A stretch of 57,759 nt of DNA, from IMG/VR virus record IMGVR_UViG_3300046011_007876, positions 1 to 57,759 of that record; one strand, written 5' to 3'. This document shows positions 1 through 57,759 of this stretch, in pieces (the stretch's first letter is position 1; each line of letters begins with the position of its first letter). Made by a program: the position numbers and the translations under genes. The DNA is from a virus. Below the pieces are notes generated by a model that was given only the letters and a program-made list of their open reading frames with translations, had not been told where the DNA came from and ran no database searches.

Positions 1-190
1 CCCAAAGTTTATTTAAGTCTAAAACAGAATCCCATTTGCAGTTAGTAGTTCCATAAGGCAAATCGCAAATAATAGCATCAATTGATTTATCATCAATAAA
101 AGGAAAAACATCAAAGCAATCAGCTTTCACAAAAGTACTGCCACTAACACGTGTTTGGCAAAATGGCTGTTCAGTAATTCTATCAATCAT
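1..190 (-). CDS. DNA adenine-type methyltransferase, N-terminal fragment (runs off window)
   Basis: An ATG at 190 opens a frame that stays open to the window edge (63 residues). It contains DLPYG at residues 43-47, the catalytic motif IV (D/N-P-P-Y type) of amino-methyltransferases that methylate adenine N6 or cytosine N4, followed by [16 protein letters not shown], a context I associate with Bacteroidota and phage adenine methyltransferases. The SAM-binding motif and target-recognition region would lie beyond the edge, so specificity cannot be stated. It is the last gene seen of a minus-strand series. Family call is good; substrate base is inferred from the D-x-P-Y form. Confidence 0.75.
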
Positions 191-218
191 TCGTTCTTAA
201 TTTTAAAGTTTAGTAATT

Positions 219-299
219 CTATTTAAGTTCTGGTTCAGCCACTTCGCCAAGCCCGATAACGTTATGTGTAAGTGTTCCACCATTCCTTCTAATCAACAT
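219..299 (-). CDS. Possible small protein, 26 aa
   Basis: A short frame MLIRRNGGTLTHNVIGLGEV... begins at ATG 299, overlapping the end of the upstream gene by 11 nt, and stops at TAG 219. The stretch is richer in GC than its surroundings, and the overlap with the preceding stop resembles the coupling seen elsewhere in this genome. I do not recognise a family. It could be chance; conservation in related phages would decide. Confidence 0.3.
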   Translation of the reverse strand: MLIRRNGGTLTHNVIGLGEVAEPELK

Positions 300-597
300 A
301 TATTTTGTCACCAAATTTTGAATACATAAACATCATTAACAATTCCGCTTCCATATCAACAGAAGAATAGTGTGAGATAACCTCTTCACCGTTTTGATTT
401 AATTGATGTTTTTTTTCAATGAACTCACCTAATTCATCACAGTAATCGGAAAAGATTTTTTTATCTAATACCACATCGCAAATATTTATCAATCGCCACA
501 TCAAATAAATTTGTAAACTACACCCATAACCATATTCAACTATATGTTCACAATCTTTTGGCACTTGACCATTTGTTTTAAATTCGTATTTTTTCAT
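289..597 (-). CDS. Hypothetical protein, 102 aa
   Basis: The frame can be extended to 636, but the ATG at 597 (MKKYEFKTNGQVPKDCEHI...) is the better start: it follows an A-rich AAAAGAAAAAAAT stretch as is usual for Bacteroidota starts, and the extra 13 residues look like translated leader. The protein is mixed alpha/beta, with several Cys and aromatic residues in YGYGCSLQIYLMW, and no catalytic motif that I can name. It sits between two very small genes in the accessory region. Confidence 0.6.
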   Translation of the reverse strand: MKKYEFKTNGQVPKDCEHIVEYGYGCSLQIYLMWRLINICDVVLDKKIFSDYCDELGEFIEKKHQLNQNGEEVISHYSSVDMEAELLMMFMYSKFGDKIYVD

Positions 598-688
598 ATT
601 TTTTTCTTTTAAAATTTTGTGATTAATAATCCACACCTACACATAACAAAGTGTAAAAAACATTAAAACGATTTTTTACACTCAACCG

Positions 689-778
689 TTATAACCATTC
701 GGCCATATTATTTTTATCACTTCTACCCATTTGGTCATAAACCTCATCCAAATAAACATCTATTCTAACGTAACTCAT
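689..778 (-). CDS. Small protein, 29 aa, behind an early promoter
   Basis: ATG 778 to TAA 689 encodes MSYVRIDVYLDEVYDQMGRS..., 29 residues. Support comes from its position: a complete host-type promoter (TTTG, 20 nt, TAACTTTG) ends 15 nt upstream of the ATG, just after the terminator of the RNA ligase gene. I do not recognise the protein. A gene this small is uncertain, but an isolated promoter here otherwise has no obvious target until the gene at 597. Confidence 0.5.
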   Translation of the reverse strand: MSYVRIDVYLDEVYDQMGRSDKNNMAEWL

Positions 779-793
779 TTTTTTATATTTTTA

Positions 794-825
794 CAAAGTT
801 AATAAAAAAAAGTGACTCAACCAAA
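794..825 (-). promoter_or_regulatory. Host-type (Bacteroidota) promoter, TTTG-N20-TAACTTTG
   Basis: On the minus strand TTTG (825-822), a 20-nt spacer and TAACTTTG (801-794) match the -33/-7 consensus of Bacteroidota primary sigma factor. The -33 box lies inside the loop of the upstream terminator hairpin. Target: the small gene starting at 778. Confidence 0.65.
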
Positions 826-839
826 TTAATGGGAGTCAC
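803..839 (-). terminator. Intrinsic terminator of the RNA ligase gene, stop codon in the loop
   Basis: Minus-strand RNA: GTGACTC (839-833), a loop that contains the TAA stop of the ligase gene, GAGTCAC (818-812), then eight U. The 5' stem arm is the last codons of the gene (G-D-S). Confidence 0.75.
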
Positions 840-1959
840 CTACGTTATTTTTTTCACCATATATCAAGTAGTCAGGGTTGATTACTTTTGATACTTTTCT
901 ACGGTCACCAGTTATAGATTTAACAACAACACCTTCGTGTGGTACTTTGGTACTTTCTATGTTATTATTAAACACAAAAGTATCTTGTATTTCTTTAACC
1001 CATATACCCTGGTATAACAATTCAACCTGTGGTAATTGTAAACAATCAAAATGTACGGTTTCATTTATGTATGGTTGATACACTCCATCAACTTGGACAT
1101 CAAAACCGGCAAATTTAACATCAGTCAACCCATATTCGTAGTTTTTTTGTATACCGGCTCCGTATATCTCACCATATATTACAAAACCTTCGGTTAAATC
1201 AAGTGGCTCATAAGTATCTTTTACGTGATCCCACAACTTACCTCTTATATCGTATTGGTTTGCCACAGTTTTCCATACATCGGTGTCGTAGAATCCTTGA
1301 GAGTCGGATCCCTTTTCTACGTTATGAGAACCATAAACATATTCAAATGCTACCCATTTATTTCCAAAGAACATTTTAACACGGTCCAATAAAGAAAGTT
1401 TTTTCTTTCTTACGATTCCATATCTGGCATTTGTTCCGTGTAACTTACGAGTTATAACAACCTCATCTTCTTCATTGAACATATCTGGTACATTCTTCTG
1501 GTTAGGAAACTTGTAGTAAACGTGGAAGTTGGGGTTTTGGTGGTATTTTATTTTACGTCCACCAACACTTAACTGAACGGTTTTAACTGGGGGTTCGTAT
1601 TTAGTTACACCCAATATAGTCATCATATCATCACCTTCGTTTACATTGTTCTCCAAAGATTTTGGTGCCAAGTATTTGAATGGTATTAATAAGCATTCAG
1701 AATAAACTCCACGAAGTTTAACAGTGCGGACTCTTTGCCCTTTGCGAAGGTAGTTAGTTACACCCATTAAATCAGATAAATCCTGTGGTATTACAGCATC
1801 AGTAGTTGCAACAACAACCTTATCACCAACTTGATATTCACCTTTTTTGGTTATGGCGTTCCATCCACCAACAGTTACTAATTCTATATTATCAGCACCT
1901 GGTATTTCAGACACGGATCCTATTTTTCCTACGTATGCAACACTATTTAAATTTTTCAT
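826..1959 (-). CDS. RNA ligase with N-terminal OB-like module (DraRnl/Rnl5-like)
   Basis: This is an ATP-dependent polynucleotide ligase of 377 aa that should join 5'-phosphate and 3'-OH RNA ends through an enzyme-adenylate. Nucleotidyltransferase motif I is KLHGTN with the adenylated lysine at K172. A later EGFVIYGEIYG fits motif IIIa, EGVVVKS (about 343-349) is motif IV, and KVINPDYL fits motif V. The first about 130 residues (VGKIGSVSEIPGADNIELV, KGQRVRTVKLRG) resemble the OB-fold module that precedes the catalytic domain in Deinococcus Rnl. Phage RNA ligases usually repair host tRNAs cut by anticodon nucleases. Context supports repair: a cREC-like protein and a P-loop kinase lie a few kb downstream. 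It ends in its own terminator. Confidence 0.88.
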   Translation of the reverse strand: MKNLNSVAYVGKIGSVSEIPGADNIELVTVGGWNAITKKGEYQVGDKVVVATTDAVIPQDLSDLMGVTNYLRKGQRVRTVKLRGVYSECLLIPFKYLAPKSLENNVNEGDDMMTILGVTKYEPPVKTVQLSVGGRKIKYHQNPNFHVYYKFPNQKNVPDMFNEEDEVVITRKLHGTNARYGIVRKKKLSLLDRVKMFFGNKWVAFEYVYGSHNVEKGSDSQGFYDTDVWKTVANQYDIRGKLWDHVKDTYEPLDLTEGFVIYGEIYGAGIQKNYEYGLTDVKFAGFDVQVDGVYQPYINETVHFDCLQLPQVELLYQGIWVKEIQDTFVFNNNIESTKVPHEGVVVKSITGDRRKVSKVINPDYLIYGEKNNVGDSH

Positions 1960-1961
1960 TT

Positions 1962-2222
1962 TTATATATTTTCAAATTCTTCTTTTACTGAATCAATTTC
2001 TTCTTTCAATCTTTCAAGTTCTTTGGATAACATCTCTTTAATGGCTCCTTTGTTATAAAGACTAACCTCATCTTTTCTTGGAAAAGACCCTCCTATTGAG
2101 TAACCAATTGTCACACCTAAAGAACAAGATTTTAACGCAGATTCCAATTTATACTTCTGTCTTTCCAACCTATCAAGATCTTCTTTAATTTTTTTTGCTT
2201 TTTCAAATTTTTCTAATTCCAT
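1962..2222 (-). CDS. Small coiled-coil protein, 86 aa
   Basis: MELEKFEKAKKIKEDLDRLE... is strongly charged and helical at both ends, with a short Gly-rich central turn (GVTIGYSIGGSF); this looks like an antiparallel coiled-coil hairpin. Its ATG overlaps the stop of the upstream membrane peptide in TGATG, so translation is probably coupled, and it ends 3 nt before the ligase start. Function unknown; it may be a small scaffold or regulatory partner of its neighbours. Confidence 0.7.
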   Translation of the reverse strand: MELEKFEKAKKIKEDLDRLERQKYKLESALKSCSLGVTIGYSIGGSFPRKDEVSLYNKGAIKEMLSKELERLKEEIDSVKEEFENI

Positions 2223-2353
2223 CAGTCATTCATTTTTAAACTAGGTGTTAATAACAAAGCAAAAAGACACATAGCACTTCCTGTAAAGTAAACTGCGGTT
2301 CCTATTAATCCAAAGAAACCTAAATAAATCAAACTAATTCCTAAATATTTCAT
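2222..2353 (-). CDS. Small membrane protein, 43 aa
   Basis: ATG 2353 to TGA 2222 encodes MKYLGISLIYLGFFGLIGTA... with two hydrophobic stretches (about 4-23 and 25-38), so it should sit in the inner membrane as a hairpin. The TAccTTTG promoter box ends 4 nt before the ATG, and the stop overlaps the next start (TGATG). Both features argue that it is real. No family recognised. Confidence 0.65.
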   Translation of the reverse strand: MKYLGISLIYLGFFGLIGTAVYFTGSAMCLFALLLTPSLKMND

Positions 2354-2357
2354 ATCA

Positions 2358-2365
2358 CAAAGGTA
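2358..2365 (-). promoter_or_regulatory. Host-type -7 box TAccTTTG, 4 nt before the start codon
   Basis: TACCTTTG on the minus strand followed by TGAT and ATG 2353. The 4-nt spacing repeats at four other genes. No clear -33 TTTG is visible, so this site is weaker than the others. Confidence 0.45.
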
Positions 2366-2377
2366 TAAATAATTTTT

Positions 2378-2899
2378 TTAATTATCACTATCTTCTTCAA
2401 GATATTTCTTCATTGATTTTGGTTCAACAAAATCCCACTTTTTACTTTCAAATTCTTCAATCCATTCTTTCAAATCTTCTCTTGTCCATATTGGTCCAAA
2501 AGAAGGTCTGTATTGGAATGGTACATTATCTTTATTTTCCCACTCATCAAGTCGTTGTGTTACATCATCAATAAAGTTTTTAGTTTTAGTGTGTTTAATC
2601 CACTCTCTGTAATCGTCTTCAGATTTAATAAACATAACATCACCATAATTATAAAACTCCATTTCAGGAAATTCTAAATTGGGGTTGTTGGTATAAACAT
2701 CAACAATACCATTGTCTCCGTAATATGAATCACAAAGTTCTCTTAAAGAATATAAACTACTTGGTCTTTCTTCCCAGACACTACCGAACTGACGGACAGA
2801 ACAGATATACAAATACCCATCTTCATAAGAATTTATTTTATATTCAATTTTATTTCGTAATGAAATAAGTTCGTCCATTGTTAGTTTATCTAAGTTCAT
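2378..2899 (-). CDS. Hypothetical protein, 173 aa
   Basis: The protein begins with an acidic helix (MNLDKLTMDELISLRNKIEY), has a mixed middle rich in Tyr and Asn, and ends in an acidic tail (KKYLEEDSDN). It contains no catalytic motif that I can identify. Its start overlaps the stop of the 83-aa gene upstream by 4 nt (ATGA), so the two are likely co-translated. Confidence 0.65.
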   Translation of the reverse strand: MNLDKLTMDELISLRNKIEYKINSYEDGYLYICSVRQFGSVWEERPSSLYSLRELCDSYYGDNGIVDVYTNNPNLEFPEMEFYNYGDVMFIKSEDDYREWIKHTKTKNFIDDVTQRLDEWENKDNVPFQYRPSFGPIWTREDLKEWIEEFESKKWDFVEPKSMKKYLEEDSDN

Positions 2900-3147
2900 A
2901 GTATTATGTATGTTGATAAAGCATTACGTATCATTCTAATTTTTTCAAGTATTTCTTCTGGCGTTTCTTTAACTTTGAAACCTCCGTTATTATGTGTTGT
3001 TACACCAACCACAGTATGTTTTTTTGATATTGGTTCTCCTTGATGCCACATTTGACTTTCCTTTACTTCGTAAAAATGTCCAATTTCATTAATATTGATG
3101 TAAATGAAACTATCGTCTTTATGGGATGTTAATTTAATTAGTTTCAT
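2896..3147 (-). CDS. Hypothetical protein, 83 aa
   Basis: MKLIKLTSHKDDSFIYININ... reads as a small beta-rich domain followed by a helix (PEEILEKIRMIRNAL). The arrangement (expression of an interface residue set, then HTVVGVTTHNNGGFKVKETPEEI) resembles small phage or plasmid proteins of the flagellar FlbD/phage-like beta type, but I cannot assign it. It overlaps the next gene by 4 nt and lies 2 nt after the previous one, within one operon. Confidence 0.6.
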   Translation of the reverse strand: MKLIKLTSHKDDSFIYININEIGHFYEVKESQMWHQGEPISKKHTVVGVTTHNNGGFKVKETPEEILEKIRMIRNALSTYIIL

Positions 3148-3148
3148 A

Positions 3149-3532
3149 TTATTTCTCTTTTTGTTCTACAATCTCAATTAGCTTTTCAAGACAAACAAGT
3201 TCTGCTTTTTCATAAGTTTTGTAACCATCTTTTGATAAATCACGCGAACCATATTTAAACTTACCTGTTTTATACCAAAAGCAATTCATATCAGTTATCC
3301 AAAAAATTTCAGATTGTAACTGATACTTCTCTCTAAACCATCTAAATGCTTGTTGCCAAGTTAGTGCTAAAATATAATCTTCCTCTCCTTCCAAAAAATC
3401 TATTGTTGCTAATTGAATATCAATTTTCTTATATTCTTCTTGTTCTGTGTACCAATATCCAAAACAAGGCTCATCAAATCCAAGTTGCTTCATCTTTAAA
3501 GCTAACTCATAAGGTACAAATTCTTTTTCCAT
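3149..3532 (-). CDS. Bacteroidota-type MEKEF family protein, copy 1 (127 aa)
   Basis: It starts MEKEFVPYELALKMKQLGFD and has the core AFRWFREKYQLQSEI followed by WITDMNCFWYKTGKFKY and a C-terminal helix with CLEKLIEIVEQ. This family is, from memory, widespread in Bacteroidota genomes and their phages and has no established function. It is a tandem duplicate of the next gene upstream in transcription (3534-3947): the C-terminal two thirds are nearly identical even in DNA, while the segment from about residue 20 to 65 is unrelated, as if that part were exchanged or under diversification. Confidence 0.8.
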   Translation of the reverse strand: MEKEFVPYELALKMKQLGFDEPCFGYWYTEQEEYKKIDIQLATIDFLEGEEDYILALTWQQAFRWFREKYQLQSEIFWITDMNCFWYKTGKFKYGSRDLSKDGYKTYEKAELVCLEKLIEIVEQKEK

Positions 3533-3533
3533 T

Positions 3534-3947
3534 CTATTCTGATTTAATTTGTTCTACAATTTCAATTAACTTTTCAAGACAAGCAAGTTCTGTTTCTTCG
3601 TAAGTTTTATAATCATTTTTTGATAAATCACGTGAACTATATTTAAACTTACCTGTTTTATACCAAAAACAGTTCATATCAGTTATCCAAAGAATTTCAG
3701 ATTGTAACTGATACTTCTCTCTAAACCATCTAAATGCTTGTGAGTAGGTTGGTGCCGATGTAAAATGTTCAGGAATTTCAGAGTTCTTACAAGTGGCAAA
3801 ACCTGTTCTAATATACTCATCTCTATCATCAACACCACAAGGTTTTTCTTCAAAGTTCTCTACTTGATAAAAAGCAAAACAAGACCCATTATACCCAAGT
3901 TTTTTCATCCTTAAAGCAAGTGAGTATATAACAAATTCTTTTTCCAT
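3534..3947 (-). CDS. Bacteroidota-type MEKEF family protein, copy 2 (137 aa)
   Basis: The open frame reaches further upstream, but the real start is ATG 3947 (MEKEFVIYSLALRMKKLGYN): it aligns with the start of the neighbouring copy, and the promoter box TATCTTTG ends 4 nt before it, while the longer frame would run through the cREC-like gene. The conserved AFRWFREKYQLQSEI and WITDMNCFWYKTGKFKY segments match copy 1; the variable segment (VENFEEKPCGVDDRDEYIRT) does not. Function unknown. It is the first gene of a transcription unit that runs toward 2.4 kb. Confidence 0.8.
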   Translation of the reverse strand: MEKEFVIYSLALRMKKLGYNGSCFAFYQVENFEEKPCGVDDRDEYIRTGFATCKNSEIPEHFTSAPTYSQAFRWFREKYQLQSEILWITDMNCFWYKTGKFKYSSRDLSKNDYKTYEETELACLEKLIEIVEQIKSE

Positions 3948-3948
3948 A

Positions 3949-4371
3949 TCACAAAGATAAATGTTTTTTTGCATTTTCCAAAAATAATTCAATATTTTTT
4001 TTACCAACAGGATTTGCCGAATGGACCAAATATTCCGGTAATGGTTGGTTTTCATCCGCACAATATTCAACAAGGAATTTAGCACAATCAAGTCCAGTTT
4101 TTTCTTTGATGTTGTCGTAATCCAAAGTTCCTTTGGTTGCAACATTTCTAAAATATTCATCCATTGCAGTATCACCAAGGTCGTGATCAAATGATACAAA
4201 TTCAGGAGCACCATTTACTTCTAAGTATTGTACGAACTCGTCATAGTTTCTTACAACATCCCAATCATTCTCCCAATAAAACTTATTATGTTTATCAGGA
4301 ACCAATCCTATTGCGTCCTTTGGTGAACGCACGTCATCTAAAAAAAGTTTACAATTCTTCATATAATCCAT
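3949..4371 (-). CDS. cREC-like (cyclic-phosphate processing receiver) domain protein, 140 aa
   Basis: KLFLDDVRSPKDA near the N-terminus has the acidic pair D12-D13 of a receiver-like fold. WDVVRNYDEFVQYL, VSFDHDLGD, TGLDCAKFLVEY and VHSANPVGKKNIE are the signature blocks I associate with the stand-alone cREC family, which has been proposed to act on cyclic phosphate RNA ends and is often found near RNA-repair genes. That fits the RNA ligase and P-loop kinase in this region, though the enzymatic role is unproven. ATG 4371 overlaps the end of the upstream gene; ATG 4362 (MKNCKLFLDD) is an equally good start. Confidence 0.75.
   Translation of the reverse strand: MDYMKNCKLFLDDVRSPKDAIGLVPDKHNKFYWENDWDVVRNYDEFVQYLEVNGAPEFVSFDHDLGDTAMDEYFRNVATKGTLDYDNIKEKTGLDCAKFLVEYCADENQPLPEYLVHSANPVGKKNIELFLENAKKHLSL
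3952..3982 (-). promoter_or_regulatory. Host-type promoter, TTTG-N19-TATCTTTG
   Basis: Minus strand: TTTG (3982-3979), 19 nt, TATCTTTG (3959-3952), TGAT, ATG at 3947. This is a full Bacteroidota consensus. The predicted transcript start falls at or next to the start codon. Confidence 0.75.
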
Positions 4372-4891
4372 TTTCTTCGTCGTCTTTCATCATTTGTGTT
4401 AATCTAGCTTCTCTCGAATACTTTCGTATAAGTTTGAATATCTCTGTAATATCCGTAAATTCAGATACAGGACTATCATTTCTTCCTGGAAGAAATATTA
4501 AAGTAAATCCGTGATTTGCCTCAAACTTTTCGGTAACTCTAATTCCACAGATTTCATCAATATAAACCCAAGGAAAGTTTCCCGATAGTTTTACATCAAT
4601 TCCTATTTTTTTCAATCTTTCAACAAACCTTGTAATCTTATCACCGGTTAGTTTTGTTGGACTTTCAGTTTCCACGTAAGTCCCAAATTTAGTTTCTTTT
4701 ATTTTCATACTAGAATTTTTCCATTCTTTCCAAACATCAAAGTCTTTAAGTTTTTCTAAAAACTCATCATCCATTTTTTTTGCTTGTTCAAATAATTCAT
4801 CAAACCTATCCCAATTTAAGTTAAGAAATGTTGTATCACCATCTTTTTCAAATTGTTCTTTTAACCATTTTAACGTCTGTTTTACTTCCAT
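4349..4891 (-). CDS. Hypothetical protein, 180 aa
   Basis: An N-terminal charged helical half (MEVKQTLKWLKEQFEKDGDT...) is followed by a compact alpha/beta part with SGNFPWVYIDEICGIRVTEKF and NHGFTLIFLPGR. I recall similar SGNFPW..Y/NHGFT pairs in other Bacteroidota phage proteins without assigned function. It overlaps both neighbours (44 nt upstream, 23 nt downstream), typical for this packed operon. Confidence 0.65.
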   Translation of the reverse strand: MEVKQTLKWLKEQFEKDGDTTFLNLNWDRFDELFEQAKKMDDEFLEKLKDFDVWKEWKNSSMKIKETKFGTYVETESPTKLTGDKITRFVERLKKIGIDVKLSGNFPWVYIDEICGIRVTEKFEANHGFTLIFLPGRNDSPVSEFTDITEIFKLIRKYSREARLTQMMKDDEENGLYEEL

Positions 4892-5048
4892 AACATTCTA
4901 ATTTTTTATCTTTAACATTCCACAAATCTTTTTTTCCCTCAGTCATATGACAATTGTGTTTCTTACCAGTTCTGTCGGCAAAATCAACAATCATATCATT
5001 ATGACGATTACGAATAAAGTGGGGACATTCTTTACAAGGTTTTTTCAT
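4848..5048 (-). CDS. Small Cys/His zinc-binding protein, 66 aa
   Basis: MKKPCKECPHFIRNRHNDMI carries C5, C8 and nearby His; KKHNCHMTEGKK and a last Cys (LECYG) complete a likely zinc site (two Cys near the start, Cys/His in the middle). Small CKECP(F/H) proteins are common in phages, with no firm function. It overlaps the following gene by 44 nt. Confidence 0.65.
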   Translation of the reverse strand: MKKPCKECPHFIRNRHNDMIVDFADRTGKKHNCHMTEGKKDLWNVKDKKLECYGSKTDVKMVKRTI

Positions 5049-5052
5049 AATA

Positions 5053-5265
5053 CTAAACCTTTACCCAACCAAATTTATTTTCAGAACTAACTTTAATTAA
5101 ACCTTTCTCAACCAAATCATATGCAATATTCCAAGATTTATATGCGATTACTTTTTCATAACCTTTTTTGTCTTTAGTTATTAAATAGATATTATCAAAT
5201 TGCCAAACAATACCTTCTTTTTCTAAGACATCCATAAATAATTGTTCCTTCTTTGTTAATTTCAT
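5053..5265 (-). CDS. Small winged-helix-like protein, 70 aa
   Basis: MKLTKKEQLFMDVLEKEGIV starts like a MarR/winged-helix helix, followed by a beta hairpin (NIYLITKDKKGYEKVIAY), a second helix (SWNIAYDLVEKGLIKV) and a C-terminal strand (KFGWVKV). This pattern suggests a small DNA-binding or protein-binding winged helix, but no homologue is recognised. A consensus host-type promoter sits directly at the start codon, so it is probably an early gene leading the operon that runs to 3.9 kb. Confidence 0.65.
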   Translation of the reverse strand: MKLTKKEQLFMDVLEKEGIVWQFDNIYLITKDKKGYEKVIAYKSWNIAYDLVEKGLIKVSSENKFGWVKV

Positions 5266-5269
5266 AAGA

Positions 5270-5301
5270 CAAAGATAGAAAATTATTTTAAATTAACCAA
5301 A
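5270..5301 (-). promoter_or_regulatory. Host-type promoter, TTTG-N20-TATCTTTG
   Basis: Minus strand: TTTG (5301-5298), 20 nt, TATCTTTG (5277-5270), then TCTT and ATG at 5265. It is a strong match, with a 4-nt gap to the start codon. Confidence 0.75.
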
Positions 5302-6531
5302 TTATTTTTTGTATTTGTAGGAAGTTTCTATTGGTCTTTTACCATATCTTTTTTCCATAAGTTTTTGGTGTAATTCCCAATCTAATATAGATTCATTTGT
5401 TTGACCTTTTTCGTCAGGAATTAATGAATAAACTTTTGATATTCTTTTAATTAGTTTTGTTGCAACATAATTAAATCTTTCACATTCATCTTTGAAAAAG
5501 TCCATCTCTCTATTTTCATATTTTGTTACGTGATTACGATATTTGTTAAGAAGTTTTGTTTTGCTTTCTGATGGTGCTTTTCCTCCAAACAATTGTGAAA
5601 AAGGTCCCATTTTTGAAAACATAGTTTCTTTAATGGATAAAATATATTTTTCAAAAAATTCCATTTTTGTGTTTGATAAATTAATATAAACTAACTCTAA
5701 AACCATTTTTATATTTTCTTTGGGTGAATTTTCTTTTGGATTTTCTCCGGCGTGTTCAAGTAAAGCAAAAACTCTATCCATTTGATCGTACAAACTTTGA
5801 ATTAAATATTCAAAAGAAAAATTTTGTATTTTCTTTAATTCTTTAATTACATCATCATTCATTAAAAATTCATAAAAATTTTCTCTTGTAATTCCTTTTT
5901 GAGTCATTCTTGATGCAACTTCTGTTGGTCTAACCACATTTTCTTCATTTTGAATAAAATAACTATATCTCATAAATTCATTAATAACTGGTATTCCAAA
6001 GTTTAGTCGACCTGAAGAGTAAGTTTGGTAATCCGCAGTATCACCGGCTAATCCTTTTGTTTTTTTACTTCTTTTAAATCTGTGCATTAATTCATGAGCC
6101 ATTGTTGATATATTTTGTGTTTCATATTGTATAAAACTATTATATAAATCACTTGGTTGCCATCCTTCTGGAACAATAAACTGAATAAATAAATCAATAG
6201 TTGATGTTTCAGCGTTAATTTGCATCATAATACCCTCATCAAAATTAAATTCATTTCCAACACCCATTGAAGCAATTACAGCTTCAGTACCATCATATTC
6301 CTCTAATTCTTCAACTTTTATAAGTAAATTTAAATTTGTAAAATTTACATCAGAAACCCTTAAATCAATTTCAATATCTTCAAATAAGTATTCTTCTTCA
6401 GTTGAGTTAATTTCTTTTAATTTACTTTTAACAATATCATATAGTACTTTTCCTTCATCAAGAATATTTTCTGGAACACCTACGGCCTCTTTGATTAATT
6501 TTAATTGAGATTCTGTTATAATGATTTTCAT
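5302..6531 (-). CDS. Predicted zinc metalloprotease with N-terminal ITESQ peptide, 409 aa
   Basis: HELMH at residues 146-150 is a zincin HExxH motif preceded by a helix (NISTMAHELMH) and followed by a distant PTEVASR segment that could supply the third, Glu ligand as in gluzincins. The rest is helical with no signal peptide. The N-terminus MKIIITESQLKLIKEA is the short amphipathic peptide shared in style with several other proteins here, and a TATTTATT late-type motif is 3 nt before the ATG, suggesting a late, perhaps virion-packed protease. Substrate unknown. Protease call is from one motif; the packaging idea is inference. Confidence 0.7.
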   Translation of the reverse strand: MKIIITESQLKLIKEAVGVPENILDEGKVLYDIVKSKLKEINSTEEEYLFEDIEIDLRVSDVNFTNLNLLIKVEELEEYDGTEAVIASMGVGNEFNFDEGIMMQINAETSTIDLFIQFIVPEGWQPSDLYNSFIQYETQNISTMAHELMHRFKRSKKTKGLAGDTADYQTYSSGRLNFGIPVINEFMRYSYFIQNEENVVRPTEVASRMTQKGITRENFYEFLMNDDVIKELKKIQNFSFEYLIQSLYDQMDRVFALLEHAGENPKENSPKENIKMVLELVYINLSNTKMEFFEKYILSIKETMFSKMGPFSQLFGGKAPSESKTKLLNKYRNHVTKYENREMDFFKDECERFNYVATKLIKRISKVYSLIPDEKGQTNESILDWELHQKLMEKRYGKRPIETSYKYKK

Positions 6532-6534
6532 AAT

Positions 6535-6542
6535 AATAAATA
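6535..6542 (-). promoter_or_regulatory. Late-type motif TATTTATT before the metalloprotease
   Basis: The motif ends 3 nt upstream of ATG 6531. It belongs to the TATTTAT(A/T) class found before many genes between 5 and 48 kb. Confidence 0.45.
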
Positions 6543-6557
6543 TAATAGAGTTGTGAT

Positions 6558-7211
6558 TTAACCCACAACTCCTATTAAATTGTCTAAATGGTGATCTCCG
6601 GATATATCAGACCCTACCGGTCTTTTATTCATCATTTTAATGATATCTGAAATATCATATGGATTCATACCATTTCCATCCATTCCAACATCCAATCTTT
6701 TTCCGTTACCAAATTTATTTTCTCTACCTAAATGAACGTGACCATGTAAATGAATTACACCTTTGTTTAGACCGTTCCAGCTTTGGAGTGGGTAATGACA
6801 TAATACAAAGCTTACATCGTTAATTTTAACTTCAAGATAATGGTTGACACTTAAAAACCGATTTTGTATGTCACCTCTGTTATTTTCAATATGATGGTCG
6901 TGATTTCCTAATATTAGATGAATGTTTTTGCAAACCAATCTATCAAGGAATAATCCTATATTATCAAAACCACCAAATGAAACATCACCTAACATTATTA
7001 GTGTGTCGTCTTGTCTTACCATATTGTTAATACCATCAATAATTCTTTCGTTCATTTGTTCAATAGTTTCAAAATCCCTAACCGAATCAACTGGTATTTC
7101 ACCATCCTGGGTTCTCCAGTTTGTCACACCACGAACAATATTTTTATGACCGTAGTGTGTGTCTGAAGTTATGAATACTTTTCCTGTTGTTAATATTTTT
7201 TTAAAGTTCAT
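6558..7211 (-). CDS. Calcineurin-like metallophosphoesterase, 217 aa
   Basis: The motifs of the dinuclear metal site occur in order: SDTHYGH (D17, H19), LGDVSFGG, GNHDHH, CHYPLQSW and LHGHVH. The family hydrolyses phosphomonoesters or diesters; this compact form with SDTHYGHKNI is typical of small phage and bacterial enzymes whose substrates are unknown. It is the third gene of a unit kinase - WCT protein - phosphoesterase (8578 to 6558). With the RNA ligase nearby, end-processing of nucleic acids is an attractive but unproven role. Confidence 0.85.
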   Translation of the reverse strand: MNFKKILTTGKVFITSDTHYGHKNIVRGVTNWRTQDGEIPVDSVRDFETIEQMNERIIDGINNMVRQDDTLIMLGDVSFGGFDNIGLFLDRLVCKNIHLILGNHDHHIENNRGDIQNRFLSVNHYLEVKINDVSFVLCHYPLQSWNGLNKGVIHLHGHVHLGRENKFGNGKRLDVGMDGNGMNPYDISDIIKMMNKRPVGSDISGDHHLDNLIGVVG

Positions 7212-7223
7212 AATTTTTATTTT

Positions 7224-8177
7224 TTAAGGTAAAACATCACCGGTATAATTAACACTTATCCTTGGATAATCACTGATTCTTCTTGTTACTTCATATTCAC
7301 CTTGGTTTGGTAAATCATCGATTGATCCTACTGGTTTCATATACTGTTCAGATGTCCAATTACTATTATAACGATTAAGATCCATTAAACTTCTTATTCT
7401 GTCAAGTATAGTTGGACCGTCTTCCGCTCCAATATTACCTTGGTGAATATTAATTATATCTGAAATAGAAACTGGTTTATTTCTGGTTTCACCATAAATC
7501 AAATCAATTGTTCTTTCATTTTTTTGTAATTCTTTTCTAATCTTTAAAAAGATTTCATCCGGAATCCAATCTATAAACATTGGACTAACTTCACTATCGT
7601 CTGCGGTCCAAGCTTGGAATTTATCGTCACCATAATCTCTTGAGAAAGCGATTTTAGTATCAATTTTTTTATTAATACAATAAACTAACCTATGTGTTTT
7701 TAAGTATTTGTCCCAATATCTTTCTTGTGTTGTACACCATTTTGTATTTGATCCGTAAACCCTTGAGGCATCAAAACTTAAAGGTGTTAATACTAACCAG
7801 GTGTCATCTTCGTGTATTTTTAAAATTTGTTTTTCAACTTCTTTTTGTTTTTCAATATCTTCAGCAATCTTAACTTGTTCGTGTAATTCAAGAAAATTGT
7901 TATATTTACTAATGTCTTTTTCTTTTATTCTATTAGCTCTTGAGTGTCTTTCAAATTCATTTAAAACTTCAATTTCATTTGAGCCGAACAAAAATACCCC
8001 TAGATAACCTTTAAGTTCATCCAAATTTGGACTGTAATATTGGTTATCCCTTTTAAAGTTTTTAATTAAAAACTCGGTATACTTGTAAGTACCAGTCGGA
8101 TCTAATGATGTTATTATATCAATTAATGATACATTTAAATCCGAATGTTGTTCTTTAAGTTTGTCTAATCTACTCAT
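7224..8177 (-). CDS. WCT-domain protein, short form (317 aa)
   Basis: After a helical N-terminal region the protein has DDTWLVLTPLSFDASRVYGS, then TKWCTTQ (W147, C148, T149), then YWDKYLKTHRLVYCINKK and a following strand with FSRDYGDDKFQAW. The same order (DD..L..P, WCT, Y..Y...L.Y.INK, conserved Asp/Gly) is found in the 651-aa protein at 16163-18118, so this is a recurring domain. I recall similar WCT or WCI domains in other phage hypotheticals, but know of no function. ATG overlaps the kinase stop (ATGA). Confidence 0.7.
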   Translation of the reverse strand: MSRLDKLKEQHSDLNVSLIDIITSLDPTGTYKYTEFLIKNFKRDNQYYSPNLDELKGYLGVFLFGSNEIEVLNEFERHSRANRIKEKDISKYNNFLELHEQVKIAEDIEKQKEVEKQILKIHEDDTWLVLTPLSFDASRVYGSNTKWCTTQERYWDKYLKTHRLVYCINKKIDTKIAFSRDYGDDKFQAWTADDSEVSPMFIDWIPDEIFLKIRKELQKNERTIDLIYGETRNKPVSISDIINIHQGNIGAEDGPTILDRIRSLMDLNRYNSNWTSEQYMKPVGSIDDLPNQGEYEVTRRISDYPRISVNYTGDVLP

Positions 8178-8578
8178 AATTTATACTCAAAACGATTTTT
8201 CATTTGTTCTATTTTATCTTCTGGAACATTGTGTTCGTTAGTTCCTCCGTGTCTGTTTTCAACAATTATAGTAAAAACTTTATATCCATATTTTTTTGCT
8301 AACTCAAAATATGGTTCCATTTCCCATTCTTGTGTAAATGTATTTGAAACTGTAATTCTATCTGTGTTTACTTGGTCTCCTTTTGTTTGCATCCAGGCTT
8401 CAGTTTGTGCTATACAATATTCGTGAGCAAACTTAATTTTTGACCCATCGAATTTGTAATTACCTTCACCATCCATAAAATATTGGTCAGCTTCAACTAT
8501 AATTGAGTTTAATGTTCTGGCAAATGTTGTTTTTCCTGATCCCGGAATTCCTCTAACTATGTATAATATTTTTTCCAT
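8174..8578 (-). CDS. P-loop kinase-like ATPase (AAA_33 / polynucleotide-kinase-like), 134 aa
   Basis: The Walker A motif GIPGSGKTT spans residues 10-18, followed by EADQYF, which fits the substrate-binding acidic position of the zeta-toxin/PNK-like family, and by a short C-terminal half ending NVPEDKIEQMKNRFE. Relatives such as N4BP2L-type proteins and phage 5'-kinases phosphorylate small molecules or RNA/DNA 5' ends. With an RNA ligase and phosphoesterase nearby, RNA 5'-end repair is plausible. It leads a three-gene unit and has a host-type promoter at its start codon. Confidence 0.8.
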   Translation of the reverse strand: MEKILYIVRGIPGSGKTTFARTLNSIIVEADQYFMDGEGNYKFDGSKIKFAHEYCIAQTEAWMQTKGDQVNTDRITVSNTFTQEWEMEPYFELAKKYGYKVFTIIVENRHGGTNEHNVPEDKIEQMKNRFEYKL

Positions 8579-8582
8579 ATTA

Positions 8583-8613
8583 CAAAATTAAGAAATAAAC
8601 TTTAATAAAACAA
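8583..8613 (-). promoter_or_regulatory. Host-type promoter, TTG-N20-TAATTTTG
   Basis: Minus strand: TTG (8613-8611), 20 nt, TAATTTTG (8590-8583), TAAT, ATG at 8578. It lies just behind the terminator at 8616-8637, so the kinase unit is insulated from upstream transcription. Confidence 0.65.
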
Positions 8614-8615
8614 GA

Positions 8616-8637
8616 AAGGGAACAAATTTGTTCCCTT
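8616..8637 (-). terminator. Intrinsic terminator, perfect palindrome GGGAACAAATTTGTTCCC
   Basis: A perfect 22-nt palindrome (core given in the call) followed on the minus strand by TCTTGTTTTATT. It closes the transcript of the 90-aa gene at 8697-8969 after the structured leader described at 8645-8693. Confidence 0.75.
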
Positions 8638-8644
8638 AATTTGG

Positions 8645-8693
8645 GTCGACATTGAATGTCAACTCTCCACCACCTTGTTTTTATAGAACAAGG
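8645..8693 (-). ncRNA. Structured 3' RNA segment with two hairpins
   Basis: Three nt after the stop codon at 8697 come hairpin 1 (CCTTGTT / AACAAGG, 8693-8673), a purine-rich linker GGTGGTGGAGA, and hairpin 2 (GTTGACAT, loop TCA, ATGTCGAC; 8663-8645), then the terminator. Hairpin 2 pairs fully only as minus-strand RNA, where a U-G pair replaces what would be a C-A mismatch on the plus strand. It may be a stable 3' UTR or a released small RNA. No known family recognised. Confidence 0.45.
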
Positions 8694-8696
8694 AAA

Positions 8697-8969
8697 CTAT
8701 TTTGTAACCAAAGCTTCAATCTTGGATCTAACCTGTTCTGTTAGAGTAATTTCTTTTGTGTTTGTTACAATAATACAGTTAACTAGTGTATTTGCCGGTA
8801 TGTTAATATAAAATGTTTCGTTATTAAAAAAAGATAAGTTTTCTTTAAGTTCAACACTTGCGTGGACCATTTTCAAAAATATTCTGAATTGTGTTTGGTC
8901 AACAAATGTTTCATTAAGTAATTCACCGTGAGTTTCGTGTATGATTCTTATGTTGTGTCCTATTTTCAT
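8697..8969 (-). CDS. Hypothetical protein, 90 aa, early promoter
   Basis: MKIGHNIRIIHETHGELLNE... appears beta-rich, with FRIFLKMVHASVELKENLSFF and ETFYINIPANTLVNCIIVTN, ending in a helix. No motif identifies it. It is a single-gene unit: host-type promoter immediately at its ATG, terminator of the upstream region just before, and its own structured 3' end and terminator. Such an isolated, strongly bounded early gene is typical of phage host-takeover proteins, which is inference only. Confidence 0.65.
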   Translation of the reverse strand: MKIGHNIRIIHETHGELLNETFVDQTQFRIFLKMVHASVELKENLSFFNNETFYINIPANTLVNCIIVTNTKEITLTEQVRSKIEALVTK

Positions 8970-8973
8970 AATA

Positions 8974-9005
8974 CAAATATAGGTATTTTATTTTAATAAA
9001 ACAAA
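8974..9005 (-). promoter_or_regulatory. Host-type promoter, TTTG-N20-TATATTTG
   Basis: Minus strand: TTTG (9005-9002), 20 nt, TATATTTG (8981-8974), TATT, ATG at 8969. The -33 TTTG is the end of the U-run of the upstream terminator. Confidence 0.7.
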
Positions 9006-9040
9006 AAATCCCAAAAATTATTTTACTAATCTTTGGGATT
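9006..9040 (-). terminator. Intrinsic terminator AATCCCAAA...TTTGGGATT
   Basis: Nine-base stem arms at 9032-9040 and 9007-9015 with a 16-nt loop, followed on the minus strand by a U-rich tail that runs into the next promoter. The plus-strand side is also T-rich, so it could work in both directions. Confidence 0.7.
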
Positions 9041-9047
9041 GTTTTTT

Positions 9048-9112
9048 CTTAACCAGCTAATAAGTTGAAAGGGTGGTTTTAAGTTTTTTTTGTGTACTAT
9101 AAATATATAGTA
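9048..9112. repeat. Two further inverted repeats between NUDIX gene and terminator
   Basis: CTTAACCA (9048-9055) faces TGGTTTTAAG (9074-9083), with T-runs outside, and TACTATA (9095-9101) faces TATAGTA (9106-9112) with loop AATA. The segment has no gene. These may be secondary terminators for the NUDIX transcript or operator-like sites. Confidence 0.35.
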
Positions 9113-9132
9113 ATTTACCAAAAATCAACTTT

Positions 9133-9549
9133 TTATAATATTTTTTCAATAATTTTTCTTAATTGGTCATTATTTTTATTTATTGGTAAGTCTTTTTTTG
9201 AAAAATACTCACATTTTGTATGTTCGTGACCATCTTTTGCTTTATCTAAATCCGGTTCCAATTCTTTATTTGATTTATGTAAAAATACAAACATAATACC
9301 TTTTTTTAATTTCATATCATTTTGATATATGTGTAATAAACCAACTAAATTTAAATTACCGGATAACTTTAAATTTGTTTCTTCTCTAAATTCTCTAAGT
9401 GCACCTTCTTTTGGGTCTTCACCTTTTTCTAAATGTCCAGATGGTACCGACCATTGATTTGGTAATGATTCTTTTGGTCCTCTTTTACACAATAGAACTT
9501 TGTCTTTATGTTTAACAATTATTCCACCATATCTTTTAAATTGACCCAT
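9133..9549 (-). CDS. NUDIX hydrolase, 138 aa
   Basis: The complete Nudix box is present: G38, five residues, E44, seven residues, R52-E-F-R-E-E57-T-N-L. The enzyme should hydrolyse a nucleoside diphosphate linked to another moiety. SLPNQWSVPSGHLEKGED resembles MutT-like/ADP-ribose-type members; the substrate cannot be read from sequence. In phages such proteins can clean up nucleotides or decap RNA. It diverges from the DUF192 gene across a 14-bp palindrome. Confidence 0.88.
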   Translation of the reverse strand: MGQFKRYGGIIVKHKDKVLLCKRGPKESLPNQWSVPSGHLEKGEDPKEGALREFREETNLKLSGNLNLVGLLHIYQNDMKLKKGIMFVFLHKSNKELEPDLDKAKDGHEHTKCEYFSKKDLPINKNNDQLRKIIEKIL

Positions 9550-9556
9550 ATTACTA

Positions 9557-9570
9557 TATTTATATAAATA
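9557..9570. promoter_or_regulatory. Divergent late-type palindrome TATTTATATAAATA
   Basis: A perfect 14-bp palindrome between two divergent genes. Read either way it gives TATTTATA: 5 nt before ATG 9570 (+) and 13 nt before ATG 9549 (-). It may be a double promoter of the late class. Confidence 0.5.
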
Positions 9571-9914
9571 TGGAAGTAATTGTAAATAATAATTTATTTA
9601 ATGTTAAAGTTATGATGACCAGAAAAGACATTGAATCTGGTATGATGGGTAAAAAATTTAACCGTGACTTTAATGGTATGTTATTTATAATGGATGATAA
9701 ACCACATTCTTTTTGGATGAAGAATTGTATAATACCTCTTGATATAATCTTTATTAGAAACAATAAAATAATAAAAATTCATAAAGATTGTCCACCTTGT
9801 AAATCAGAAGACTGTGATAGATATGAAGGTGAAGGTGATATGGTTTTAGAAATAAATGGTGGTGACTGCGATAAATATGATATCGTTGAGGGTGATAAAA
9901 TCCTAATCGACTAA
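9570..9914 (+). CDS. DUF192 family protein, 114 aa
   Basis: The family core is clear: MTRKDIESGMMGKKF, GMLFIMDD, HSFWMKNCIIPLDIIFI, and KIIKIHKDCPPCKSEDCDRY, ending with EINGG and a VEGDKI strand. DUF192 is a small beta-barrel found in many bacteria, often exported, of unknown function. Here there is no signal peptide, so the phage form is cytoplasmic. It is one of few plus-strand genes; its end overlaps the convergent DUF3310 gene by 12 nt. Confidence 0.85.
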   Translation: MEVIVNNNLFNVKVMMTRKDIESGMMGKKFNRDFNGMLFIMDDKPHSFWMKNCIIPLDIIFIRNNKIIKIHKDCPPCKSEDCDRYEGEGDMVLEINGGDCDKYDIVEGDKILID

Positions 9915-10145
9915 TTTATTTTCTAGGTTTTTAATGTGATGATCAAGATACCATTTAGCTTTTCTTAAATCCTCAAGTTCTTTATTTGGATCCTTTTTAC
10001 CGGCCCTTGAAATATACTTAACAGTATTACCTAATGAGAATCCCAAATCCCAAGCATCAATAACTTTTATTGCTTCATAAATATTTGTCTCTCCACCATA
10101 ATGATTTGGGTGATTTACTTGTTCTTTATTTTGTTTATCAAGCAT
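9903..10145 (-). CDS. DUF3310 family protein (T7 gp1.7 nucleotide-kinase-like), 80 aa
   Basis: VNHPNHYGG, EAIKVIDAWDLGFSLGNTVKYI and SRAGKKD are the diagnostic blocks of DUF3310, with a C-terminal helix containing DLRKAKWYLDHHI. The family includes the T7 gp1.7 nucleotide kinase, but most phage members are uncharacterised. It overlaps the 260-aa gene upstream by 8 nt and the DUF192 gene tail to tail. Confidence 0.85.
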   Translation of the reverse strand: MLDKQNKEQVNHPNHYGGETNIYEAIKVIDAWDLGFSLGNTVKYISRAGKKDPNKELEDLRKAKWYLDHHIKNLENKLVD

Positions 10146-10920
10146 TTAAAATTTCTTTTTGTTTATAATAATTTTCTAAATTTTGTTTTTGGTTTACGTA
10201 AGCAATCAATTTTCTTTTGAACATCGGAAGTAAAGTTTCGTTTATTGGAAACTCACCTCTACTTATCATCTCAAAAACTGGTAATTTTGTTTTATTTTCA
10301 ACATTCCACTTGCTAAGATTATTTATTATTTTTGGTATTGTCAAATCATTTTTTTGTTCAGAGTAGATTAAATTTGTTAGTACAACATTTTCTGGTGAGC
10401 CCTTTGCTGCCGGTTTGTTTTCAAATTCCCAAACATATAATTTGTTTTCTTTTTTATCAAAGAAATAAAAATAACCTTTCGGTTCTAAAACATTTTTTTT
10501 ATTCTTTTTAACTTGTAAATGTACACTATCAAAAACAAGTTCCCATACTGATTTTGCAAAACCAAAGTATTCAAACATTCTTGGAGCCGAATATGTTAAA
10601 ATTTTTATAAATTCTTCATATTCATCTTTTGACATTTCCGGAACATCTTTGATTTTTAAATCTTTAACAAGTAATTCATCATCAACTGTTGTGAATTTTT
10701 TTGTGGTATATAAAAGTTTTTTATCTTTTACAAGTGTTTGAACATTTGCTAAATGTAATGATAGTTCAATAAATCCTGGATATAATTCCATATTATCCAG
10801 TCTCTCACCCATCTTTTGAAAATACGATAAAAGTTTGTATTCTTTGTGTTCTCTGTCAATTGGTTTCTCGAACATCCAATCGGTGTTCATTAAAAATTCT
10901 ATTTTCTTTTTTCTTGCCAT
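10138..10920 (-). CDS. Hypothetical phage protein, 260 aa
   Basis: Lys-rich start (MARKKKIEFLMNTDWMFEKP), a helical half, then a beta-rich part (GYFYFFDKKENKLYVWEFENK) and a C-terminal helix (MFKRKLIAYVNQKQNLENYY). I believe similar proteins occur in other Bacteroidota T4-like phages, without a known role. No transmembrane segment and no catalytic signature are visible. It precedes DUF3310 with a short overlap. Confidence 0.65.
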   Translation of the reverse strand: MARKKKIEFLMNTDWMFEKPIDREHKEYKLLSYFQKMGERLDNMELYPGFIELSLHLANVQTLVKDKKLLYTTKKFTTVDDELLVKDLKIKDVPEMSKDEYEEFIKILTYSAPRMFEYFGFAKSVWELVFDSVHLQVKKNKKNVLEPKGYFYFFDKKENKLYVWEFENKPAAKGSPENVVLTNLIYSEQKNDLTIPKIINNLSKWNVENKTKLPVFEMISRGEFPINETLLPMFKRKLIAYVNQKQNLENYYKQKEILNA

Positions 10921-10958
10921 TTGACATAATAATAGTGATATAATATTACCTGTAAATA

Positions 10959-12443
10959 TTAATCGGTTCTCATTACAATATAATAGGTACCATTAATATT
11001 AATTTCGTCATAGTTTCCATCATACCCATTAAGTGCACTACCGTAATCCGAATCATTAATTAAACTTTCTAATAAATCATCTTTATCAATAAAATCTATC
11101 ATACCTCTAAAATCATAACCCAAATCTTCTAAAAATCCAAGTGGGTCTCTTCTTATACCATATAATCTATCTTCTACTTCGCTTTCAATTTGTTCTTCAT
11201 TTGGGTCACCGTCTGGTTCATCTTTTATATTTTGTATTTCCCACTCAATATCTGAAATTCTACTTTCACGGTCGTCTTCGTGGTCTTGTGTGTCTTCATC
11301 ATCATATATTTGATGTGGTGGTACTACTTGACCATCTTTATATAAAACCCAATTACTTTTATGTGGGTCAGTACTTGTATTTTTATATTGGAATCTATTA
11401 CCTTCTTCATCTTCAAAGTCAAAAACATTTCCGTCTTCTTTTGTTGCATTTAAAATTGGAAATCTAACACCTTCATTTTCATAAACCCACTTTTCCATTT
11501 CAAGTAACCAAATTTCTTCTTCTTGGTCTGAACTTAAATCTTTTTCAATCCCATTATTATCCGGGTCCTCTCTAACCCAATCATCAACCATACTCTCAAA
11601 TTCATCAGCAACTTTATCACCGTCAAGATGATATGAAATTGTATCACTATTAAGATATGTTACTGGGTCATCAACCCAATCTTGATAGTAATCTCTCATT
11701 GATTCATCAGCCTCACTTTCTGTTCCAACTGAAATTACAAAACCTTCACTTGCTGACATAAACGAATCTAACTCATAATGATCACCATATGGAATTAAAT
11801 CGTAAACATCAGTATATTCACCATCAAGTTCATCAACTCTTTCTTGAACTTCGTCAAACTCATTGGATAGTTCATCGTATCTTTCTTCATCTTCTTCTTG
11901 ATCCATTTGAGTTTCAAGTTCCGATAATTTTGTTTTTAATTCTCTTAATTCAATTTCTTCGTCTTCTGTTCTAGCTTTTAATAAACCTAAATTTACAGCG
12001 TATTCAAAAGCAGCGTTTGCCCTTTCACCTTCATCATCAGTATCATTTAAATTCCAAGCGTCTTCTTCTCTTCTTTTTTCAGCGTCAGCTAGTTCTTTTT
12101 GTCTTTTTCTTCTATCAAGTTCTTTTTCCCAAGGTGTACCCCAAAAACTAGGATATCCAGTAACTTCAACATTATCTAATGATTTAATATTTGTATGTGA
12201 AATATTTAAATTTCCCTCAATTCTAATTGGTCCTAAATCAGTAATTCTTTTATCACCACTTAAATCTAAATTACCAGTAACAACTAATTTCTTACCTCTA
12301 AATTTTGGTAATCTTAATAAACCGTGAGCTTGACCGGCAACTTTCATTAACAAGTCTTTATATTCTTGTGGAGTGATTCTTACTTCCTCCAATTGTTCAC
12401 GAATAACTTTTTTTAATAATGAAATTAGTTTCATATTTTTCAT
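10959..12443 (-). CDS. Acidic protein with short LRR/beta-solenoid block, 494 aa
   Basis: The N-terminus MKLISLLKKVIREQLEE (after an extra MKN) is an amphipathic peptide of the type seen on several late proteins here. Residues about 37-92 form solenoid-like repeats (KKLVVTGNLDLSG, ITDLGPIRIEGNLNISH, IKSLDNVEVTG). The remainder is very acidic, with a charged coiled coil (about 95-215) and many Asp/Glu segments. A late-type motif TATTTATT ends 5 nt before the ATG. Possible roles are internal head protein or DNA mimic; both are inference. ATG 12434 is an alternative start. Confidence 0.7.
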   Translation of the reverse strand: MKNMKLISLLKKVIREQLEEVRITPQEYKDLLMKVAGQAHGLLRLPKFRGKKLVVTGNLDLSGDKRITDLGPIRIEGNLNISHTNIKSLDNVEVTGYPSFWGTPWEKELDRRKRQKELADAEKRREEDAWNLNDTDDEGERANAAFEYAVNLGLLKARTEDEEIELRELKTKLSELETQMDQEEDEERYDELSNEFDEVQERVDELDGEYTDVYDLIPYGDHYELDSFMSASEGFVISVGTESEADESMRDYYQDWVDDPVTYLNSDTISYHLDGDKVADEFESMVDDWVREDPDNNGIEKDLSSDQEEEIWLLEMEKWVYENEGVRFPILNATKEDGNVFDFEDEEGNRFQYKNTSTDPHKSNWVLYKDGQVVPPHQIYDDEDTQDHEDDRESRISDIEWEIQNIKDEPDGDPNEEQIESEVEDRLYGIRRDPLGFLEDLGYDFRGMIDFIDKDDLLESLINDSDYGSALNGYDGNYDEININGTYYIVMRTD

Positions 12444-12448
12444 ACAAT

Positions 12449-12456
12449 AATAAATA
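12449..12456 (-). promoter_or_regulatory. Late-type motif TATTTATT before 494-aa gene
   Basis: The motif lies 5 nt upstream of ATG 12443. Confidence 0.45.
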
Positions 12457-12488
12457 CCAAAAACTTTACAAATATTATATTAATAAGA

Positions 12489-12496
12489 TATTTATA
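12489..12496 (+). promoter_or_regulatory. Late-type motif TATTTATA before MGCGC gene
   Basis: TATTTATA followed by ATC, 30 nt upstream of ATG 12527. This is one of the few class members with a real leader. Confidence 0.4.
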
Positions 12497-12526
12497 ATCA
12501 AATAAACATTCTAAAAACAAGTCAAG

Positions 12527-12664
12527 ATGGGTTGTGGATGCAAAAACAAAGGAAATCAACAAGCTGCGCAATCAGCACCAAGACCGGTTCAAGAACAACC
12601 AAAAAGCGCTACGGTTCAAGAATCAGTTAAAAAAATTGTTGAAAAGTATTATAATAAAAAATAA
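12527..12664 (+). CDS. Small Cys-rich N-terminus protein MGCGC, 45 aa
   Basis: MGCGCKNKGNQQAAQSAPRP, then a Pro/Gln-rich linker and a C-terminal helix VQESVKKIVEKYYNKK. I have seen MGCGCK-type peptides in other phage genomes; their function is not known. The two N-terminal Cys could bind metal or be modified. Its own late-type motif upstream and a strong terminator at 12690-12718 downstream mark a single-gene plus-strand transcript. Confidence 0.7.
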   Translation: MGCGCKNKGNQQAAQSAPRPVQEQPKSATVQESVKKIVEKYYNKK

Positions 12665-12689
12665 TTTCCTTTGGCCAAAGAAAAAAATT

Positions 12690-12718
12690 AAGGTGGAATT
12701 AACTTTCCGCCTTTTTTT
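12690..12718 (+). terminator. Intrinsic terminator of the MGCGC gene
   Basis: AAGGTGGAA, loop TTAACT, TTCCGCCTT, then a T-run. The single T-G pair is compatible with plus-strand RNA. A CTTTGGCCAAAG palindrome just upstream may be an accessory hairpin. Confidence 0.8.
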
Positions 12719-12719
12719 A

Positions 12720-12727
12720 TATTTATA
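12720..12727 (+). promoter_or_regulatory. Late-type motif TATTTATA before 367-aa gene
   Basis: It directly follows the terminator and ends 4 nt before ATG 12732. Confidence 0.45.
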
Positions 12728-12731
12728 AGAT

Positions 12732-13835
12732 ATGAAATTAAGTGAGTTTATTGAAGATTTCAATGAATCTGGTTTTACAGGGTCATTACAAAAAGTATTT
12801 GGTAAAATAAGAAATTTTTTAAATATTGTTGCAAAATATCAAAAACAAGATGATATTGACATCTCAATGTTTGATTATGATGATTTTAAAAATGATCAAG
12901 ATTTATTTGATTTTTTAGAAGAAAAAGGTTTTCTAGAAGATAGAAGATATGATGATTTCGATGATGTTGCAAAAAATTACTATTTAGAATACTGGATAAA
13001 TAATGCACCAGATGTTGCTTTAAAATATATTTGTGATAATCTTTTAACTGATGTTGAAATGAGATCTGATGGTTTTTGGTTATATTTAAGAGATAGAGAA
13101 GAATTAGCAGTTTTTTTTGATGATAGGGGTCGTGATGCAACAGCAAAAGATGTTGCAAAACACGTTTTTAGTGAAGATATGTGGGACCCATTTTGGGACA
13201 CAACTTCTGATGTATACCGTGATGTTATTGATGATTTAAATGGTGAAAATTTAAAACATTTAGGTAACTATATTTTAAAACATATTGGAAATCAAGAAAT
13301 GTCTTTGGATGATTATGGAGATGCACTCTTTCACCAATTCTCAGAAAAACAAAATACTGAAGGGGTTTTTAAAATAACAAGTGAAAATATTATGGACCTT
13401 ATAAAAGATGAATCGGCAATGGATGAACTTCTTAATGGTGATTTATCTGATTTAAAAAGTGAATTATATTCTCTACATAATAGTGCTTATAATAGAGCAT
13501 ATGAAGAAGAATGTTATGACCTTGTATATAGAGGTCTTGATGAATATTTTTCATCAAGAATTATGGATGAAGCAAAAAAAGTTGGTGAAAAAACAAAATA
13601 TTATTCATACATTAAAATAAGAGATTTTCAAAGTAACGTTATGGCCTTTATTGGTGAAAATAAAGGTGGTGGATATAATGAATCTATATTAGAATATTGG
13701 GGTAGTTATACCAGTATGATGGGACATCTATTTGATTATGACGTTTATTCAGAAATTGATTTTAGAATACCGCATTATGCTGATTGGGATTATGTTAGAA
13801 GAAACATTAACGATATGTTAAGTGATTATATCTAA
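12732..13835 (+). CDS. Acidic hypothetical protein, 367 aa
   Basis: MKLSEFIEDFNESGFTGSLQ opens a largely helical, acidic protein rich in Asp, Tyr and Phe, with repeated D-D patches (FDYDDFKNDQDLFDF, YDDFDDVAKNYYLEYW). No known motif is visible. A late-type motif 4 nt upstream and an (F/L)IE near the N-terminus make it a possible member of the late set with N-terminal peptides, but the peptide match is weak. Two-gene plus-strand unit with the next gene. Confidence 0.7.
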   Translation: MKLSEFIEDFNESGFTGSLQKVFGKIRNFLNIVAKYQKQDDIDISMFDYDDFKNDQDLFDFLEEKGFLEDRRYDDFDDVAKNYYLEYWINNAPDVALKYICDNLLTDVEMRSDGFWLYLRDREELAVFFDDRGRDATAKDVAKHVFSEDMWDPFWDTTSDVYRDVIDDLNGENLKHLGNYILKHIGNQEMSLDDYGDALFHQFSEKQNTEGVFKITSENIMDLIKDESAMDELLNGDLSDLKSELYSLHNSAYNRAYEEECYDLVYRGLDEYFSSRIMDEAKKVGEKTKYYSYIKIRDFQSNVMAFIGENKGGGYNESILEYWGSYTSMMGHLFDYDVYSEIDFRIPHYADWDYVRRNINDMLSDYI

Positions 13836-13885
13836 ACTATTTAACAATTCAATAAAAATTCATATCCATTATAAAAAAATGGTAT

Positions 13886-14581
13886 ATGAGAAAAATTAAT
13901 AAAAATTCCAGAAGAGGTATTGTAAACTTACTTGCCGATTTTATTCTTACAAGAATAGACAAAAAAGAAAACTCAATTATTCAGGTTACAGATTGTGAAA
14001 CATTCTTTGTTATAAATGGTCAAACCACAAGTGAAACTGTCCTTGATATTGAAAAGATTAAAACCGATTTTTCTGAATGGTTTGGTGATATCCTAAAAGA
14101 TGTTGGTATTGAAAAGCTAAATACAATTGATGTTATCCGGTATGGTCAGGAAATAAATAACATTGAGAAAGGTTGGATTAGTGTAAACAAAGAAGTTTTT
14201 GTTGAGGAGCCTGAACCAATTTATGAACTGGCAATAACATCAGAATTTCCTTATGGTTACAGTCTTAATTGTGGTCGTCTGATGACTTACTACTCACACT
14301 ATATTTTTAATCATATGTATAGTCTTATGGGTACTGATGAGGTTAAATTTTATTTCACAAAAGAGGAAGATGAGGGTGAGGATTTAAAAATAAAAATTGT
14401 TTCCAATTCTAGGTATAACAAAGATATTGTTAAGTCTTTGGTTCTTGACGTATTTTCCTTTGATTTAACAGAGTTTAATGAATATGTTAAGGATTATGAT
14501 ATTATGCAAGATATTCTCTTTCCAGGAAAAGAAAAACCATATCTAAAACAAGATAAGTTAAAACACATAATAGTATTTTAA
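13886..14581 (+). CDS. Hypothetical protein, 231 aa
   Basis: A basic N-terminus (MRKINKNSRRGIVNLLADFI) is followed by an alpha/beta body; SLNCGRLMTYYSHYIFNHMY and FYFTKEEDEGEDLKIKIV are the most distinctive parts. I considered a remote S-adenosylmethionine synthetase-like fold but could not support it. It ends 8 nt before a bidirectional terminator shared with the convergent minus-strand genes. Confidence 0.65.
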   Translation: MRKINKNSRRGIVNLLADFILTRIDKKENSIIQVTDCETFFVINGQTTSETVLDIEKIKTDFSEWFGDILKDVGIEKLNTIDVIRYGQEINNIEKGWISVNKEVFVEEPEPIYELAITSEFPYGYSLNCGRLMTYYSHYIFNHMYSLMGTDEVKFYFTKEEDEGEDLKIKIVSNSRYNKDIVKSLVLDVFSFDLTEFNEYVKDYDIMQDILFPGKEKPYLKQDKLKHIIVF

Positions 14582-14588
14582 AAAAAAT

Positions 14589-14612
14589 CCCCACCTTTTG
14601 AGTGGGGTTTTT
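14589..14612. terminator. Bidirectional terminator CCCCAC...GTGGGG
   Basis: Six-bp GC stem with loop CTTTTGA, flanked by A7 on the left and T5 on the right, between convergent genes ending at 14581 (+) and 14616 (-). Confidence 0.8.
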
Positions 14613-14615
14613 AAA

Positions 14616-14864
14616 TTATCTTTGCCAATTTTTTCTAACATCATCATGACTTATAGAACCAATACCTTTTCTTTTTCTATACGCTTGAGCTTCAAAATTT
14701 TTAGTAATGTTTTTAAGAACTTCAGTAATTTTTGCTGGATCCATATCAGAATAATCATCATCAATTAAATTGTTAATATCAGAATAAAGACTTTCTTCTT
14801 CTTTATTTTCGTTAATTATTATTTTAACAATATTATTTAATTGTGTTTCATTAATCCTTTTCAT
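14616..14864 (-). CDS. Small protein with INETQ peptide, 82 aa
   Basis: MKRINETQLNNIVKIIINE matches in style the start of the metalloprotease (ITESQLKLIKE): I-(T/N)-E-(S/T)-Q-L followed by an amphipathic helix. The rest is short and acidic, then basic at the end (YRKRKGIGSISHDDVRKNWQ). A perfect TATTTATAAATA palindrome stands 7 nt upstream. It could be a minimal packaged protein or scaffold piece. Function inferred only from the peptide and promoter class. Confidence 0.65.
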   Translation of the reverse strand: MKRINETQLNNIVKIIINENKEEESLYSDINNLIDDDYSDMDPAKITEVLKNITKNFEAQAYRKRKGIGSISHDDVRKNWQR

Positions 14865-14871
14865 AATTTTT

Positions 14872-14883
14872 TATTTATAAATA
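14872..14883 (-). promoter_or_regulatory. Late-type palindrome TATTTATAAATA
   Basis: A 12-bp perfect palindrome 7 nt before ATG 14864. It contains TATAAATA, the T4 late-promoter core, in both directions. Confidence 0.5.
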
Positions 14884-14885
14884 TC

Positions 14886-15173
14886 TTAATCATGTAAAAA
14901 AGATTTTATAATTTTAAAACCTTCATTAATATCTTCAAAATCTCGATCTGGCGCAAATAACTCTGTTAATGGTTCTTCTGAATCTGGAGATTCAATTAAC
15001 ATAAATGCCGGTACATAATCGTTACCGGTTATATTAACAAACATATCATATTCCTCTGAATGTTCATCAATATCACGATCAACATATTCAATACCTGCTT
15101 TATCTAAATTTTCTTTTAACATATGACAGAACGGACAGCTCTTCATTGTAAATAATATAACTACCTTATCCAT
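14886..15173 (-). CDS. Glutaredoxin-like protein, 95 aa
   Basis: CPFC at residues 13-16 is the dithiol active site, and YVPAF holds the cis-Pro (P55) of the thioredoxin fold. The C-terminal half has an unusual acidic insert (ESPDSEEPLTELFAPDRDFED). It should reduce disulfides, for example of a phage or host ribonucleotide reductase. Start overlaps the thioredoxin stop by 8 nt, so the two redox proteins are made together. Confidence 0.85.
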   Translation of the reverse strand: MDKVVILFTMKSCPFCHMLKENLDKAGIEYVDRDIDEHSEEYDMFVNITGNDYVPAFMLIESPDSEEPLTELFAPDRDFEDINEGFKIIKSFLHD

Positions 15174-15480
15174 TTATTAATTCTTTTACTAAATTATTTA
15201 TTTGTCCTTCAGATAAAACACCAACTATTGTTTCAACAACTTGTCCGGTGTTAAACGTTTTTATTGTTGGGATGCTTCTAATCCCAAGACTCATTGCGAC
15301 TTCTTTATTTAAATCAATATCCATTGTATACATTTGTACTTCACTGGTGTTTTCACTTGAAACTTTTTCAAAAATAGGTTTCATCATTCTACAAGGTCCA
15401 CACCAAGGAGCCCAAAATTCAACAATAACTTTTTCACCACTATTAATTTTTTGTTGTAAATCTACACTACTAATTTCCAT
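15166..15480 (-). CDS. Thioredoxin, 104 aa
   Basis: Canonical active site WCGPC at residues 26-30, preceded by VIVEFWAP, and cis-Pro in RSIPT (P71). Length and layout match classical thioredoxins. Likely electron donor for nucleotide reduction or a processivity partner, as phages use both; nothing here decides. It overlaps the 120-aa gene upstream by 11 nt and the glutaredoxin downstream by 8 nt. Confidence 0.92.
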   Translation of the reverse strand: MEISSVDLQQKINSGEKVIVEFWAPWCGPCRMMKPIFEKVSSENTSEVQMYTMDIDLNKEVAMSLGIRSIPTIKTFNTGQVVETIVGVLSEGQINNLVKELING

Positions 15481-15832
15481 TTTTTTCTTTTAATTTATTT
15501 AGGTTGTTTATGAAGAAACGAACTTCGTTTAATTTTTCAGAATCAAAATAAACTGTTATCTGATAATTAAGTTCACTACCACTCGTTCTTGATAAATATA
15601 AATAGAGTTGTGACTTATTTTCAAATACAGCATCATAATATATTAATGAATTATTAACTTCATTAATTTTAGCATATTCTAATCTAAAATTTTTTTCTAA
15701 TAAAATTTCAGGAGTAATTTTTAATGGTGTATTTAGTCTTATTTTAGAAAATATCTTACCATATTTTTCATAAAATAATTTTAACAATTCTTCTTCCTTT
15801 TCAAAATATTGTTTTTTTACTATTTCTTCCAT
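15470..15832 (-). CDS. Hypothetical protein, 120 aa
   Basis: MEEIVKKQYFEKEEELLKLF begins with a charged helix, followed by a beta-rich part with NNSLIYYDAVFENKSQLYLYLS and ELNYQITVYFDSEK and a C-terminal Lys-rich helix. No family recognised. It begins right after the terminator at 15848-15872 and its 3' end overlaps thioredoxin, so it leads the redox operon. Confidence 0.6.
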   Translation of the reverse strand: MEEIVKKQYFEKEEELLKLFYEKYGKIFSKIRLNTPLKITPEILLEKNFRLEYAKINEVNNSLIYYDAVFENKSQLYLYLSRTSGSELNYQITVYFDSEKLNEVRFFINNLNKLKEKNGN

Positions 15833-15847
15833 TTAATAAAAATAAAA

Positions 15848-15872
15848 AAAGTGGTGAAAAAGTCACCACTTT
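15848..15872 (-). terminator. Intrinsic terminator AAAGTGGTGA...TCACCACTTT
   Basis: Ten-bp stem and 5-nt loop followed on the minus strand by TTTTATTTTTATT, starting 1 nt after the stop codon of the 93-aa gene. Confidence 0.85.
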
Positions 15873-15873
15873 A

Positions 15874-16155
15874 TTAGTTTAATATTATATCACCAAATTT
15901 TGTTTTATGAATAATTTTATCTATGTTTTTATTTTTTATATCTGGAATTTTTAATTCTACAACAATATTAACAATTTGTTCTCTACTTAAAATTATATCT
16001 TTACCTTCATCAAAATTTTTTTCTGACTGTTGTTTTAACTTTTCGTAAAACTCATTTTTTTGTAAATCACCTATTAAACTAATTAAATCGTTTGGGTTGT
16101 TCTCAAAAAAACTAATCAGGTTTGAAATATAAATCTCAATGTCAATATTTTTCAT
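15874..16155 (-). CDS. Hypothetical phage protein, 93 aa
   Basis: MKNIDIEIYISNLISFFENN and PNDLISLIGDLQKNEFYEKL give a helical N-terminal half; the C-terminal half has KDIILSREQIVNIVVELK, which reads like a small structured domain. I recall similar small proteins in other Bacteroidota phages, without function. It follows the 651-aa gene by 7 nt and is closed by a strong terminator. Confidence 0.65.
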   Translation of the reverse strand: MKNIDIEIYISNLISFFENNPNDLISLIGDLQKNEFYEKLKQQSEKNFDEGKDIILSREQIVNIVVELKIPDIKNKNIDKIIHKTKFGDIILN

Positions 16156-16162
16156 TTTATTA

Positions 16163-18118
16163 TTATATGTTTCTACAATGTGTTTTCATTTCTGGTGGAA
16201 AATTTAATTCGTAAATATTGTCTTCAGTTGGTCTAATATATTTTAAAAGTTCTGGTGGTAAATTATTAGGGTCAACACCTGAGCCTTCAACACTAAGAAA
16301 ATCAAGACATGTTAAATTACCAACACTTTTAGGAAGTGTAGTTAATTTTTTATTTTGTGTCAAATTTAAAAATGTTAATTGTCTACAATTACCAATTGAG
16401 TCTGGAAGACTATCAATTATACCTTCACAAACCAAAACTTCTAAATCAGTAAAGTTTCCAATAGTTTCTGGTATTTTTAATGTTATATCGTCTTTGGATT
16501 TATTTTCAATTTGTAAAAATGTCATATTTTGTGGAAAAATTTCAAATAATCTTTCAAGACCAAACATTCTCGCAAATTTACCGTTTGCATCATCAGGATA
16601 ATCAATTGTAACTAATGATGGGTCAAAATTCTGATCAAGTTCATTTTCATATTTAATTCTCAATTGTCTCAAGTAAGGTCTCATTTCTTTACTTAAAACA
16701 ACTTCTATGTCATTTTCATTTAATTCTCTTAAAGATTTTACTAATAACTTTTCTTTCTTTTTAGAAACATAGTAAGACATAGCACTTGGTCCTAAAACTC
16801 TAACCATCGCACCACTTAATTCACTTCCTAAGCCAATATATTTTTTTTGTAATTCTTCTGGTAAATTTGCAAATGTTTCAGCACCATTTGTCATACTTTT
16901 AAAATCCGGACCTCTTAACTCCATCCATAACTCAACTTCTTCAAGACCACCAAGTTCTTGGATAGGGTTAGTTGTTTTAAGATTATAATGTTTATATCTA
17001 TTTAATTTATCCTGATCTTCTTGTGTATATGGTTTTGGTTCAAAATAACCTTCTTTACCTTGTAAAACAGGAATTTTACTTAATATTTCTTTCCAAGGAA
17101 TTACAGTACCACCACTAAATCTTCCGGAGTTAGAACCATCTGCCAATCTTTTTTCACCATATTTATCAACTAATATTACTGAAGCGTAATTTAAATCAGA
17201 AGTTGGTAAGTTTTTATTTATTACGTAATACAATGTTAAATTTTGATTTAATCGGTAATTGTAATAGTAATTTGAGGCACCTTCCCAGGATGTACACCAT
17301 CTTCTATCTGGTGCATATTTTTTTCTAATATTAATACATTTATGTTTTTGATCCGGAGCAAAGATTAATACATCATCATCCTCATATTTAATCTCAACAT
17401 CACTCGTATCAATTTGAGGTAATGAATATTCATCCTCACCCATTTTTGTGTACCCATCAACTAAATGTTCAAATTGTTCAAAATTCATATAAGCCACAAG
17501 TTTTGATCTTAAAGGAATTGAATCATATTGTGCAACGTATCTTTGTGCTCTGGGTAAAATAGTGGTAAGTGGATCTTCATTTGGTACTTCTTTATGAAAT
17601 TTTTCAGTAATTGCAACAACTAATTCATTATTACCATTTCTGTCAAATCTACTAAAATATGGTATTACAAGTTCGTTTAATTCTGTTGGTGTATAAGATA
17701 AGATATCTTTTGAGAAGGCCTTAGACTTCTTAACTAACGTTTTAATTTCAAAGAATTTTTTAATGTTAATTTTAATTAACTGAAGGTCTACATTAATTTT
17801 ACCTCTATACTTGTTTATGAAGTCTTGAGCATAATCATCAAGATTTTTTCTTGTCTGTTGACTTGTTTCTTTATCTTTAATTAATTCTTTAACTTTTTGA
17901 TATGAATGTCTAAAAATATCTTTATCTTCATTAGCAAACGCACTTTTAAATCTTTCAAAGTCTGCAATTGTTTTTCTTATATTTTCTTCAGTTTCTTCAG
18001 TTTCTTTTGAAAATTTATCTATTAATTTTTTTACTGTTGATTCCGGATATTCTAATAATATTTTTTTTGTTTGTAAATTTTCTTTTACAACTTTTGATAG
18101 TAATCCTAATAACTCCAT
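16163..18118 (-). CDS. Large WCT-domain protein with C-terminal LRRs, 651 aa
   Basis: Residues 1-24 (MELLGLLSKVVKENLQTKK, then ILLEY) form an amphipathic peptide like those of other late proteins. A helical region to about 200 follows. The WCT domain is at about 245-350 (YEDDDVLIFAP, RRWCTSW with W274-C275-T276, LTLYYVINKN, ADGSNSGRFSGG). Leucine-rich repeats occupy about 540-640 (IPETIGNFTDLEVLVCEG, LPDSIGNCRQLTFLNLTQN, LPKSVGNLTCLDFLSVEGSG). A TATTTATAAATA palindrome lies upstream. LRRs suggest protein binding; I infer a late, possibly injected protein, but there is no direct evidence. Confidence 0.7.
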   Translation of the reverse strand: MELLGLLSKVVKENLQTKKILLEYPESTVKKLIDKFSKETEETEENIRKTIADFERFKSAFANEDKDIFRHSYQKVKELIKDKETSQQTRKNLDDYAQDFINKYRGKINVDLQLIKINIKKFFEIKTLVKKSKAFSKDILSYTPTELNELVIPYFSRFDRNGNNELVVAITEKFHKEVPNEDPLTTILPRAQRYVAQYDSIPLRSKLVAYMNFEQFEHLVDGYTKMGEDEYSLPQIDTSDVEIKYEDDDVLIFAPDQKHKCINIRKKYAPDRRWCTSWEGASNYYYNYRLNQNLTLYYVINKNLPTSDLNYASVILVDKYGEKRLADGSNSGRFSGGTVIPWKEILSKIPVLQGKEGYFEPKPYTQEDQDKLNRYKHYNLKTTNPIQELGGLEEVELWMELRGPDFKSMTNGAETFANLPEELQKKYIGLGSELSGAMVRVLGPSAMSYYVSKKKEKLLVKSLRELNENDIEVVLSKEMRPYLRQLRIKYENELDQNFDPSLVTIDYPDDANGKFARMFGLERLFEIFPQNMTFLQIENKSKDDITLKIPETIGNFTDLEVLVCEGIIDSLPDSIGNCRQLTFLNLTQNKKLTTLPKSVGNLTCLDFLSVEGSGVDPNNLPPELLKYIRPTEDNIYELNFPPEMKTHCRNI

Positions 18119-18128
18119 AATTTTGTTT

Positions 18129-18140
18129 TATTTATAAATA
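18129..18140 (-). promoter_or_regulatory. Late-type palindrome TATTTATAAATA
   Basis: Identical to the site at 14872-14883, 10 nt before ATG 18118. Confidence 0.5.
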
Positions 18141-18240
18141 TTTAATTAACTAGAAAAATAAGTAATAATAATTTTTTTTAAATCAAAGTTATTATTAATA
18201 ATATTTACAAAAAATAACTAATAAAATATAATTATATTAT

Positions 18241-18402
18241 ATGGAAAAAAAAGAAGCTACAAAAGTTGGTTGTCAATCTTGTAAAACAGATAGAGGTGTT
18301 ATCAAAGTACAAAAATTTTTATACGGCCTTGGTATTGTGATATTTGTATTTTCAGTTTATGGTATTTATAGTTTTGTAAAAGATGTGATGAGTTTATTCT
18401 AA
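18241..18402 (+). CDS. Small single-pass membrane protein with CxxC, 53 aa
   Basis: ATG 18241 opens MEKKEATKVGCQSCKTDRGV with a CxxC pair, then one transmembrane segment (FLYGLGIVIFVFSVYGIYSF) and a short tail. Its stop overlaps the convergent dnaJ stop by 4 nt. A cytoplasmic metal-binding head on a membrane anchor is likely (positive charges before the segment). Function unknown. Confidence 0.6.
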   Translation: MEKKEATKVGCQSCKTDRGVIKVQKFLYGLGIVIFVFSVYGIYSFVKDVMSLF

Positions 18403-19334
18403 TTTCTACTATATTTTAAAAACTGATTAATTAGTAAGTCCCCACCACCATCATTTTTAAACCCCTTACCTTTAATTCTCAACGGTTTTGATGTATCTAT
18501 ATTTTTTGGGAATGATATTTTTAAATCACCTTCTGGGTGTGGTATTAAAAAATTATCATTTTTTAAATCATCTAAACTAAAAAACTTATTATAAACCAGA
18601 TTGGTACCAAACTTTTCAAAGTTTGATTCATTTTTTAAAAATATTCTAACAACTAAATCACCATATGTTCCATTTTTAAAATCACCCTGTCCTTTTAATC
18701 TAAAAAATTGGCCATCATCAATACCATGTGGTATATTAACTTCAACACTATGTATTTCACCTTTACTTCCTTCACCACCACAAGAATGACAAGGATTTGT
18801 TAATATAGAACCTTTACCTCTACAACCTTCACATTGCATACTAACAACTTGATTAAAAATTCCATTTCCAAATTGTTTTAGTATTTGTCCTGAACCGTTA
18901 CATATAGTACAAATTACTTTGTCTCCACCGGTTCCATCACAAGGATTACATTTTGTTTTTCTACTATAAGTTATTTCTTTTTTTTCTGCCAAATATGATT
19001 CAACAACTGTTAATTCAAGATTTATATTTGTTGTGTGAACTCTTTGTTCTTGTCTTTGTTGTCCAAAAACACTATTAAATAAATCACTCATAGATCCACC
19101 AAATCCACCACCACCCATTCCGGCAAATGGATTTTTTCTTTCCATATCATATTGTCTTCTTTTATCCTCATCACCTATTGTGTCATACGCTACGGATATT
19201 TTTTTAAACAATTCTTCATCACCACCTTTATCAGGATGATTTTCTTTTGCTAATTTTCTATACGCTTTTTTTATTTCATCCTGGGTTGCAGTCTCCTCAA
19301 CACCTAATGTTGTATAATGTGTGTCAGTATTCAT
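18399..19334 (-). CDS. dnaJ: DnaJ-type co-chaperone, 311 aa
   Basis: J-domain with the HPD motif at 33-35, a G-rich linker (about 72-84), and a zinc-binding region with four CxxCxGxG repeats (CNPCDGTG, CTICNGSG, CEGCRGKG, CHSCGGEG), followed by a substrate-binding domain containing IPHGIDDGQFFRLKGQGD. This is a type I DnaJ about 60 residues shorter than bacterial DnaJ, mainly at the C-terminus. It should stimulate the host DnaK ATPase and help fold or assemble phage proteins. A complete DnaJ is uncommon in phages. Confidence 0.92.
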   Translation of the reverse strand: MNTDTHYTTLGVEETATQDEIKKAYRKLAKENHPDKGGDEELFKKISVAYDTIGDEDKRRQYDMERKNPFAGMGGGGFGGSMSDLFNSVFGQQRQEQRVHTTNINLELTVVESYLAEKKEITYSRKTKCNPCDGTGGDKVICTICNGSGQILKQFGNGIFNQVVSMQCEGCRGKGSILTNPCHSCGGEGSKGEIHSVEVNIPHGIDDGQFFRLKGQGDFKNGTYGDLVVRIFLKNESNFEKFGTNLVYNKFFSLDDLKNDNFLIPHPEGDLKISFPKNIDTSKPLRIKGKGFKNDGGGDLLINQFLKYSRN

Positions 19335-19379
19335 TTATTTTTGATAGTTATTATTTTTATATAATATAAAAAATATTTT

Positions 19380-20021
19380 ATGAAATATCTAATAGTTTTA
19401 TTTAAAAATAAAGAAAGGAAAAAAATAATCAAGAAGTTTAAAACTTATGATAGGGCCAAAAATTTTTATAACAAACTAATAAATGATAGTAATAATGTTT
19501 TATTTAGTAAGGAAATTGAAAACGGTAAAATTTCTAAATTTGAAATTGGTTTAGTCGATTCAAGTCCGGAAAATTTTGATTTATATTTTGTAAAGGATGA
19601 ATTAGGTAGACAAATTAAAGTCGATATTAACGATTCGGAGTTTAAAATTTTAAACATAAATAACTACTCAATTGAAGAAACAATATTTGATTTACAAAAA
19701 AATAAAAAAATCCAAACAATTGATTTTATTAGAAAATATGTTAAAAGAGATGGCGTTAAATTAATATCAAAATTAAATAATAAAGTTATTGTTCAAAATG
19801 ATAATGAGTTATTTTTATTTTCATTAAAATCAGAAGAAGATTGTTATAGATTTCTAGAATGTTTAGGTAATTATATGTTAAAAAATAATAGACTTGATGT
19901 TATTATTGTACCAACTGATGATATTACACAAAAAAAATACCTTTATAGTTTATTAGACTCTAAAGGTATTTCTAAAAGTTTTTTATATCGTAAATCAACC
20001 ACTTATTTTACTGGTAAATAA
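19380..20021 (+). CDS. Hypothetical protein, 213 aa
   Basis: MKYLIVLFKNKERKKIIKKF begins a protein with an N-terminal modification-like small domain (about 1-75), a middle region (ELGRQIKVDINDSEFKILN), and a C-terminal alpha/beta part (NNRLDVIIVPTDDITQKKYL). It diverges from dnaJ over 45 nt and overlaps the convergent 107-aa gene by 27 nt. No family recognised. Confidence 0.65.
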   Translation: MKYLIVLFKNKERKKIIKKFKTYDRAKNFYNKLINDSNNVLFSKEIENGKISKFEIGLVDSSPENFDLYFVKDELGRQIKVDINDSEFKILNINNYSIEETIFDLQKNKKIQTIDFIRKYVKRDGVKLISKLNNKVIVQNDNELFLFSLKSEEDCYRFLECLGNYMLKNNRLDVIIVPTDDITQKKYLYSLLDSKGISKSFLYRKSTTYFTGK

Positions 20022-20318
20022 ATTTTTAAAGATTTTTTTAAAACCACTTACTTTTTTTTCTTTTTTAGGTTCCTCAACTTTCTCTTCAAAATTAACACCA
20101 GCCTGCATAAAAATTATTTCAATGTTTGAGATTTCAATTTTAAATCTTTTGTGGTTTCTATCTATGTCTCTAAAATTTTTTTGAACACTTTTAAATTCAT
20201 CTTTTTCTAACTCTAGAATTATTGCTGTTTGTCCGTTTGGAAATAGTGTTTCTAAAGCATCAGTAATCATTGCTAACTTTTCTAACCTTTCATCAATACC
20301 GTTTTTATTCTCTTCCAT
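19995..20318 (-). CDS. Hypothetical protein with amphipathic C-terminus, 107 aa
   Basis: MEENKNGIDERLEKLAMITD and TLFPNGQTAIILELEKDEFK form a small alpha/beta domain, and the end (SGFKKIFKNLFTSKISG) is a basic amphipathic helix that could bind a membrane or a partner. The gene upstream ends in a similar way (LWKRIKTVLMKG). It overlaps that gene by 37 nt. Confidence 0.65.
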   Translation of the reverse strand: MEENKNGIDERLEKLAMITDALETLFPNGQTAIILELEKDEFKSVQKNFRDIDRNHKRFKIEISNIEIIFMQAGVNFEEKVEEPKKEKKVSGFKKIFKNLFTSKISG

Positions 20319-20500
20319 AATGATAATTTTTCAGGTTCTTTCTTATCTTTAACAATGTCTTCTTTTTTTAAGTTTTTTATTTGATCAATGAATTTTAGTT
20401 TTTCTTTTTCTAATTCAATTGTATCTTTTTCAAGCTCACTCTTCAACCACTCTAGATGTTTTTCCGTTTCTGTTTGTATCTGCTTCATCTTCTTCGTCAT
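20282..20500 (-). CDS. Small charged coiled-coil protein, 72 aa
   Basis: Almost entirely Lys/Glu helix (KHLEWLKSELEKDTIELEKE) ending in LWKRIKTVLMKG. It overlaps its neighbours by 65 and 37 nt, which lowers certainty, but the paired amphipathic C-termini of this and the next gene argue for a real, related pair. ATG 20488 is an alternative start. Confidence 0.55.
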   Translation of the reverse strand: MTKKMKQIQTETEKHLEWLKSELEKDTIELEKEKLKFIDQIKNLKKEDIVKDKKEPEKLSLWKRIKTVLMKG

Positions 20501-20885
20501 CTAATCTTATGTTATGAGGTAGTAATTCAAATTTTAATGAATGTAACGAATTTAAATTTTGTTTATCAAATAAATTTTTTAATTCAGTTACTTTATCATT
20601 AAATAATTTTTCTTTTTCCTCTAATTCTTTATTGTATTTTATTATATTTTTAATGTTTTCCGCCGTTTCATTAATACTAACTTCCTCAAATTCACTAACA
20701 AAAGATATTGATCTATTTTCAGGGTCTTGTGAATTGTGTTCAATAGCACTTTCTTCTTTTACATATTTTTTAGGTAATCTCCATTTTTTTGGGAAAGACA
20801 TATCAAATGATAGATAATTTTTTAATTTTCTAACAGATTGTATGTAGGGGTATAAGTCATTAAATTCTTTATATATACTACTCAT
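20436..20885 (-). CDS. Hypothetical coiled-coil protein, 149 aa
   Basis: MSSIYKEFNDLYPYIQSVRK and NYLSFDMSFPKKWRLPKKYV form an N-terminal region with conserved-looking aromatic and Pro residues; a coiled coil follows (ENIKNIIKYNKELEEKEKLF) and an acidic segment (LDDEEDEADTNRNGK). I believe relatives exist in T4-like phages of Bacteroidota. Starts 1 nt into the stop of the membrane gene upstream. Confidence 0.65.
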   Translation of the reverse strand: MSSIYKEFNDLYPYIQSVRKLKNYLSFDMSFPKKWRLPKKYVKEESAIEHNSQDPENRSISFVSEFEEVSINETAENIKNIIKYNKELEEKEKLFNDKVTELKNLFDKQNLNSLHSLKFELLPHNIRLDDEEDEADTNRNGKTSRVVEE

Positions 20886-21073
20886 TATATTTTTATTAAA
20901 TATGTTATTATATAAGATAACACAATACCATAAAAAATCAAATCATTTTTTTCAAGTATCAGTTTTTCTGGTGGGTTTTGTAGTAACAAAAAAATAAATT
21001 TAAAAATCAATCTAAAAATACTTAAAGTACTAAAAATAAATAAAAACAAAAATAATGTTTCAATGTTTATCAT
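20885..21073 (-). CDS. Small membrane protein, 62 aa
   Basis: Two hydrophobic segments (TLFLFLFIFSTLSIFRLIFK and FYGIVLSYIITYLI) joined by a polar turn (NPPEKLILEKND). It overlaps the H1-like gene upstream (ATGA) and the 149-aa gene downstream by one base. It lies a few kb from the lysis genes, so a holin-like role is possible but not supported by more than topology. Confidence 0.65.
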   Translation of the reverse strand: MINIETLFLFLFIFSTLSIFRLIFKFIFLLLQNPPEKLILEKNDLIFYGIVLSYIITYLIKI

Positions 21074-21243
21074 TTTTTTCTAGCTTCTAAAATTTCACCT
21101 CTAAATGTTTTTAATAATTCTCTTAATTCTTGTGCTGCAGTTCTAGCTCTTGTACCGGCAGTTTTATTACCTTTTTCATAAAATTTTGTAGATTCTGTTG
21201 ACATTGTCTCAACTAATGATTTAATCTTATCTAATGTTTCCAT
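21070..21243 (-). CDS. Histone H1-like (Hc1-type) small protein, 57 aa
   Basis: ATG 21243 to TGA 21070 encodes METLDKIKSLVETMSTESTK with the family signature FYEKGNKTAGTRARTAAQEL and a final helix with FRGEILEARKK. The GNK-AGTRAR block is what I recall from Bacteroidota H1-like DNA-binding proteins. It may bind DNA in the head or replication compartment. The phage form lacks a long Lys-rich tail. Coupled to the next gene by ATGA. Confidence 0.7.
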   Translation of the reverse strand: METLDKIKSLVETMSTESTKFYEKGNKTAGTRARTAAQELRELLKTFRGEILEARKK

Positions 21244-21303
21244 TTTTATTTTTTTTATTGTTTATTTAAACTAAAATATTAATAATACGTTGTTTTGTAA
21301 ATA

Positions 21304-21771
21304 CTAAACAAGAAGATTCTTATCTAAGTTTTTATATATTTCAAGAATCATATCTAAATCTGACCTAGTAAAACTTTTTTCAAAATCAAATACATCTCTA
21401 AAAAATATATCAATAGAATTTCTAATTTTTGTATCATCTTGTTTATAGAAAATTTCATCATAAAAAATTTTAAAATACTCATAATGATCTCCATTTTTTT
21501 CAAATAGAATTTCTTCTTTTTTAAAATCTTCTAGTACTTTATCCCAACACCAGTTGAAGTGGTTTAATTTATCTTCATTTGTCATAGTTATTTTAGTTTC
21601 ACTATCTTCACTACCACCAAGATAAGTTTCGGTAATTTTTAAATATAAAGAATTACAAAAATCATAATATAATTCCATTTTTTCTGGAATAATGTTGTTG
21701 GTCTTTAACCAAATATCAACCTCATCTTTTTGTAATTGTTTTGTGATGTAATTAAAAAAATTATTCTCCAT
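21304..21771 (-). CDS. Hypothetical protein, 155 aa, start inside a hairpin
   Basis: The best start is ATG 21771 (MENNFFNYITKQLQKDEVDI); a GTG two codons upstream is also in frame. The protein is acidic and helical, with HFNWCWDKVLEDFKKE and SFTRSDLDMILEIYKNLD, and has no known motif. Its first four codons form the 3' arm of a perfect 12-bp hairpin followed by a U-run, so expression may be controlled at this point (see the regulatory entry). Confidence 0.65.
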   Translation of the reverse strand: MENNFFNYITKQLQKDEVDIWLKTNNIIPEKMELYYDFCNSLYLKITETYLGGSEDSETKITMTNEDKLNHFNWCWDKVLEDFKKEEILFEKNGDHYEYFKIFYDEIFYKQDDTKIRNSIDIFFRDVFDFEKSFTRSDLDMILEIYKNLDKNLLV

Positions 21772-21794
21772 AAACACTAGTCTATGGAGAATAA
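21761..21794 (-). promoter_or_regulatory. Start-codon hairpin, terminator-like
   Basis: TTATTCTCCATA (21794-21783), 10-nt loop, TATGGAGAATAA (21772-21761), then TTTTTTT. It is a perfect 12-bp stem 27 nt after the stop of the 397-aa gene. The 3' arm contains ATG 21771, and the U-run encodes Phe-Phe. It can act as a terminator for upstream transcription or as a lid over the start codon. Confidence 0.7.
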
Positions 21795-21820
21795 TATATG
21801 ATTAGAATTTATTAAGTAAA

Positions 21821-23014
21821 TTATTGAGTTGTTCTGTCGTAAGAAATTAAATTTTTCATTCTTGAAAACTCTTCAACTAATTTTTCTTGTTTAAAACTTT
21901 CAAGTTTAATGTCAACTCCTTTACCGGAATTTTCACCAACACTATCTGTTACCGGTTGTTTTGATTTTCTGTATGCTGCCATTTTAGCTTTGTGAAATTT
22001 TGCTTCTTTTCTTTTCTTAGTAATTCTTTCACCTAACTCTGTTTCTTCAGCATTACCCCATTTTGGGTTGTTACCGGTTCTTGATGAACCTTTGATGTTA
22101 TCATCAACCCATTTATCGTCATAATTAATTTCGTCCGGAACTAAATTTTCCATTCCAGGGCGCATATAGTCATCTAAAAATTCTTGTCCGTCATCAGACA
22201 TAGTATATTTTTTAGTTTTCATTTTTTCTAATTGTCCGTTTCCTTTTGGGAATCTTTTAGGTTCTGTTTCATAATCACCTTTTGACCCATCTTTTAAATA
22301 ATCTTTCATTTTTTTAGAAACAGAAGTTATATAATCATCGTTTTCTTTTTTAGATTTCTTAACAGATCTTTCATATTCACCATAACCTTTTGGCATTTTT
22401 CCTTTACTAAAGTTTTTTTCTTCTTTTAGAACAATGTCTTCAATAATATCCATCATTTTTTCTTCGGTAAATAAATGTGTACCAGTATTTGTTTTTACTC
22501 TATATACAACATTACTATTTGCTTTTTCTTTATCTGCTAATTTTTTTATAAATTTACTAAAATTGTTTTCAGACAATAAAACATTCTTACCTTTAAAATT
22601 AAATCTATAAAATCTTTCTTCTAGGTTTGACTTGTCGGTATATTCTTTACCACCTAATTTAAATTTTTCACCTTTTTTTGTTTTTCTTAACATATTTGTA
22701 AAAGCATTACCTTCTTCCATTTCTTCATCAACCTCAACTTCATATATTGTCTCTTCTTTCATTCCACATTCACAAGTTTCACCTTCAGTTAATTCTTTAC
22801 CACATTGTTCGCAAGTTTCACCCTCATGCACTTCAATTTCATAGATTGTTTCTTCTTTCATTTTACTATCACATTGTTCACAAGTTTCTTCTTCTTCAAC
22901 ATAATCAAAAGATTTTCCTGGTCTAAAATTTAATTTTTCCATCATTTCTCTTGATTTTTCCTCATATGTTTCATTTAAAAATCTTCTACTTTTTTTATTT
23001 CTTAAATTTCTCAT
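21821..23014 (-). CDS. Late protein with CxxC repeats, 397 aa
   Basis: A basic N-terminus (MRNLRNKKSRRFLNETYEEK) precedes three or four CxxC-type elements (TCEQCDSKM, TCEQCGKEL, TCECGMKEE) embedded in two near-repeats of KEETIYE(I/V)EV. A long charged region follows, ending FSRMKNLISYDRTT, an ending I recall from other phage late proteins. The element pattern suggests duplicated zinc knuckles. TATTTATA lies 13 nt upstream, so it is probably a late, possibly internal or scaffold protein. Function not established. Confidence 0.7.
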   Translation of the reverse strand: MRNLRNKKSRRFLNETYEEKSREMMEKLNFRPGKSFDYVEEEETCEQCDSKMKEETIYEIEVHEGETCEQCGKELTEGETCECGMKEETIYEVEVDEEMEEGNAFTNMLRKTKKGEKFKLGGKEYTDKSNLEERFYRFNFKGKNVLLSENNFSKFIKKLADKEKANSNVVYRVKTNTGTHLFTEEKMMDIIEDIVLKEEKNFSKGKMPKGYGEYERSVKKSKKENDDYITSVSKKMKDYLKDGSKGDYETEPKRFPKGNGQLEKMKTKKYTMSDDGQEFLDDYMRPGMENLVPDEINYDDKWVDDNIKGSSRTGNNPKWGNAEETELGERITKKRKEAKFHKAKMAAYRKSKQPVTDSVGENSGKGVDIKLESFKQEKLVEEFSRMKNLISYDRTTQ

Positions 23015-23027
23015 TTCTTTTTTTTAT

Positions 23028-23035
23028 TATAAATA
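23028..23035 (-). promoter_or_regulatory. Late-type motif TATTTATA before 397-aa gene
   Basis: The motif lies 13 nt upstream of ATG 23014. Confidence 0.45.
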
Positions 23036-23731
23036 TTATCTATTATTTCTTTTTACAATTTCGTTTGAAATAATTTCTTTTATAAAGTCCTCGTGTAGTT
23101 CGTATTTTTCTGATATAGTCTGTATAACATTTTTTAATTTTTGATTTTCAAAAATATTAAGAGCTTTGATATCACCTTGGTTACAATATGGAAAACGTTT
23201 ACATTTTTTTTTAACCTGGACGAATTTACCTCCCGGAATTTGTGTTTTACGACTAGGTCCCCAATCTTTTTTACTGGTTGATTTAGCCCATATTTTATTT
23301 GTTGAGTATTGTCCGGATGATGCAGAAGTTGTCGCTTCTTTAGTTTCAACTTTTTTTGGTTCTTCACCAGAAAATAAAGGTTGTGAATATTGTCCAGATG
23401 AACCAGTTCCAGTCATTTCTTTTTGTTCACTTTTTTTACCTTTTTCTAAAATTGATCTTAAAAAATCTTTAAGTTCTTCAGAATCTTTAAGAAATTTTCT
23501 TATTTCACTTTTTATTTTATTTGCTGATAATTTTTTATTTTTGACTAATTTTAAAATCTCACCCATATCTTTTGGGTTTTTTAGAAAATCGTTTGGTGAA
23601 TTTCTTTCATCACTTCCTTCTTCAGATAAATAATTTTTAATATTTTTTTTTCCTTCACCACTACCTGATAGCTCACTTGAAGCCATATCTTTAATTTTTT
23701 TACTAAACTCTTGTGTGAAGTCTATTGCCAT
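23036..23731 (-). CDS. Probable late protein with SSGQYS repeats, 231 aa
   Basis: The N-terminus MAIDFTQEFSKKIKDMASSE is helical and charged. Two copies of a motif, GTGSSGQYSQPLF and SASSGQYSTNKIW, lie in the middle, followed by PGGKFVQVKKKCKRFPYCNQ and a C-terminal helical domain (LKNVIQTISEKYELHEDFIK). I have seen the SSGQY type of motif in phage late proteins from marine and Bacteroidota phages. It follows the 397-aa gene's region closely and has a late-type motif upstream. Confidence 0.65.
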   Translation of the reverse strand: MAIDFTQEFSKKIKDMASSELSGSGEGKKNIKNYLSEEGSDERNSPNDFLKNPKDMGEILKLVKNKKLSANKIKSEIRKFLKDSEELKDFLRSILEKGKKSEQKEMTGTGSSGQYSQPLFSGEEPKKVETKEATTSASSGQYSTNKIWAKSTSKKDWGPSRKTQIPGGKFVQVKKKCKRFPYCNQGDIKALNIFENQKLKNVIQTISEKYELHEDFIKEIISNEIVKRNNR

Positions 23732-23745
23732 TATTAATTTTTAAT

Positions 23746-23753
23746 AATAAATA
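23746..23753 (-). promoter_or_regulatory. Late-type motif TATTTATT before 231-aa gene
   Basis: The motif lies 14 nt upstream of ATG 23731. Confidence 0.4.
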
Positions 23754-23784
23754 GTTTGTAATTTGAGTTTTTTTAAAAATTAAA

Positions 23785-24201
23785 CTATTTAAATGCAAAA
23801 ATATAAATTAAACCTCCGATAATACCTCCGGCAACAATTTCAATTATCGTATTCTTAGTTTTTAACTTACCAATATCATCTCTTAATTTATTATTTTCAT
23901 CATCAACCAATTTATATTTTTCGTCTTTTAAAATAATAATTTCATTTAATTTTTTTTCTTTATCTTCTTGACCTTTAATTATTTCATCTTTACGGTCAAT
24001 TTTTAATTCAAGTTGTTTTATTTCTTGTGTGTATGATAAAGAATCTTGTCTTAATCTATCAAGATCAATTAAATCTGTTAATATTTTTTTACCAATTTCA
24101 ACTGGTACACAAATTAAAGTTGAGTCCTCTTCACATTTATTTTTTTGTGAAAAAGAATTAAATGATAGTAAAATAAAAAGTAAAAATAATGTTTTTTTCA
24201 T
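23785..24201 (-). CDS. Exported coiled-coil protein with C-terminal TM, 138 aa
   Basis: A signal peptide (MKKTLFLLFILLSFNSFS) is followed by a Cys-containing segment, a long coiled coil (about 45-115), and a C-terminal hydrophobic segment (IIEIVAGGIIGGLIYIFAF). This topology, next to an N-terminally anchored coiled-coil protein and the amidase, fits a spanin-type disruption protein, though the usual lipobox is absent. Role inferred from context. Confidence 0.65.
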   Translation of the reverse strand: MKKTLFLLFILLSFNSFSQKNKCEEDSTLICVPVEIGKKILTDLIDLDRLRQDSLSYTQEIKQLELKIDRKDEIIKGQEDKEKKLNEIIILKDEKYKLVDDENNKLRDDIGKLKTKNTIIEIVAGGIIGGLIYIFAFK

Positions 24202-24203
24202 AG

Positions 24204-24557
24204 TTAATATCGGTATCTATCTCTTAGGGTACTATCAATTTGTTTTTTATCCATACCAATAACTTTTTTCTTTTTTTGTTCGTAATAATTATTGATTGTG
24301 GTTCTTTGAATTTTTATTTCAGATATTGTAGAATCTATTTTTTTAATGTCATTTTTATATTCAACTATTTTTAAATCTATACTTGAATTAATTTTTTTAA
24401 GTGAATCTATATTTTTATTAAGTTGGTCTATTTTATATTGTAATAACTCATTTTTGTCCGGAACTGTTGTACAAGACCTAACAAGTAATATTACAAGTAA
24501 TGTTACTACTACTATTTGTACAATATATTTAAAATTATGTTTAAAAAACTCATTCAT
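24204..24557 (-). CDS. i-spanin-like (Rz-like) protein, 117 aa
   Basis: One N-terminal transmembrane segment (YIVQIVVVTLLVILLVRSCT) with a short cytoplasmic start, then a periplasmic coiled coil (NELLQYKIDQLNKNIDSLKK) and a C-terminal basic region ending IDSTLRDRYRY. This matches inner-membrane spanins that work with an outer-membrane partner after endolysin action. It lies between the 138-aa exported protein and the endolysin region, overlapping the next gene by one base. Confidence 0.7.
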   Translation of the reverse strand: MNEFFKHNFKYIVQIVVVTLLVILLVRSCTTVPDKNELLQYKIDQLNKNIDSLKKINSSIDLKIVEYKNDIKKIDSTISEIKIQRTTINNYYEQKKKKVIGMDKKQIDSTLRDRYRY

Positions 24558-25138
24558 TATTGTGGGGTTTTCTTTCTTACTGCAATAACATTAGACCATT
24601 TAGATTTAAATTTTTCATAAAATTTTCTTAAATTAACCAAAAATTCTAAAAACTCATCATCAATTTTTGTCATAGTACCATTGATATAGATACCATTTTT
24701 TTCACCTATAGTATAGAAAAATTCAATGTCTAACTCTGTAATTTTTCCGGACCATTCAACATTATTTTCATATAAATTAAGTTTATTAAAATCAACAAGT
24801 TCTGAAACTTCTTTAATAAACTCATCCATCGTCTCTTGAAAAGCTTTTTTATCTTCTGTCGTTAATTGTGTTTTTTGTTTGTCCTCTCCGTGAATAACAA
24901 TAATACCTCCGGATATTCTATATGCTCTTTTTTTGTCGGTTTTTTTTACAACCTCATCTTTATCTGAATCTGCGGTTTCATATTCTTTTTCTTCAATATT
25001 CGGTAAAACATTATCTTCTTGTTCAAGTAAAATACCATAAGATTTTTTTATATTAAATTCTACTTGTTCATCAATTCTATTAGTTAAAACACTCCTTGAT
25101 GCTTTTAATAAATTTTTAATTTCATCATATCTATTCAT
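24557..25138 (-). CDS. Hypothetical protein, 193 aa
   Basis: An N-terminal helical stretch (MNRYDEIKNLLKASRSVLTN, then KKSYGILLEQED) is followed by an acidic linker and a compact domain starting YRISGGIIVIHGE and ending WSNVIAVRKKTP. I believe relatives occur beside amidases in other Bacteroidota phages. The ILLE within the N-terminal region resembles an (I/L)xE protease site but is not at the extreme end. It overlaps the amidase by 8 nt. Confidence 0.65.
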   Translation of the reverse strand: MNRYDEIKNLLKASRSVLTNRIDEQVEFNIKKSYGILLEQEDNVLPNIEEKEYETADSDKDEVVKKTDKKRAYRISGGIIVIHGEDKQKTQLTTEDKKAFQETMDEFIKEVSELVDFNKLNLYENNVEWSGKITELDIEFFYTIGEKNGIYINGTMTKIDDEFLEFLVNLRKFYEKFKSKWSNVIAVRKKTPQ

Positions 25139-25727
25139 CTTCTATTTTTTTTAAAAATTCTTCAAAGTTAAATGATGGGTTTAAATCTGTTGTTTCACTA
25201 AAATAGTTACTACGACTTACAATACCATTAAACTTTTCAATACCATTTATTTTTGTGTTATGTCCAACAAATTTTTTATCTATATTAAATTCATTGACAA
25301 GTTTTATACAAAGTTCAAAACAGGATTCTGTTTGTTCTGGTGTATATATATCCCAGTAAACATAATCTCTCCATTTCCTTTCATATACTTTTCCTTTATA
25401 AATATTACCAATCCAATTAATGTAACCTTTTTGTAGTGGTTCTTTATATAACCAACCTAAATTTTCCAATGAAATTGTTATAATATTTTTATCTACGTTC
25501 TTATTATTGAATATCCTAGATGTTTTTTTAGGTTCAAGTAGTTCAAGAATTTTACCTTCTTTATCAATTACATAATTTGGTATTTTGTCATATTTACCAT
25601 TAAATCTGTATTTTAGACCGTTTAAATATTGTTTGACTTCTCTTGAGGTATGTAATAAAACTATTTGTTTTTTATCTTCGTTTTCACCAGATGAAAAATA
25701 ATTACCATAATTAATTATTTTGGTCAT
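25131..25727 (-). CDS. Endolysin: N-acetylmuramoyl-L-alanine amidase (Amidase_2-like), 198 aa
   Basis: IVLLHTSRE contains a first zinc ligand (H26), ITISLENLGW matches the conserved strand of the family, FVGHNTKING supplies H156, and TTDLNPSFNFEEF (D181) fits the C-terminal D-x-x-P...F pattern with the third ligand. It should cut the amide bond between MurNAc and L-Ala in peptidoglycan during lysis. No signal peptide, so it depends on a holin. Late-type motif TATTTATA is 4 nt upstream of ATG 25727. Confidence 0.82.
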   Translation of the reverse strand: MTKIINYGNYFSSGENEDKKQIVLLHTSREVKQYLNGLKYRFNGKYDKIPNYVIDKEGKILELLEPKKTSRIFNNKNVDKNIITISLENLGWLYKEPLQKGYINWIGNIYKGKVYERKWRDYVYWDIYTPEQTESCFELCIKLVNEFNIDKKFVGHNTKINGIEKFNGIVSRSNYFSETTDLNPSFNFEEFLKKIEDE

Positions 25728-26806
25728 TTTTTATAAATAAGTCTTTTTATGTTTTCATTAACAACTTTATTTTCTTCTTCTCTAGTTTTGTTAAAAACTT
25801 CTGGAATATCAACTTCATCGGTACTTGGTCGGTGGTTAGTCGGTACTTGGTCGGTATTATGTATGGTTTCTTCTTCATAATATGGAGTAATGGGTAAAGA
25901 TGTAGGTTCGTCCAATTTTTCCTCTTCTGTTTGTTCTTCTTTTTTAGTAGTAATTATGTCTTTCTCTAAATCATCAAGTTTGTATATAACTTTTTTATTA
26001 TTGTCTTTTCTTTTTCCTTTAAAGGCTTGGTTTGTTGCAATTACAAGTGTGATTGCCAATGGATCAAAAACAAATATTAAAATCAGTATAAATAAATTTG
26101 CGGTTTTTTTAACATTCCAATCTAATAGTTCACTAATATATTTAATAGCACCAAGTTCACTTCCGGATATCTCCTGGGATTGCATATCAAGTATCTGAAC
26201 ATCAAGTTTTGTAATACTATCATTAAAAGAATCGATTTTTTTAGATATTGTATCTCTTCTTGTTTGAGCTTCTTTTAATTGTCCTTCAAATGATTTTCTG
26301 TTAGCATTATTTGCCCTTGTTATTAGTTGACCGGTTCTTTGATCTACCGTTTGTGTTGTTGTGTTATTAGAAAGTCCATCTCTTAATTTTGTAATGTCTC
26401 CATCAAGAATTGTTTTTTCTTTTGTTAATTCAATCTTAATTTCTTCAAACCTTTTCTTTTTAACTTCAACATTTTTAACTTGTTTTTCACCAATTTCAAG
26501 CTTTGCAATATTTCCCTGAAATCCTGTACTTAACAATCCGTAAATACCAAGTGATGTAATAACTGATAATGTAATAAGTGCTATTGTCATATAGATTTTT
26601 AATGCTCCATATGTTTCTTTCCACTTGTCGTGAAGATATGTTGCTATTGCTATTTTTGAGATTTCAAGGAATGTTCCCATAATAATTACAGGTATTGCCA
26701 CACCAACAAACACAACTGATAAACCAACAACACTATAATATGCTGCGGTTCCAGATAAACCTAGAGCACAAAATAGTAAAAACCATGGTAAAAATTTTTC
26801 TTTCAT
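25724..26806 (-). CDS. Phage membrane protein with coiled coil, 360 aa
   Basis: Three N-terminal hydrophobic segments (WFLLFCALGLSGTAAYYSVV, VFVGVAIPVIIMGTFLEISK, IYMTIALITLSVITSLGIYG) are followed by a long coiled coil (about 100-215), a further segment (LFILILIFVFDPLAITLVIA), and a charged cytoplasmic tail rich in Pro, Thr and Glu. I recall this architecture from many marine and environmental phages; its role is unknown. Being directly upstream of the endolysin, it may be holin-related or form a membrane scaffold. Confidence 0.7.
   Translation of the reverse strand: MKEKFLPWFLLFCALGLSGTAAYYSVVGLSVVFVGVAIPVIIMGTFLEISKIAIATYLHDKWKETYGALKIYMTIALITLSVITSLGIYGLLSTGFQGNIAKLEIGEKQVKNVEVKKKRFEEIKIELTKEKTILDGDITKLRDGLSNNTTTQTVDQRTGQLITRANNANRKSFEGQLKEAQTRRDTISKKIDSFNDSITKLDVQILDMQSQEISGSELGAIKYISELLDWNVKKTANLFILILIFVFDPLAITLVIATNQAFKGKRKDNNKKVIYKLDDLEKDIITTKKEEQTEEEKLDEPTSLPITPYYEEETIHNTDQVPTNHRPSTDEVDIPEVFNKTREEENKVVNENIKRLIYKK
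25732..25739 (-). promoter_or_regulatory. Late-type motif TATTTATA before the endolysin
   Basis: The motif lies 4 nt upstream of ATG 25727, overlapping the end of the membrane-protein gene. Confidence 0.45.
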
Positions 26807-26823
26807 ATTATTAAACTATAACT

Positions 26824-26831
26824 AATAAATA
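26824..26831 (-). promoter_or_regulatory. Late-type motif TATTTATT in the divergent region
   Basis: The motif lies 17 nt upstream of ATG 26806. The same 47-nt region also holds ACTTATAATAAAG facing the plus-strand gene at 26854. Confidence 0.4.
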
Positions 26832-26853
26832 CTTATAATAAAGTTTAATCAAT

Positions 26854-27231
26854 ATGTCACTACTTAGAGAGTCAATTAGAAAACATTTATTGTTAGAAAA
26901 AAAAATTGCTAATTTAAAATCTCAAATATATGTTTCTTTTGAGGTTAGACTAGATAGTGGTGGTCATACTGCTGATAGACAAGTAGAAAGAAATGTAAGT
27001 AGGGGTGATATTAATTTACTTTTAGGTAAAGCTATTGATGAGATAACAACTAATATAGTTTTAGGTGAAATAAAAGGTGGTGATATTTTTATCGTAAGAA
27101 GTAAGACCGGTAATTTATTTATTCCGGTTAAATTAATTGAGGAAGATCCATATAATTTTGTTTTATTAACAAAAACCGTAATAAGAAAAGAAGGTCAAGG
27201 TAGACCACAATTTACAATTTGGGTTGATTAA
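26854..27231 (+). CDS. Small late protein with LRESI peptide, 125 aa
   Basis: MSLLRESIRKHLLLEKK is an amphipathic N-terminal peptide with an LLE motif. The rest (FEVRLDSGGHTADRQVERNV, then SRGDINLLLGKAIDEI and KTGNLFIPVKLIEEDPYNFV) looks like a small RNase- or DUF4258-like alpha/beta fold, with a His-x(3)-Arg-x(3)-Arg pattern and a final FVLLTKTVIRK strand. I recall similar domains in other phages behind comparable N-terminal peptides. Activity is not shown. A candidate noncoding RNA runs toward its 3' end on the opposite strand. Confidence 0.65.
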   Translation: MSLLRESIRKHLLLEKKIANLKSQIYVSFEVRLDSGGHTADRQVERNVSRGDINLLLGKAIDEITTNIVLGEIKGGDIFIVRSKTGNLFIPVKLIEEDPYNFVLLTKTVIRKEGQGRPQFTIWVD

Positions 27232-27361
27232 GCAGGGTAGAATCTTAGTATCTGAATCGTGTTCCATCTTTCTACCGGCTTAGGATTCTTCAGCCCTAAA
27301 CCACTTCTACTTAACCCATCACCTAGAATTCATCGGTGACTTTTAACCCTCATTGTTTGTC
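27232..27361 (-). ncRNA. Candidate structured noncoding RNA, about 130 nt
   Basis: No gene lies here. A consensus promoter points into it. As minus-strand RNA it forms stem A (TCACC/GGTGA, 27339-27319), stem B (GGTTTAGG/CCTAAGCC, 27302-27277) and stem C (GGTAGAA/TTCTACC, 27276-27236), plus a possible closing helix AGGGT/ACCCT (27350-27346 with 27238-27234). Stem B contains a U-G pair that would be a C-A mismatch on the other strand, which supports minus-strand transcription. It is GC-richer than its surroundings. No U-run terminator is visible, so the 3' end is unknown and may run antisense into the gene at 26854-27231. Confidence 0.6.
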
Positions 27362-27364
27362 TTA

Positions 27365-27395
27365 CAAAGATATAGATATTTTTTAATCTACCAAA
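27365..27395 (-). promoter_or_regulatory. Host-type promoter of the candidate RNA, TTTG-N19-TATCTTTG
   Basis: TTTG (27395-27392) inside the last codons of the methyltransferase, 19 nt, TATCTTTG (27372-27365). The predicted start is about 27361-27358. Confidence 0.7.
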
Positions 27396-28234
27396 ACTTT
27401 TTGAGAAATATTTTTAAAAATATGTGTGATAACATCTACGGTCCAACCATTTCCTAACATATTGAACCTTTGTGTGTTTGATACAACCGAACTGTAGTTA
27501 TCTGGTACCGTCTGTAATCTTTCGCATTCTAATGGAGAAAACAATCGATCCTCACCAGTTACAGCTTTTATTTCTAAGTAACATTTAGGTGTTATGTTCT
27601 TACCCCAACCGTGTGCTAGTTCACGAGTAAGTGTTGGTGCCTTACCGGTTGCCTTATAATTTTTAGCATAATAAAGTTGTGCTTGAATTGTTTTTGGTGG
27701 AAGGGTCTTGTGTTCACCTGTGTAATCAATAATATCTTTAACTAAGATTCCCTTATCTTCAGGTTGTTCAATACCTGGTATGTTTGTCCAATATAATCTT
27801 TCTCTACTCTGAGCTGAAACCAAATTACTATTTATCCTTATTGGTTCAACACCCATATGTTCTGTAATTACTTGTTCGTGTTCTTTTTTCATTTTAACAT
27901 TTTCAAGTAAAAAATATTTTGGATTTAATTCTTCTTTTAATCTAACAAACTCAAAGAACAACTTACTTCTTGGGTCTTCAAAGTTTAGTCTTTTGCCAGC
28001 AAATGAAAATCCTTGACAAGGTGAACCACCAAACATAATATCAATTTTTGGTAAATCACTTCCTTTAACATCTAAAATATCACCAATCTGAATTGTTTCC
28101 GGATAATTGTGTTGTGTTACCTGGATGGCATATTTATCAATTTCTGAAGCAAAATACTTATCATACTTTATCCCAGCTCTATTAAGAGCAATCTGTCCAC
28201 AGGACATTCCATCAAATAAACTTAATACATTCAT
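27383..28234 (-). CDS. C5-cytosine DNA methyltransferase 1 (Dnmt3/phage type), 283 aa
   Basis: SAM-binding motif I is SLFDGMSCG, motif IV is GGSPCQGFS with catalytic C73, motif VI is LLENVKM (E111), motif VIII QSRERLYW, and motif X MLGNGWTVDVI. The short, compact layout and ASEIDKYAIQVTQHNYP resemble Dnmt3-like phage enzymes. It methylates cytosine at C5; the target-recognition region (about 175-235) differs from its tandem partner, so the two should recognise different sequences. Start overlaps the partner stop (ATGA). Confidence 0.92.
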   Translation of the reverse strand: MNVLSLFDGMSCGQIALNRAGIKYDKYFASEIDKYAIQVTQHNYPETIQIGDILDVKGSDLPKIDIMFGGSPCQGFSFAGKRLNFEDPRSKLFFEFVRLKEELNPKYFLLENVKMKKEHEQVITEHMGVEPIRINSNLVSAQSRERLYWTNIPGIEQPEDKGILVKDIIDYTGEHKTLPPKTIQAQLYYAKNYKATGKAPTLTRELAHGWGKNITPKCYLEIKAVTGEDRLFSPLECERLQTVPDNYSSVVSNTQRFNMLGNGWTVDVITHIFKNISQKVLVD

Positions 28235-29112
28235 AGTCCTTTAAATATATGTGAAATTACATCAACTGTCCACCCATTTCCAATCATTTTTTTTCTTTGA
28301 TTTAATGGTGTAATTGAGGTATAGCCGTCTGGTAATGTTTGTAATCTTTCATATTCTACAATGTTTAATTCTCTTAAATTATTATTAACAATAACACCGT
28401 AATTACACGCAGTATTTAATGTGTTAGTTTTTCCATTACTTACACGTCCACGTCTACTTTTACTTTTTGGGAATTCCAAGTTTACACAATCACCGTTTTT
28501 GGCAAATAAATATCCTATTTTTGTGCCGTTTTTTATTTTAAAAATACCATCATTTATATCTAAAACAATAGGATTGTCATTTATAGTACACTCATCACCT
28601 ATTGGATTTAAAATGTCCAATATATTAATCTTTCTATCTTCAATATTTTTATCAAATGGGATATTGGTCCAATACAATCTCTGTCTTTTTTGTGCTGAAA
28701 AAAACTTACTATCAATCATAACCGGTTCAAAACCAATTGTATCTGTTATTATTTTTTCCCATTCTTTTTTCATTACAACATTTTCAAGAAGAAAATATTT
28801 TGGTTTAACTTCATTTAATACCCTAATATATTCCCAAAATAAACCACTTTTACCATCAAACCCAGAGTTATCTCCGGACCTGCTAAATGATTGACAGGGA
28901 GATCCACCAATTACCAAATCTATTTTTGGTAAAACTGTCGTATCTAAACCAACAATACTACCCAACTGTACTGTATTTGGGTAGTGATGTTGTGTTACTG
29001 TAATTGCGTGTTTATCAATTTCTGATGCAAAATAATTTTTAAACGTGACACCGGCTCTTTGTAATGCTAGTTGTCCACAAGAAATACCATCAAAAAGAGA
29101 AAGTACATTCAT
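28231..29112 (-). CDS. C5-cytosine DNA methyltransferase 2 (Dnmt3/phage type), 293 aa
   Basis: Same fold and motif order as its neighbour: SLFDGISCG, GGSPCQSFS (C73), LLENVVM, QKRQRLYW, MIGNGWTVDVI. The N-terminal 50 residues of the two are nearly parallel, while the recognition region here (about 170-250, with FPKSKSRRGRVSNGKT) is unrelated. Duplication followed by divergence of the target domain is the simplest reading. Its ATG overlaps the sigma factor stop by one base (TAATG), so expression is tied to the sigma gene. Confidence 0.92.
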   Translation of the reverse strand: MNVLSLFDGISCGQLALQRAGVTFKNYFASEIDKHAITVTQHHYPNTVQLGSIVGLDTTVLPKIDLVIGGSPCQSFSRSGDNSGFDGKSGLFWEYIRVLNEVKPKYFLLENVVMKKEWEKIITDTIGFEPVMIDSKFFSAQKRQRLYWTNIPFDKNIEDRKINILDILNPIGDECTINDNPIVLDINDGIFKIKNGTKIGYLFAKNGDCVNLEFPKSKSRRGRVSNGKTNTLNTACNYGVIVNNNLRELNIVEYERLQTLPDGYTSITPLNQRKKMIGNGWTVDVISHIFKGL

Positions 29113-29912
29113 TATAGATAGTCAAATAATTCAGATGATTCATTACGAAGTCTACGTAGAGCTTTTTCTTTTATTTGTCGAACTCTTTCTTTAGTTAGAT
29201 TAAAATCTGAACCAATATCTTCTAAAGTTCTTGGTGTTCCTGTAAGGCCAAAGTAATCACCTATAATTGATTTTTCACGATCATCTAAAACATTAAGTAA
29301 TGATAGTAATTTGTCTTTTAATAAATCTTTTGTATCAAACCCAGCGTCTGGTGCAACAGCATCTGGATTTTCAATAAGATCAATAAGTGTATCACCTTCC
29401 TCATTGATATTCATATCAAGATTGATAATTGAAGGTAGTGATGTAAACTTGTCATCAAGTTTTTTTCCACTTTGTTCGACTTCTTTTTTAGCTTTTTGTA
29501 AATCCTGAACAACATTAACTGGGAGTCTAATTGTTCTGGCGTTATCATTTAGTGATTGTATAATTGACTGTTTAACCCACCAGACGGCATATGATATAAA
29601 TCTCAAATCTTTGTTCCAATCAAAATTTTTAATTGCCTTCATAAGACCAAGATTTCCTTCAGCAATTAAGTCTGGAAGATCAAGACCTTGATTTTGGTAT
29701 TGTTTTGCAACAGTAATCACAAAACGTAAATTACCTTCCAATAGTTCTTCTTCTATTTTTTTTCTTTCTCTTTCTGAAATCTCATCAGATTTCATTTTTA
29801 AGGCTAATTCTTTTTCACGATCAGGTGTCATAACCTTAATTTTTCTAATGTCTTTTAGGTAGTGATAAATTTCTTCCTGGTTAATTGGGACTCCTGTGTT
29901 TTTTTCTTTCAT
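29112..29912 (-). CDS. Primary-type sigma-70 factor (RpoD-like), 266 aa
   Basis: Region 1.2 (VPINQEEIYHYLKDIRKI), region 2 with the core-binding and -10 recognition part (DLIAEGNLGLMKAIKNFDWN, RFISYAVWWVKQSI), region 3 (ARTIRLPVNV) and region 4.2 helix-turn-helix (LEDIGSDFNLTKERVRQIKE) are all present; region 1.1 is missing. This is the housekeeping-type sigma of Bacteroidota rather than a T4 gp55-like late factor. It may redirect polymerase to the TATTTATA class or sustain TAnnTTTG promoters. It leads the methyltransferase operon. Confidence 0.92.
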   Translation of the reverse strand: MKEKNTGVPINQEEIYHYLKDIRKIKVMTPDREKELALKMKSDEISERERKKIEEELLEGNLRFVITVAKQYQNQGLDLPDLIAEGNLGLMKAIKNFDWNKDLRFISYAVWWVKQSIIQSLNDNARTIRLPVNVVQDLQKAKKEVEQSGKKLDDKFTSLPSIINLDMNINEEGDTLIDLIENPDAVAPDAGFDTKDLLKDKLLSLLNVLDDREKSIIGDYFGLTGTPRTLEDIGSDFNLTKERVRQIKEKALRRLRNESSELFDYL

Positions 29913-29916
29913 ATAT

Positions 29917-30435
29917 TTAGGCTTGTTTTGAATATTCGTCTAATTTATCTTTTTCAGCTCTTGTGAGTGAATCAATACCTTGGTCTATAATTTTATCCAA
30001 AATTTCATCCAAAGTCAAATCACAAACGTTATTTTTTAAAAATTCATCAACTTTTTTTCTGTGTTCTTCTAAAAAAGCGGCAACATCAAAACTAAGTTTT
30101 GGTATTTGATTTGTTACTTTAGGTTTTCTTCCTCTTTTTTTCTTACCCATAAGATGTTCAAAGTTACTTTTTTCCATATCGGATGAAACATTTTTTGCAT
30201 TTTGTACAAGAACAAACATAAACTCAGGAACATCTTTTTTTATAAGTTCAACATATTCTTCAACTTCACTTTGTGATAGATTACTTTCAAAGTTGAAAAT
30301 TGAGTGACTTTCTCCGTAAACAAATTTAAGTTTTTCGTCTTTTATGATTTGGACTAGTTCATTTGCAAACTTTTGGTTTGACTCGGTTTCATCCCAGTTA
30401 TCATTACAGGGATAGACAAATAATAAGTATTTCAT
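29917..30435 (-). CDS. AT-hook protein, 172 aa
   Basis: An N-terminal alpha/beta domain (MKYLLFVYPCNDNWDETESN) is followed by a Lys-rich AT-hook core (GKKKRGRKPKVTN) and a C-terminal helical segment with TLDEILDKIIDQGIDSLTRA, a motif also found at the end of some Bacteroidota membrane proteins. The hook should bind the minor groove of AT-rich DNA. It sits just upstream of the sigma factor gene, 4 nt apart, so a role in transcription or DNA organisation is reasonable. A TATCTTTG box lies 18 nt upstream of its start. Confidence 0.75.
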   Translation of the reverse strand: MKYLLFVYPCNDNWDETESNQKFANELVQIIKDEKLKFVYGESHSIFNFESNLSQSEVEEYVELIKKDVPEFMFVLVQNAKNVSSDMEKSNFEHLMGKKKRGRKPKVTNQIPKLSFDVAAFLEEHRKKVDEFLKNNVCDLTLDEILDKIIDQGIDSLTRAEKDKLDEYSKQA

Positions 30436-30453
30436 AGGTTTTTATTTATACGA

Positions 30454-30461
30454 CAAAGATA
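30454..30461 (-). promoter_or_regulatory. Host-type -7 box TATCTTTG before the AT-hook/sigma operon
   Basis: The box ends 18 nt upstream of ATG 30435. No good -33 TTTG at the standard distance was found. It would drive the AT-hook protein, sigma factor and both methyltransferases. Confidence 0.5.
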
Positions 30462-30494
30462 ATAAAAAGTTTCTGATATTTTTATTTTTTTATA

Positions 30495-31778
30495 TCAAAT
30501 TTTTTGTCTATCTAAATATTTAACACATTCTTTTGCAATTGCTTCAGCTAATGGTGGTGGTACTGCGTTACCGACATGTTCACATCTTTTAGTATGGTTA
30601 CCAATAAATTTATAATCTAATGGGAATCCTGTTATAACGGCAGCCTCTCTTACTGTTATACTACGATTTTCTATTGGGTGTAGAGGAAAATTACTATGTC
30701 CTGGTACTAAAGTTGGTGCTAATGAATCTAAATCTAGACGCATTGTACTACCTCTTGAATAAAAATTACTCACTTTTAGATCGTTTGGTAACTCCTCCAT
30801 AATATCTTGTACATTTCCACCTGGTTTTATAAATTTAAATCTGTCCACAGTTTTTTGTGTATGTTTCATTGGTATATTATCAAAATCATCTTTATCATCA
30901 TAATTAATTTTTTTAAAAACATCACCTATTGTTATTGGTTTTAAAAATTTAATATTATCTTTGATGTTTTTGAAATCTAATTTAGTTGTAATTTCTTCTG
31001 AATTATACTTAGGTATTGGATAGTTAAAATCATTTGTTAAATCTTTTCTTGTTGCAACAACTATTATCCTTTCGCGTTTAGTTGCGGCACCATACCAAGC
31101 TGTGTTTAAAATTTTATGTGACACATTATAACCAATTTTATCATATATTTTATATAAATCTTCAATAACAGAAATTAAATAATTATTTTTTTCTAAAATA
31201 TCAATTAACTCATCTTTATTTTTTTTTAAAAAAATTCCTTTATTTAAAAAATCTTTTGTTAAATTATTTTTTTTTCTTAATTCAGCTTTTTGTCCTTTAT
31301 AGTTTTCTAATTCTTGCCAAATAAAATCAACTTTTTTTTTAATTTCTTCTGGTGTTTTTTCAGACAAAACTTTACCATTAATAAAAGCTTTAACATTTTC
31401 AATTATTGATATTTTAGGTTTTAACTCATCAACTAATTCAAGTTGTTTGTGGTAAAAATAATTTCTTTCATCATTTGGTGATCTTTCACCGGCTAAACTA
31501 AAACCTTTACACACAATACCGCCAAACATAACGTCTAATTCACCTTTAGATAGTTTTATTTCATTTAATACATTTTTAACATTAATATCTATTATACTTT
31601 TATTTTCTATATATGCAGTTTCATTAATTTCTGGATTATTAACTAATAGAGTTTTTATACAATCTAAATTATTGTCATTAACATATACTGATTTAAAATT
31701 TTGATTTTTAAATCCAATATGAGACCCACCTGCGCCAACAAATGTTTCAAATATTGTATATTGTTTTTTTTCTGTCAT
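30495..31778 (-). CDS. C5-cytosine DNA methyltransferase 3, partner of the restriction enzyme, 427 aa
   Basis: Motif I (FETFVGAGGSHIGF), motif VI (SIIENVKAF, E127), a motif VIII equivalent (AATKRERIIVVAT) and motif X (CEHVGNAVPPPLAEAIAKE) show a bacterial C5 methyltransferase. Motif IV is unusual: GGIVCKGFS in place of G-x-PCQ-x-FS, with the catalytic Cys (C90) kept but P and Q replaced by V and K. A helical insertion (about 135-200) enlarges the protein. It overlaps the endonuclease gene by 4 nt (ATGA), and the two form a restriction-modification pair. Confidence 0.88.
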   Translation of the reverse strand: MTEKKQYTIFETFVGAGGSHIGFKNQNFKSVYVNDNNLDCIKTLLVNNPEINETAYIENKSIIDINVKNVLNEIKLSKGELDVMFGGIVCKGFSLAGERSPNDERNYFYHKQLELVDELKPKISIIENVKAFINGKVLSEKTPEEIKKKVDFIWQELENYKGQKAELRKKNNLTKDFLNKGIFLKKNKDELIDILEKNNYLISVIEDLYKIYDKIGYNVSHKILNTAWYGAATKRERIIVVATRKDLTNDFNYPIPKYNSEEITTKLDFKNIKDNIKFLKPITIGDVFKKINYDDKDDFDNIPMKHTQKTVDRFKFIKPGGNVQDIMEELPNDLKVSNFYSRGSTMRLDLDSLAPTLVPGHSNFPLHPIENRSITVREAAVITGFPLDYKFIGNHTKRCEHVGNAVPPPLAEAIAKECVKYLDRQKI

Positions 31779-32884
31779 AAAATATTTTTTAAATTTTTTA
31801 TATATTCTTTAGATTTTGTATATTTTACAATTTTTTGTTTTAAAAAATTTTCATTTAATTCTAAAGGATTGTAATTTAAATCTCTTTTTGAATTTTTTGG
31901 TGCAAATTCTACACACCCAAAATCATCTCTAAGAATGTTTAACCAAGATGATAAATATCTAGTTTTAGATTGTGTTAAAAACAAAACATCCCTACTTGAA
32001 AATTTGGAAACAATGTCTTCATTAATTTTTTTTAAACTATTATTTAAATTTTTAGTGTCTTTTGTTAAATATTCCATAATAACCTCAATATACGGTTTAA
32101 TATAAGATTTGTACATAATTATTAAAAAATCCTCATACTTGTTCATACCTAAAATTGTTCCAGATTTCGTTGGTAAATTATTTGAATCGATAAACCCAAA
32201 TGAAGACAAGCTAATCCACACATTTCGCCAATTGTTGTTATTTATTGTATTTGTTTTTTTCATTTCAAATTCAACATATTTTCTATTAACATTTTTTTCA
32301 TTTTTTAATTTTAAAAAACATAAATATCTTAATAACATATATATTTCAAAAAGTCTGGTATCTCGAACATAATATTGTGAAATACTTGTTAATGAACTAT
32401 TTTCGACTTGAGATAATGTATTTAATTCTTTTTTTGTAATCTCCCTAATAGCTTCATTTGACTCATTTATTTCAAAAATTAAATTTGACTTTGGGTATTC
32501 AAACATACCAATATTAAAATTTTGATTGTTTACTACCGAAGAAGGTATTACCAAAATAGTATTAAAATCATTTGAGTATTCAATATTTTTTGGTGATATG
32601 TTATTTAATTTAAAATATTCATACTGAAGTGTTTGTCCAATACCTCTAACATAATCCGTTACACCAATATCCCCAGCCTTAACTTCGATTAGTGCTCTAA
32701 TTTTATTATCATAAATTAATGTAAAATCAACAATAATTCCATTTATAAATTTATCCTCATGTACTAATTTTAATCTTGATAAATCATTTGGTAATCCAAG
32801 TAATGATAACAAATCATATTTTATATTATCATTATTAATTATTAAGTCGTGAAAATATTTTTCTCTAATGTTTTCTTTATCCAT
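31775..32884 (-). CDS. Type II restriction endonuclease candidate, PD-(D/E)xK fold, 369 aa
   Basis: The frame could begin at 32911, but ATG 32884 (MDKENIREKYFHDLI) is better: a full host-type promoter ends 5 nt before it and lies inside the longer reading. The catalytic pattern D53, thirteen residues, E67-V68-K69 in IIVDFTLIYDNKIRALIEVK is a PD-(D/E)xK site. QTLQYEYFKLNN resembles the Gln helix after the core. The long C-terminal part has no known motif. It overlaps the cytosine methyltransferase by ATGA, the usual arrangement of a type II pair with the endonuclease gene first. Confidence 0.8.
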   Translation of the reverse strand: MDKENIREKYFHDLIINNDNIKYDLLSLLGLPNDLSRLKLVHEDKFINGIIVDFTLIYDNKIRALIEVKAGDIGVTDYVRGIGQTLQYEYFKLNNISPKNIEYSNDFNTILVIPSSVVNNQNFNIGMFEYPKSNLIFEINESNEAIREITKKELNTLSQVENSSLTSISQYYVRDTRLFEIYMLLRYLCFLKLKNEKNVNRKYVEFEMKKTNTINNNNWRNVWISLSSFGFIDSNNLPTKSGTILGMNKYEDFLIIMYKSYIKPYIEVIMEYLTKDTKNLNNSLKKINEDIVSKFSSRDVLFLTQSKTRYLSSWLNILRDDFGCVEFAPKNSKRDLNYNPLELNENFLKQKIVKYTKSKEYIKNLKNIL

Positions 32885-32889
32885 AATAA

Positions 32890-32920
32890 CAAAATTAGAA
32901 ATAATTTTCAATTTAACAAA
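32890..32920 (-). promoter_or_regulatory. Host-type promoter of the restriction-modification pair, TTTG-N19-TAATTTTG
   Basis: TTTG (32920-32917), 19 nt, TAATTTTG (32897-32890), then TTATT and ATG at 32884. It lies partly inside the end of the SbcC-like gene. Confidence 0.7.
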
Positions 32921-35286
32921 ACTTTTGAAATATTTTCTTCTTTTCTAATCTTCACAGAAAAATCACACCATTGGTTAATTAATGGGTTATGTGAAATAAT
33001 GAATATCTTATCAAAATAATCTTTAATTTTAACAAAAAACTCAAATACCATTTCTAGGTTATCGTTACTAATTTTCCCAAAAACTTCATCGAATACAACC
33101 GAATTTGGTTTTGGTAAACTACATATTTTACTCAATACTGATCTTAACGCAAGAGAGGCTAACGTCCTCTCGAAACCAGAACCAGAAACCATTAATTTCT
33201 CAACACCGGTACTATTATCAATCATTAAAAATTCAACTTCACTTTTGTCATTAATTCTAATTTCCATTTTAAAATGACAACTATCTTCCATTAATCTTTG
33301 TAACTCAGAGTTAATTAACGGCATCATAGTTTTCATAATAATTTTTGATACACCGTTTTTACCATAAGACTCAAGATATATTTTGTAAATTTTATCTTTT
33401 TCCTCTTCTTCCTGGATTTTAACAATCATTTTTTTATTGTGGTCAATTTTTTCTTCGGTTGTTTTAATACTGTACTCGGTTGAAGAAATTTGTTGGTTCT
33501 TATTTTTTTTCATTTGTTCAAGTTCGTCAATTCTAATATCAGCTTTAATTAACATTTCTTCAATTTTCAAATTAGATTTGATTTTGTCTTGAACTTCATT
33601 CCATCTTTCCAACTTACTATTCAATCCGGAAATTTTTAAATCACAACTTTCAATACTTAAATCATATTTTTCTTTGATAAGTTTGTTTTTTTCATACTCA
33701 TCAAACTGTCTTTTAGTTTCAACAAATTCTTTTTCTTTGACCGATAACTCATTCAATAATACCTCTTTATGTGCTTTTTGAGTGATAAGTCCTGCAAGTT
33801 CCGAAATTTTTTGTTGGGTAATTGCAGCGTTCATTAGTTCAATTCCACAGTGTTCACACTTAATTCCACCTTTAACTGAACTTTTTAATTTTTCAATTTC
33901 AGATATTTTTGTATCAAGTGTAATCTTTTCGGTATTAACTTTTTTGTATTCTTCCTTAATCTCATCATGCTTATCTTCATAATAATAGTTTTCCGGTTCA
34001 ACAACATTTAATTCTTTTAATTTTTCCTGGAATGATTCTTTTTGACCATTCAAATTCTGGATTTCAATTTGAGTTTCTTGTGGGTTCATAAGAGCAATTT
34101 CCTTATCAATGTCTGTATGTTTTTTCTTTAACATATCATCACGATATTCTTTACCCTTACTTAATTTTTCGTCAATATCTTTTAATTCATTCTTATACTC
34201 AACAATTGATTCATTATAACTAACGATTTGGTCCTCATAAGTTTTAATATCCGATTTTAATTGTTCAGAACTATATAAATTTGATAGTTTTGATTTATTA
34301 AAGTCTGAATAAATTTCTTTTGCAACCTCCTCTTTCCGTTTTAAAAACTCAAGACCCATAAATCTTGAAAGGACTTGTCCTCTGGCTGTTGGTTTTGACT
34401 CCAACAAATCTTCAAGATTTGTTGCTGTTGTTAGAATGGTCATCAAGAAATCTTCTTTGGTTCCAATAGAATTTTTAATGAACGCTTCAGTTTCCCTTCT
34501 TTGTTCTCCGGTGAAGTTTTGTAGTGATCCGTCGTGTAATTTTTTAAAGAAATCTAATTCTGTTTTTACATTCCAGTCACCTTTTTTAGATTTTTTTCTT
34601 TCAATCTTTCTTAAAATTATATAATCTTCACCATCAATTGTGATTTCACCTTTAACCGATACTACATCTTTATCTGTAAACCGGTTAAAGATTTCCTCAG
34701 CTTTTGATGTTTTTGTTGTCTCATTAAAAAATAAGAACATCAATAAATCCACCGTAAGAACTGTCTTACCACCAAAATTAGGTGGGTTAGATTCAACAAC
34801 AACTAAACCATTTAGTTTGTCAAAATCTAACCTTTGATTTTCACCATATGATAAAAAATTTGAGAACTCAATGTTTCTAATATACCACTTTTTAAATTGT
34901 GTTATATCAACATCACCTTCTTCCATTTTGTTTTCAACCATCCGGTTTAATTCCAAAACTTTATCAAGACTTTTCTCATAACCTTTTGATTCCAAAAATT
35001 TCTTTAATAAGTCCAACTGGTAATTGGTGTCAGTAATATTTACTGAAACATCTACCGTTTGCATTGTCTCCTGATCTACATTCTTAACCTTTGTTAATAC
35101 ATTAACATTTGTTGTGTTGTATTTCTTTTGGAAATAATGTTTAACGCTTTTAATCTTATCTTGTGTAAAATTTTCTTGGAAATCTTCCCATACCACTTGT
35201 ATAGATGGGTTTTCAAACTTTGAAAAGTCCAAATCTTTTATCATAATATTGTAATTGTATAATCTTGGTGGATTAAATAAATCCAT
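32908..35286 (-). CDS. SbcC/Rad50/T4 gp46-like recombination ATPase, 792 aa
   Basis: After an N-terminal extension of about 130 residues, the ATPase half-domain holds the P-loop SNPPNFGGKT (K174), in which the first Gly of the canonical motif is replaced by Pro. Long coiled coils flank a zinc hook (CEHCG, about 480). The C-terminal half has the ABC signature VSGSGFERTLASLALRS, Walker B (NSVVFDEVFGK) and the switch His (IISHNP). It forms the ATP-driven part of a nuclease complex with the SbcD-like protein at 36648-37427, processing DNA ends for recombination-dependent replication. Confidence 0.9.
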   Translation of the reverse strand: MDLFNPPRLYNYNIMIKDLDFSKFENPSIQVVWEDFQENFTQDKIKSVKHYFQKKYNTTNVNVLTKVKNVDQETMQTVDVSVNITDTNYQLDLLKKFLESKGYEKSLDKVLELNRMVENKMEEGDVDITQFKKWYIRNIEFSNFLSYGENQRLDFDKLNGLVVVESNPPNFGGKTVLTVDLLMFLFFNETTKTSKAEEIFNRFTDKDVVSVKGEITIDGEDYIILRKIERKKSKKGDWNVKTELDFFKKLHDGSLQNFTGEQRRETEAFIKNSIGTKEDFLMTILTTATNLEDLLESKPTARGQVLSRFMGLEFLKRKEEVAKEIYSDFNKSKLSNLYSSEQLKSDIKTYEDQIVSYNESIVEYKNELKDIDEKLSKGKEYRDDMLKKKHTDIDKEIALMNPQETQIEIQNLNGQKESFQEKLKELNVVEPENYYYEDKHDEIKEEYKKVNTEKITLDTKISEIEKLKSSVKGGIKCEHCGIELMNAAITQQKISELAGLITQKAHKEVLLNELSVKEKEFVETKRQFDEYEKNKLIKEKYDLSIESCDLKISGLNSKLERWNEVQDKIKSNLKIEEMLIKADIRIDELEQMKKNKNQQISSTEYSIKTTEEKIDHNKKMIVKIQEEEEKDKIYKIYLESYGKNGVSKIIMKTMMPLINSELQRLMEDSCHFKMEIRINDKSEVEFLMIDNSTGVEKLMVSGSGFERTLASLALRSVLSKICSLPKPNSVVFDEVFGKISNDNLEMVFEFFVKIKDYFDKIFIISHNPLINQWCDFSVKIRKEENISKVLLN

Positions 35287-35288
35287 AT

Positions 35289-35684
35289 TTATTCTTCTTC
35301 TTGTTCCGTTTCAATTTTTGATTCAATAAAGGCACCGTCAACATTGATATCAATTTCCCTATCTTCAATTGTAAATCCGGCACTATCAAATTCTGGTTCG
35401 TTATCCTTATCAAAATCAGCTTCAAGTAATTCTGGATTTGATTCTTTAAAGTCAACAATATTACCACTTTCAAAACCTTTTATTCCAGTTTCCAATGGTT
35501 CTGCAACAACTTCAAATGGAACATTATTATCACCAATTTTAACTTGTAATTTATCGGCTTCAGCTTTTTCTGCCATTTCTTTCATAACTTTGTTTAACGC
35601 GTTTTGAATTGCGTATTTTTGTTGTCCAATTCTACGATTTCTTTTTTCAACTTTTGCTCTGTGTTCTTTTGCTTTTTTTCCCAT
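35289..35684 (-). CDS. Hypothetical protein, basic start and acidic end, 131 aa
   Basis: MGKKAKEHRAKVEKRNRRIG is very basic and helical, the centre (NVPFEVVAEPLETGIKGFES) is hydrophobic, and the C-terminus is strongly acidic (ESKIETEQEEE). It lies between the membrane protein and the SbcC-like gene in the recombination operon; a TATAAATA motif is 3 nt before the start. The charge polarity suggests binding to DNA or a basic partner, but no function can be read. Confidence 0.65.
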   Translation of the reverse strand: MGKKAKEHRAKVEKRNRRIGQQKYAIQNALNKVMKEMAEKAEADKLQVKIGDNNVPFEVVAEPLETGIKGFESGNIVDFKESNPELLEADFDKDNEPEFDSAGFTIEDREIDINVDGAFIESKIETEQEEE

Positions 35685-35687
35685 TTT

Positions 35688-35695
35688 TATTTATA
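35688..35695 (-). promoter_or_regulatory. Motif TATAAATA before 131-aa gene
   Basis: Read on the minus strand it is TATAAATA, the T4 late core, ending 3 nt before ATG 35684. It is in opposite orientation to most late-class sites, but the motif is nearly palindromic. Confidence 0.35.
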
Positions 35696-35696
35696 T

Positions 35697-36098
35697 TTAA
35701 TCGTTTAAAATTTGTTTTTCACTATCCTCAACTTCCTCTACATACATTTGTGTTTTAGTTGGTCTATTTTCTTCAAACCATTCAATAATTGCGTTTATTG
35801 CCCAAACTGAACCGGCTGAAAACATTCCATCAAAAAATACTGAAAAATATTCATTAAGTCCAATAAAATTGTGAATTGGTGAAAACATTGTTAATGATAA
35901 AAAAAACCCAACCCAAGTTCCTGTACACAACATACAAGATATTAGTTCAGATATAAATTTAAATAAAAAATTAAAAGGTTTATGTTCACTATTACCTAAA
36001 TTGTGAATCGAATTTCTTAATCCGTTAAATATGGAACCATAAACAAGTATTGTTGTCATTCCGTAAGCGGCAATCATAAAAATTAATAACTGTATCAT
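35697..36098 (-). CDS. DUF1360-like phage membrane protein, 133 aa
   Basis: Several hydrophobic segments (LLIFMIAAYGMTTILVYGSI; SCMLCTGTWVGFFLSLTMF) with the conserved CxxC-type ISCMLCTGTWVGFF. I recall this as a widespread phage membrane family with C-x-x-C in a helix; function unknown. The C-terminus is charged and cytoplasmic. It overlaps the coiled-coil gene upstream by 4 nt (ATGA). Confidence 0.7.
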   Translation of the reverse strand: MIQLLIFMIAAYGMTTILVYGSIFNGLRNSIHNLGNSEHKPFNFLFKFISELISCMLCTGTWVGFFLSLTMFSPIHNFIGLNEYFSVFFDGMFSAGSVWAINAIIEWFEENRPTKTQMYVEEVEDSEKQILND

Positions 36099-36691
36099 AA
36101 TGTATCATTTAAATTTGACCCTCTCATAAAGATTGCTTTTAATTTATCTTTTGGTGATTGTAGGTCTTGGTTTATTTTTTCTAATTCTCTAATTCTTTCT
36201 GTCTTATCTTTTAATTCTTTTCTTAACTTTTGGAGTGTGTCCTCAAGCATTTTTTCATTTGTTTTGTCTAAATTTACGTCTAAACTATGTCTAAGTTCGT
36301 CTAACTCTTTATCTTTTTTAGACATTTCCTCTTCTAACTTGGTAATTTTTTCACCAAGTTCATTTACTTGGTTGTTATCAGTAATGTATATTTCTTTTTC
36401 AATAACTCTATCAACTGGGACTTCCTTTATAACCTCAACAATTTTTTCAACTTCTTTTATAACTTCAACCGGTATTTCAACTCGTTTTTCAACAATTATT
36501 TCTTTTATTAAGTGTTTTTCAGCTTCATTAAGTGGTTTTTCTAAAAGTCCATACTTTTCAATGTTAAACCCAGTATCAAAACATTTTTTAATAAACCCAT
36601 CAACATCTTCAATGTTATTTAGTTTACAATAACTTTCAGCACTTTTACTAAAAATTTTTAAGTACTTCGGTTCCATTTTCAATATCTTCAA
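36095..36691 (-). CDS. Coiled-coil protein with VEV/IKEV repeats, 198 aa
   Basis: An N-terminal domain (MEPKYLKIFSKSAESYCKLN) is followed by a repeated strand-like stretch (EKRVEIPVEVIKEVEKIVEV, IKEVPVDRVIEKEI) and a long coiled coil (NELGEKITKLEEEMSKKDKE). The repeated PVEV/IKEV spacer occurs in many phage and plasmid proteins as an extended linker. Its first 44 nt overlap the SbcD-like gene, and ATG 36676 is an alternative start. Function unknown. Confidence 0.65.
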   Translation of the reverse strand: MKILKMEPKYLKIFSKSAESYCKLNNIEDVDGFIKKCFDTGFNIEKYGLLEKPLNEAEKHLIKEIIVEKRVEIPVEVIKEVEKIVEVIKEVPVDRVIEKEIYITDNNQVNELGEKITKLEEEMSKKDKELDELRHSLDVNLDKTNEKMLEDTLQKLRKELKDKTERIRELEKINQDLQSPKDKLKAIFMRGSNLNDTL

Positions 36692-37427
36692 ATGATTTTA
36701 TGGAAAACTTTAAAAATGGTTTTGGGTTAAATAAATCGGTATATGTGTACTCTTTTGTTTCAACATCATAAACCCCATAACCGTGTCTTCCAATACTTTC
36801 ACCAATGTTATTTTGAATGGTTGATCCAATCATATAACCTTTACCGGTTTTAAATTTAAATTCGGCTCTTTTGTGAATATCACCACATAACACAACATCA
36901 AGTCCGTCAAATTTTTCAACGTCATAAGCTTCTTCACCAAACTCAAATCCAAGGTCTGTTTTTAATCCAGATATTGGTCCGTGGAATAATCCAACTTTAA
37001 CACCAGTTGCAACATTTAAATCTGGTGGAATGTTTCCTTGGTATTGTGAATATACACACCAGCTAATATTTTCATCTTCATAAACACCACGGTCTCTATA
37101 ATAAACAATGTTTTTATTATTTAATGAGTTTATAATTGGTGTTAAAGCATCTAATCTTTCGGTATTATTAACCAAAAAGTCGTGGTTTCCAGGTATAATA
37201 ATTGTTTTAGCAACAAAAGAACATTCAGTTAAAATCCAAGAAACCATCTCAATAAGTTCTGGTGTCATTTGATTTTTTGAGTGTACCAAATCACCAGTAA
37301 AAACAATTCGGTCCGGTTTCATTTCTTTCCATTGTTCAATGGCTGTCTCTAAAATTGATTTATATAAATCGTGATCCTTAAATAGGCGAATATGTAAATC
37401 TGAAAAGTGTATTATTTTTTTAATCAT
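36648..37427 (-). CDS. SbcD/Mre11/T4 gp47-like nuclease, 259 aa
   Basis: The calcineurin-type metal motifs are in order: FSDLHI (D10, H12), FTGDLVH, PGNHDF, LFHGPI and CGDIHKR. Length and order match T4 gp47. With the SbcC-like ATPase it should cut or resect DNA ends and hairpins for recombination-dependent replication. It starts right at the end of the 84-aa gene and overlaps the coiled-coil gene at its 3' end. Confidence 0.9.
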   Translation of the reverse strand: MIKKIIHFSDLHIRLFKDHDLYKSILETAIEQWKEMKPDRIVFTGDLVHSKNQMTPELIEMVSWILTECSFVAKTIIIPGNHDFLVNNTERLDALTPIINSLNNKNIVYYRDRGVYEDENISWCVYSQYQGNIPPDLNVATGVKVGLFHGPISGLKTDLGFEFGEEAYDVEKFDGLDVVLCGDIHKRAEFKFKTGKGYMIGSTIQNNIGESIGRHGYGVYDVETKEYTYTDLFNPKPFLKFSIKSFEDIENGTEVLKNF

Positions 37428-37681
37428 TACATTACAATTTTTGGTGGTGCTCCTAAATCATCATATCCATCATCTTTGAATGGGTTTTTTGGTGTTGGTA
37501 TTGTGATTGGTTGTAATTGTGTTACAACAGTTCTTGGGTTTGAGAAAAATGGATCAATATTTTTAACTTCATTCATTTTTTCTTTAATCACTAATAAAAA
37601 AGTTGCGGCTTCATCATAAGATGAAATTTTTTTTTCGTGTAAATAACCTTCTAACCAAAAGTAAAATTCTTTGTGTGTCAT
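37427..37681 (-). CDS. Hypothetical phage protein, 84 aa
   Basis: MTHKEFYFWLEGYLHEKKIS is a start I recall from many phage hypotheticals; the rest has an acidic helix and a Pro-rich tail (PITIPTPKNPFKDDGYDD). No activity known. It sits in the recombination operon with a one-base junction to the SbcD-like gene. Confidence 0.65.
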   Translation of the reverse strand: MTHKEFYFWLEGYLHEKKISSYDEAATFLLVIKEKMNEVKNIDPFFSNPRTVVTQLQPITIPTPKNPFKDDGYDDLGAPPKIVM

Positions 37682-37683
37682 AC

Positions 37684-37884
37684 TTAATCCTCCTCAATAT
37701 TAAAATCATATTCGTCTTCATCTTTAATTTCATCCCAAACTAATTCTTTTTCTCCTTGATAGTCAAATTCATCATAAAATTTATCTTCATCTTCCTCAAA
37801 AAGTTTAGCTTCTTCATCTGTCAAATCTGCCGAGTATTTACAAATTGTTGTATATGACTCGTACCATACTAATTTTTTTCCCAT
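37684..37884 (-). CDS. Small acidic protein, 66 aa
   Basis: MGKKLVWYESYTTICKYSAD starts a beta-like segment, and the remainder is highly acidic (DEDKFYDEFDYQGEKELVWD). Small acidic proteins of phages often mimic DNA or bind basic host proteins; this is only a possibility here. It is 2 nt from the next gene downstream. Confidence 0.6.
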   Translation of the reverse strand: MGKKLVWYESYTTICKYSADLTDEEAKLFEEDEDKFYDEFDYQGEKELVWDEIKDEDEYDFNIEED

Positions 37885-37889
37885 AATTA

Positions 37890-38036
37890 TTAAATTAATT
37901 CTCTGTTATATAAGTTTACCAAAATAAGTCTTGCAAATTTAAAATCCTTTACTCTATTCAATTTTAAACCATATGCGTTTGCAATAACTTTAAGGTGTGG
38001 ATAAACCTCACTTATTGTCATTTTTCCAATTTCCAT
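37890..38036 (-). CDS. Small helical protein, 48 aa
   Basis: ATG 38036 to TAA 37890 encodes MEIGKMTISEVYPHLKVIAN, AYGLKLNRVKDFKFARLILV and a short end. It fits neatly between two genes (2 and 5 nt), has sensible amino-acid composition and a small helical-domain look. Too short to assign. Confidence 0.6.
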   Translation of the reverse strand: MEIGKMTISEVYPHLKVIANAYGLKLNRVKDFKFARLILVNLYNRELI

Positions 38037-38038
38037 AA

Positions 38039-38254
38039 TTAATCAATAAAAAGCTCAAAATCTTTATTTACGTGTCCACAACTATTACACATATATGTTG
38101 GAAATGGTACTAATGTATCTTCAGAACTTCCGGTTAAAAGTTTTGGGACTTTTTTAAGCATTGTTACTTCTTTAAAGAACTTTGATTTGCATAACTCACA
38201 TTTGACCGTGTCTTGTTGTTTTAGGTCAATTCTTGGTTTTAATATATCATCCAT
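38039..38254 (-). CDS. Zinc-ribbon protein, 71 aa
   Basis: CELCKSKFFKEVTMLKKVPK provides one CxxC pair and YMCNSCGHVNKDFELFID the second, a zinc ribbon with the conserved FKEV..LKKVP.LLTG linker that I have seen in many T4-like phages. Function unknown, possibly a late transcription or replication accessory factor. Confidence 0.75.
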   Translation of the reverse strand: MDDILKPRIDLKQQDTVKCELCKSKFFKEVTMLKKVPKLLTGSSEDTLVPFPTYMCNSCGHVNKDFELFID

Positions 38255-38277
38255 AATTTTTTTATTTAAAATATAGT

Positions 38278-39141
38278 TTATTTTTTAAGTTTTGTCAATT
38301 GTGATTTTATATCCATTTGAAGTATTGTGTCAATTGTATTTTTATCGACTCTATACTCAACAAATTCCCTATTTTCAGTTAATCTAACAATAATACAACC
38401 AAGTAATTTAATATCCTCATATTTGGTTCCTTCAAGCATTTTAATGAGTAACTTACCATAAAGTGGTAATTGTGTTTTGTAGTGTCCGAGTGCGTTATTT
38501 GGTAGGTACTGGAACGGTGGTCTCATTGGTTTTATATACTTTTGAACAATAAAGTTTTTTTCCTGGTTTGTTTTCCAGTCTGTTATTAAAATACCAATTT
38601 CACCTTTTGTACTTATTACTAACCAAACTTTATCCGGTTGACCGGTATAACCAAGTTCTGGGTGTCCTAACACAATCTCCGTATCAAGTAAAACACAACC
38701 TCTTTGTTTTAATAATTCAATGTAATTTTTACCAGCAACAATCATAGTGTCACTCACAACAAGTTGTTGCATATCACATTCAAATATTGGTTGTCTTACC
38801 TCTTTATCAATATTAAATTCTTTTAATACGTGTTCTTCTAAGAAATAGTGAACACGGGATCCCATATTTGTTGACCTAGTACCTTTTTCAGCCCATTCAG
38901 CTAATAGTCTTTCGGTTTCTTCCGGATTTCCACCAGACATCTCATATGCTTTTTTTTCAGTTGGGAATTCATCATAGAAAAGTTTCATAACCTTTGATAC
39001 AGATGGGAAATCGGTTTTCAACTTACCATCAAAATCCAACATTGTGTATTTATGAGCCTCTTCTTCAAATGTTAATTGTAGTTCTTCTCTTTTTTTATTT
39101 AAAATTTCTCTTATTTCTTCTGCTATTTTATATAAATCCAT
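38278..39141 (-). CDS. RecB/Cas4-like PD-(D/E)xK exonuclease, 287 aa
   Basis: The typical order is visible: GSRVHYFLEEH (His98), LDTEIVLGH (E155), GYTGQPDKVW (D170), ITDWKTN (D188-x-K190) and HYKTQLPLYGKLL (the QxxxY helix). This family contains phage recombination exonucleases and RecB domains. It should degrade or trim DNA ends in a metal-dependent way, supporting recombination. Starts one base into the stop of the primase gene. Confidence 0.85.
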   Translation of the reverse strand: MDLYKIAEEIREILNKKREELQLTFEEEAHKYTMLDFDGKLKTDFPSVSKVMKLFYDEFPTEKKAYEMSGGNPEETERLLAEWAEKGTRSTNMGSRVHYFLEEHVLKEFNIDKEVRQPIFECDMQQLVVSDTMIVAGKNYIELLKQRGCVLLDTEIVLGHPELGYTGQPDKVWLVISTKGEIGILITDWKTNQEKNFIVQKYIKPMRPPFQYLPNNALGHYKTQLPLYGKLLIKMLEGTKYEDIKLLGCIIVRLTENREFVEYRVDKNTIDTILQMDIKSQLTKLKK

Positions 39142-40046
39142 TAGTCTCTTATTTCATAATAATAATCATTTATTTGACCTTTTAAGTCACAAACATCCCT
39201 ATCGTTTGGGAGTTTTACAATTTTTACTTTACCCCACAATTCACCACCATTTAATTCATGGTATAATCTTACGGCATTTTCCCAAGCATCACCATCAAGA
39301 CAAATGATAACATTACCCTTTGCTTTATTGTAGATTGTTTCAAAAAGAAGTTCCGACATATGTTTTCCGAGCATCACAACCGGATTATCCAAAAACATTC
39401 CATCAAAAACACCCTCAACCAAGTATATATCTTTATTCCAATCAATCAAATTTTCCCAGAATATGATTTTATCTTTTTCTGCTTCAGGATTACGGTATTT
39501 GGCTCTACTATTAATGTCCCAACTTCTCCCAACATAATAATTAAGTTTACCATTTTTATCATAAGATGGTATCACAATTCTTCCGGCGTGACTTCCCTTA
39601 TCACAAAATCCAATACCAAACCTTTCAATTATTTCATCAGTTATCCCACGACTTTTAAGGTAATTATACGCTTGTTTTCTAACTGGATATATTGGGTGTG
39701 AGTCTTTAAATAATGTAAAATTTTCTGGAAGAACTACTTTTGGTTTTTTTGTTTTTACAACTTTTTCTGTTTCATCCGGTCTTAAAATGTTGTATAGTTT
39801 TTTTTGTTTTTTGGTCCCAAATTTACCAAACAACTTTCCTAATGATCCGTGAGTTCCTTCACTATCACCACAAGCCCAACATTTATAAACGTCGTTGAAG
39901 TAATTTACCTCAAGATTATGTTTGTTTCTTTCTTCGTCACACACTGGACAATTAAATGAAATTTGACCACGATTTGGGTAATGTAATCCGTAATCACCTA
40001 AAACTTCTTCTAATAATTCAACTAATGCTTCTGTTGTATCTTCCAT
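39141..40046 (-). CDS. DnaG-type primase, zinc finger plus TOPRIM, 301 aa
   Basis: The zinc-binding domain has C33, C36, C56 and C59 (CPVC and CWACG), a central region (YLKSRGITDEIIERFGIGFC) matches the catalytic N-terminal part of DnaG-like primases, and the TOPRIM motifs LVEGVFDGM (E211) and ICLDGD (D251, D253) are intact. It lacks a helicase-interaction tail. It makes RNA primers for lagging-strand synthesis; the helicase must be encoded elsewhere. Confidence 0.88.
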   Translation of the reverse strand: MEDTTEALVELLEEVLGDYGLHYPNRGQISFNCPVCDEERNKHNLEVNYFNDVYKCWACGDSEGTHGSLGKLFGKFGTKKQKKLYNILRPDETEKVVKTKKPKVVLPENFTLFKDSHPIYPVRKQAYNYLKSRGITDEIIERFGIGFCDKGSHAGRIVIPSYDKNGKLNYYVGRSWDINSRAKYRNPEAEKDKIIFWENLIDWNKDIYLVEGVFDGMFLDNPVVMLGKHMSELLFETIYNKAKGNVIICLDGDAWENAVRLYHELNGGELWGKVKIVKLPNDRDVCDLKGQINDYYYEIRD

Positions 40047-40074
40047 TCAATATAATATAATTGAAAAATACCAT

Positions 40075-40599
40075 TTAATCAAATATTAATTTTTTACCGT
40101 TTCTTTTTGATTCATAAAAATCTGAAACATTAATATAATGTTTTAGAAATCTTTTATCTTCTATTTTATTTGCATCTATCGCAATATTTTCATCCTTGTG
40201 TTCACATTTTGAAACCATAATTGTTGACCAAATCCAAAGATTTTCATATAACCAGGTATTAACCATATAGTCATAATCCCAATTATACTTTTCACATTCT
40301 CTATGTACGTGTCTACCAATTTCAACAGTACCAATTACGTGATCGCCTAGTTTTTTATTTGTTTCTTTTGATTTTTTAGTTCTAATAGCAAGACTTAAAC
40401 CGGCTTGTGTTCCAATACCCATATAACCTAACCAACGATATGTATCTAATTTAAGGTCTGTTTCAGGTGTTTCTAAATCAATAGCTATTTTTAAATTAAT
40501 TAAATGTCGTTTAAAAAATTTTTGATATTTTTCTTTGTTTTCATCCCAATAGTGGTCTCTACGGTTTTTATTAAAATATTCCTTAACGTCTAATCCCAT
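40075..40599 (-). CDS. Hypothetical phage protein, 174 aa
   Basis: MGLDVKEYFNKNRRDHYWDE, TYRWLGYMGIGTQAGLSLAI, GRHVHRECEKYNWDYDYMVN and WLYENLWIWSTIMVSKCEHK give a helical, Trp- and Tyr-rich protein. I believe it belongs to a conserved but uncharacterised T4-like phage family. A host-type promoter with a 24-nt leader stands upstream, making it the first gene of the replication operon that continues through primase and nuclease. Confidence 0.65.
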   Translation of the reverse strand: MGLDVKEYFNKNRRDHYWDENKEKYQKFFKRHLINLKIAIDLETPETDLKLDTYRWLGYMGIGTQAGLSLAIRTKKSKETNKKLGDHVIGTVEIGRHVHRECEKYNWDYDYMVNTWLYENLWIWSTIMVSKCEHKDENIAIDANKIEDKRFLKHYINVSDFYESKRNGKKLIFD

Positions 40600-40623
40600 A
40601 AAATTTAATTTTTAATAAAGTAA

Positions 40624-40653
40624 CAAATATAAATAAAATAATCAACTTCACAA
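40624..40653 (-). promoter_or_regulatory. Host-type promoter, TTG-N19-TATATTTG
   Basis: TTG (40653-40651), 19 nt, TATATTTG (40631-40624), then a 24-nt leader to ATG 40599. It is the likely promoter of the replication and recombination operon. Confidence 0.55.
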
Positions 40654-40670
40654 GTTTTTAATAATTTCTA

Positions 40671-40678
40671 TATTTATT
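40671..40678 (+). promoter_or_regulatory. Late-type motif TATTTATT before the plus-strand tail island
   Basis: The motif lies 4 nt upstream of ATG 40683. Confidence 0.45.
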
Positions 40679-40682
40679 CTAT

Positions 40683-40904
40683 ATGCCAACAGATATTACA
40701 ATTTCATCATTAAATGGTTCTTCACCTTTTGATGTTTATGTGTGTGACACCGGAATGACAACTTGTATTTATGTTAATACAATTAATAGTGGTGATGTAC
40801 CATATGTTTTTGAAATACCTTCTGTTTTTTCGACATTAAATAATTTTACGGTAAAGGTTGTTGATGATAACGACTGTATTGTAACATCAAATTTAGTAGT
40901 ATAA
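40683..40904 (+). CDS. Small tail-associated protein, paralogue of 48127-48354 (73 aa)
   Basis: [40 protein letters not shown] and a beta-rich end align by eye with the 75-aa protein at 48127-48354: both have (I/L)..L.G.S.PFDVY.CD..G..C..V.T.N...P and end in a C-containing strand. It is followed by a Thr/Pro-repeat protein with an overlapping start (TAATG). A structural accessory of the tail is likely. Confidence 0.7.
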
Positions 40905-41959
40905 TGCCTTGTAGTAGTGTATATTGTATAAGTGGGACTGTGACGTATGATGGAAATTATGGTATCGCCCCAACCACACATAATGGTTATGATTACTTTA
41001 CTGGTGATACATTACCAACATATTATATTTTTTCATCGATTACATCTAACTCTTGGTGTTTATCAACCGTATTAGACGGTCCTTGTTTATTGTTTGGTAA
41101 ATCACCTTGTTTAAGTTCTTGTCCAGATTTATGTGACGATTTTTTTGGTACCGGTCCTTGTCTTACACCAACCCCAACACCAACATCAGTTTGTGATATA
41201 GATTTTGATGCAATTTTTGATTGTGCGGTAACACCAACTCCAACACCAACACCAAGTGTTACACCAACAGTGACTCCAACACCAACACCAAGTCAGACAA
41301 ACCCTTGTGGTGGTGTTAGTATGGTTGTTAGTGCAATATCAATATCACCAACACCTACACCAACATTAAGTTTAACACCGACTCCAACACCTGAGATTAC
41401 AAGACCTTGTAATTTTACTGGTATTGTAAAATTTAACACTATTGATGATTTCTTGAGATGTGCAACATCAAAAAAATTCAGAGATTGTTCAAATGGATTT
41501 TTATTTCACACTAGTGGTGTTGTTTTGGACCCAATTGGTAATTTACCAACTGTCGGTGTTGTATATAGAACAAATATTAATGGTGATTCGGTTTGTGTTG
41601 TTTATGATGGTACTGTTGAAAATATAAGTGGTGCCGACGATGTAACTCTTTTAGAAACAATTGGTTCAGAATCAACCGGTTCTTGTTCTATTTGTGTACC
41701 AATTCCAAGTCAAACACCAACTCCAACACCAACAAACACACCAACTCCAACACCAACACCAAGTCCGCTAACTTGTTTTGAGTGTTTGGTAACAAATAAC
41801 GATCCTTTTGGTGATTATACTTTTGACTATAAAAATTGTAGTGGTGAATTTCAAAGTGTTTTAATAAATGCTCAAGGTTCAGAAACAATTTGTTGTTCTG
41901 AAATACCTTCATCAACATCAACATTTACAGTAACCCAAATTGGTAATTGTTTATTATAA
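40904..41959 (+). CDS. Thr/Pro-repeat tail or fibre protein, 351 aa
   Basis: Cys-rich globular segments alternate with TPTPTP tracts at residues 88-94, 110-132, 149-163 and 270-288. Segments such as [20 protein letters not shown] and [19 protein letters not shown] read as small domains. The Thr/Pro tracts resemble mucin-like linkers also present in the minus-strand tail proteins. It is a virion surface protein by analogy; it ends at a bidirectional terminator. Confidence 0.72.
41231..41299 (+). repeat. Thr/Pro-coding tandem repeat tract (ACACCA/ACTCCA units)
   Basis: Hexamer-like repeats encoding TPTPTPTP. Similar tracts lie at 41165-41185, 41348-41392 and 41711-41767. Such tracts can slip during replication. 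Confidence 0.7.
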
Positions 41960-41961
41960 AA

Positions 41962-41987
41962 AAATATCGTCTAAAAAGACGATATTT
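41962..41987. terminator. Bidirectional terminator AAATATCGTCT...AGACGATATTT
   Basis: A perfect 11-bp stem with loop AAAA, between convergent genes ending at 41959 (+) and 42013 (-), with A-rich and T-rich flanks. Confidence 0.85.
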
Positions 41988-42012
41988 CAAATTATCGGTT
42001 ATTTAAACGATA

Positions 42013-42618
42013 TTATTTCCAAATTTGATTTAATCTCATATAACCTAACACACAAGTGTAAGCATCAGTTTGATCAAAATTTTCCTTTTTTAATGTGTTA
42101 TTTCTTGTGTAGTGCCAAGTAATTTGTGGTTCTCTTTTCGCAACTCTTTCCCAAATTAACATTTTTTTATCAACGTCTTTTGGTAGTCCACCAAATAAAA
42201 CAAATTTTTTCTTATCATTTTCTTGTACTAAATCTGGCCAAGCTGATTTTCTCGCGTTATAGGTTGATATGAACTCTGGTACAATTCCTAAAATATTATA
42301 AATTTCTTTAAAAACAAAACTATTAAACCTTAATAATGTTTGTATTGTATAGACATTATTTGAATTTAATAGTGGTTCCTCAATAATAACTTTAACAATC
42401 CCAAGATTAACATATTGTTTTAGTTTTTCTGCAAAGATTTCAGATTTTAATAAAAGTTCTTTTAGTTTATCATCATCTTTAACCATTTTTGGTCTTGGTG
42501 AAATATGTGTTAGTTCTAATAGTTCTTCTTTTTGTATATCAAATAATGACCAACCAATTGTTTTTGTTGATATGTCTAATCCAAGGACCTTTGGTGTATT
42601 TTTAATAGTTTTTGTCAT
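42013..42618 (-). CDS. RuvC-like Holliday junction nuclease, 201 aa
   Basis: The RNase H-like fold is indicated by VLGLDISTKTIGWSLFD (D15), VKVIIEEPLL (E80 or E81) and NFDQTDAYTCVLGYMR (two Asp near the C-terminus). This order matches RuvC-type resolvases of large phages. It should cut branched DNA before packaging. It lies between the two tail loci, close to the replication genes. Confidence 0.8.
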   Translation of the reverse strand: MTKTIKNTPKVLGLDISTKTIGWSLFDIQKEELLELTHISPRPKMVKDDDKLKELLLKSEIFAEKLKQYVNLGIVKVIIEEPLLNSNNVYTIQTLLRFNSFVFKEIYNILGIVPEFISTYNARKSAWPDLVQENDKKKFVLFGGLPKDVDKKMLIWERVAKREPQITWHYTRNNTLKKENFDQTDAYTCVLGYMRLNQIWK

Positions 42619-42668
42619 AAAAAATTAAGTTTAATTTAATATTAACATAAAAGAAAATAAAATGAATG

Positions 42669-45443
42669 TTAGAAGTCTAATTTAACAACAAACTGCTGAA
42701 TACCTTGTCTTAAAACTGGTGATTGTAACTTTGACATAACCATAATATCTTTATTATCATCAAGTAATGCAATTTCAGTAATATAAGACTTATTTCCTTT
42801 AGTCCAAGTTGGATTTGATGTGTTTTGGAATTCAGTAAAATTCAAATTAACTTTATAGTTCATTTCATAAATTGTTGCCTGAATATCTGTTTCAATTCCT
42901 CCATAGAAATAGTACTCGTCACCAAAATTTAAATCAGGACTTGTATTACCAATTGGTGTTAAATTAATATAATTGTTTAAATTATATGATGGTGCATTAT
43001 CATAAAGTTCTTTTGTAACAACAAATGTTGTTCCGGTAAGCGCTGCTTCAGTTATGTAACCATTTATTGTTTCACCACTTATTAAGTTTGTAAAATCAAT
43101 TACTTTCCATTTTGATGAATCTGGTCTTTGTCCTGTTGTTACTTTCTGAACAAGAATTTCTAGGTTTGTCGCATAAAACCCATTTGGCACATCGCAAATA
43201 ACTGGACATAAAGTTGTTGTTGTAGTTGTTGCATTTATTTTTAAAGGATAATAAACTGTTTCTTGTAAGTAAGGAATATCATTTGTTGACAACAATGTTG
43301 ATTCATTACACCAAATTAAACCGTTACCATCTTCTGTTGATATAATATTTAAATTTTCAGTTAAAATAAAACAAGTTTCTGATGGTGGTAACGTAGTTGT
43401 TGTTGTTGTTGGGTTAAATGTTGTTGTTGTTGTAGTTGGTATTGGTCCAGGTTGTATTAAACATTTAAATTCTGGTCCAAATCTAACCGCAACATTTTTA
43501 GATGTATCTGGATTACAATCATTATTATTACCAGATATTTTAGAGTAGTAATTTGAATGTAGTGAATTTGTAAACTCACCTTTGTTTGTTAGTCTATATG
43601 TAACAAACATAGTCTCATTTGATCCGGTAAGTACACCATCTATCGTTGTTGTTGCCACACCACAAGTATTTGGTGTAATTAACGATATTTGTGGTGCAGT
43701 CAATGTCCAGTTTCTATTTGACTTATACGACATTGCTGCAATAATTTCTTCATCATCAATAATTATTAATTTACTATCAGGAAATACTTTACCAATTCTA
43801 CTTGGTATTCCATTTGTATTTGCATGTGTGTCCCAAAGATGATAATATCTAATACCAGGTTGATTCATACCATCATTCTTTTTTGACTGAATATAATGTA
43901 CATCAAACAGATTAAGTCCTTCAAAATTTGGTGGGTCAACCCAGAATGTTTCACCAAAACAACACTCAGGATTCTTATGCCACATTAACCAAGGTATGTG
44001 TAATTTAAAGTTTCTTGCTTGTCCAGTTGTGTCCTGTGGATTTGATGGATTATATGGTTGTAATGCAAATTTTTCACCATAGAAAAAATCAATAGTTTGA
44101 TTTGTATAATGAATAATTGCAATTGCTTTTTGTTCTTCAGGTTTAACCTCAACTATTTCATCAAAAGAATTATAATAATAAACATAATTTGTATCAGTTT
44201 GTCCAGAACTTGAGTTATAACCAAAATATTCTTTTGTTCCAATATAATCAATTGATCCAAATTTATCATAACCTTCATATGTTGTTGGTCTTAGTCCAGC
44301 AGGATTTTCAGTCCAAGGAATATTCATATTCCAAACTTTAACATCAAATTGATCAATATCACAAACTGATTCAAAATTAATAACATCATCAGACCAATGT
44401 GGTCTTGGGGTAATACTATCATATAGTGTTGTCATATTTGGTGGATATACAATAGCTCTTGCATAACAATCAAATAATAAATTACTATAATTTGGCGTAC
44501 TTCTATCTAATGTAATTTCATTTTCACAAACAGCAACAATTTTATATGTTAATATTGGATAACAAGAATACATATTCATTTCACATGTCGCGTCCGGTAA
44601 TGGTGGACACGCTCTGCTTGGGGTTGGTGTTAAACAAGGTGTTGTAGATGGTGTCGGTGTTGGGGTTGGTGAAGCGCAAGGGTCAAAATTTGGTGTAACA
44701 CTTGGTGTTGGTGTTGGGGTTGACGAAGGTAATGGTGTACTATCACAATCGTCCCAAACTAAGAAAACATCGTCTTCTGTTAACACAAACTCATCAAGTT
44801 CTGTCATTATAATACAAGTTTCAATAACTGGTAAAGTAGAGGATGGTGTTGGGGTTGGGGTTGGTTGTGGTGGGTAATTAGAACAATTACAATTTGATTG
44901 GCCTTTACCATCATAATAAATCGTAATAATATCACCAACCGATGGTTCATTTACATTGTAAATGTCACAAGCATCATATATTAATTTTATTTTATTTGTT
45001 CCAACTAATGTTGACATATCAACAATAAAATTTGCTGTTGTAACATACTTTTTATTTGTTAATACTTTCCAATCAACTGTTGTTGCGGTTGTAATACCCC
45101 CAAAAAAACCTCTTAATGGTGCACGGTTAAATACCGGTTCAACAACAGAGTCCATAAATGGAATACCGTAAGTATTTCCAGAATCTCCATCAACGTAATA
45201 TGGATATTTTACACTTTGTCTATTTGATTGTGGAACACCAGATGAATTTTGGGTGTTGAATGGTGGTTCTAGAACAAAACTATTTGGTTGATTATATCCA
45301 TTTGGTGTTTTATCATATGAAACTTCACTATCACCAACCTGGAAATATGATATTTTAAAATTACCTTGTGATAATTTTTGTCTTCCTGTGTCAGTAACTC
45401 TTGTATTTACTAAACCTGATGTATTTTTAAGTATATAGCTCAT
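42669..45443 (-). CDS. Large tail/baseplate protein with Thr/Pro linkers, 924 aa
   Basis: MSYILKNTSGLVNTRVTDTG and NFKISYFQVGDSEVSYDKTP begin the protein in a way I associate with large Bacteroidota phage tail proteins. Thr/Pro linkers (about 191-279 and 666-684) surround a duplicated module, ETCIIMTELDEFVLTEDDVF and ETCFILTENLNIISTEDGNG. A third poly-Thr tract precedes a C-terminal domain ending VKLDF. Probably a baseplate or fibre component. Late-type motif 1 nt before the ATG. Confidence 0.7.
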   Translation of the reverse strand: MSYILKNTSGLVNTRVTDTGRQKLSQGNFKISYFQVGDSEVSYDKTPNGYNQPNSFVLEPPFNTQNSSGVPQSNRQSVKYPYYVDGDSGNTYGIPFMDSVVEPVFNRAPLRGFFGGITTATTVDWKVLTNKKYVTTANFIVDMSTLVGTNKIKLIYDACDIYNVNEPSVGDIITIYYDGKGQSNCNCSNYPPQPTPTPTPSSTLPVIETCIIMTELDEFVLTEDDVFLVWDDCDSTPLPSSTPTPTPSVTPNFDPCASPTPTPTPSTTPCLTPTPSRACPPLPDATCEMNMYSCYPILTYKIVAVCENEITLDRSTPNYSNLLFDCYARAIVYPPNMTTLYDSITPRPHWSDDVINFESVCDIDQFDVKVWNMNIPWTENPAGLRPTTYEGYDKFGSIDYIGTKEYFGYNSSSGQTDTNYVYYYNSFDEIVEVKPEEQKAIAIIHYTNQTIDFFYGEKFALQPYNPSNPQDTTGQARNFKLHIPWLMWHKNPECCFGETFWVDPPNFEGLNLFDVHYIQSKKNDGMNQPGIRYYHLWDTHANTNGIPSRIGKVFPDSKLIIIDDEEIIAAMSYKSNRNWTLTAPQISLITPNTCGVATTTIDGVLTGSNETMFVTYRLTNKGEFTNSLHSNYYSKISGNNNDCNPDTSKNVAVRFGPEFKCLIQPGPIPTTTTTTFNPTTTTTTLPPSETCFILTENLNIISTEDGNGLIWCNESTLLSTNDIPYLQETVYYPLKINATTTTTTLCPVICDVPNGFYATNLEILVQKVTTGQRPDSSKWKVIDFTNLISGETINGYITEAALTGTTFVVTKELYDNAPSYNLNNYINLTPIGNTSPDLNFGDEYYFYGGIETDIQATIYEMNYKVNLNFTEFQNTSNPTWTKGNKSYITEIALLDDNKDIMVMSKLQSPVLRQGIQQFVVKLDF
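44607..44873 (-). repeat. Thr/Pro/Ser-coding repeat segment in the 924-aa gene
   Basis: GGTGTTGGTGTTGGGGTTGG-type repeats on the plus strand (Thr/Pro/Ser codons on the minus strand), interrupted by one short Asp-rich module. A poly-Thr tract of GTT repeats lies nearby at 43388-43440. Confidence 0.65.
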
Positions 45444-45444
45444 T

Positions 45445-45452
45445 TATAAATA
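45445..45452 (-). promoter_or_regulatory. Late-type motif TATTTATA before 924-aa gene
   Basis: The motif ends 1 nt upstream of ATG 45443, so the transcript would be leaderless or start further upstream. Confidence 0.4.
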
Positions 45453-45476
45453 AATATTCATATTACAATTTTATTA

Positions 45477-47084
45477 TTATATTCTACTATTAACAACTCC
45501 AACTTCTGCCGTTTGTTGTACTAAATAATCACAACACTCACAACCGTTTATTGATACATTATTCAATGAAATTGAATAATTTCTTGCTACCGAATAACAA
45601 GTTGGTAATGGTAAAATTGGTGTTATTAAATTATCTATTGTACCATTTAATGTTGATGAAGTTGACATTGTGATATTACCCCAAGTTTTAGTTGTATTTG
45701 TTGTATAAAAACTACCACCATTACAAACATTAAAGGATGTTGAATTTGTAATAACTGGTGTTGAGGGTAATATTGGTCCGCCATTTAATAATACATTTAA
45801 TCCGCCGTTATATGTTGCCGAAGTTGGGTTTGGTGCTACAGTAAATGTGCTCTGATAAACTAAATCAAAATTTATTGTTACTCCAGCAGGTAATGTTGGT
45901 GATATTGTAACATTAAATGTGTTACTAGTTCTATTTAGTGTTATTGTATATATTGTACTTGTGACTGTTGATGTTAAAGTAACTATTTGTGATTGTGTAT
46001 TATTTACAGAATCTTTAACTTTTATTACATAGCTACCAGCCGACAAATTATTAAATATTGGGTTTGTTTGGTAAGATATTCCAGTATTTTTTGAATATTC
46101 ATAAGGTGGTATTCCACCTATAGCTTGCACAACTATTGATCCGTTATTGGTACAAGTTGGTTCGTTTTTATTTACTGAAATAAATAATTGTGGTATTGAT
46201 GAACAACTACCCTCAACAACATTTACTTCAGCATTAATACCAAGTACATTCCAACCAACTAGTGGTGGTGAAACTGGATTGGGATTATAAATAGTATAAC
46301 TTGTTGTTCCAGAAACAAGCCATTCTTGTGTTGTTCCAGTATTCCAGTATATTAACTCATCACCACTACTTGATAACCAAGATGGTTTACCATTTAAAAT
46401 ACCATCATATATAAAATCAATTTGTATAACTTGTGGTAATTTACTATTATATATTTCTACAATCATACATAAATCCAAATATGAAGGTACTGGCGTTGTT
46501 GAAGTTGTGGTTGTGGTTGTCGATGGTGTTTCAGCTGTTAATACACAAGTTGACGTTAATAAGAAATCCCCATATGTATCTGTTACTGTTGCAGTGTATT
46601 CACCAACACCAAGATTTGATATTGTCGTTCCAACACTTCCATTGTTCCATAATATTTCATAAGGTGGTGTTCCACCAGTTATTACTAATGATACAACACC
46701 GTCAAATGTATTCGTAAAAGAGGGATCAATAGACTGACACTCAACACCCATTGGAAATATAGTAATTACATCACATTCATTAGTCGGTTCAACCGGTGTT
46801 GGTTGTACTGGGTTAAACGTTGTTGTTGTGGTTGTTACTGGAAAATATGTTGTGGTTGTAGTTGTTAGTGCGAGACAAATGCTATCCACACATCCACCAA
46901 GTAATGTTGTACTTGTAGGTAATCTAGTAGCACCATTAAAACTACTAATATCATTTGTACAAAAATTATAAATATTTCCAAAAGTAATTGGTATAAATTG
47001 TGTGATGTTATCACAATCAGTATATGATGCTAAACCAGTTACTTCAGCAGTAAATTCATAACAATTACAAGTAGAACTTCCCAT
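45477..47084 (-). CDS. Tail protein with SprB-like repeats and poly-Thr linkers, 535 aa
   Basis: A Cys-rich start (MGSSTCNCYEFTAEVTGLAS) leads to two poly-Thr tracts (about 74-92) and then to an SprB-like repeat at about 128-170 (GGTPPYEILWNNGSVGTTIS, NLGVGEYTATVTD). A second SprB-like unit lies at about 320-362 (GGIPPYEYSKN, NLSAGSYVIKVKD). A third Thr/Ser linker is at 186-200. SprB repeats belong to the flavobacterial gliding adhesin, so this is likely an adhesive tail protein. Late-type motif 3 nt upstream. Confidence 0.75.
   Translation of the reverse strand: MGSSTCNCYEFTAEVTGLASYTDCDNITQFIPITFGNIYNFCTNDISSFNGATRLPTSTTLLGGCVDSICLALTTTTTTYFPVTTTTTTFNPVQPTPVEPTNECDVITIFPMGVECQSIDPSFTNTFDGVVSLVITGGTPPYEILWNNGSVGTTISNLGVGEYTATVTDTYGDFLLTSTCVLTAETPSTTTTTTSTTPVPSYLDLCMIVEIYNSKLPQVIQIDFIYDGILNGKPSWLSSSGDELIYWNTGTTQEWLVSGTTSYTIYNPNPVSPPLVGWNVLGINAEVNVVEGSCSSIPQLFISVNKNEPTCTNNGSIVVQAIGGIPPYEYSKNTGISYQTNPIFNNLSAGSYVIKVKDSVNNTQSQIVTLTSTVTSTIYTITLNRTSNTFNVTISPTLPAGVTINFDLVYQSTFTVAPNPTSATYNGGLNVLLNGGPILPSTPVITNSTSFNVCNGGSFYTTNTTKTWGNITMSTSSTLNGTIDNLITPILPLPTCYSVARNYSISLNNVSINGCECCDYLVQQTAEVGVVNSRI
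46814..46865 (-). repeat. Poly-Thr coding repeats (GTT-rich on plus strand)
   Basis: Two runs of Thr codons separated by a short FPV-type spacer, residues about 74-90 of the 535-aa protein. Confidence 0.6.
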
Positions 47085-47087
47085 ATT

Positions 47088-47095
47088 AATAAATA
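47088..47095 (-). promoter_or_regulatory. Late-type motif TATTTATT before 535-aa gene
   Basis: The motif lies 3 nt upstream of ATG 47084. Confidence 0.4.
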
Positions 47096-47096
47096 A

Positions 47097-48074
47097 TCAT
47101 TTATTTGTTTTTTCAACAAATGATTTTATAACTTCAACATATTTTATTGTAGAACTTTTATTATCCACATAATCAAAATAATTATTATCTTCAATTATTT
47201 TTTGGATTGGGTCTACATTTATAAACTCACCCTTGTAAAATTTTGTCGTTTTTAAATCGTCAGTTACCCCAGCCATATGTAGTATTGGTTTTTTTTCGTA
47301 TATATCAATACTATCTGTTGCCCAAGAAAAATCTAATTCTTTTGTTATTTTAGTTTTATAACCACTTAACCATAAATTCCAAAGTAATGACCACATTTCT
47401 GCTGTCCAAAATTGTATTTGTCCTGGATTTATTGGGAATCTTTTTTGGTAATTTAACATTTGTCTATATAATGGTGTTGAGTCTTCATATATTTTTTCCC
47501 ACAATTTATAATTTGTATTTTTAATAATATATTGACCTCCACCGGAATTTTCTTGATTTTCTTTTATTTTTTCAACATTAATTCCAATAACATCGGCCAT
47601 TTCTTTTAATAATTGACCTTTTTCAGATGTTGGGTGTTGTTTTTCATACCTATTACAACAATCGATAATGTATTTATAACCGATATAACCTATTGTGTCC
47701 GACAAATAACAAACATCATCATTTAATAGTTCTTCAAATTTTGGTAATGTTCTAAATATAATATCAGCATCGTGAAGGAAAAAACATTTACCATTTTCTG
47801 GAAATTCTTCTAACCATTTTGAAATTAAATACGGTTTTATACTTGGTATATAACTTTTAATTTTTCTTTCATCTTTATACGTATGTACATTAATTCCATA
47901 ATTTTTTAACTCTATGGCACCTTCTGAAAGATTATTATTATTTATCGTTGAAAATATTGTATGGATTTTTTTTGGGTCAATTCCTTTTTCAATAAAGTTA
48001 TGAATATATAGTTTTGTTTGCCAATGAAAATAAGGAACATCTGGATGTGCTGTAACAAATATAATATCATTCAT
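47097..48074 (-). CDS. GT-A-type glycosyltransferase, 325 aa
   Basis: CFFLHDADIIFRTLPKFEEL contains the DxD metal-binding motif (D102-A-D104) typical of GT-A transferases; an N-terminal nucleotide-sugar part (MNDIIFVTAHPDVPYFHWQT), NSGGGQYIIKN and GQIQFWTAEMWSLLWNLWLS are consistent with an acceptor and donor pocket. The overall look recalls plant-type hydroxyproline or serine O-transferases, but I cannot place it firmly. It sits inside the tail operon between SprB/Thr-rich proteins, which points to glycosylation of tail proteins. Confidence 0.78.
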   Translation of the reverse strand: MNDIIFVTAHPDVPYFHWQTKLYIHNFIEKGIDPKKIHTIFSTINNNNLSEGAIELKNYGINVHTYKDERKIKSYIPSIKPYLISKWLEEFPENGKCFFLHDADIIFRTLPKFEELLNDDVCYLSDTIGYIGYKYIIDCCNRYEKQHPTSEKGQLLKEMADVIGINVEKIKENQENSGGGQYIIKNTNYKLWEKIYEDSTPLYRQMLNYQKRFPINPGQIQFWTAEMWSLLWNLWLSGYKTKITKELDFSWATDSIDIYEKKPILHMAGVTDDLKTTKFYKGEFINVDPIQKIIEDNNYFDYVDNKSSTIKYVEVIKSFVEKTNK

Positions 48075-48126
48075 ATATTAAAATATATAAAACAAAATTC
48101 TTTATTAAACATTTGATTTATTTTAA

Positions 48127-48354
48127 TTAACTACAATATACTAATTCTTGGTAATCGCAGTTTATACAGTTTGATAATCGTATAACGACAGATGGATATG
48201 TATGAAATATTGGTGGTAATGGAATTATGATTGTTGGTGGTATGTTTGTATTTACCGTTGAAACTAAAATACAATTATTACCATAAGCATCACAACAATA
48301 AACATCAAATGGTGTTGACATTCCAGTAAGACCGGTTAACTCTATTTCTGTCAT
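48127..48354 (-). CDS. Small tail-associated protein, paralogue of 40683-40904 (75 aa)
   Basis: MTEIELTGLTGMSTPFDVYC and CDAYGNNCILVSTVNTNIPP match the 73-aa protein at 40683. The C-terminus has four Cys/Asn-rich positions (LSNCINCDYQELVYC). It is one base from the 1119-aa gene and next to the glycosyltransferase. Likely a tail accessory protein made in step with the large fibre gene. Confidence 0.7.
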   Translation of the reverse strand: MTEIELTGLTGMSTPFDVYCCDAYGNNCILVSTVNTNIPPTIIIPLPPIFHTYPSVVIRLSNCINCDYQELVYCS

Positions 48355-48355
48355 A

Positions 48356-51300
48356 TTATGCCGGTCCTCCGTCAGTTATTGTCCAGTTATTAGGACCAGA
48401 TGTTAAAGTGTTTCTTGCAACAGACGCGGCACTTGGGAATGCACTATATTGTGAATTTCCACCACTAAATATAACATTTGGTTGTACTGTTTGTGCTGCC
48501 CAACCAATTAATAAGTTATTATAATTTGTAACAGATAGTTGTACGTTATCAAACATATTATTCATACTGGTTACACTTGTAATGTCCCAAGTTCCTAAAT
48601 CTTGTTCAAACTGAACTGCATTACCAAACATACCATCCATTGACAATACATTTGATGTGTCCCAAACTGAAATATTCTGATTAAAAATATTACATCCATT
48701 AAACATATTATTCATATTTGTAACATTTGATGTGTCCCAAGAAACAATAGGTTGATTAAAGTTTTGACATAAACTAAACATACCTGACATATTAAACACA
48801 CTTGATGTATTCCAATTATCAATAGATGAACTACCACCATTATTAAATAATACACAACCTTCAAACATACTTCTTGTTGTTATTACACTTGATAAATCCC
48901 AAGAACTAAGATTATCATTAAGACTAGTGCATTTACCAAATGTTCTATAAAAAGATTTAACACTTGATACATCCCATAAACTAACATTATTTATTGTTGT
49001 TAAAGATTGACAAAAATTAAATGAGTCTTGCATATTTTGAACACCGGTTAAATCAAACACATCAAGTGTTGCCGATAAATCTAAAGCTCTACAAGCAAAG
49101 AAATTACCACCTTCATTTCCAATTCTAAATTGACCCCAAGATATTACATTTAATATTCTACCAGCATTATTACCATCAGGACTTGGTAATGGACTAGGTT
49201 GTTGGAATGACCAACCTTCTATTGTTCCAATAATTTCAACAACATAATTCGTATTAGCGCTTGGGTAAACGTGTCTTCTTTGTGGACTATTCCAGGTATT
49301 AATAACATCAGATGTTCCGTCACCCCAATAAACTGTAAAATTATAATTACCACCTAAAACTAAAGGTAGTTCAATTTGACTATTAAAATATGAATTCCAA
49401 GTTGTTTTAAAATTATATACCGGTGTTGGTGACGTTGACGGTGTTGGTGTATTTGTTGGTGTAACTGTTGGTGTTGGTGTGTTAGTAGGAGTATTTGTTG
49501 GTGTAACTGTAGGAGTTGGTGTAACTGTTGGTGTAACCGTAGGTGTTGGTGTTGGTGGTAAACCACAATAAACGCAAGAAATATCGTAATCAATTAAAAG
49601 ATTAATTGTAATTTTTGCATCAGATAATAAATTAACATTTTGTGGATTACAAGTTGATCCGGTTATAACACACGTATTAAAGATTTGTATTGTATTTTCA
49701 CTATAATTAACAATAACATCACCAATACCATTAAATGTTTTTAGTGTGTTTACAACAGTATCAACCCAAAGAACGTCAGTTGGGAAATCGTTTATTCCTA
49801 TTGATGAGTAAAAGTTAATCTGTTTTAATTCACCATCAACACTAACTTCCAATATAAATTCAGCAGAATTTACTTTACAGTTTGTATCATCAAATGTTAA
49901 ATCATAAAATCCTTCATTATACATTTGTGAAATTCCTCTTTTTCCTATAATATCAGTTTTTTGGAATGGTGAAGAACATATGTTAAATGTTTGATAATTT
50001 GAGACTTTATTTGTTCCGTTAAGTGTTATTGATTTAGAATAAATACAACCATTATCATCTGTTATTTGTAGTGTATATGTGTCGGCTGACAATCCAACTA
50101 AATTTGGTCCGGTTTGACTTCCCACATTTGAACTCCAGTTATATGTAAATGGTGGTTCTCCATAATAAATTAATGTGTCAATTTCACCATCATTACCATT
50201 TACTGGTTGAGTAATTGAAAAATCAAAGAAAACCCCATTTGATGGTGAAATACTAAAGTTTTCTGTTTGTGTACAACCATTTGAGTCTGTAACAGTTGCA
50301 ACATAATTACCAGAAGTCAAATTATTAAACGTTGTTTGTGGTGACGGTGGATATCCTGTTATTTGATAACTATATGGTAATGTACCACCAGAAGAAGCAA
50401 CAAGTTGTACCGAACCATTACTTAAACCACAAGTTGTTCCGGTTGTTGATGTTGTTAATGTAAATAAAACAACATTAGTTATTGTAATTGATGTTGTATA
50501 TGTACAAGTACCATCAGAAATCGTTAGTGTGTATGTATCTGATACTAAATTTGGGAATGTTTTTAAAACTGAATTTGTCGTATCAGAAGTTGTACCACCT
50601 AAAGAATCGGTTAGTGTATATGTGAAGGTACCGGATGGTACACCACTATTTAAAACAATACTTATAGAACCGTTATTATTATTACAAGTTGAATTTGTTG
50701 AATTTACAGAAACTATTGAGAATGAGTTTGGTGTTATAATACTAGTTGAGTTTACAAAACTACAAAGTCCAGAATCTTGTACAAATACTGTAAAATTACC
50801 AGAACATAAACCAGTAAATGTATATGATTGTGAAAATGTAACAATTGTTTGACCATTACTACCTGAATAATAATAAGGTGCGGTACCATTTGCAATTATA
50901 ACTTCAATTTCACCATCACAATTAAAACAAGTTGGTGGTGTTGATATAAAAGAACCAAAAGTCACCGGTGTAACATCAAAAACTTGTGCTATTTGTGTTA
51001 ATTGACAACCATTATTATCCGTTACCGTAACAGAATAATTTCCAGCTATTAAGTTTTCAATATATGATGTTGTTTCGCCATTTGACCAAATATAAGTAAA
51101 TGGTGGATTACCGGTTAGACCGGTAACATAAATTTTACCACTACCGGATGTTGACACACAATTTGCATTATCAACAACGTAAAACCCAAAATTAATTGGT
51201 GTTGAGTTATAAACAATACAAGATTCGGATCTACCAGTACATCCACCACCATCATCTGCAATCACATAGTAAGTTTCTGGTGAAAGTCCATTAAATACGT

Positions 51301-51715
51301 AATCATTAGTAACACCAATAGCAGAATCAATTAAATTATCATTAATATCGTATAAATAAAAATCAATTGGTCCATAAACGTGTTCTGTTGTTGCAGTCAA
51401 TGAACCATTTATATTTCCACAAGTTGTACCTGTTGTTTCTATTGAAACACAAGTTCCTGATGATATATATATTGGCCAAAGTAATGAATCTGGTGTTGGT
51501 ATTGTTGAATCTATAATCTCAACAAAGTAACTACCGGCTGGTAAATTATTAACGTAATAATCAGTTGTTGCGGCAGATGTTGGTAATAAACCACTAGATG
51601 AAATTTCAGTAACTGTCCAAGTTGGTGCATCACCAGTGATACTAAAAAAAACTTCACCAATACCAAGATTAGAACAATCCCCAGTTATAGAATAATCAAA
51701 TATGTTTATTGCCAT
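48356..51715 (-). CDS. Giant adhesin-like tail fibre: SprB repeats, Thr/Pro linker, PKD-like, DUF285 repeats (1119 aa)
   Basis: Residues about 1-560 hold roughly seven SprB-like repeats (for example NPPFTYIWSNGETTSYIENL, AGNYSVTVTDNNGC; SGNYVATVTDSNGC). A phage-type domain (GKRGISQMYNEGFYDL) follows. A Thr/Pro linker spans about 718-765, then a PKD-like domain (FTVYWGDGTSD, RRHVYPSANTNYVVEI), then DUF285-type repeats (VSSVKSFYRTFGKCTSLND, TSNVTNMNNMFNGCNIFNQ) and a C-terminal NNWTITDGG typical of Bacteroidota surface proteins. A receptor-binding fibre is the likely role. Confidence 0.82.
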   Translation of the reverse strand: MAINIFDYSITGDCSNLGIGEVFFSITGDAPTWTVTEISSSGLLPTSAATTDYYVNNLPAGSYFVEIIDSTIPTPDSLLWPIYISSGTCVSIETTGTTCGNINGSLTATTEHVYGPIDFYLYDINDNLIDSAIGVTNDYVFNGLSPETYYVIADDGGGCTGRSESCIVYNSTPINFGFYVVDNANCVSTSGSGKIYVTGLTGNPPFTYIWSNGETTSYIENLIAGNYSVTVTDNNGCQLTQIAQVFDVTPVTFGSFISTPPTCFNCDGEIEVIIANGTAPYYYSGSNGQTIVTFSQSYTFTGLCSGNFTVFVQDSGLCSFVNSTSIITPNSFSIVSVNSTNSTCNNNNGSISIVLNSGVPSGTFTYTLTDSLGGTTSDTTNSVLKTFPNLVSDTYTLTISDGTCTYTTSITITNVVLFTLTTSTTGTTCGLSNGSVQLVASSGGTLPYSYQITGYPPSPQTTFNNLTSGNYVATVTDSNGCTQTENFSISPSNGVFFDFSITQPVNGNDGEIDTLIYYGEPPFTYNWSSNVGSQTGPNLVGLSADTYTLQITDDNGCIYSKSITLNGTNKVSNYQTFNICSSPFQKTDIIGKRGISQMYNEGFYDLTFDDTNCKVNSAEFILEVSVDGELKQINFYSSIGINDFPTDVLWVDTVVNTLKTFNGIGDVIVNYSENTIQIFNTCVITGSTCNPQNVNLLSDAKITINLLIDYDISCVYCGLPPTPTPTVTPTVTPTPTVTPTNTPTNTPTPTVTPTNTPTPSTSPTPVYNFKTTWNSYFNSQIELPLVLGGNYNFTVYWGDGTSDVINTWNSPQRRHVYPSANTNYVVEIIGTIEGWSFQQPSPLPSPDGNNAGRILNVISWGQFRIGNEGGNFFACRALDLSATLDVFDLTGVQNMQDSFNFCQSLTTINNVSLWDVSSVKSFYRTFGKCTSLNDNLSSWDLSSVITTRSMFEGCVLFNNGGSSSIDNWNTSSVFNMSGMFSLCQNFNQPIVSWDTSNVTNMNNMFNGCNIFNQNISVWDTSNVLSMDGMFGNAVQFEQDLGTWDITSVTSMNNMFDNVQLSVTNYNNLLIGWAAQTVQPNVIFSGGNSQYSAFPSAASVARNTLTSGPNNWTITDGGPA
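49421..49558 (-). repeat. Thr/Pro-coding tandem repeat tract
   Basis: Repeated GGTGTNGG / GTAACTGT units encoding PTPTPTVTPT... between the adhesin half and the DUF285 half of the 1119-aa protein. Confidence 0.7.
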
Positions 51716-54700
51716 TAATCGTTACAAAAAATATCAAAGTTTATTCCCACGTTAAATTCAAAAATATTATCTTCACTTAGTGGAATACAATTGCTGTTAT
51801 ATATAATTACAGTTTCATCTGTTTCATTAATTATAAAACTCAATCCATAAACTTGTAGTTCTGGATTAATATTATTTAAAGCGTTTATCCAATCATTCGA
51901 TGTTGGGTAACTAATACCGTTTGCTGAATACCCATTACCATTAAAAAATGGGATACTTGTTAATAAACCACCATTTACTCTTAAATCAACATACCAGGTT
52001 GATTGAATTGAGTTTAAAATACAATCATTTGTTGGATCATATCCGTTATCATTTAAGTAAGTTGATATTACATTACTTAATACAACACCAAATGAATTAA
52101 CAGTTGGGTTTGATCCCCAAGGGTATAAAGGGCATTCGACTGCTTGAATTGGGCAATCGTATGGGAATAGTTGACCAATTAAAGAACAAGGTTTACAAGG
52201 AACCGGAATAATTTGACAACCTGATTGTCTTCTCCAAACAAATTTTTGTCTATGGAATATTGAGTTTTCATACTTCACTCCGGTATTCCATATTGTTGTC
52301 GCTGGAACCATTTGTTCAATTAATCTTATCCAATAGTCGCCTAAACCATGAACATAATCAATCATTGTTTGATATGTGAAATTATCATTTGGTACATTAA
52401 TTGCTTGTCCGGATTCTAAATATTTCCAATAAATTGATTGTAGCGTTGGGTACCCTCCTGTTTTACCATCAGTTATAAATTGTCTATTTCTAACATTTAT
52501 CATATTTCTCCAAAAAGTTTGAGCAAACTCAAAAAATGTTTTTTCTTTTGGTTTTGGCACAATTTCTGTCCAATCTATACCACCTCTTTGTGGGTATGGT
52601 GTATTTGGATTTGGGTCACAATATGTTGGTATAACATAATTTAATCCTTCGTTTGGTATTGGGTAATTATATGTTCTAGACATAACCCAAACATCATAAA
52701 CCAAACCTTGTGCTGGATTCATATGAATATCAACATTTTTAACATTTAATGTTAAATTATCTTCACCAACTTCATAGTATGCGTTAAAGTTACCATCAAA
52801 ACTTTGTCTTAAAAATGGTTCTTCATCTGTCCAACTTTTTTTATTATCAATAACTTTTCTTAATTTAAATCCTAATGTCATATAAGGAAACTGTCTATAT
52901 CTTTGTAGATATTGTTCCCCATAATTAAATGGTAGTAATGTTGTTTGGAAATTTGGGTTTGAACCAGTGAATACACTATTTGTGATATCAACTTTTTCAG
53001 GCATTCTATGTTGTGGTGTTGACTCAAACCAACCACCACCTATTTGATAATAGAAAGATTCGCTTTCTTGTGGCATGCTTGGGTAACCATATTCGTCAAT
53101 GGGATAATCTTCAAGAACAACATTTGCGTTTTCACTGATTGTTGTTGTTGTAAATCCAGTATACTGGTTACCCATTATTGAAAATATGTCTGTTGTATCT
53201 AAAACTGGTAATTCTTGTACATATGTTCCACCAGAAATTTGAGCATATTGTGTTTCAAACTGATTTAAATTTATTTTTTGGTCAGCAACATAAATATATT
53301 CATTAAATTCAATTAACGATTCTGGTGCGCCAATTAACCTTAATAATATTTCAATAGATTTTCTTGTACCTTTTGATTTAAATAGATATGCCGCATTTAA
53401 TATTAAATTTCTATAATATTGATAATTTAATTCTTCTGGTGTTTGACCAACACTAAGTCCACTAAAATTATTTGAACCAGTTGAAAATACGGAATCTAAT
53501 AGTTGTGTTTCAGTTATTGGTGAAATATTTGTTTTCCACCCTAATGTTTGGGCTAAATTTTTTAATAATTGGGATGGTATATCATTTTTTACTACATAAT
53601 TAACATTAGTCATATTTGGTAATGCTAAAATAAATTTCATACTTTCATCGAAACTTCTACCATATATTTGTAGAATTTTTTCCATTTTTTGATCATCGGT
53701 ATCAAATTCTTTAAATGCACCAGTTGTTAAAAATCTAGAAATTAAATTTGTTCTGTAACCGTCAAGACCTTCTGCAAATTCATTTAATTGTGTTAGATAT
53801 GAGTTAAAAGAAGGTGATGATATATCTAGATTCCAGGTACCGTTTTTTGGGAAAGTAACATTTTTATTTGTTAAATAATAGGATCCATCTTCATTTTGTT
53901 CAACACTAATAAATGTCGATGTATATTCAGGTGTTACATTTCTATTTAATAAAAATTGTTCTACTTGGTCAAAATTTTCATTAAAAACTTTGTTAACATA
54001 AAAATCAGTTGGTCGTATTATATAATATAAATAACTAATTTGTTGACCAGAAAATGGATTACCATCAACATACATTTTTAATGTTGTCGAATTTTCGTTT
54101 GTTGGTGTAAATGATGCAATATTGTATTTATTATCACCTAAAATCAAACAATATTTTTGATAATTTGTTGTGAAATTCCTTAATTCAGAAACTTTTAATT
54201 CTCTTAATTCTAAATTTCTTGTTGCATTTGTTGAGTATTCAATCTCGAACGGATTTTTTATGGCGCCGATTGGTATTTCAAAATAGGTTTCATTTTCAAT
54301 AGGGTCGTAAGAAATATTAATTGCAGATTCAGTCCTAGTAAAATTAAATAAAAATGGTGTTACTTCTAATGCGGCCGGAAAGTAATTAATTATGTTTGTT
54401 ATTGATGAAGATATTCTTTTAACAAGAGAACCATATAATGTAAAATTTGTTACTTGAGATAAGTCAAAATTAGGAAAAACTCTAAAGTTTTTAGCCTGGA
54501 TTAATCTAGATTCTTCAACACTTTTAATATTCATTGAGTCTAAACTCATTGGGTCTGAAAAAACACCTATGTTGAAAGTTCTATTTTGTTTTTCTGTTAT
54601 ACTTTCTGTAAACTCAAAATTACCTTGTGTAAAACCTCCTCCGTCAACTAGTTGAAACCCAACTAAATTATCGGAAAAAGTACCAGAACCAGATGCTGAT

Positions 54701-54732
54701 TGTGGTGGACAAGTATATTTTTTAATCGCCAT
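51715..54732 (-). CDS. Large baseplate/tail protein, 1005 aa
   Basis: MAIKKYTCPPQSASGSGTFS starts a mostly beta and helical structural protein. The segment AYLFKSKGTRKSIEILLRLI (GTRKSI...LLRLIGAPESL) resembles the helical core of phage tail protein I/baseplate proteins. YYYEVGEDNLT-like and GGYPTLQSIYWKYLESGQAI segments, and Cys-rich CKPCSLIGQLFPYDCPIQAV near the end, suggest several domains. Its ATG overlaps the stop of the gene upstream by one base, and it is followed by the giant fibre. Confidence 0.7.
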   Translation of the reverse strand: MAIKKYTCPPQSASGSGTFSDNLVGFQLVDGGGFTQGNFEFTESITEKQNRTFNIGVFSDPMSLDSMNIKSVEESRLIQAKNFRVFPNFDLSQVTNFTLYGSLVKRISSSITNIINYFPAALEVTPFLFNFTRTESAINISYDPIENETYFEIPIGAIKNPFEIEYSTNATRNLELRELKVSELRNFTTNYQKYCLILGDNKYNIASFTPTNENSTTLKMYVDGNPFSGQQISYLYYIIRPTDFYVNKVFNENFDQVEQFLLNRNVTPEYTSTFISVEQNEDGSYYLTNKNVTFPKNGTWNLDISSPSFNSYLTQLNEFAEGLDGYRTNLISRFLTTGAFKEFDTDDQKMEKILQIYGRSFDESMKFILALPNMTNVNYVVKNDIPSQLLKNLAQTLGWKTNISPITETQLLDSVFSTGSNNFSGLSVGQTPEELNYQYYRNLILNAAYLFKSKGTRKSIEILLRLIGAPESLIEFNEYIYVADQKINLNQFETQYAQISGGTYVQELPVLDTTDIFSIMGNQYTGFTTTTISENANVVLEDYPIDEYGYPSMPQESESFYYQIGGGWFESTPQHRMPEKVDITNSVFTGSNPNFQTTLLPFNYGEQYLQRYRQFPYMTLGFKLRKVIDNKKSWTDEEPFLRQSFDGNFNAYYEVGEDNLTLNVKNVDIHMNPAQGLVYDVWVMSRTYNYPIPNEGLNYVIPTYCDPNPNTPYPQRGGIDWTEIVPKPKEKTFFEFAQTFWRNMINVRNRQFITDGKTGGYPTLQSIYWKYLESGQAINVPNDNFTYQTMIDYVHGLGDYWIRLIEQMVPATTIWNTGVKYENSIFHRQKFVWRRQSGCQIIPVPCKPCSLIGQLFPYDCPIQAVECPLYPWGSNPTVNSFGVVLSNVISTYLNDNGYDPTNDCILNSIQSTWYVDLRVNGGLLTSIPFFNGNGYSANGISYPTSNDWINALNNINPELQVYGLSFIINETDETVIIYNSNCIPLSEDNIFEFNVGINFDIFCND

Positions 54733-55640
54733 TATCCTGTTATATTGTTAAATGCTTTACTAAAATCAATATTATTACCTCTATCTTGTCTTACTTCATA
54801 TAATAGGTCGTTGAATTGGTCTCTAATTTCGTATAAATTGTATTGTTTGTAAATATTATTATCACTATCGTAAATTGTGTAAATACCATCATCAAGTGAT
54901 TTTGTTTGATTACCATAAAGTGCAATAGCTAGAGTTGATATGTCTTGGTCAACAATTTCAATTTCAGTTGTTATTGGGTTAAAATACGTATTTGATATTA
55001 TAATACTTTGATTTGGTTGTCCAATAAAAGGTGTTGCATTTGGTTTGTTTGTTGGTGATGAAGATGGTGATAAAGTACAAAATAACAAATTTGATGTACC
55101 TTCAACATATACATATCTTATAGATTTTTGTGATGTATTTGTTAAATTTTGTACAACTGGTTCACAATAAAAAGAAGATGTTATAATTCTGAAAAAATTT
55201 GGTATTTTTGTTCCATCTGAATTTAAATACTCAACTCTAAAACCAACCAAACCTTGATTAACAAATTTATTTCTAAATTGTGATGGTACGTTATTTAAAT
55301 CAATAACAATACCTTTAACATTTGGTAAAGAAGATAAAACACCACAATCTGTTATTGTTGTTCTACTTTCTGCTGGTTTTATATATAATGTATAAATTCC
55401 TAATTTATTAAATTGGTCGGCTGGTAATTTAAGGTTGTATAAACCCCCTAAAATTTCAACATTAGCATTTCCACCGGTTTGTGAATTATGAAAATATGGT
55501 TTTAAAATTGACTTAGAGTCAAGTTTTGTTAATACAAAATTATCAGTTACATCACGACTTGGTGTGTAATTTAATATAATTTCAACGTCATCAGGACTAA
55601 CGTCCGCGCTTCTTATTGTTCCGTAACTTCCAGTTGCCAC
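54732..55640 (-). CDS. Tail structural protein with GTG start, 302 aa
   Basis: The start codon is GTG at 55640 (MATGSYGTIRSADVSPDDVE). The sequence is beta-rich with no catalytic motif; PSSSPTNKPNATPFIGQPNQ is a flexible loop and YNLYEIRDQFNDLLYEVRQD a helical end. The protein lies between the PKD-like protein and the 1005-aa baseplate protein and is probably a component of the same structure. Confidence 0.68.
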   Translation of the reverse strand: MATGSYGTIRSADVSPDDVEIILNYTPSRDVTDNFVLTKLDSKSILKPYFHNSQTGGNANVEILGGLYNLKLPADQFNKLGIYTLYIKPAESRTTITDCGVLSSLPNVKGIVIDLNNVPSQFRNKFVNQGLVGFRVEYLNSDGTKIPNFFRIITSSFYCEPVVQNLTNTSQKSIRYVYVEGTSNLLFCTLSPSSSPTNKPNATPFIGQPNQSIIISNTYFNPITTEIEIVDQDISTLAIALYGNQTKSLDDGIYTIYDSDNNIYKQYNLYEIRDQFNDLLYEVRQDRGNNIDFSKAFNNITG

Positions 55641-55673
55641 AATTTATAATTTTCTTTGTTTATGTCCTTTTTT

Positions 55674-55681
55674 TATAAATA
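55674..55681 (-). promoter_or_regulatory. Late-type motif TATTTATA upstream of the GTG-start gene
   Basis: The motif lies 33 nt before GTG 55640, directly after the stop of the 391-aa gene. The longer leader fits the weaker start. Confidence 0.35.
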
Positions 55682-55682
55682 C

Positions 55683-56858
55683 TTATGCTGTATCTTTTTT
55701 GACTTTGAAAAACTTATATCCATACTTTTCTAGGTCACCAACATTATCAACTTCACCTAATCTTTCTATATATTCTAAAACAGACTGTTTACCTCGTTCT
55801 ATAAAAACATTGGTCTGTACTTCTGGTTGGTCAATGACATTTAACAAACCTTCATTTTTTGTAAGTGCTGATAGTATTAAATCATTTTGTGTAAATCCAG
55901 ATGAATATGTTACATATAAGGTATAGTCCTCATAGTCAAAATAGTCAATGTTATTTATTGTATAAGCTGTATATGTGTCAGTTGGGTCTGGCCCCCAAAC
56001 AGTTCCAATACAACCTGTCGTTCCAGTTACCTGGACACCAATTTTAAATTTACCACCAAGTAAATTAAATTTAGGTCCATATTGTGCTAAATCATTTATT
56101 GACGATTCCGTATATCCGGTTAATAAAAACGGAACGGTTGTATAATTTGAACTATAAAAATCTGATAAATTTGTGTTTGAGTCACCACTAAATATGTATT
56201 CGTAATTAATTGGTGTTGCACTCCAATTACCTCCATAGGGAATAAAATATGCAGTGCCATTTGGATTGTCTATTGTTGTTCCAGTGAAAGGTACCGTAAC
56301 AGTTTTTTCTACAAGAGATATACCCCAAGGTGAATTAGCGGTCATTGTAATTTTATACTGCGAATTTGAAGATGGGTATGTGTGTGTTAATGGTGAAGTA
56401 TTTGTTAATGTTATAGTTGGTGATCCGTCACCCCAATCAACAACATATGTTATTAATTCAAGAAATTTAACCATTTCTTGTTCTGATGTATTATAAAAAA
56501 TATATGTATATGGGTTTACAGTATTTGCTGTAAAAAGAAAATTATTTATAACATCTTTTTGTAATACAGCACCATCAAAAACAGAATAATATCCAAAATC
56601 TGTTGCTGTTTGTGTAAATAAAATAGGTATTGTAAGTCCGGTTAAAATTGATGAACCATTTGTCCCACCAGACAAAATATCTCTCATATTTAAATACAAC
56701 CCAGTTTCACCAATTATTGTATTTTCAGTTACTGCTGTAATAAAACAACATTCATCAATATCATAAAAAACTTCTGTACCGGCAGTATATTTTACTTTGG
56801 TTAAATCAGAAATAATATTTTCTGGTGATATTTTAAAATAATATTTTTGTTCTTCCAT
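55683..56858 (-). CDS. Structural protein with PKD-like domain, 391 aa
   Basis: ITYVVDWGDGSPTITLTNTS and PLTHTYPSSNSQYKITMTA match the W-G-D-G-(S/T) and THTY pattern of PKD domains (about 137-180). The C-terminus is helical and basic (SVLEYIERLGEVDNVGDLEK). PKD-like modules are typical of surface-exposed proteins, so this is a tail component with an Ig-like module. It abuts both neighbours by one base. Confidence 0.72.
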   Translation of the reverse strand: MEEQKYYFKISPENIISDLTKVKYTAGTEVFYDIDECCFITAVTENTIIGETGLYLNMRDILSGGTNGSSILTGLTIPILFTQTATDFGYYSVFDGAVLQKDVINNFLFTANTVNPYTYIFYNTSEQEMVKFLELITYVVDWGDGSPTITLTNTSPLTHTYPSSNSQYKITMTANSPWGISLVEKTVTVPFTGTTIDNPNGTAYFIPYGGNWSATPINYEYIFSGDSNTNLSDFYSSNYTTVPFLLTGYTESSINDLAQYGPKFNLLGGKFKIGVQVTGTTGCIGTVWGPDPTDTYTAYTINNIDYFDYEDYTLYVTYSSGFTQNDLILSALTKNEGLLNVIDQPEVQTNVFIERGKQSVLEYIERLGEVDNVGDLEKYGYKFFKVKKDTA

Positions 56859-57667
56859 TATGGGTTAACATATTCATACCAAGTTATCGGTGTTAATTGA
56901 TCACCAACTCTTGTATTTGTTGATGTTTTTAACACTTCATAAGTTTTTGTTGTGTAGTCTAAATTTACTTTATAATAAAAATATTCACTACCTAAAAAGT
57001 TAAACTTAGTTGGTGTGATATTTGGTTGTGGTGTATTTGTCATTACAGTAAAGGTTCCGGTTCTTCCGTTAAAAAATTTAGCCGACATATAAAATTCGGA
57101 TAAATCAATAAAATCTCTTTCTCTTAACCAGTAAATAAAGAACCCTTCTTTATCACCAATAAAATCCAAATTAAATTTTGGTTTTCTAATATCAACCGGT
57201 GGTAATAAAGGTGAAACAGGTGTGGTTTCAAATTGTCCTTGCTGGACTGGTAAAATTATTGTAAAGTAATTTGTTTGTGTTTTATCTTCCGGAGTGTCAT
57301 AAAAATCCAATTTGAAAAATGATTTTGTAAAAGGTTTTGTATAATAGTATATGTCTGTTGGTAAAAATCCTTCATTTTGATATGTAATATCCCAGTTACC
57401 GGAATTTACAGTTGTTGCCGTTATTGGTTGTGAGTTATCGTAAAAATAAAACTCATAATTTATTTCTGTTTGTTCATTTGGGAATGAGTTATGTTCAAAT
57501 CTTGATATTTCAAAATCATTTGCAATACCAATAATTTCTTTAATCATTTCTTTTTGGTACTCCTCAATACTATCGTCTCTTCCAGTAAAGTCCCATTTAA
57601 ACTCTACTGGAACATCAACATAATTTGTATTCTCAGAAAACAATATTTTTATTTTATTCACACTCAT
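56858..57667 (-). CDS. Tail structural protein, 269 aa
   Basis: MSVNKIKILFSENTNYVDVP begins a beta-rich protein with several conserved-looking aromatic segments (YFIIL-type strands, GFFIYWLRERDFIDLSEFYM). No catalytic residues. It overlaps the next upstream gene by 14 nt and the PKD protein by one base; a baseplate role is likely from position. Confidence 0.65.
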   Translation of the reverse strand: MSVNKIKILFSENTNYVDVPVEFKWDFTGRDDSIEEYQKEMIKEIIGIANDFEISRFEHNSFPNEQTEINYEFYFYDNSQPITATTVNSGNWDITYQNEGFLPTDIYYYTKPFTKSFFKLDFYDTPEDKTQTNYFTIILPVQQGQFETTPVSPLLPPVDIRKPKFNLDFIGDKEGFFIYWLRERDFIDLSEFYMSAKFFNGRTGTFTVMTNTPQPNITPTKFNFLGSEYFYYKVNLDYTTKTYEVLKTSTNTRVGDQLTPITWYEYVNP

Positions 57668-57759
57668 CTGTTGTTGGTTGTGTAATTTCTGTTATGTTCT
57701 GCACTCCAATACCTTCAGGGAATACTCTAAAAACTATATTTGTATATGGGTAGTGTTTC
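57654..57759 (-). CDS. C-terminal end of a further tail operon protein (5' end outside window)
   Basis: The frame enters from the window edge and ends at TAA 57654 with ...RVFPEGIGVQNITEITQPTT and DECE. Only about 34 residues are visible. The 14-nt overlap with the 269-aa gene fits the packed operon. Confidence 0.6.
   Translation of the reverse strand, partial: KHYPYTNIVFRVFPEGIGVQNITEITQPTTDECE

Follow-up and report, generated by a model that had tools for sequence, protein, structure and literature searches.

Glycosylation of virion proteins has been described in mycobacteriophages. According to two articles (PMC12619734, PMC12363180), capsid and tail subunits are glycosylated in the mycobacteriophages Che8, Corndog and Myrna (Freeman et al., 2023, as cited there), phage-encoded glycosyltransferases modify the C-termini of the capsid and tail tube subunits, and this glycosylation reportedly shields the virions from antibodies. 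The enzyme considered here is encoded by a freshwater phage, in a 57,759-base IMG/VR virus record that is called the window below. It differs from the Che8 system both in enzyme family and in the putative acceptor signal: the whole Che8 record holds no relative of the enzyme, the Che8 capsid and tail proteins carry no poly-threonine, and the only words in that record coding for six threonines (T6) are two overlapping ACC repeats at 24762–24781. Poly-threonine tails of phage proteins are not described in the literature we covered, which did not extend to most subscription journals.

Enzymes of the CAZy GT8 type (glycogenin, LgtC, GlyE, Skp1 galactosyltransferase, LARGE1, UGGT) have the GT-A fold in common with the phage enzyme over 210–246 aligned residues, together with the DxD and HxxG motifs. 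On the other hand, sequence identity is only about 10%, the canonical KPW is not seen, and the Pfam GT8 profile (Glyco_transf_8) does not match the phage enzyme at E<=1 despite the GT8-like fold. Glycosyltransferases associated with RiPPs in Bacteroidota and Streptococcaceae belong to the same family as the phage enzyme; their genes adjoin those for LanB/LanC, C39 transporters and precursor peptides, or they carry PqqD domains. They differ from it in being cellular and fused to a second glycosyltransferase or to PqqD, and have no poly-threonine virion proteins nearby.

Family and fold of the enzyme

The open reading frame (ORF) at 47097–48074 on the minus strand is complete, starts with ATG and encodes 325 amino acids. 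It matches the PHROG_4417 profile over its full length (E 3.4e-70; protein residues 6–318, profile positions 3–290 of 293). This family is annotated as "unknown function", and no function is given to its members in the annotations seen; it takes in bIL285 Orf45, "prophage pi2 protein 34" and LP65 Orf49 (a fold match), and the window protein is a member. Searches of Pfam, NCBIfam and PDB sequences with the 325-residue protein returned nothing meaningful; matches to AAR2 and CAP-repeat entries of the PDB and to DUF2639 were short and low-scoring and were set aside. We propose that the protein is a putative O-glycosyltransferase acting on poly-threonine in virion proteins. In Bacillota, many versions of the enzyme are extended at the C-terminus by about 50–60 residues (YEVIESFRDLEDDKEYFEGDRFPKPANKKV...), a segment that belongs to no clear Pfam family (loci L115, L119–L123, L125, L127, L129–L131 and others).

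An AlphaFold model computed with 37 diverse relatives as input reached a pLDDT of 95.1 and a pTM of 0.93, and comparison by Foldseek and VIA-align places it among GT-A glycosyltransferases of a GT8-like type (Z-scores: glycogenin 15.6, Skp1 galactosyltransferase 14.3, LgtC 14.2, UGGT 14.1, GlyE 13.8, LARGE1 13.5). The motif HDADIIF contains D102-A-D104 (codons 47763–47771, minus strand), both aspartates of which are invariant in the alignment of the 37 relatives. Towards the C-terminus H266 (codon 47277–47279, minus strand) and G269 form an invariant HxxG and K281 is also invariant, but the KPW spacing of HxxGxxKPW is absent. H266 occupies what we take to be the position at which GT8-like enzymes have their third metal ligand, and by analogy D102, D104, H266 and G269 may bind the metal and the nucleotide sugar. 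The preliminary description of this locus had guessed a GT-A transferase, which the model and the fold comparison bear out; the structure-based family assignment that it proposed has now been run and gives GT-A, closest to glycogenin and GT8. The likeness it saw to enzymes that glycosylate Pro/Ser-rich proteins holds only at the level of the GT8-like fold.

Threonine runs in the window

Directly downstream of the enzyme, on the same strand, lie two ORFs that contain all six T6 runs of the window, and both are proposed substrates. The first (45477–47084) encodes a 535-residue tail-operon protein with SprB repeats (4.5e-9) and has two TTTTTT tracts (46848–46865, 46818–46835) and one STTTTTTSTT tract (46494–46523). 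The second (42669–45443) encodes a conserved 924-residue tail-operon protein with TTTTTT tracts at 43419–43436, 43392–43409 and 43212–43229; its structure model (pLDDT 37) was set aside. Three runs per ORF compare with 0.008 and 0.003 expected, and none of 20,000 shuffles reaches three. As the runs are encoded by mixed ACA, ACT, ACC and ACG codons, they are not a DNA microsatellite.

A separate type of tract, the PTPTP/VTPTNTP linker, occurs in three ORFs of the window. The 924-residue protein has PTPTPT linkers at 44646–44864, which show no association with the enzyme. Upstream of the enzyme, a 1119-residue protein (48356–51715, minus strand) has a long PT/VT linker (49436–49555) and no T6 run, and by the covariation described below it is probably not an acceptor. 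It combines DUF285 repeats (1.6e-48) with SprB repeats in a tail-operon protein, and host surface adhesins have similar repeats. Between it and the enzyme lies a gene for a 75-residue protein of no family (48127–48354, minus strand), and further upstream a conserved 1005-residue protein (51715–54732, minus strand), baseplate-like by position, has neither a family match nor a T6 run. On the plus strand, a 351-residue protein rich in PT linkers (40904–41959) faces the tail operon and has equivalents in related loci. Thr/Pro/Ser tracts are thus indeed present in the neighbours, downstream (45477–47084, 42669–45443), upstream (48356–51715) and on the opposite strand (40904–41959). The earlier guess of a tail operon is backed by the conserved context and by relatives that adjoin annotated major tail and capsid genes. 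Searches by tblastn with the 1005- and 924-residue neighbours found no relative in isolates; therefore no isolate of the window clade is known here.

Covariation of threonine runs with the enzyme

Relatives of the enzyme are encoded in at least 254 candidate stretches of viral contigs, in 74 annotated phage records (Lactobacillus, Enterococcus, Staphylococcus, Lactococcus, Arcanobacterium, Chryseobacterium) and at 41 loci of bacterial genomes; a scan of viral contigs with the Staphylococcus SA2 protein gave no relative. Cultured phages with the gene include Lactococcus bIL285, from L. lactis IL1403, and Chryseobacterium phage MA9V-3. For the window clade, homologues of the 924-residue protein were fetched regardless of the enzyme, which yielded 61 with it and 16 without. 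Absence refers to the whole available sequence of these 16 records, which may be fragments. A T/S run of at least six residues is found in 56 of the 61 homologues with the enzyme and in none of the 16 without (Fisher p 1.5e-12, relatedness ignored). We suspected that the five enzyme-bearing exceptions might break this rule, but three of them carry T or T/S runs of 12–13 residues in the ORF adjoining the enzyme. Pure T6 in ORFs of at least 150 residues amounts to 0.155 per kb with the enzyme, and there is none in the 16 loci without. Across whole records, 148 T6-coding words in 1.50 Mb with the enzyme compare with 4 in 1.68 Mb without, a 41-fold difference (overlapping words scored separately). 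A sister pair illustrates the change: the enzyme-bearing L315 reads CLTQPYTPTTTTTTFNPTTTTTTIIP, and L285, without the enzyme, reads CLNYQEQPPIEDTC at the same place. In the tree of the clade at least four events fall on supported branches, and about 2.9 of the four supported pairs agree, the rest showing no difference; the phylogeny-aware sign test (p 0.25) is underpowered, the independent events being few.

PT linkers behave differently. They are present in 52 of 61 homologues with the enzyme and in 15 of 16 without, at 0.48 versus 0.47 per kb; they are as common without the enzyme as with it, and a Pro/Thr linker acceptor is therefore not supported. The "mucin-like" Thr/Pro/Ser tracts that the preliminary description took for the acceptor are not supported as such in this role; only poly-threonine covaries. 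In enzyme-bearing phages, both in the window clade and outside it, counts of pure T-runs drop from length three to four and then peak at six (143 runs of length six in the window clade, 97 in the other enzyme-bearing phages), and the window-clade relatives without the enzyme have no pure T-run above five. The peak suggests that the acceptor comprises about six threonines.

Two protein families of Bacillota phages provide further comparisons. Among 72 loci of phi13-type major tail proteins with enough downstream sequence, the tail protein has a poly-threonine C-terminus in 16 of 16 cases with the enzyme and in 0 of 56 without. The tree needs nine changes, at least four of them on supported branches; in all four supported pairs, tail and enzyme change together. 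Because these pairs are so few, the sign test stays below significance (p 0.125). Another ORF of the same loci, encoding the capsid (MCP) or connector, has T6 in 16 of 16 with the enzyme versus 1 of 56 without. The single exception (L155:2489) lacks the enzyme; its tail protein is tail-less, and T10 is still present on the connector. Its position in the tree, next to enzyme-bearing rows, fits a recent loss of the enzyme, of which the T10 may be a relic. In a Lactobacillus-type capsid family the tail is present on every intact copy with the enzyme and on none of the others, one of which (L252), counted as tail-less, ends at the contig end before the C-terminus. The odd one is a prophage-like contig (L241:4001–4848) in which capsid and enzyme genes are both frameshifted.

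Outside the window clade the poly-threonine tails are C-terminal (e.g. STTTTTTTTTSA, TTTTTTKPTTTTTTTQA), in contrast to the internal T6 runs of the window clade, and are encoded by mixed Thr codons. They occur on unrelated proteins, namely phi13-type tail tube proteins (TIGR01603), capsids and connectors. Of 62 loci outside the window clade, 47 have a T/S run of at least seven residues in the gene just before the enzyme, compared with 0–15 at other positions; a secondary peak at −6/−5 corresponds to capsid and connector genes with the same tails. Among isolates, the enzyme gene comes immediately after the major tail protein in phiFL2A, follows it closely with one small ORF between in SA2 and TPWB06, and adjoins the preceding capsid gene in 9183 and bIL285. 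The tail protein of phage 9183 ends ATTTDPVTTTSTTRQ and has no pure T6, and no T6 run lies near the enzyme in loci L281 and L267.

Some loci show further features. The enzyme relatives of L090, L091, L092 and L102 form an off-pattern branch, lying beside a 410-residue protein with no T-run nearby in the available DNA. In SA2 (L084:9640–9924) the tail protein ends T8-P at CCC TAA, and a long Thr-rich tail follows in an ORF that overlaps it in the +1 frame, which looks as though some subunits received a poly-threonine extension through a +1 frameshift; TPWB06 (L086:7714–7920) has a similar overlapping ORF after the T9-P end of its tail protein. In Lactococcus bIL285 (L338:6900–7000), NDKTTTTTTRHD follows the TAA of the capsid gene in the same frame and may reflect either readthrough or a decayed former tail, and the tail protein orf50 ends in T9 (sequence TTTTTTTTTRHD).

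Non-phage relatives provide evidence independent of the virion proteins. Bacteroidota relatives adjoin a lantibiotic dehydratase (5e-101), LanC (6e-33), a C39 transporter and a class I lanthipeptide precursor; others in this phylum adjoin LanC-like genes and GG-leader peptides, and relatives in Streptococcus merionis and Cricetibacter carry at their C-terminus PqqD, a domain that binds peptides. These contexts indicate peptide acceptors.

Proposed mechanism and alternatives

In hundreds of distantly related phages, the presence of the enzyme thus tracks stretches of at least six threonines in proteins of the virion (tail, capsid). As would be expected of phage virion glycosylation in the general sense, the glycosyltransferase gene is linked to, and covaries with, a candidate acceptor sequence of the virion. 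These data strongly suggest that the phages in question use a portable threonine tag to glycosylate their own particles, and we consider it very probable that a cytoplasmic GT8-like GT-A enzyme glycosylates virion proteins of the phage that encodes it, at stretches of some six threonines or more. The enzyme would move a sugar from a nucleotide-sugar donor to the threonine hydroxyls, presumably before assembly of the particle; catalysis, sugar and O-linkage alike are inferred. In the window, the substrates would be the products of 45477–47084 and 42669–45443. The T6–T7 run may serve as a portable acceptor tag, inserted between domains in the window clade, whereas in Bacillota phages it sits at the C-terminal end of the connector and of the major capsid and tail tube proteins. 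The sugar-coated segments would probably face outward, and could shield or tune the particle with respect to proteases, hydration, adsorption or recognition. The earlier idea of a phage glycosylating its own tail proteins receives strong, if indirect, support from the co-occurrence across unrelated phages, but its acceptor has to be narrowed and its targets widened: tail-operon proteins do appear as candidates, as it had said of tail fibres, and in relatives so do the connector and the major proteins of capsid and tail tube.

Four other explanations were weighed against this reading. Decoration of all Thr/Pro/Ser tracts, PT linkers included, as first proposed, would suit the presence of PT tracts in the same operon and the fact that many eukaryotic mucin-type enzymes take such sequences; given that PT linkers are equally frequent with and without the enzyme and that poly-threonine tracks it, we regard this version as improbable. 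Physical linkage, by which poly-threonine runs and the gene would travel together without being substrate and enzyme, could draw on a distance between gene and tail that is often 10 nt or less. The runs also occur, however, at a distance of several genes, on the capsid and connector proteins of the same phages, lie inside conserved genes and not at a cassette edge, and are in excess across whole records, all of which makes mere co-inheritance very unlikely.

Glycosylation of host cell-wall or LPS sugars, leading to superinfection exclusion or receptor change, is well known of phage glycosyltransferases, and GT8 contains LPS enzymes such as LgtC, one of the fold matches. Yet the gene sits inside virion modules of phages of unrelated hosts, the non-phage relatives lie in peptide-modification clusters, and a host-surface target gives no account of the covariation of T-runs in virion proteins; this alternative, also named in the preliminary description, ranks as low as co-inheritance. 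Phage glycosyltransferases that act on modified DNA bases are common too, but a DNA or nucleotide acceptor would explain neither the position in virion modules nor the T-run covariation, and the PqqD fusion and lanthipeptide context indicate peptides, so that we give this possibility the least credence of all.

Based on the preferred reading, glycosylation of virion proteins at threonine runs, we are inclined to think, with some reserve, that this is a minimal portable system in which one cytoplasmic enzyme and a T6 tag would be enough for any tagged protein. In phages of Bacillota and Bacteroidota the tag would repeatedly have passed from one kind of protein to another (capsid, tail tube, connector, baseplate-region), and the enzyme would have a common ancestry with the peptide-modifying glycosyltransferases of lanthipeptide clusters. 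If glycosylation of threonine runs is true, an unannotated family found in hundreds of phages would gain a function and an acceptor signal, and virion self-glycosylation would be widespread and not a peculiarity of mycobacteriophages. T6 runs together with PHROG_4417 would then be a simple predictor of phages with glycosylated particles, which bears on the structure, stability and immune recognition of phages, and a cytoplasmic O-glycosylation tag that needs a single enzyme would also be of use in the laboratory.
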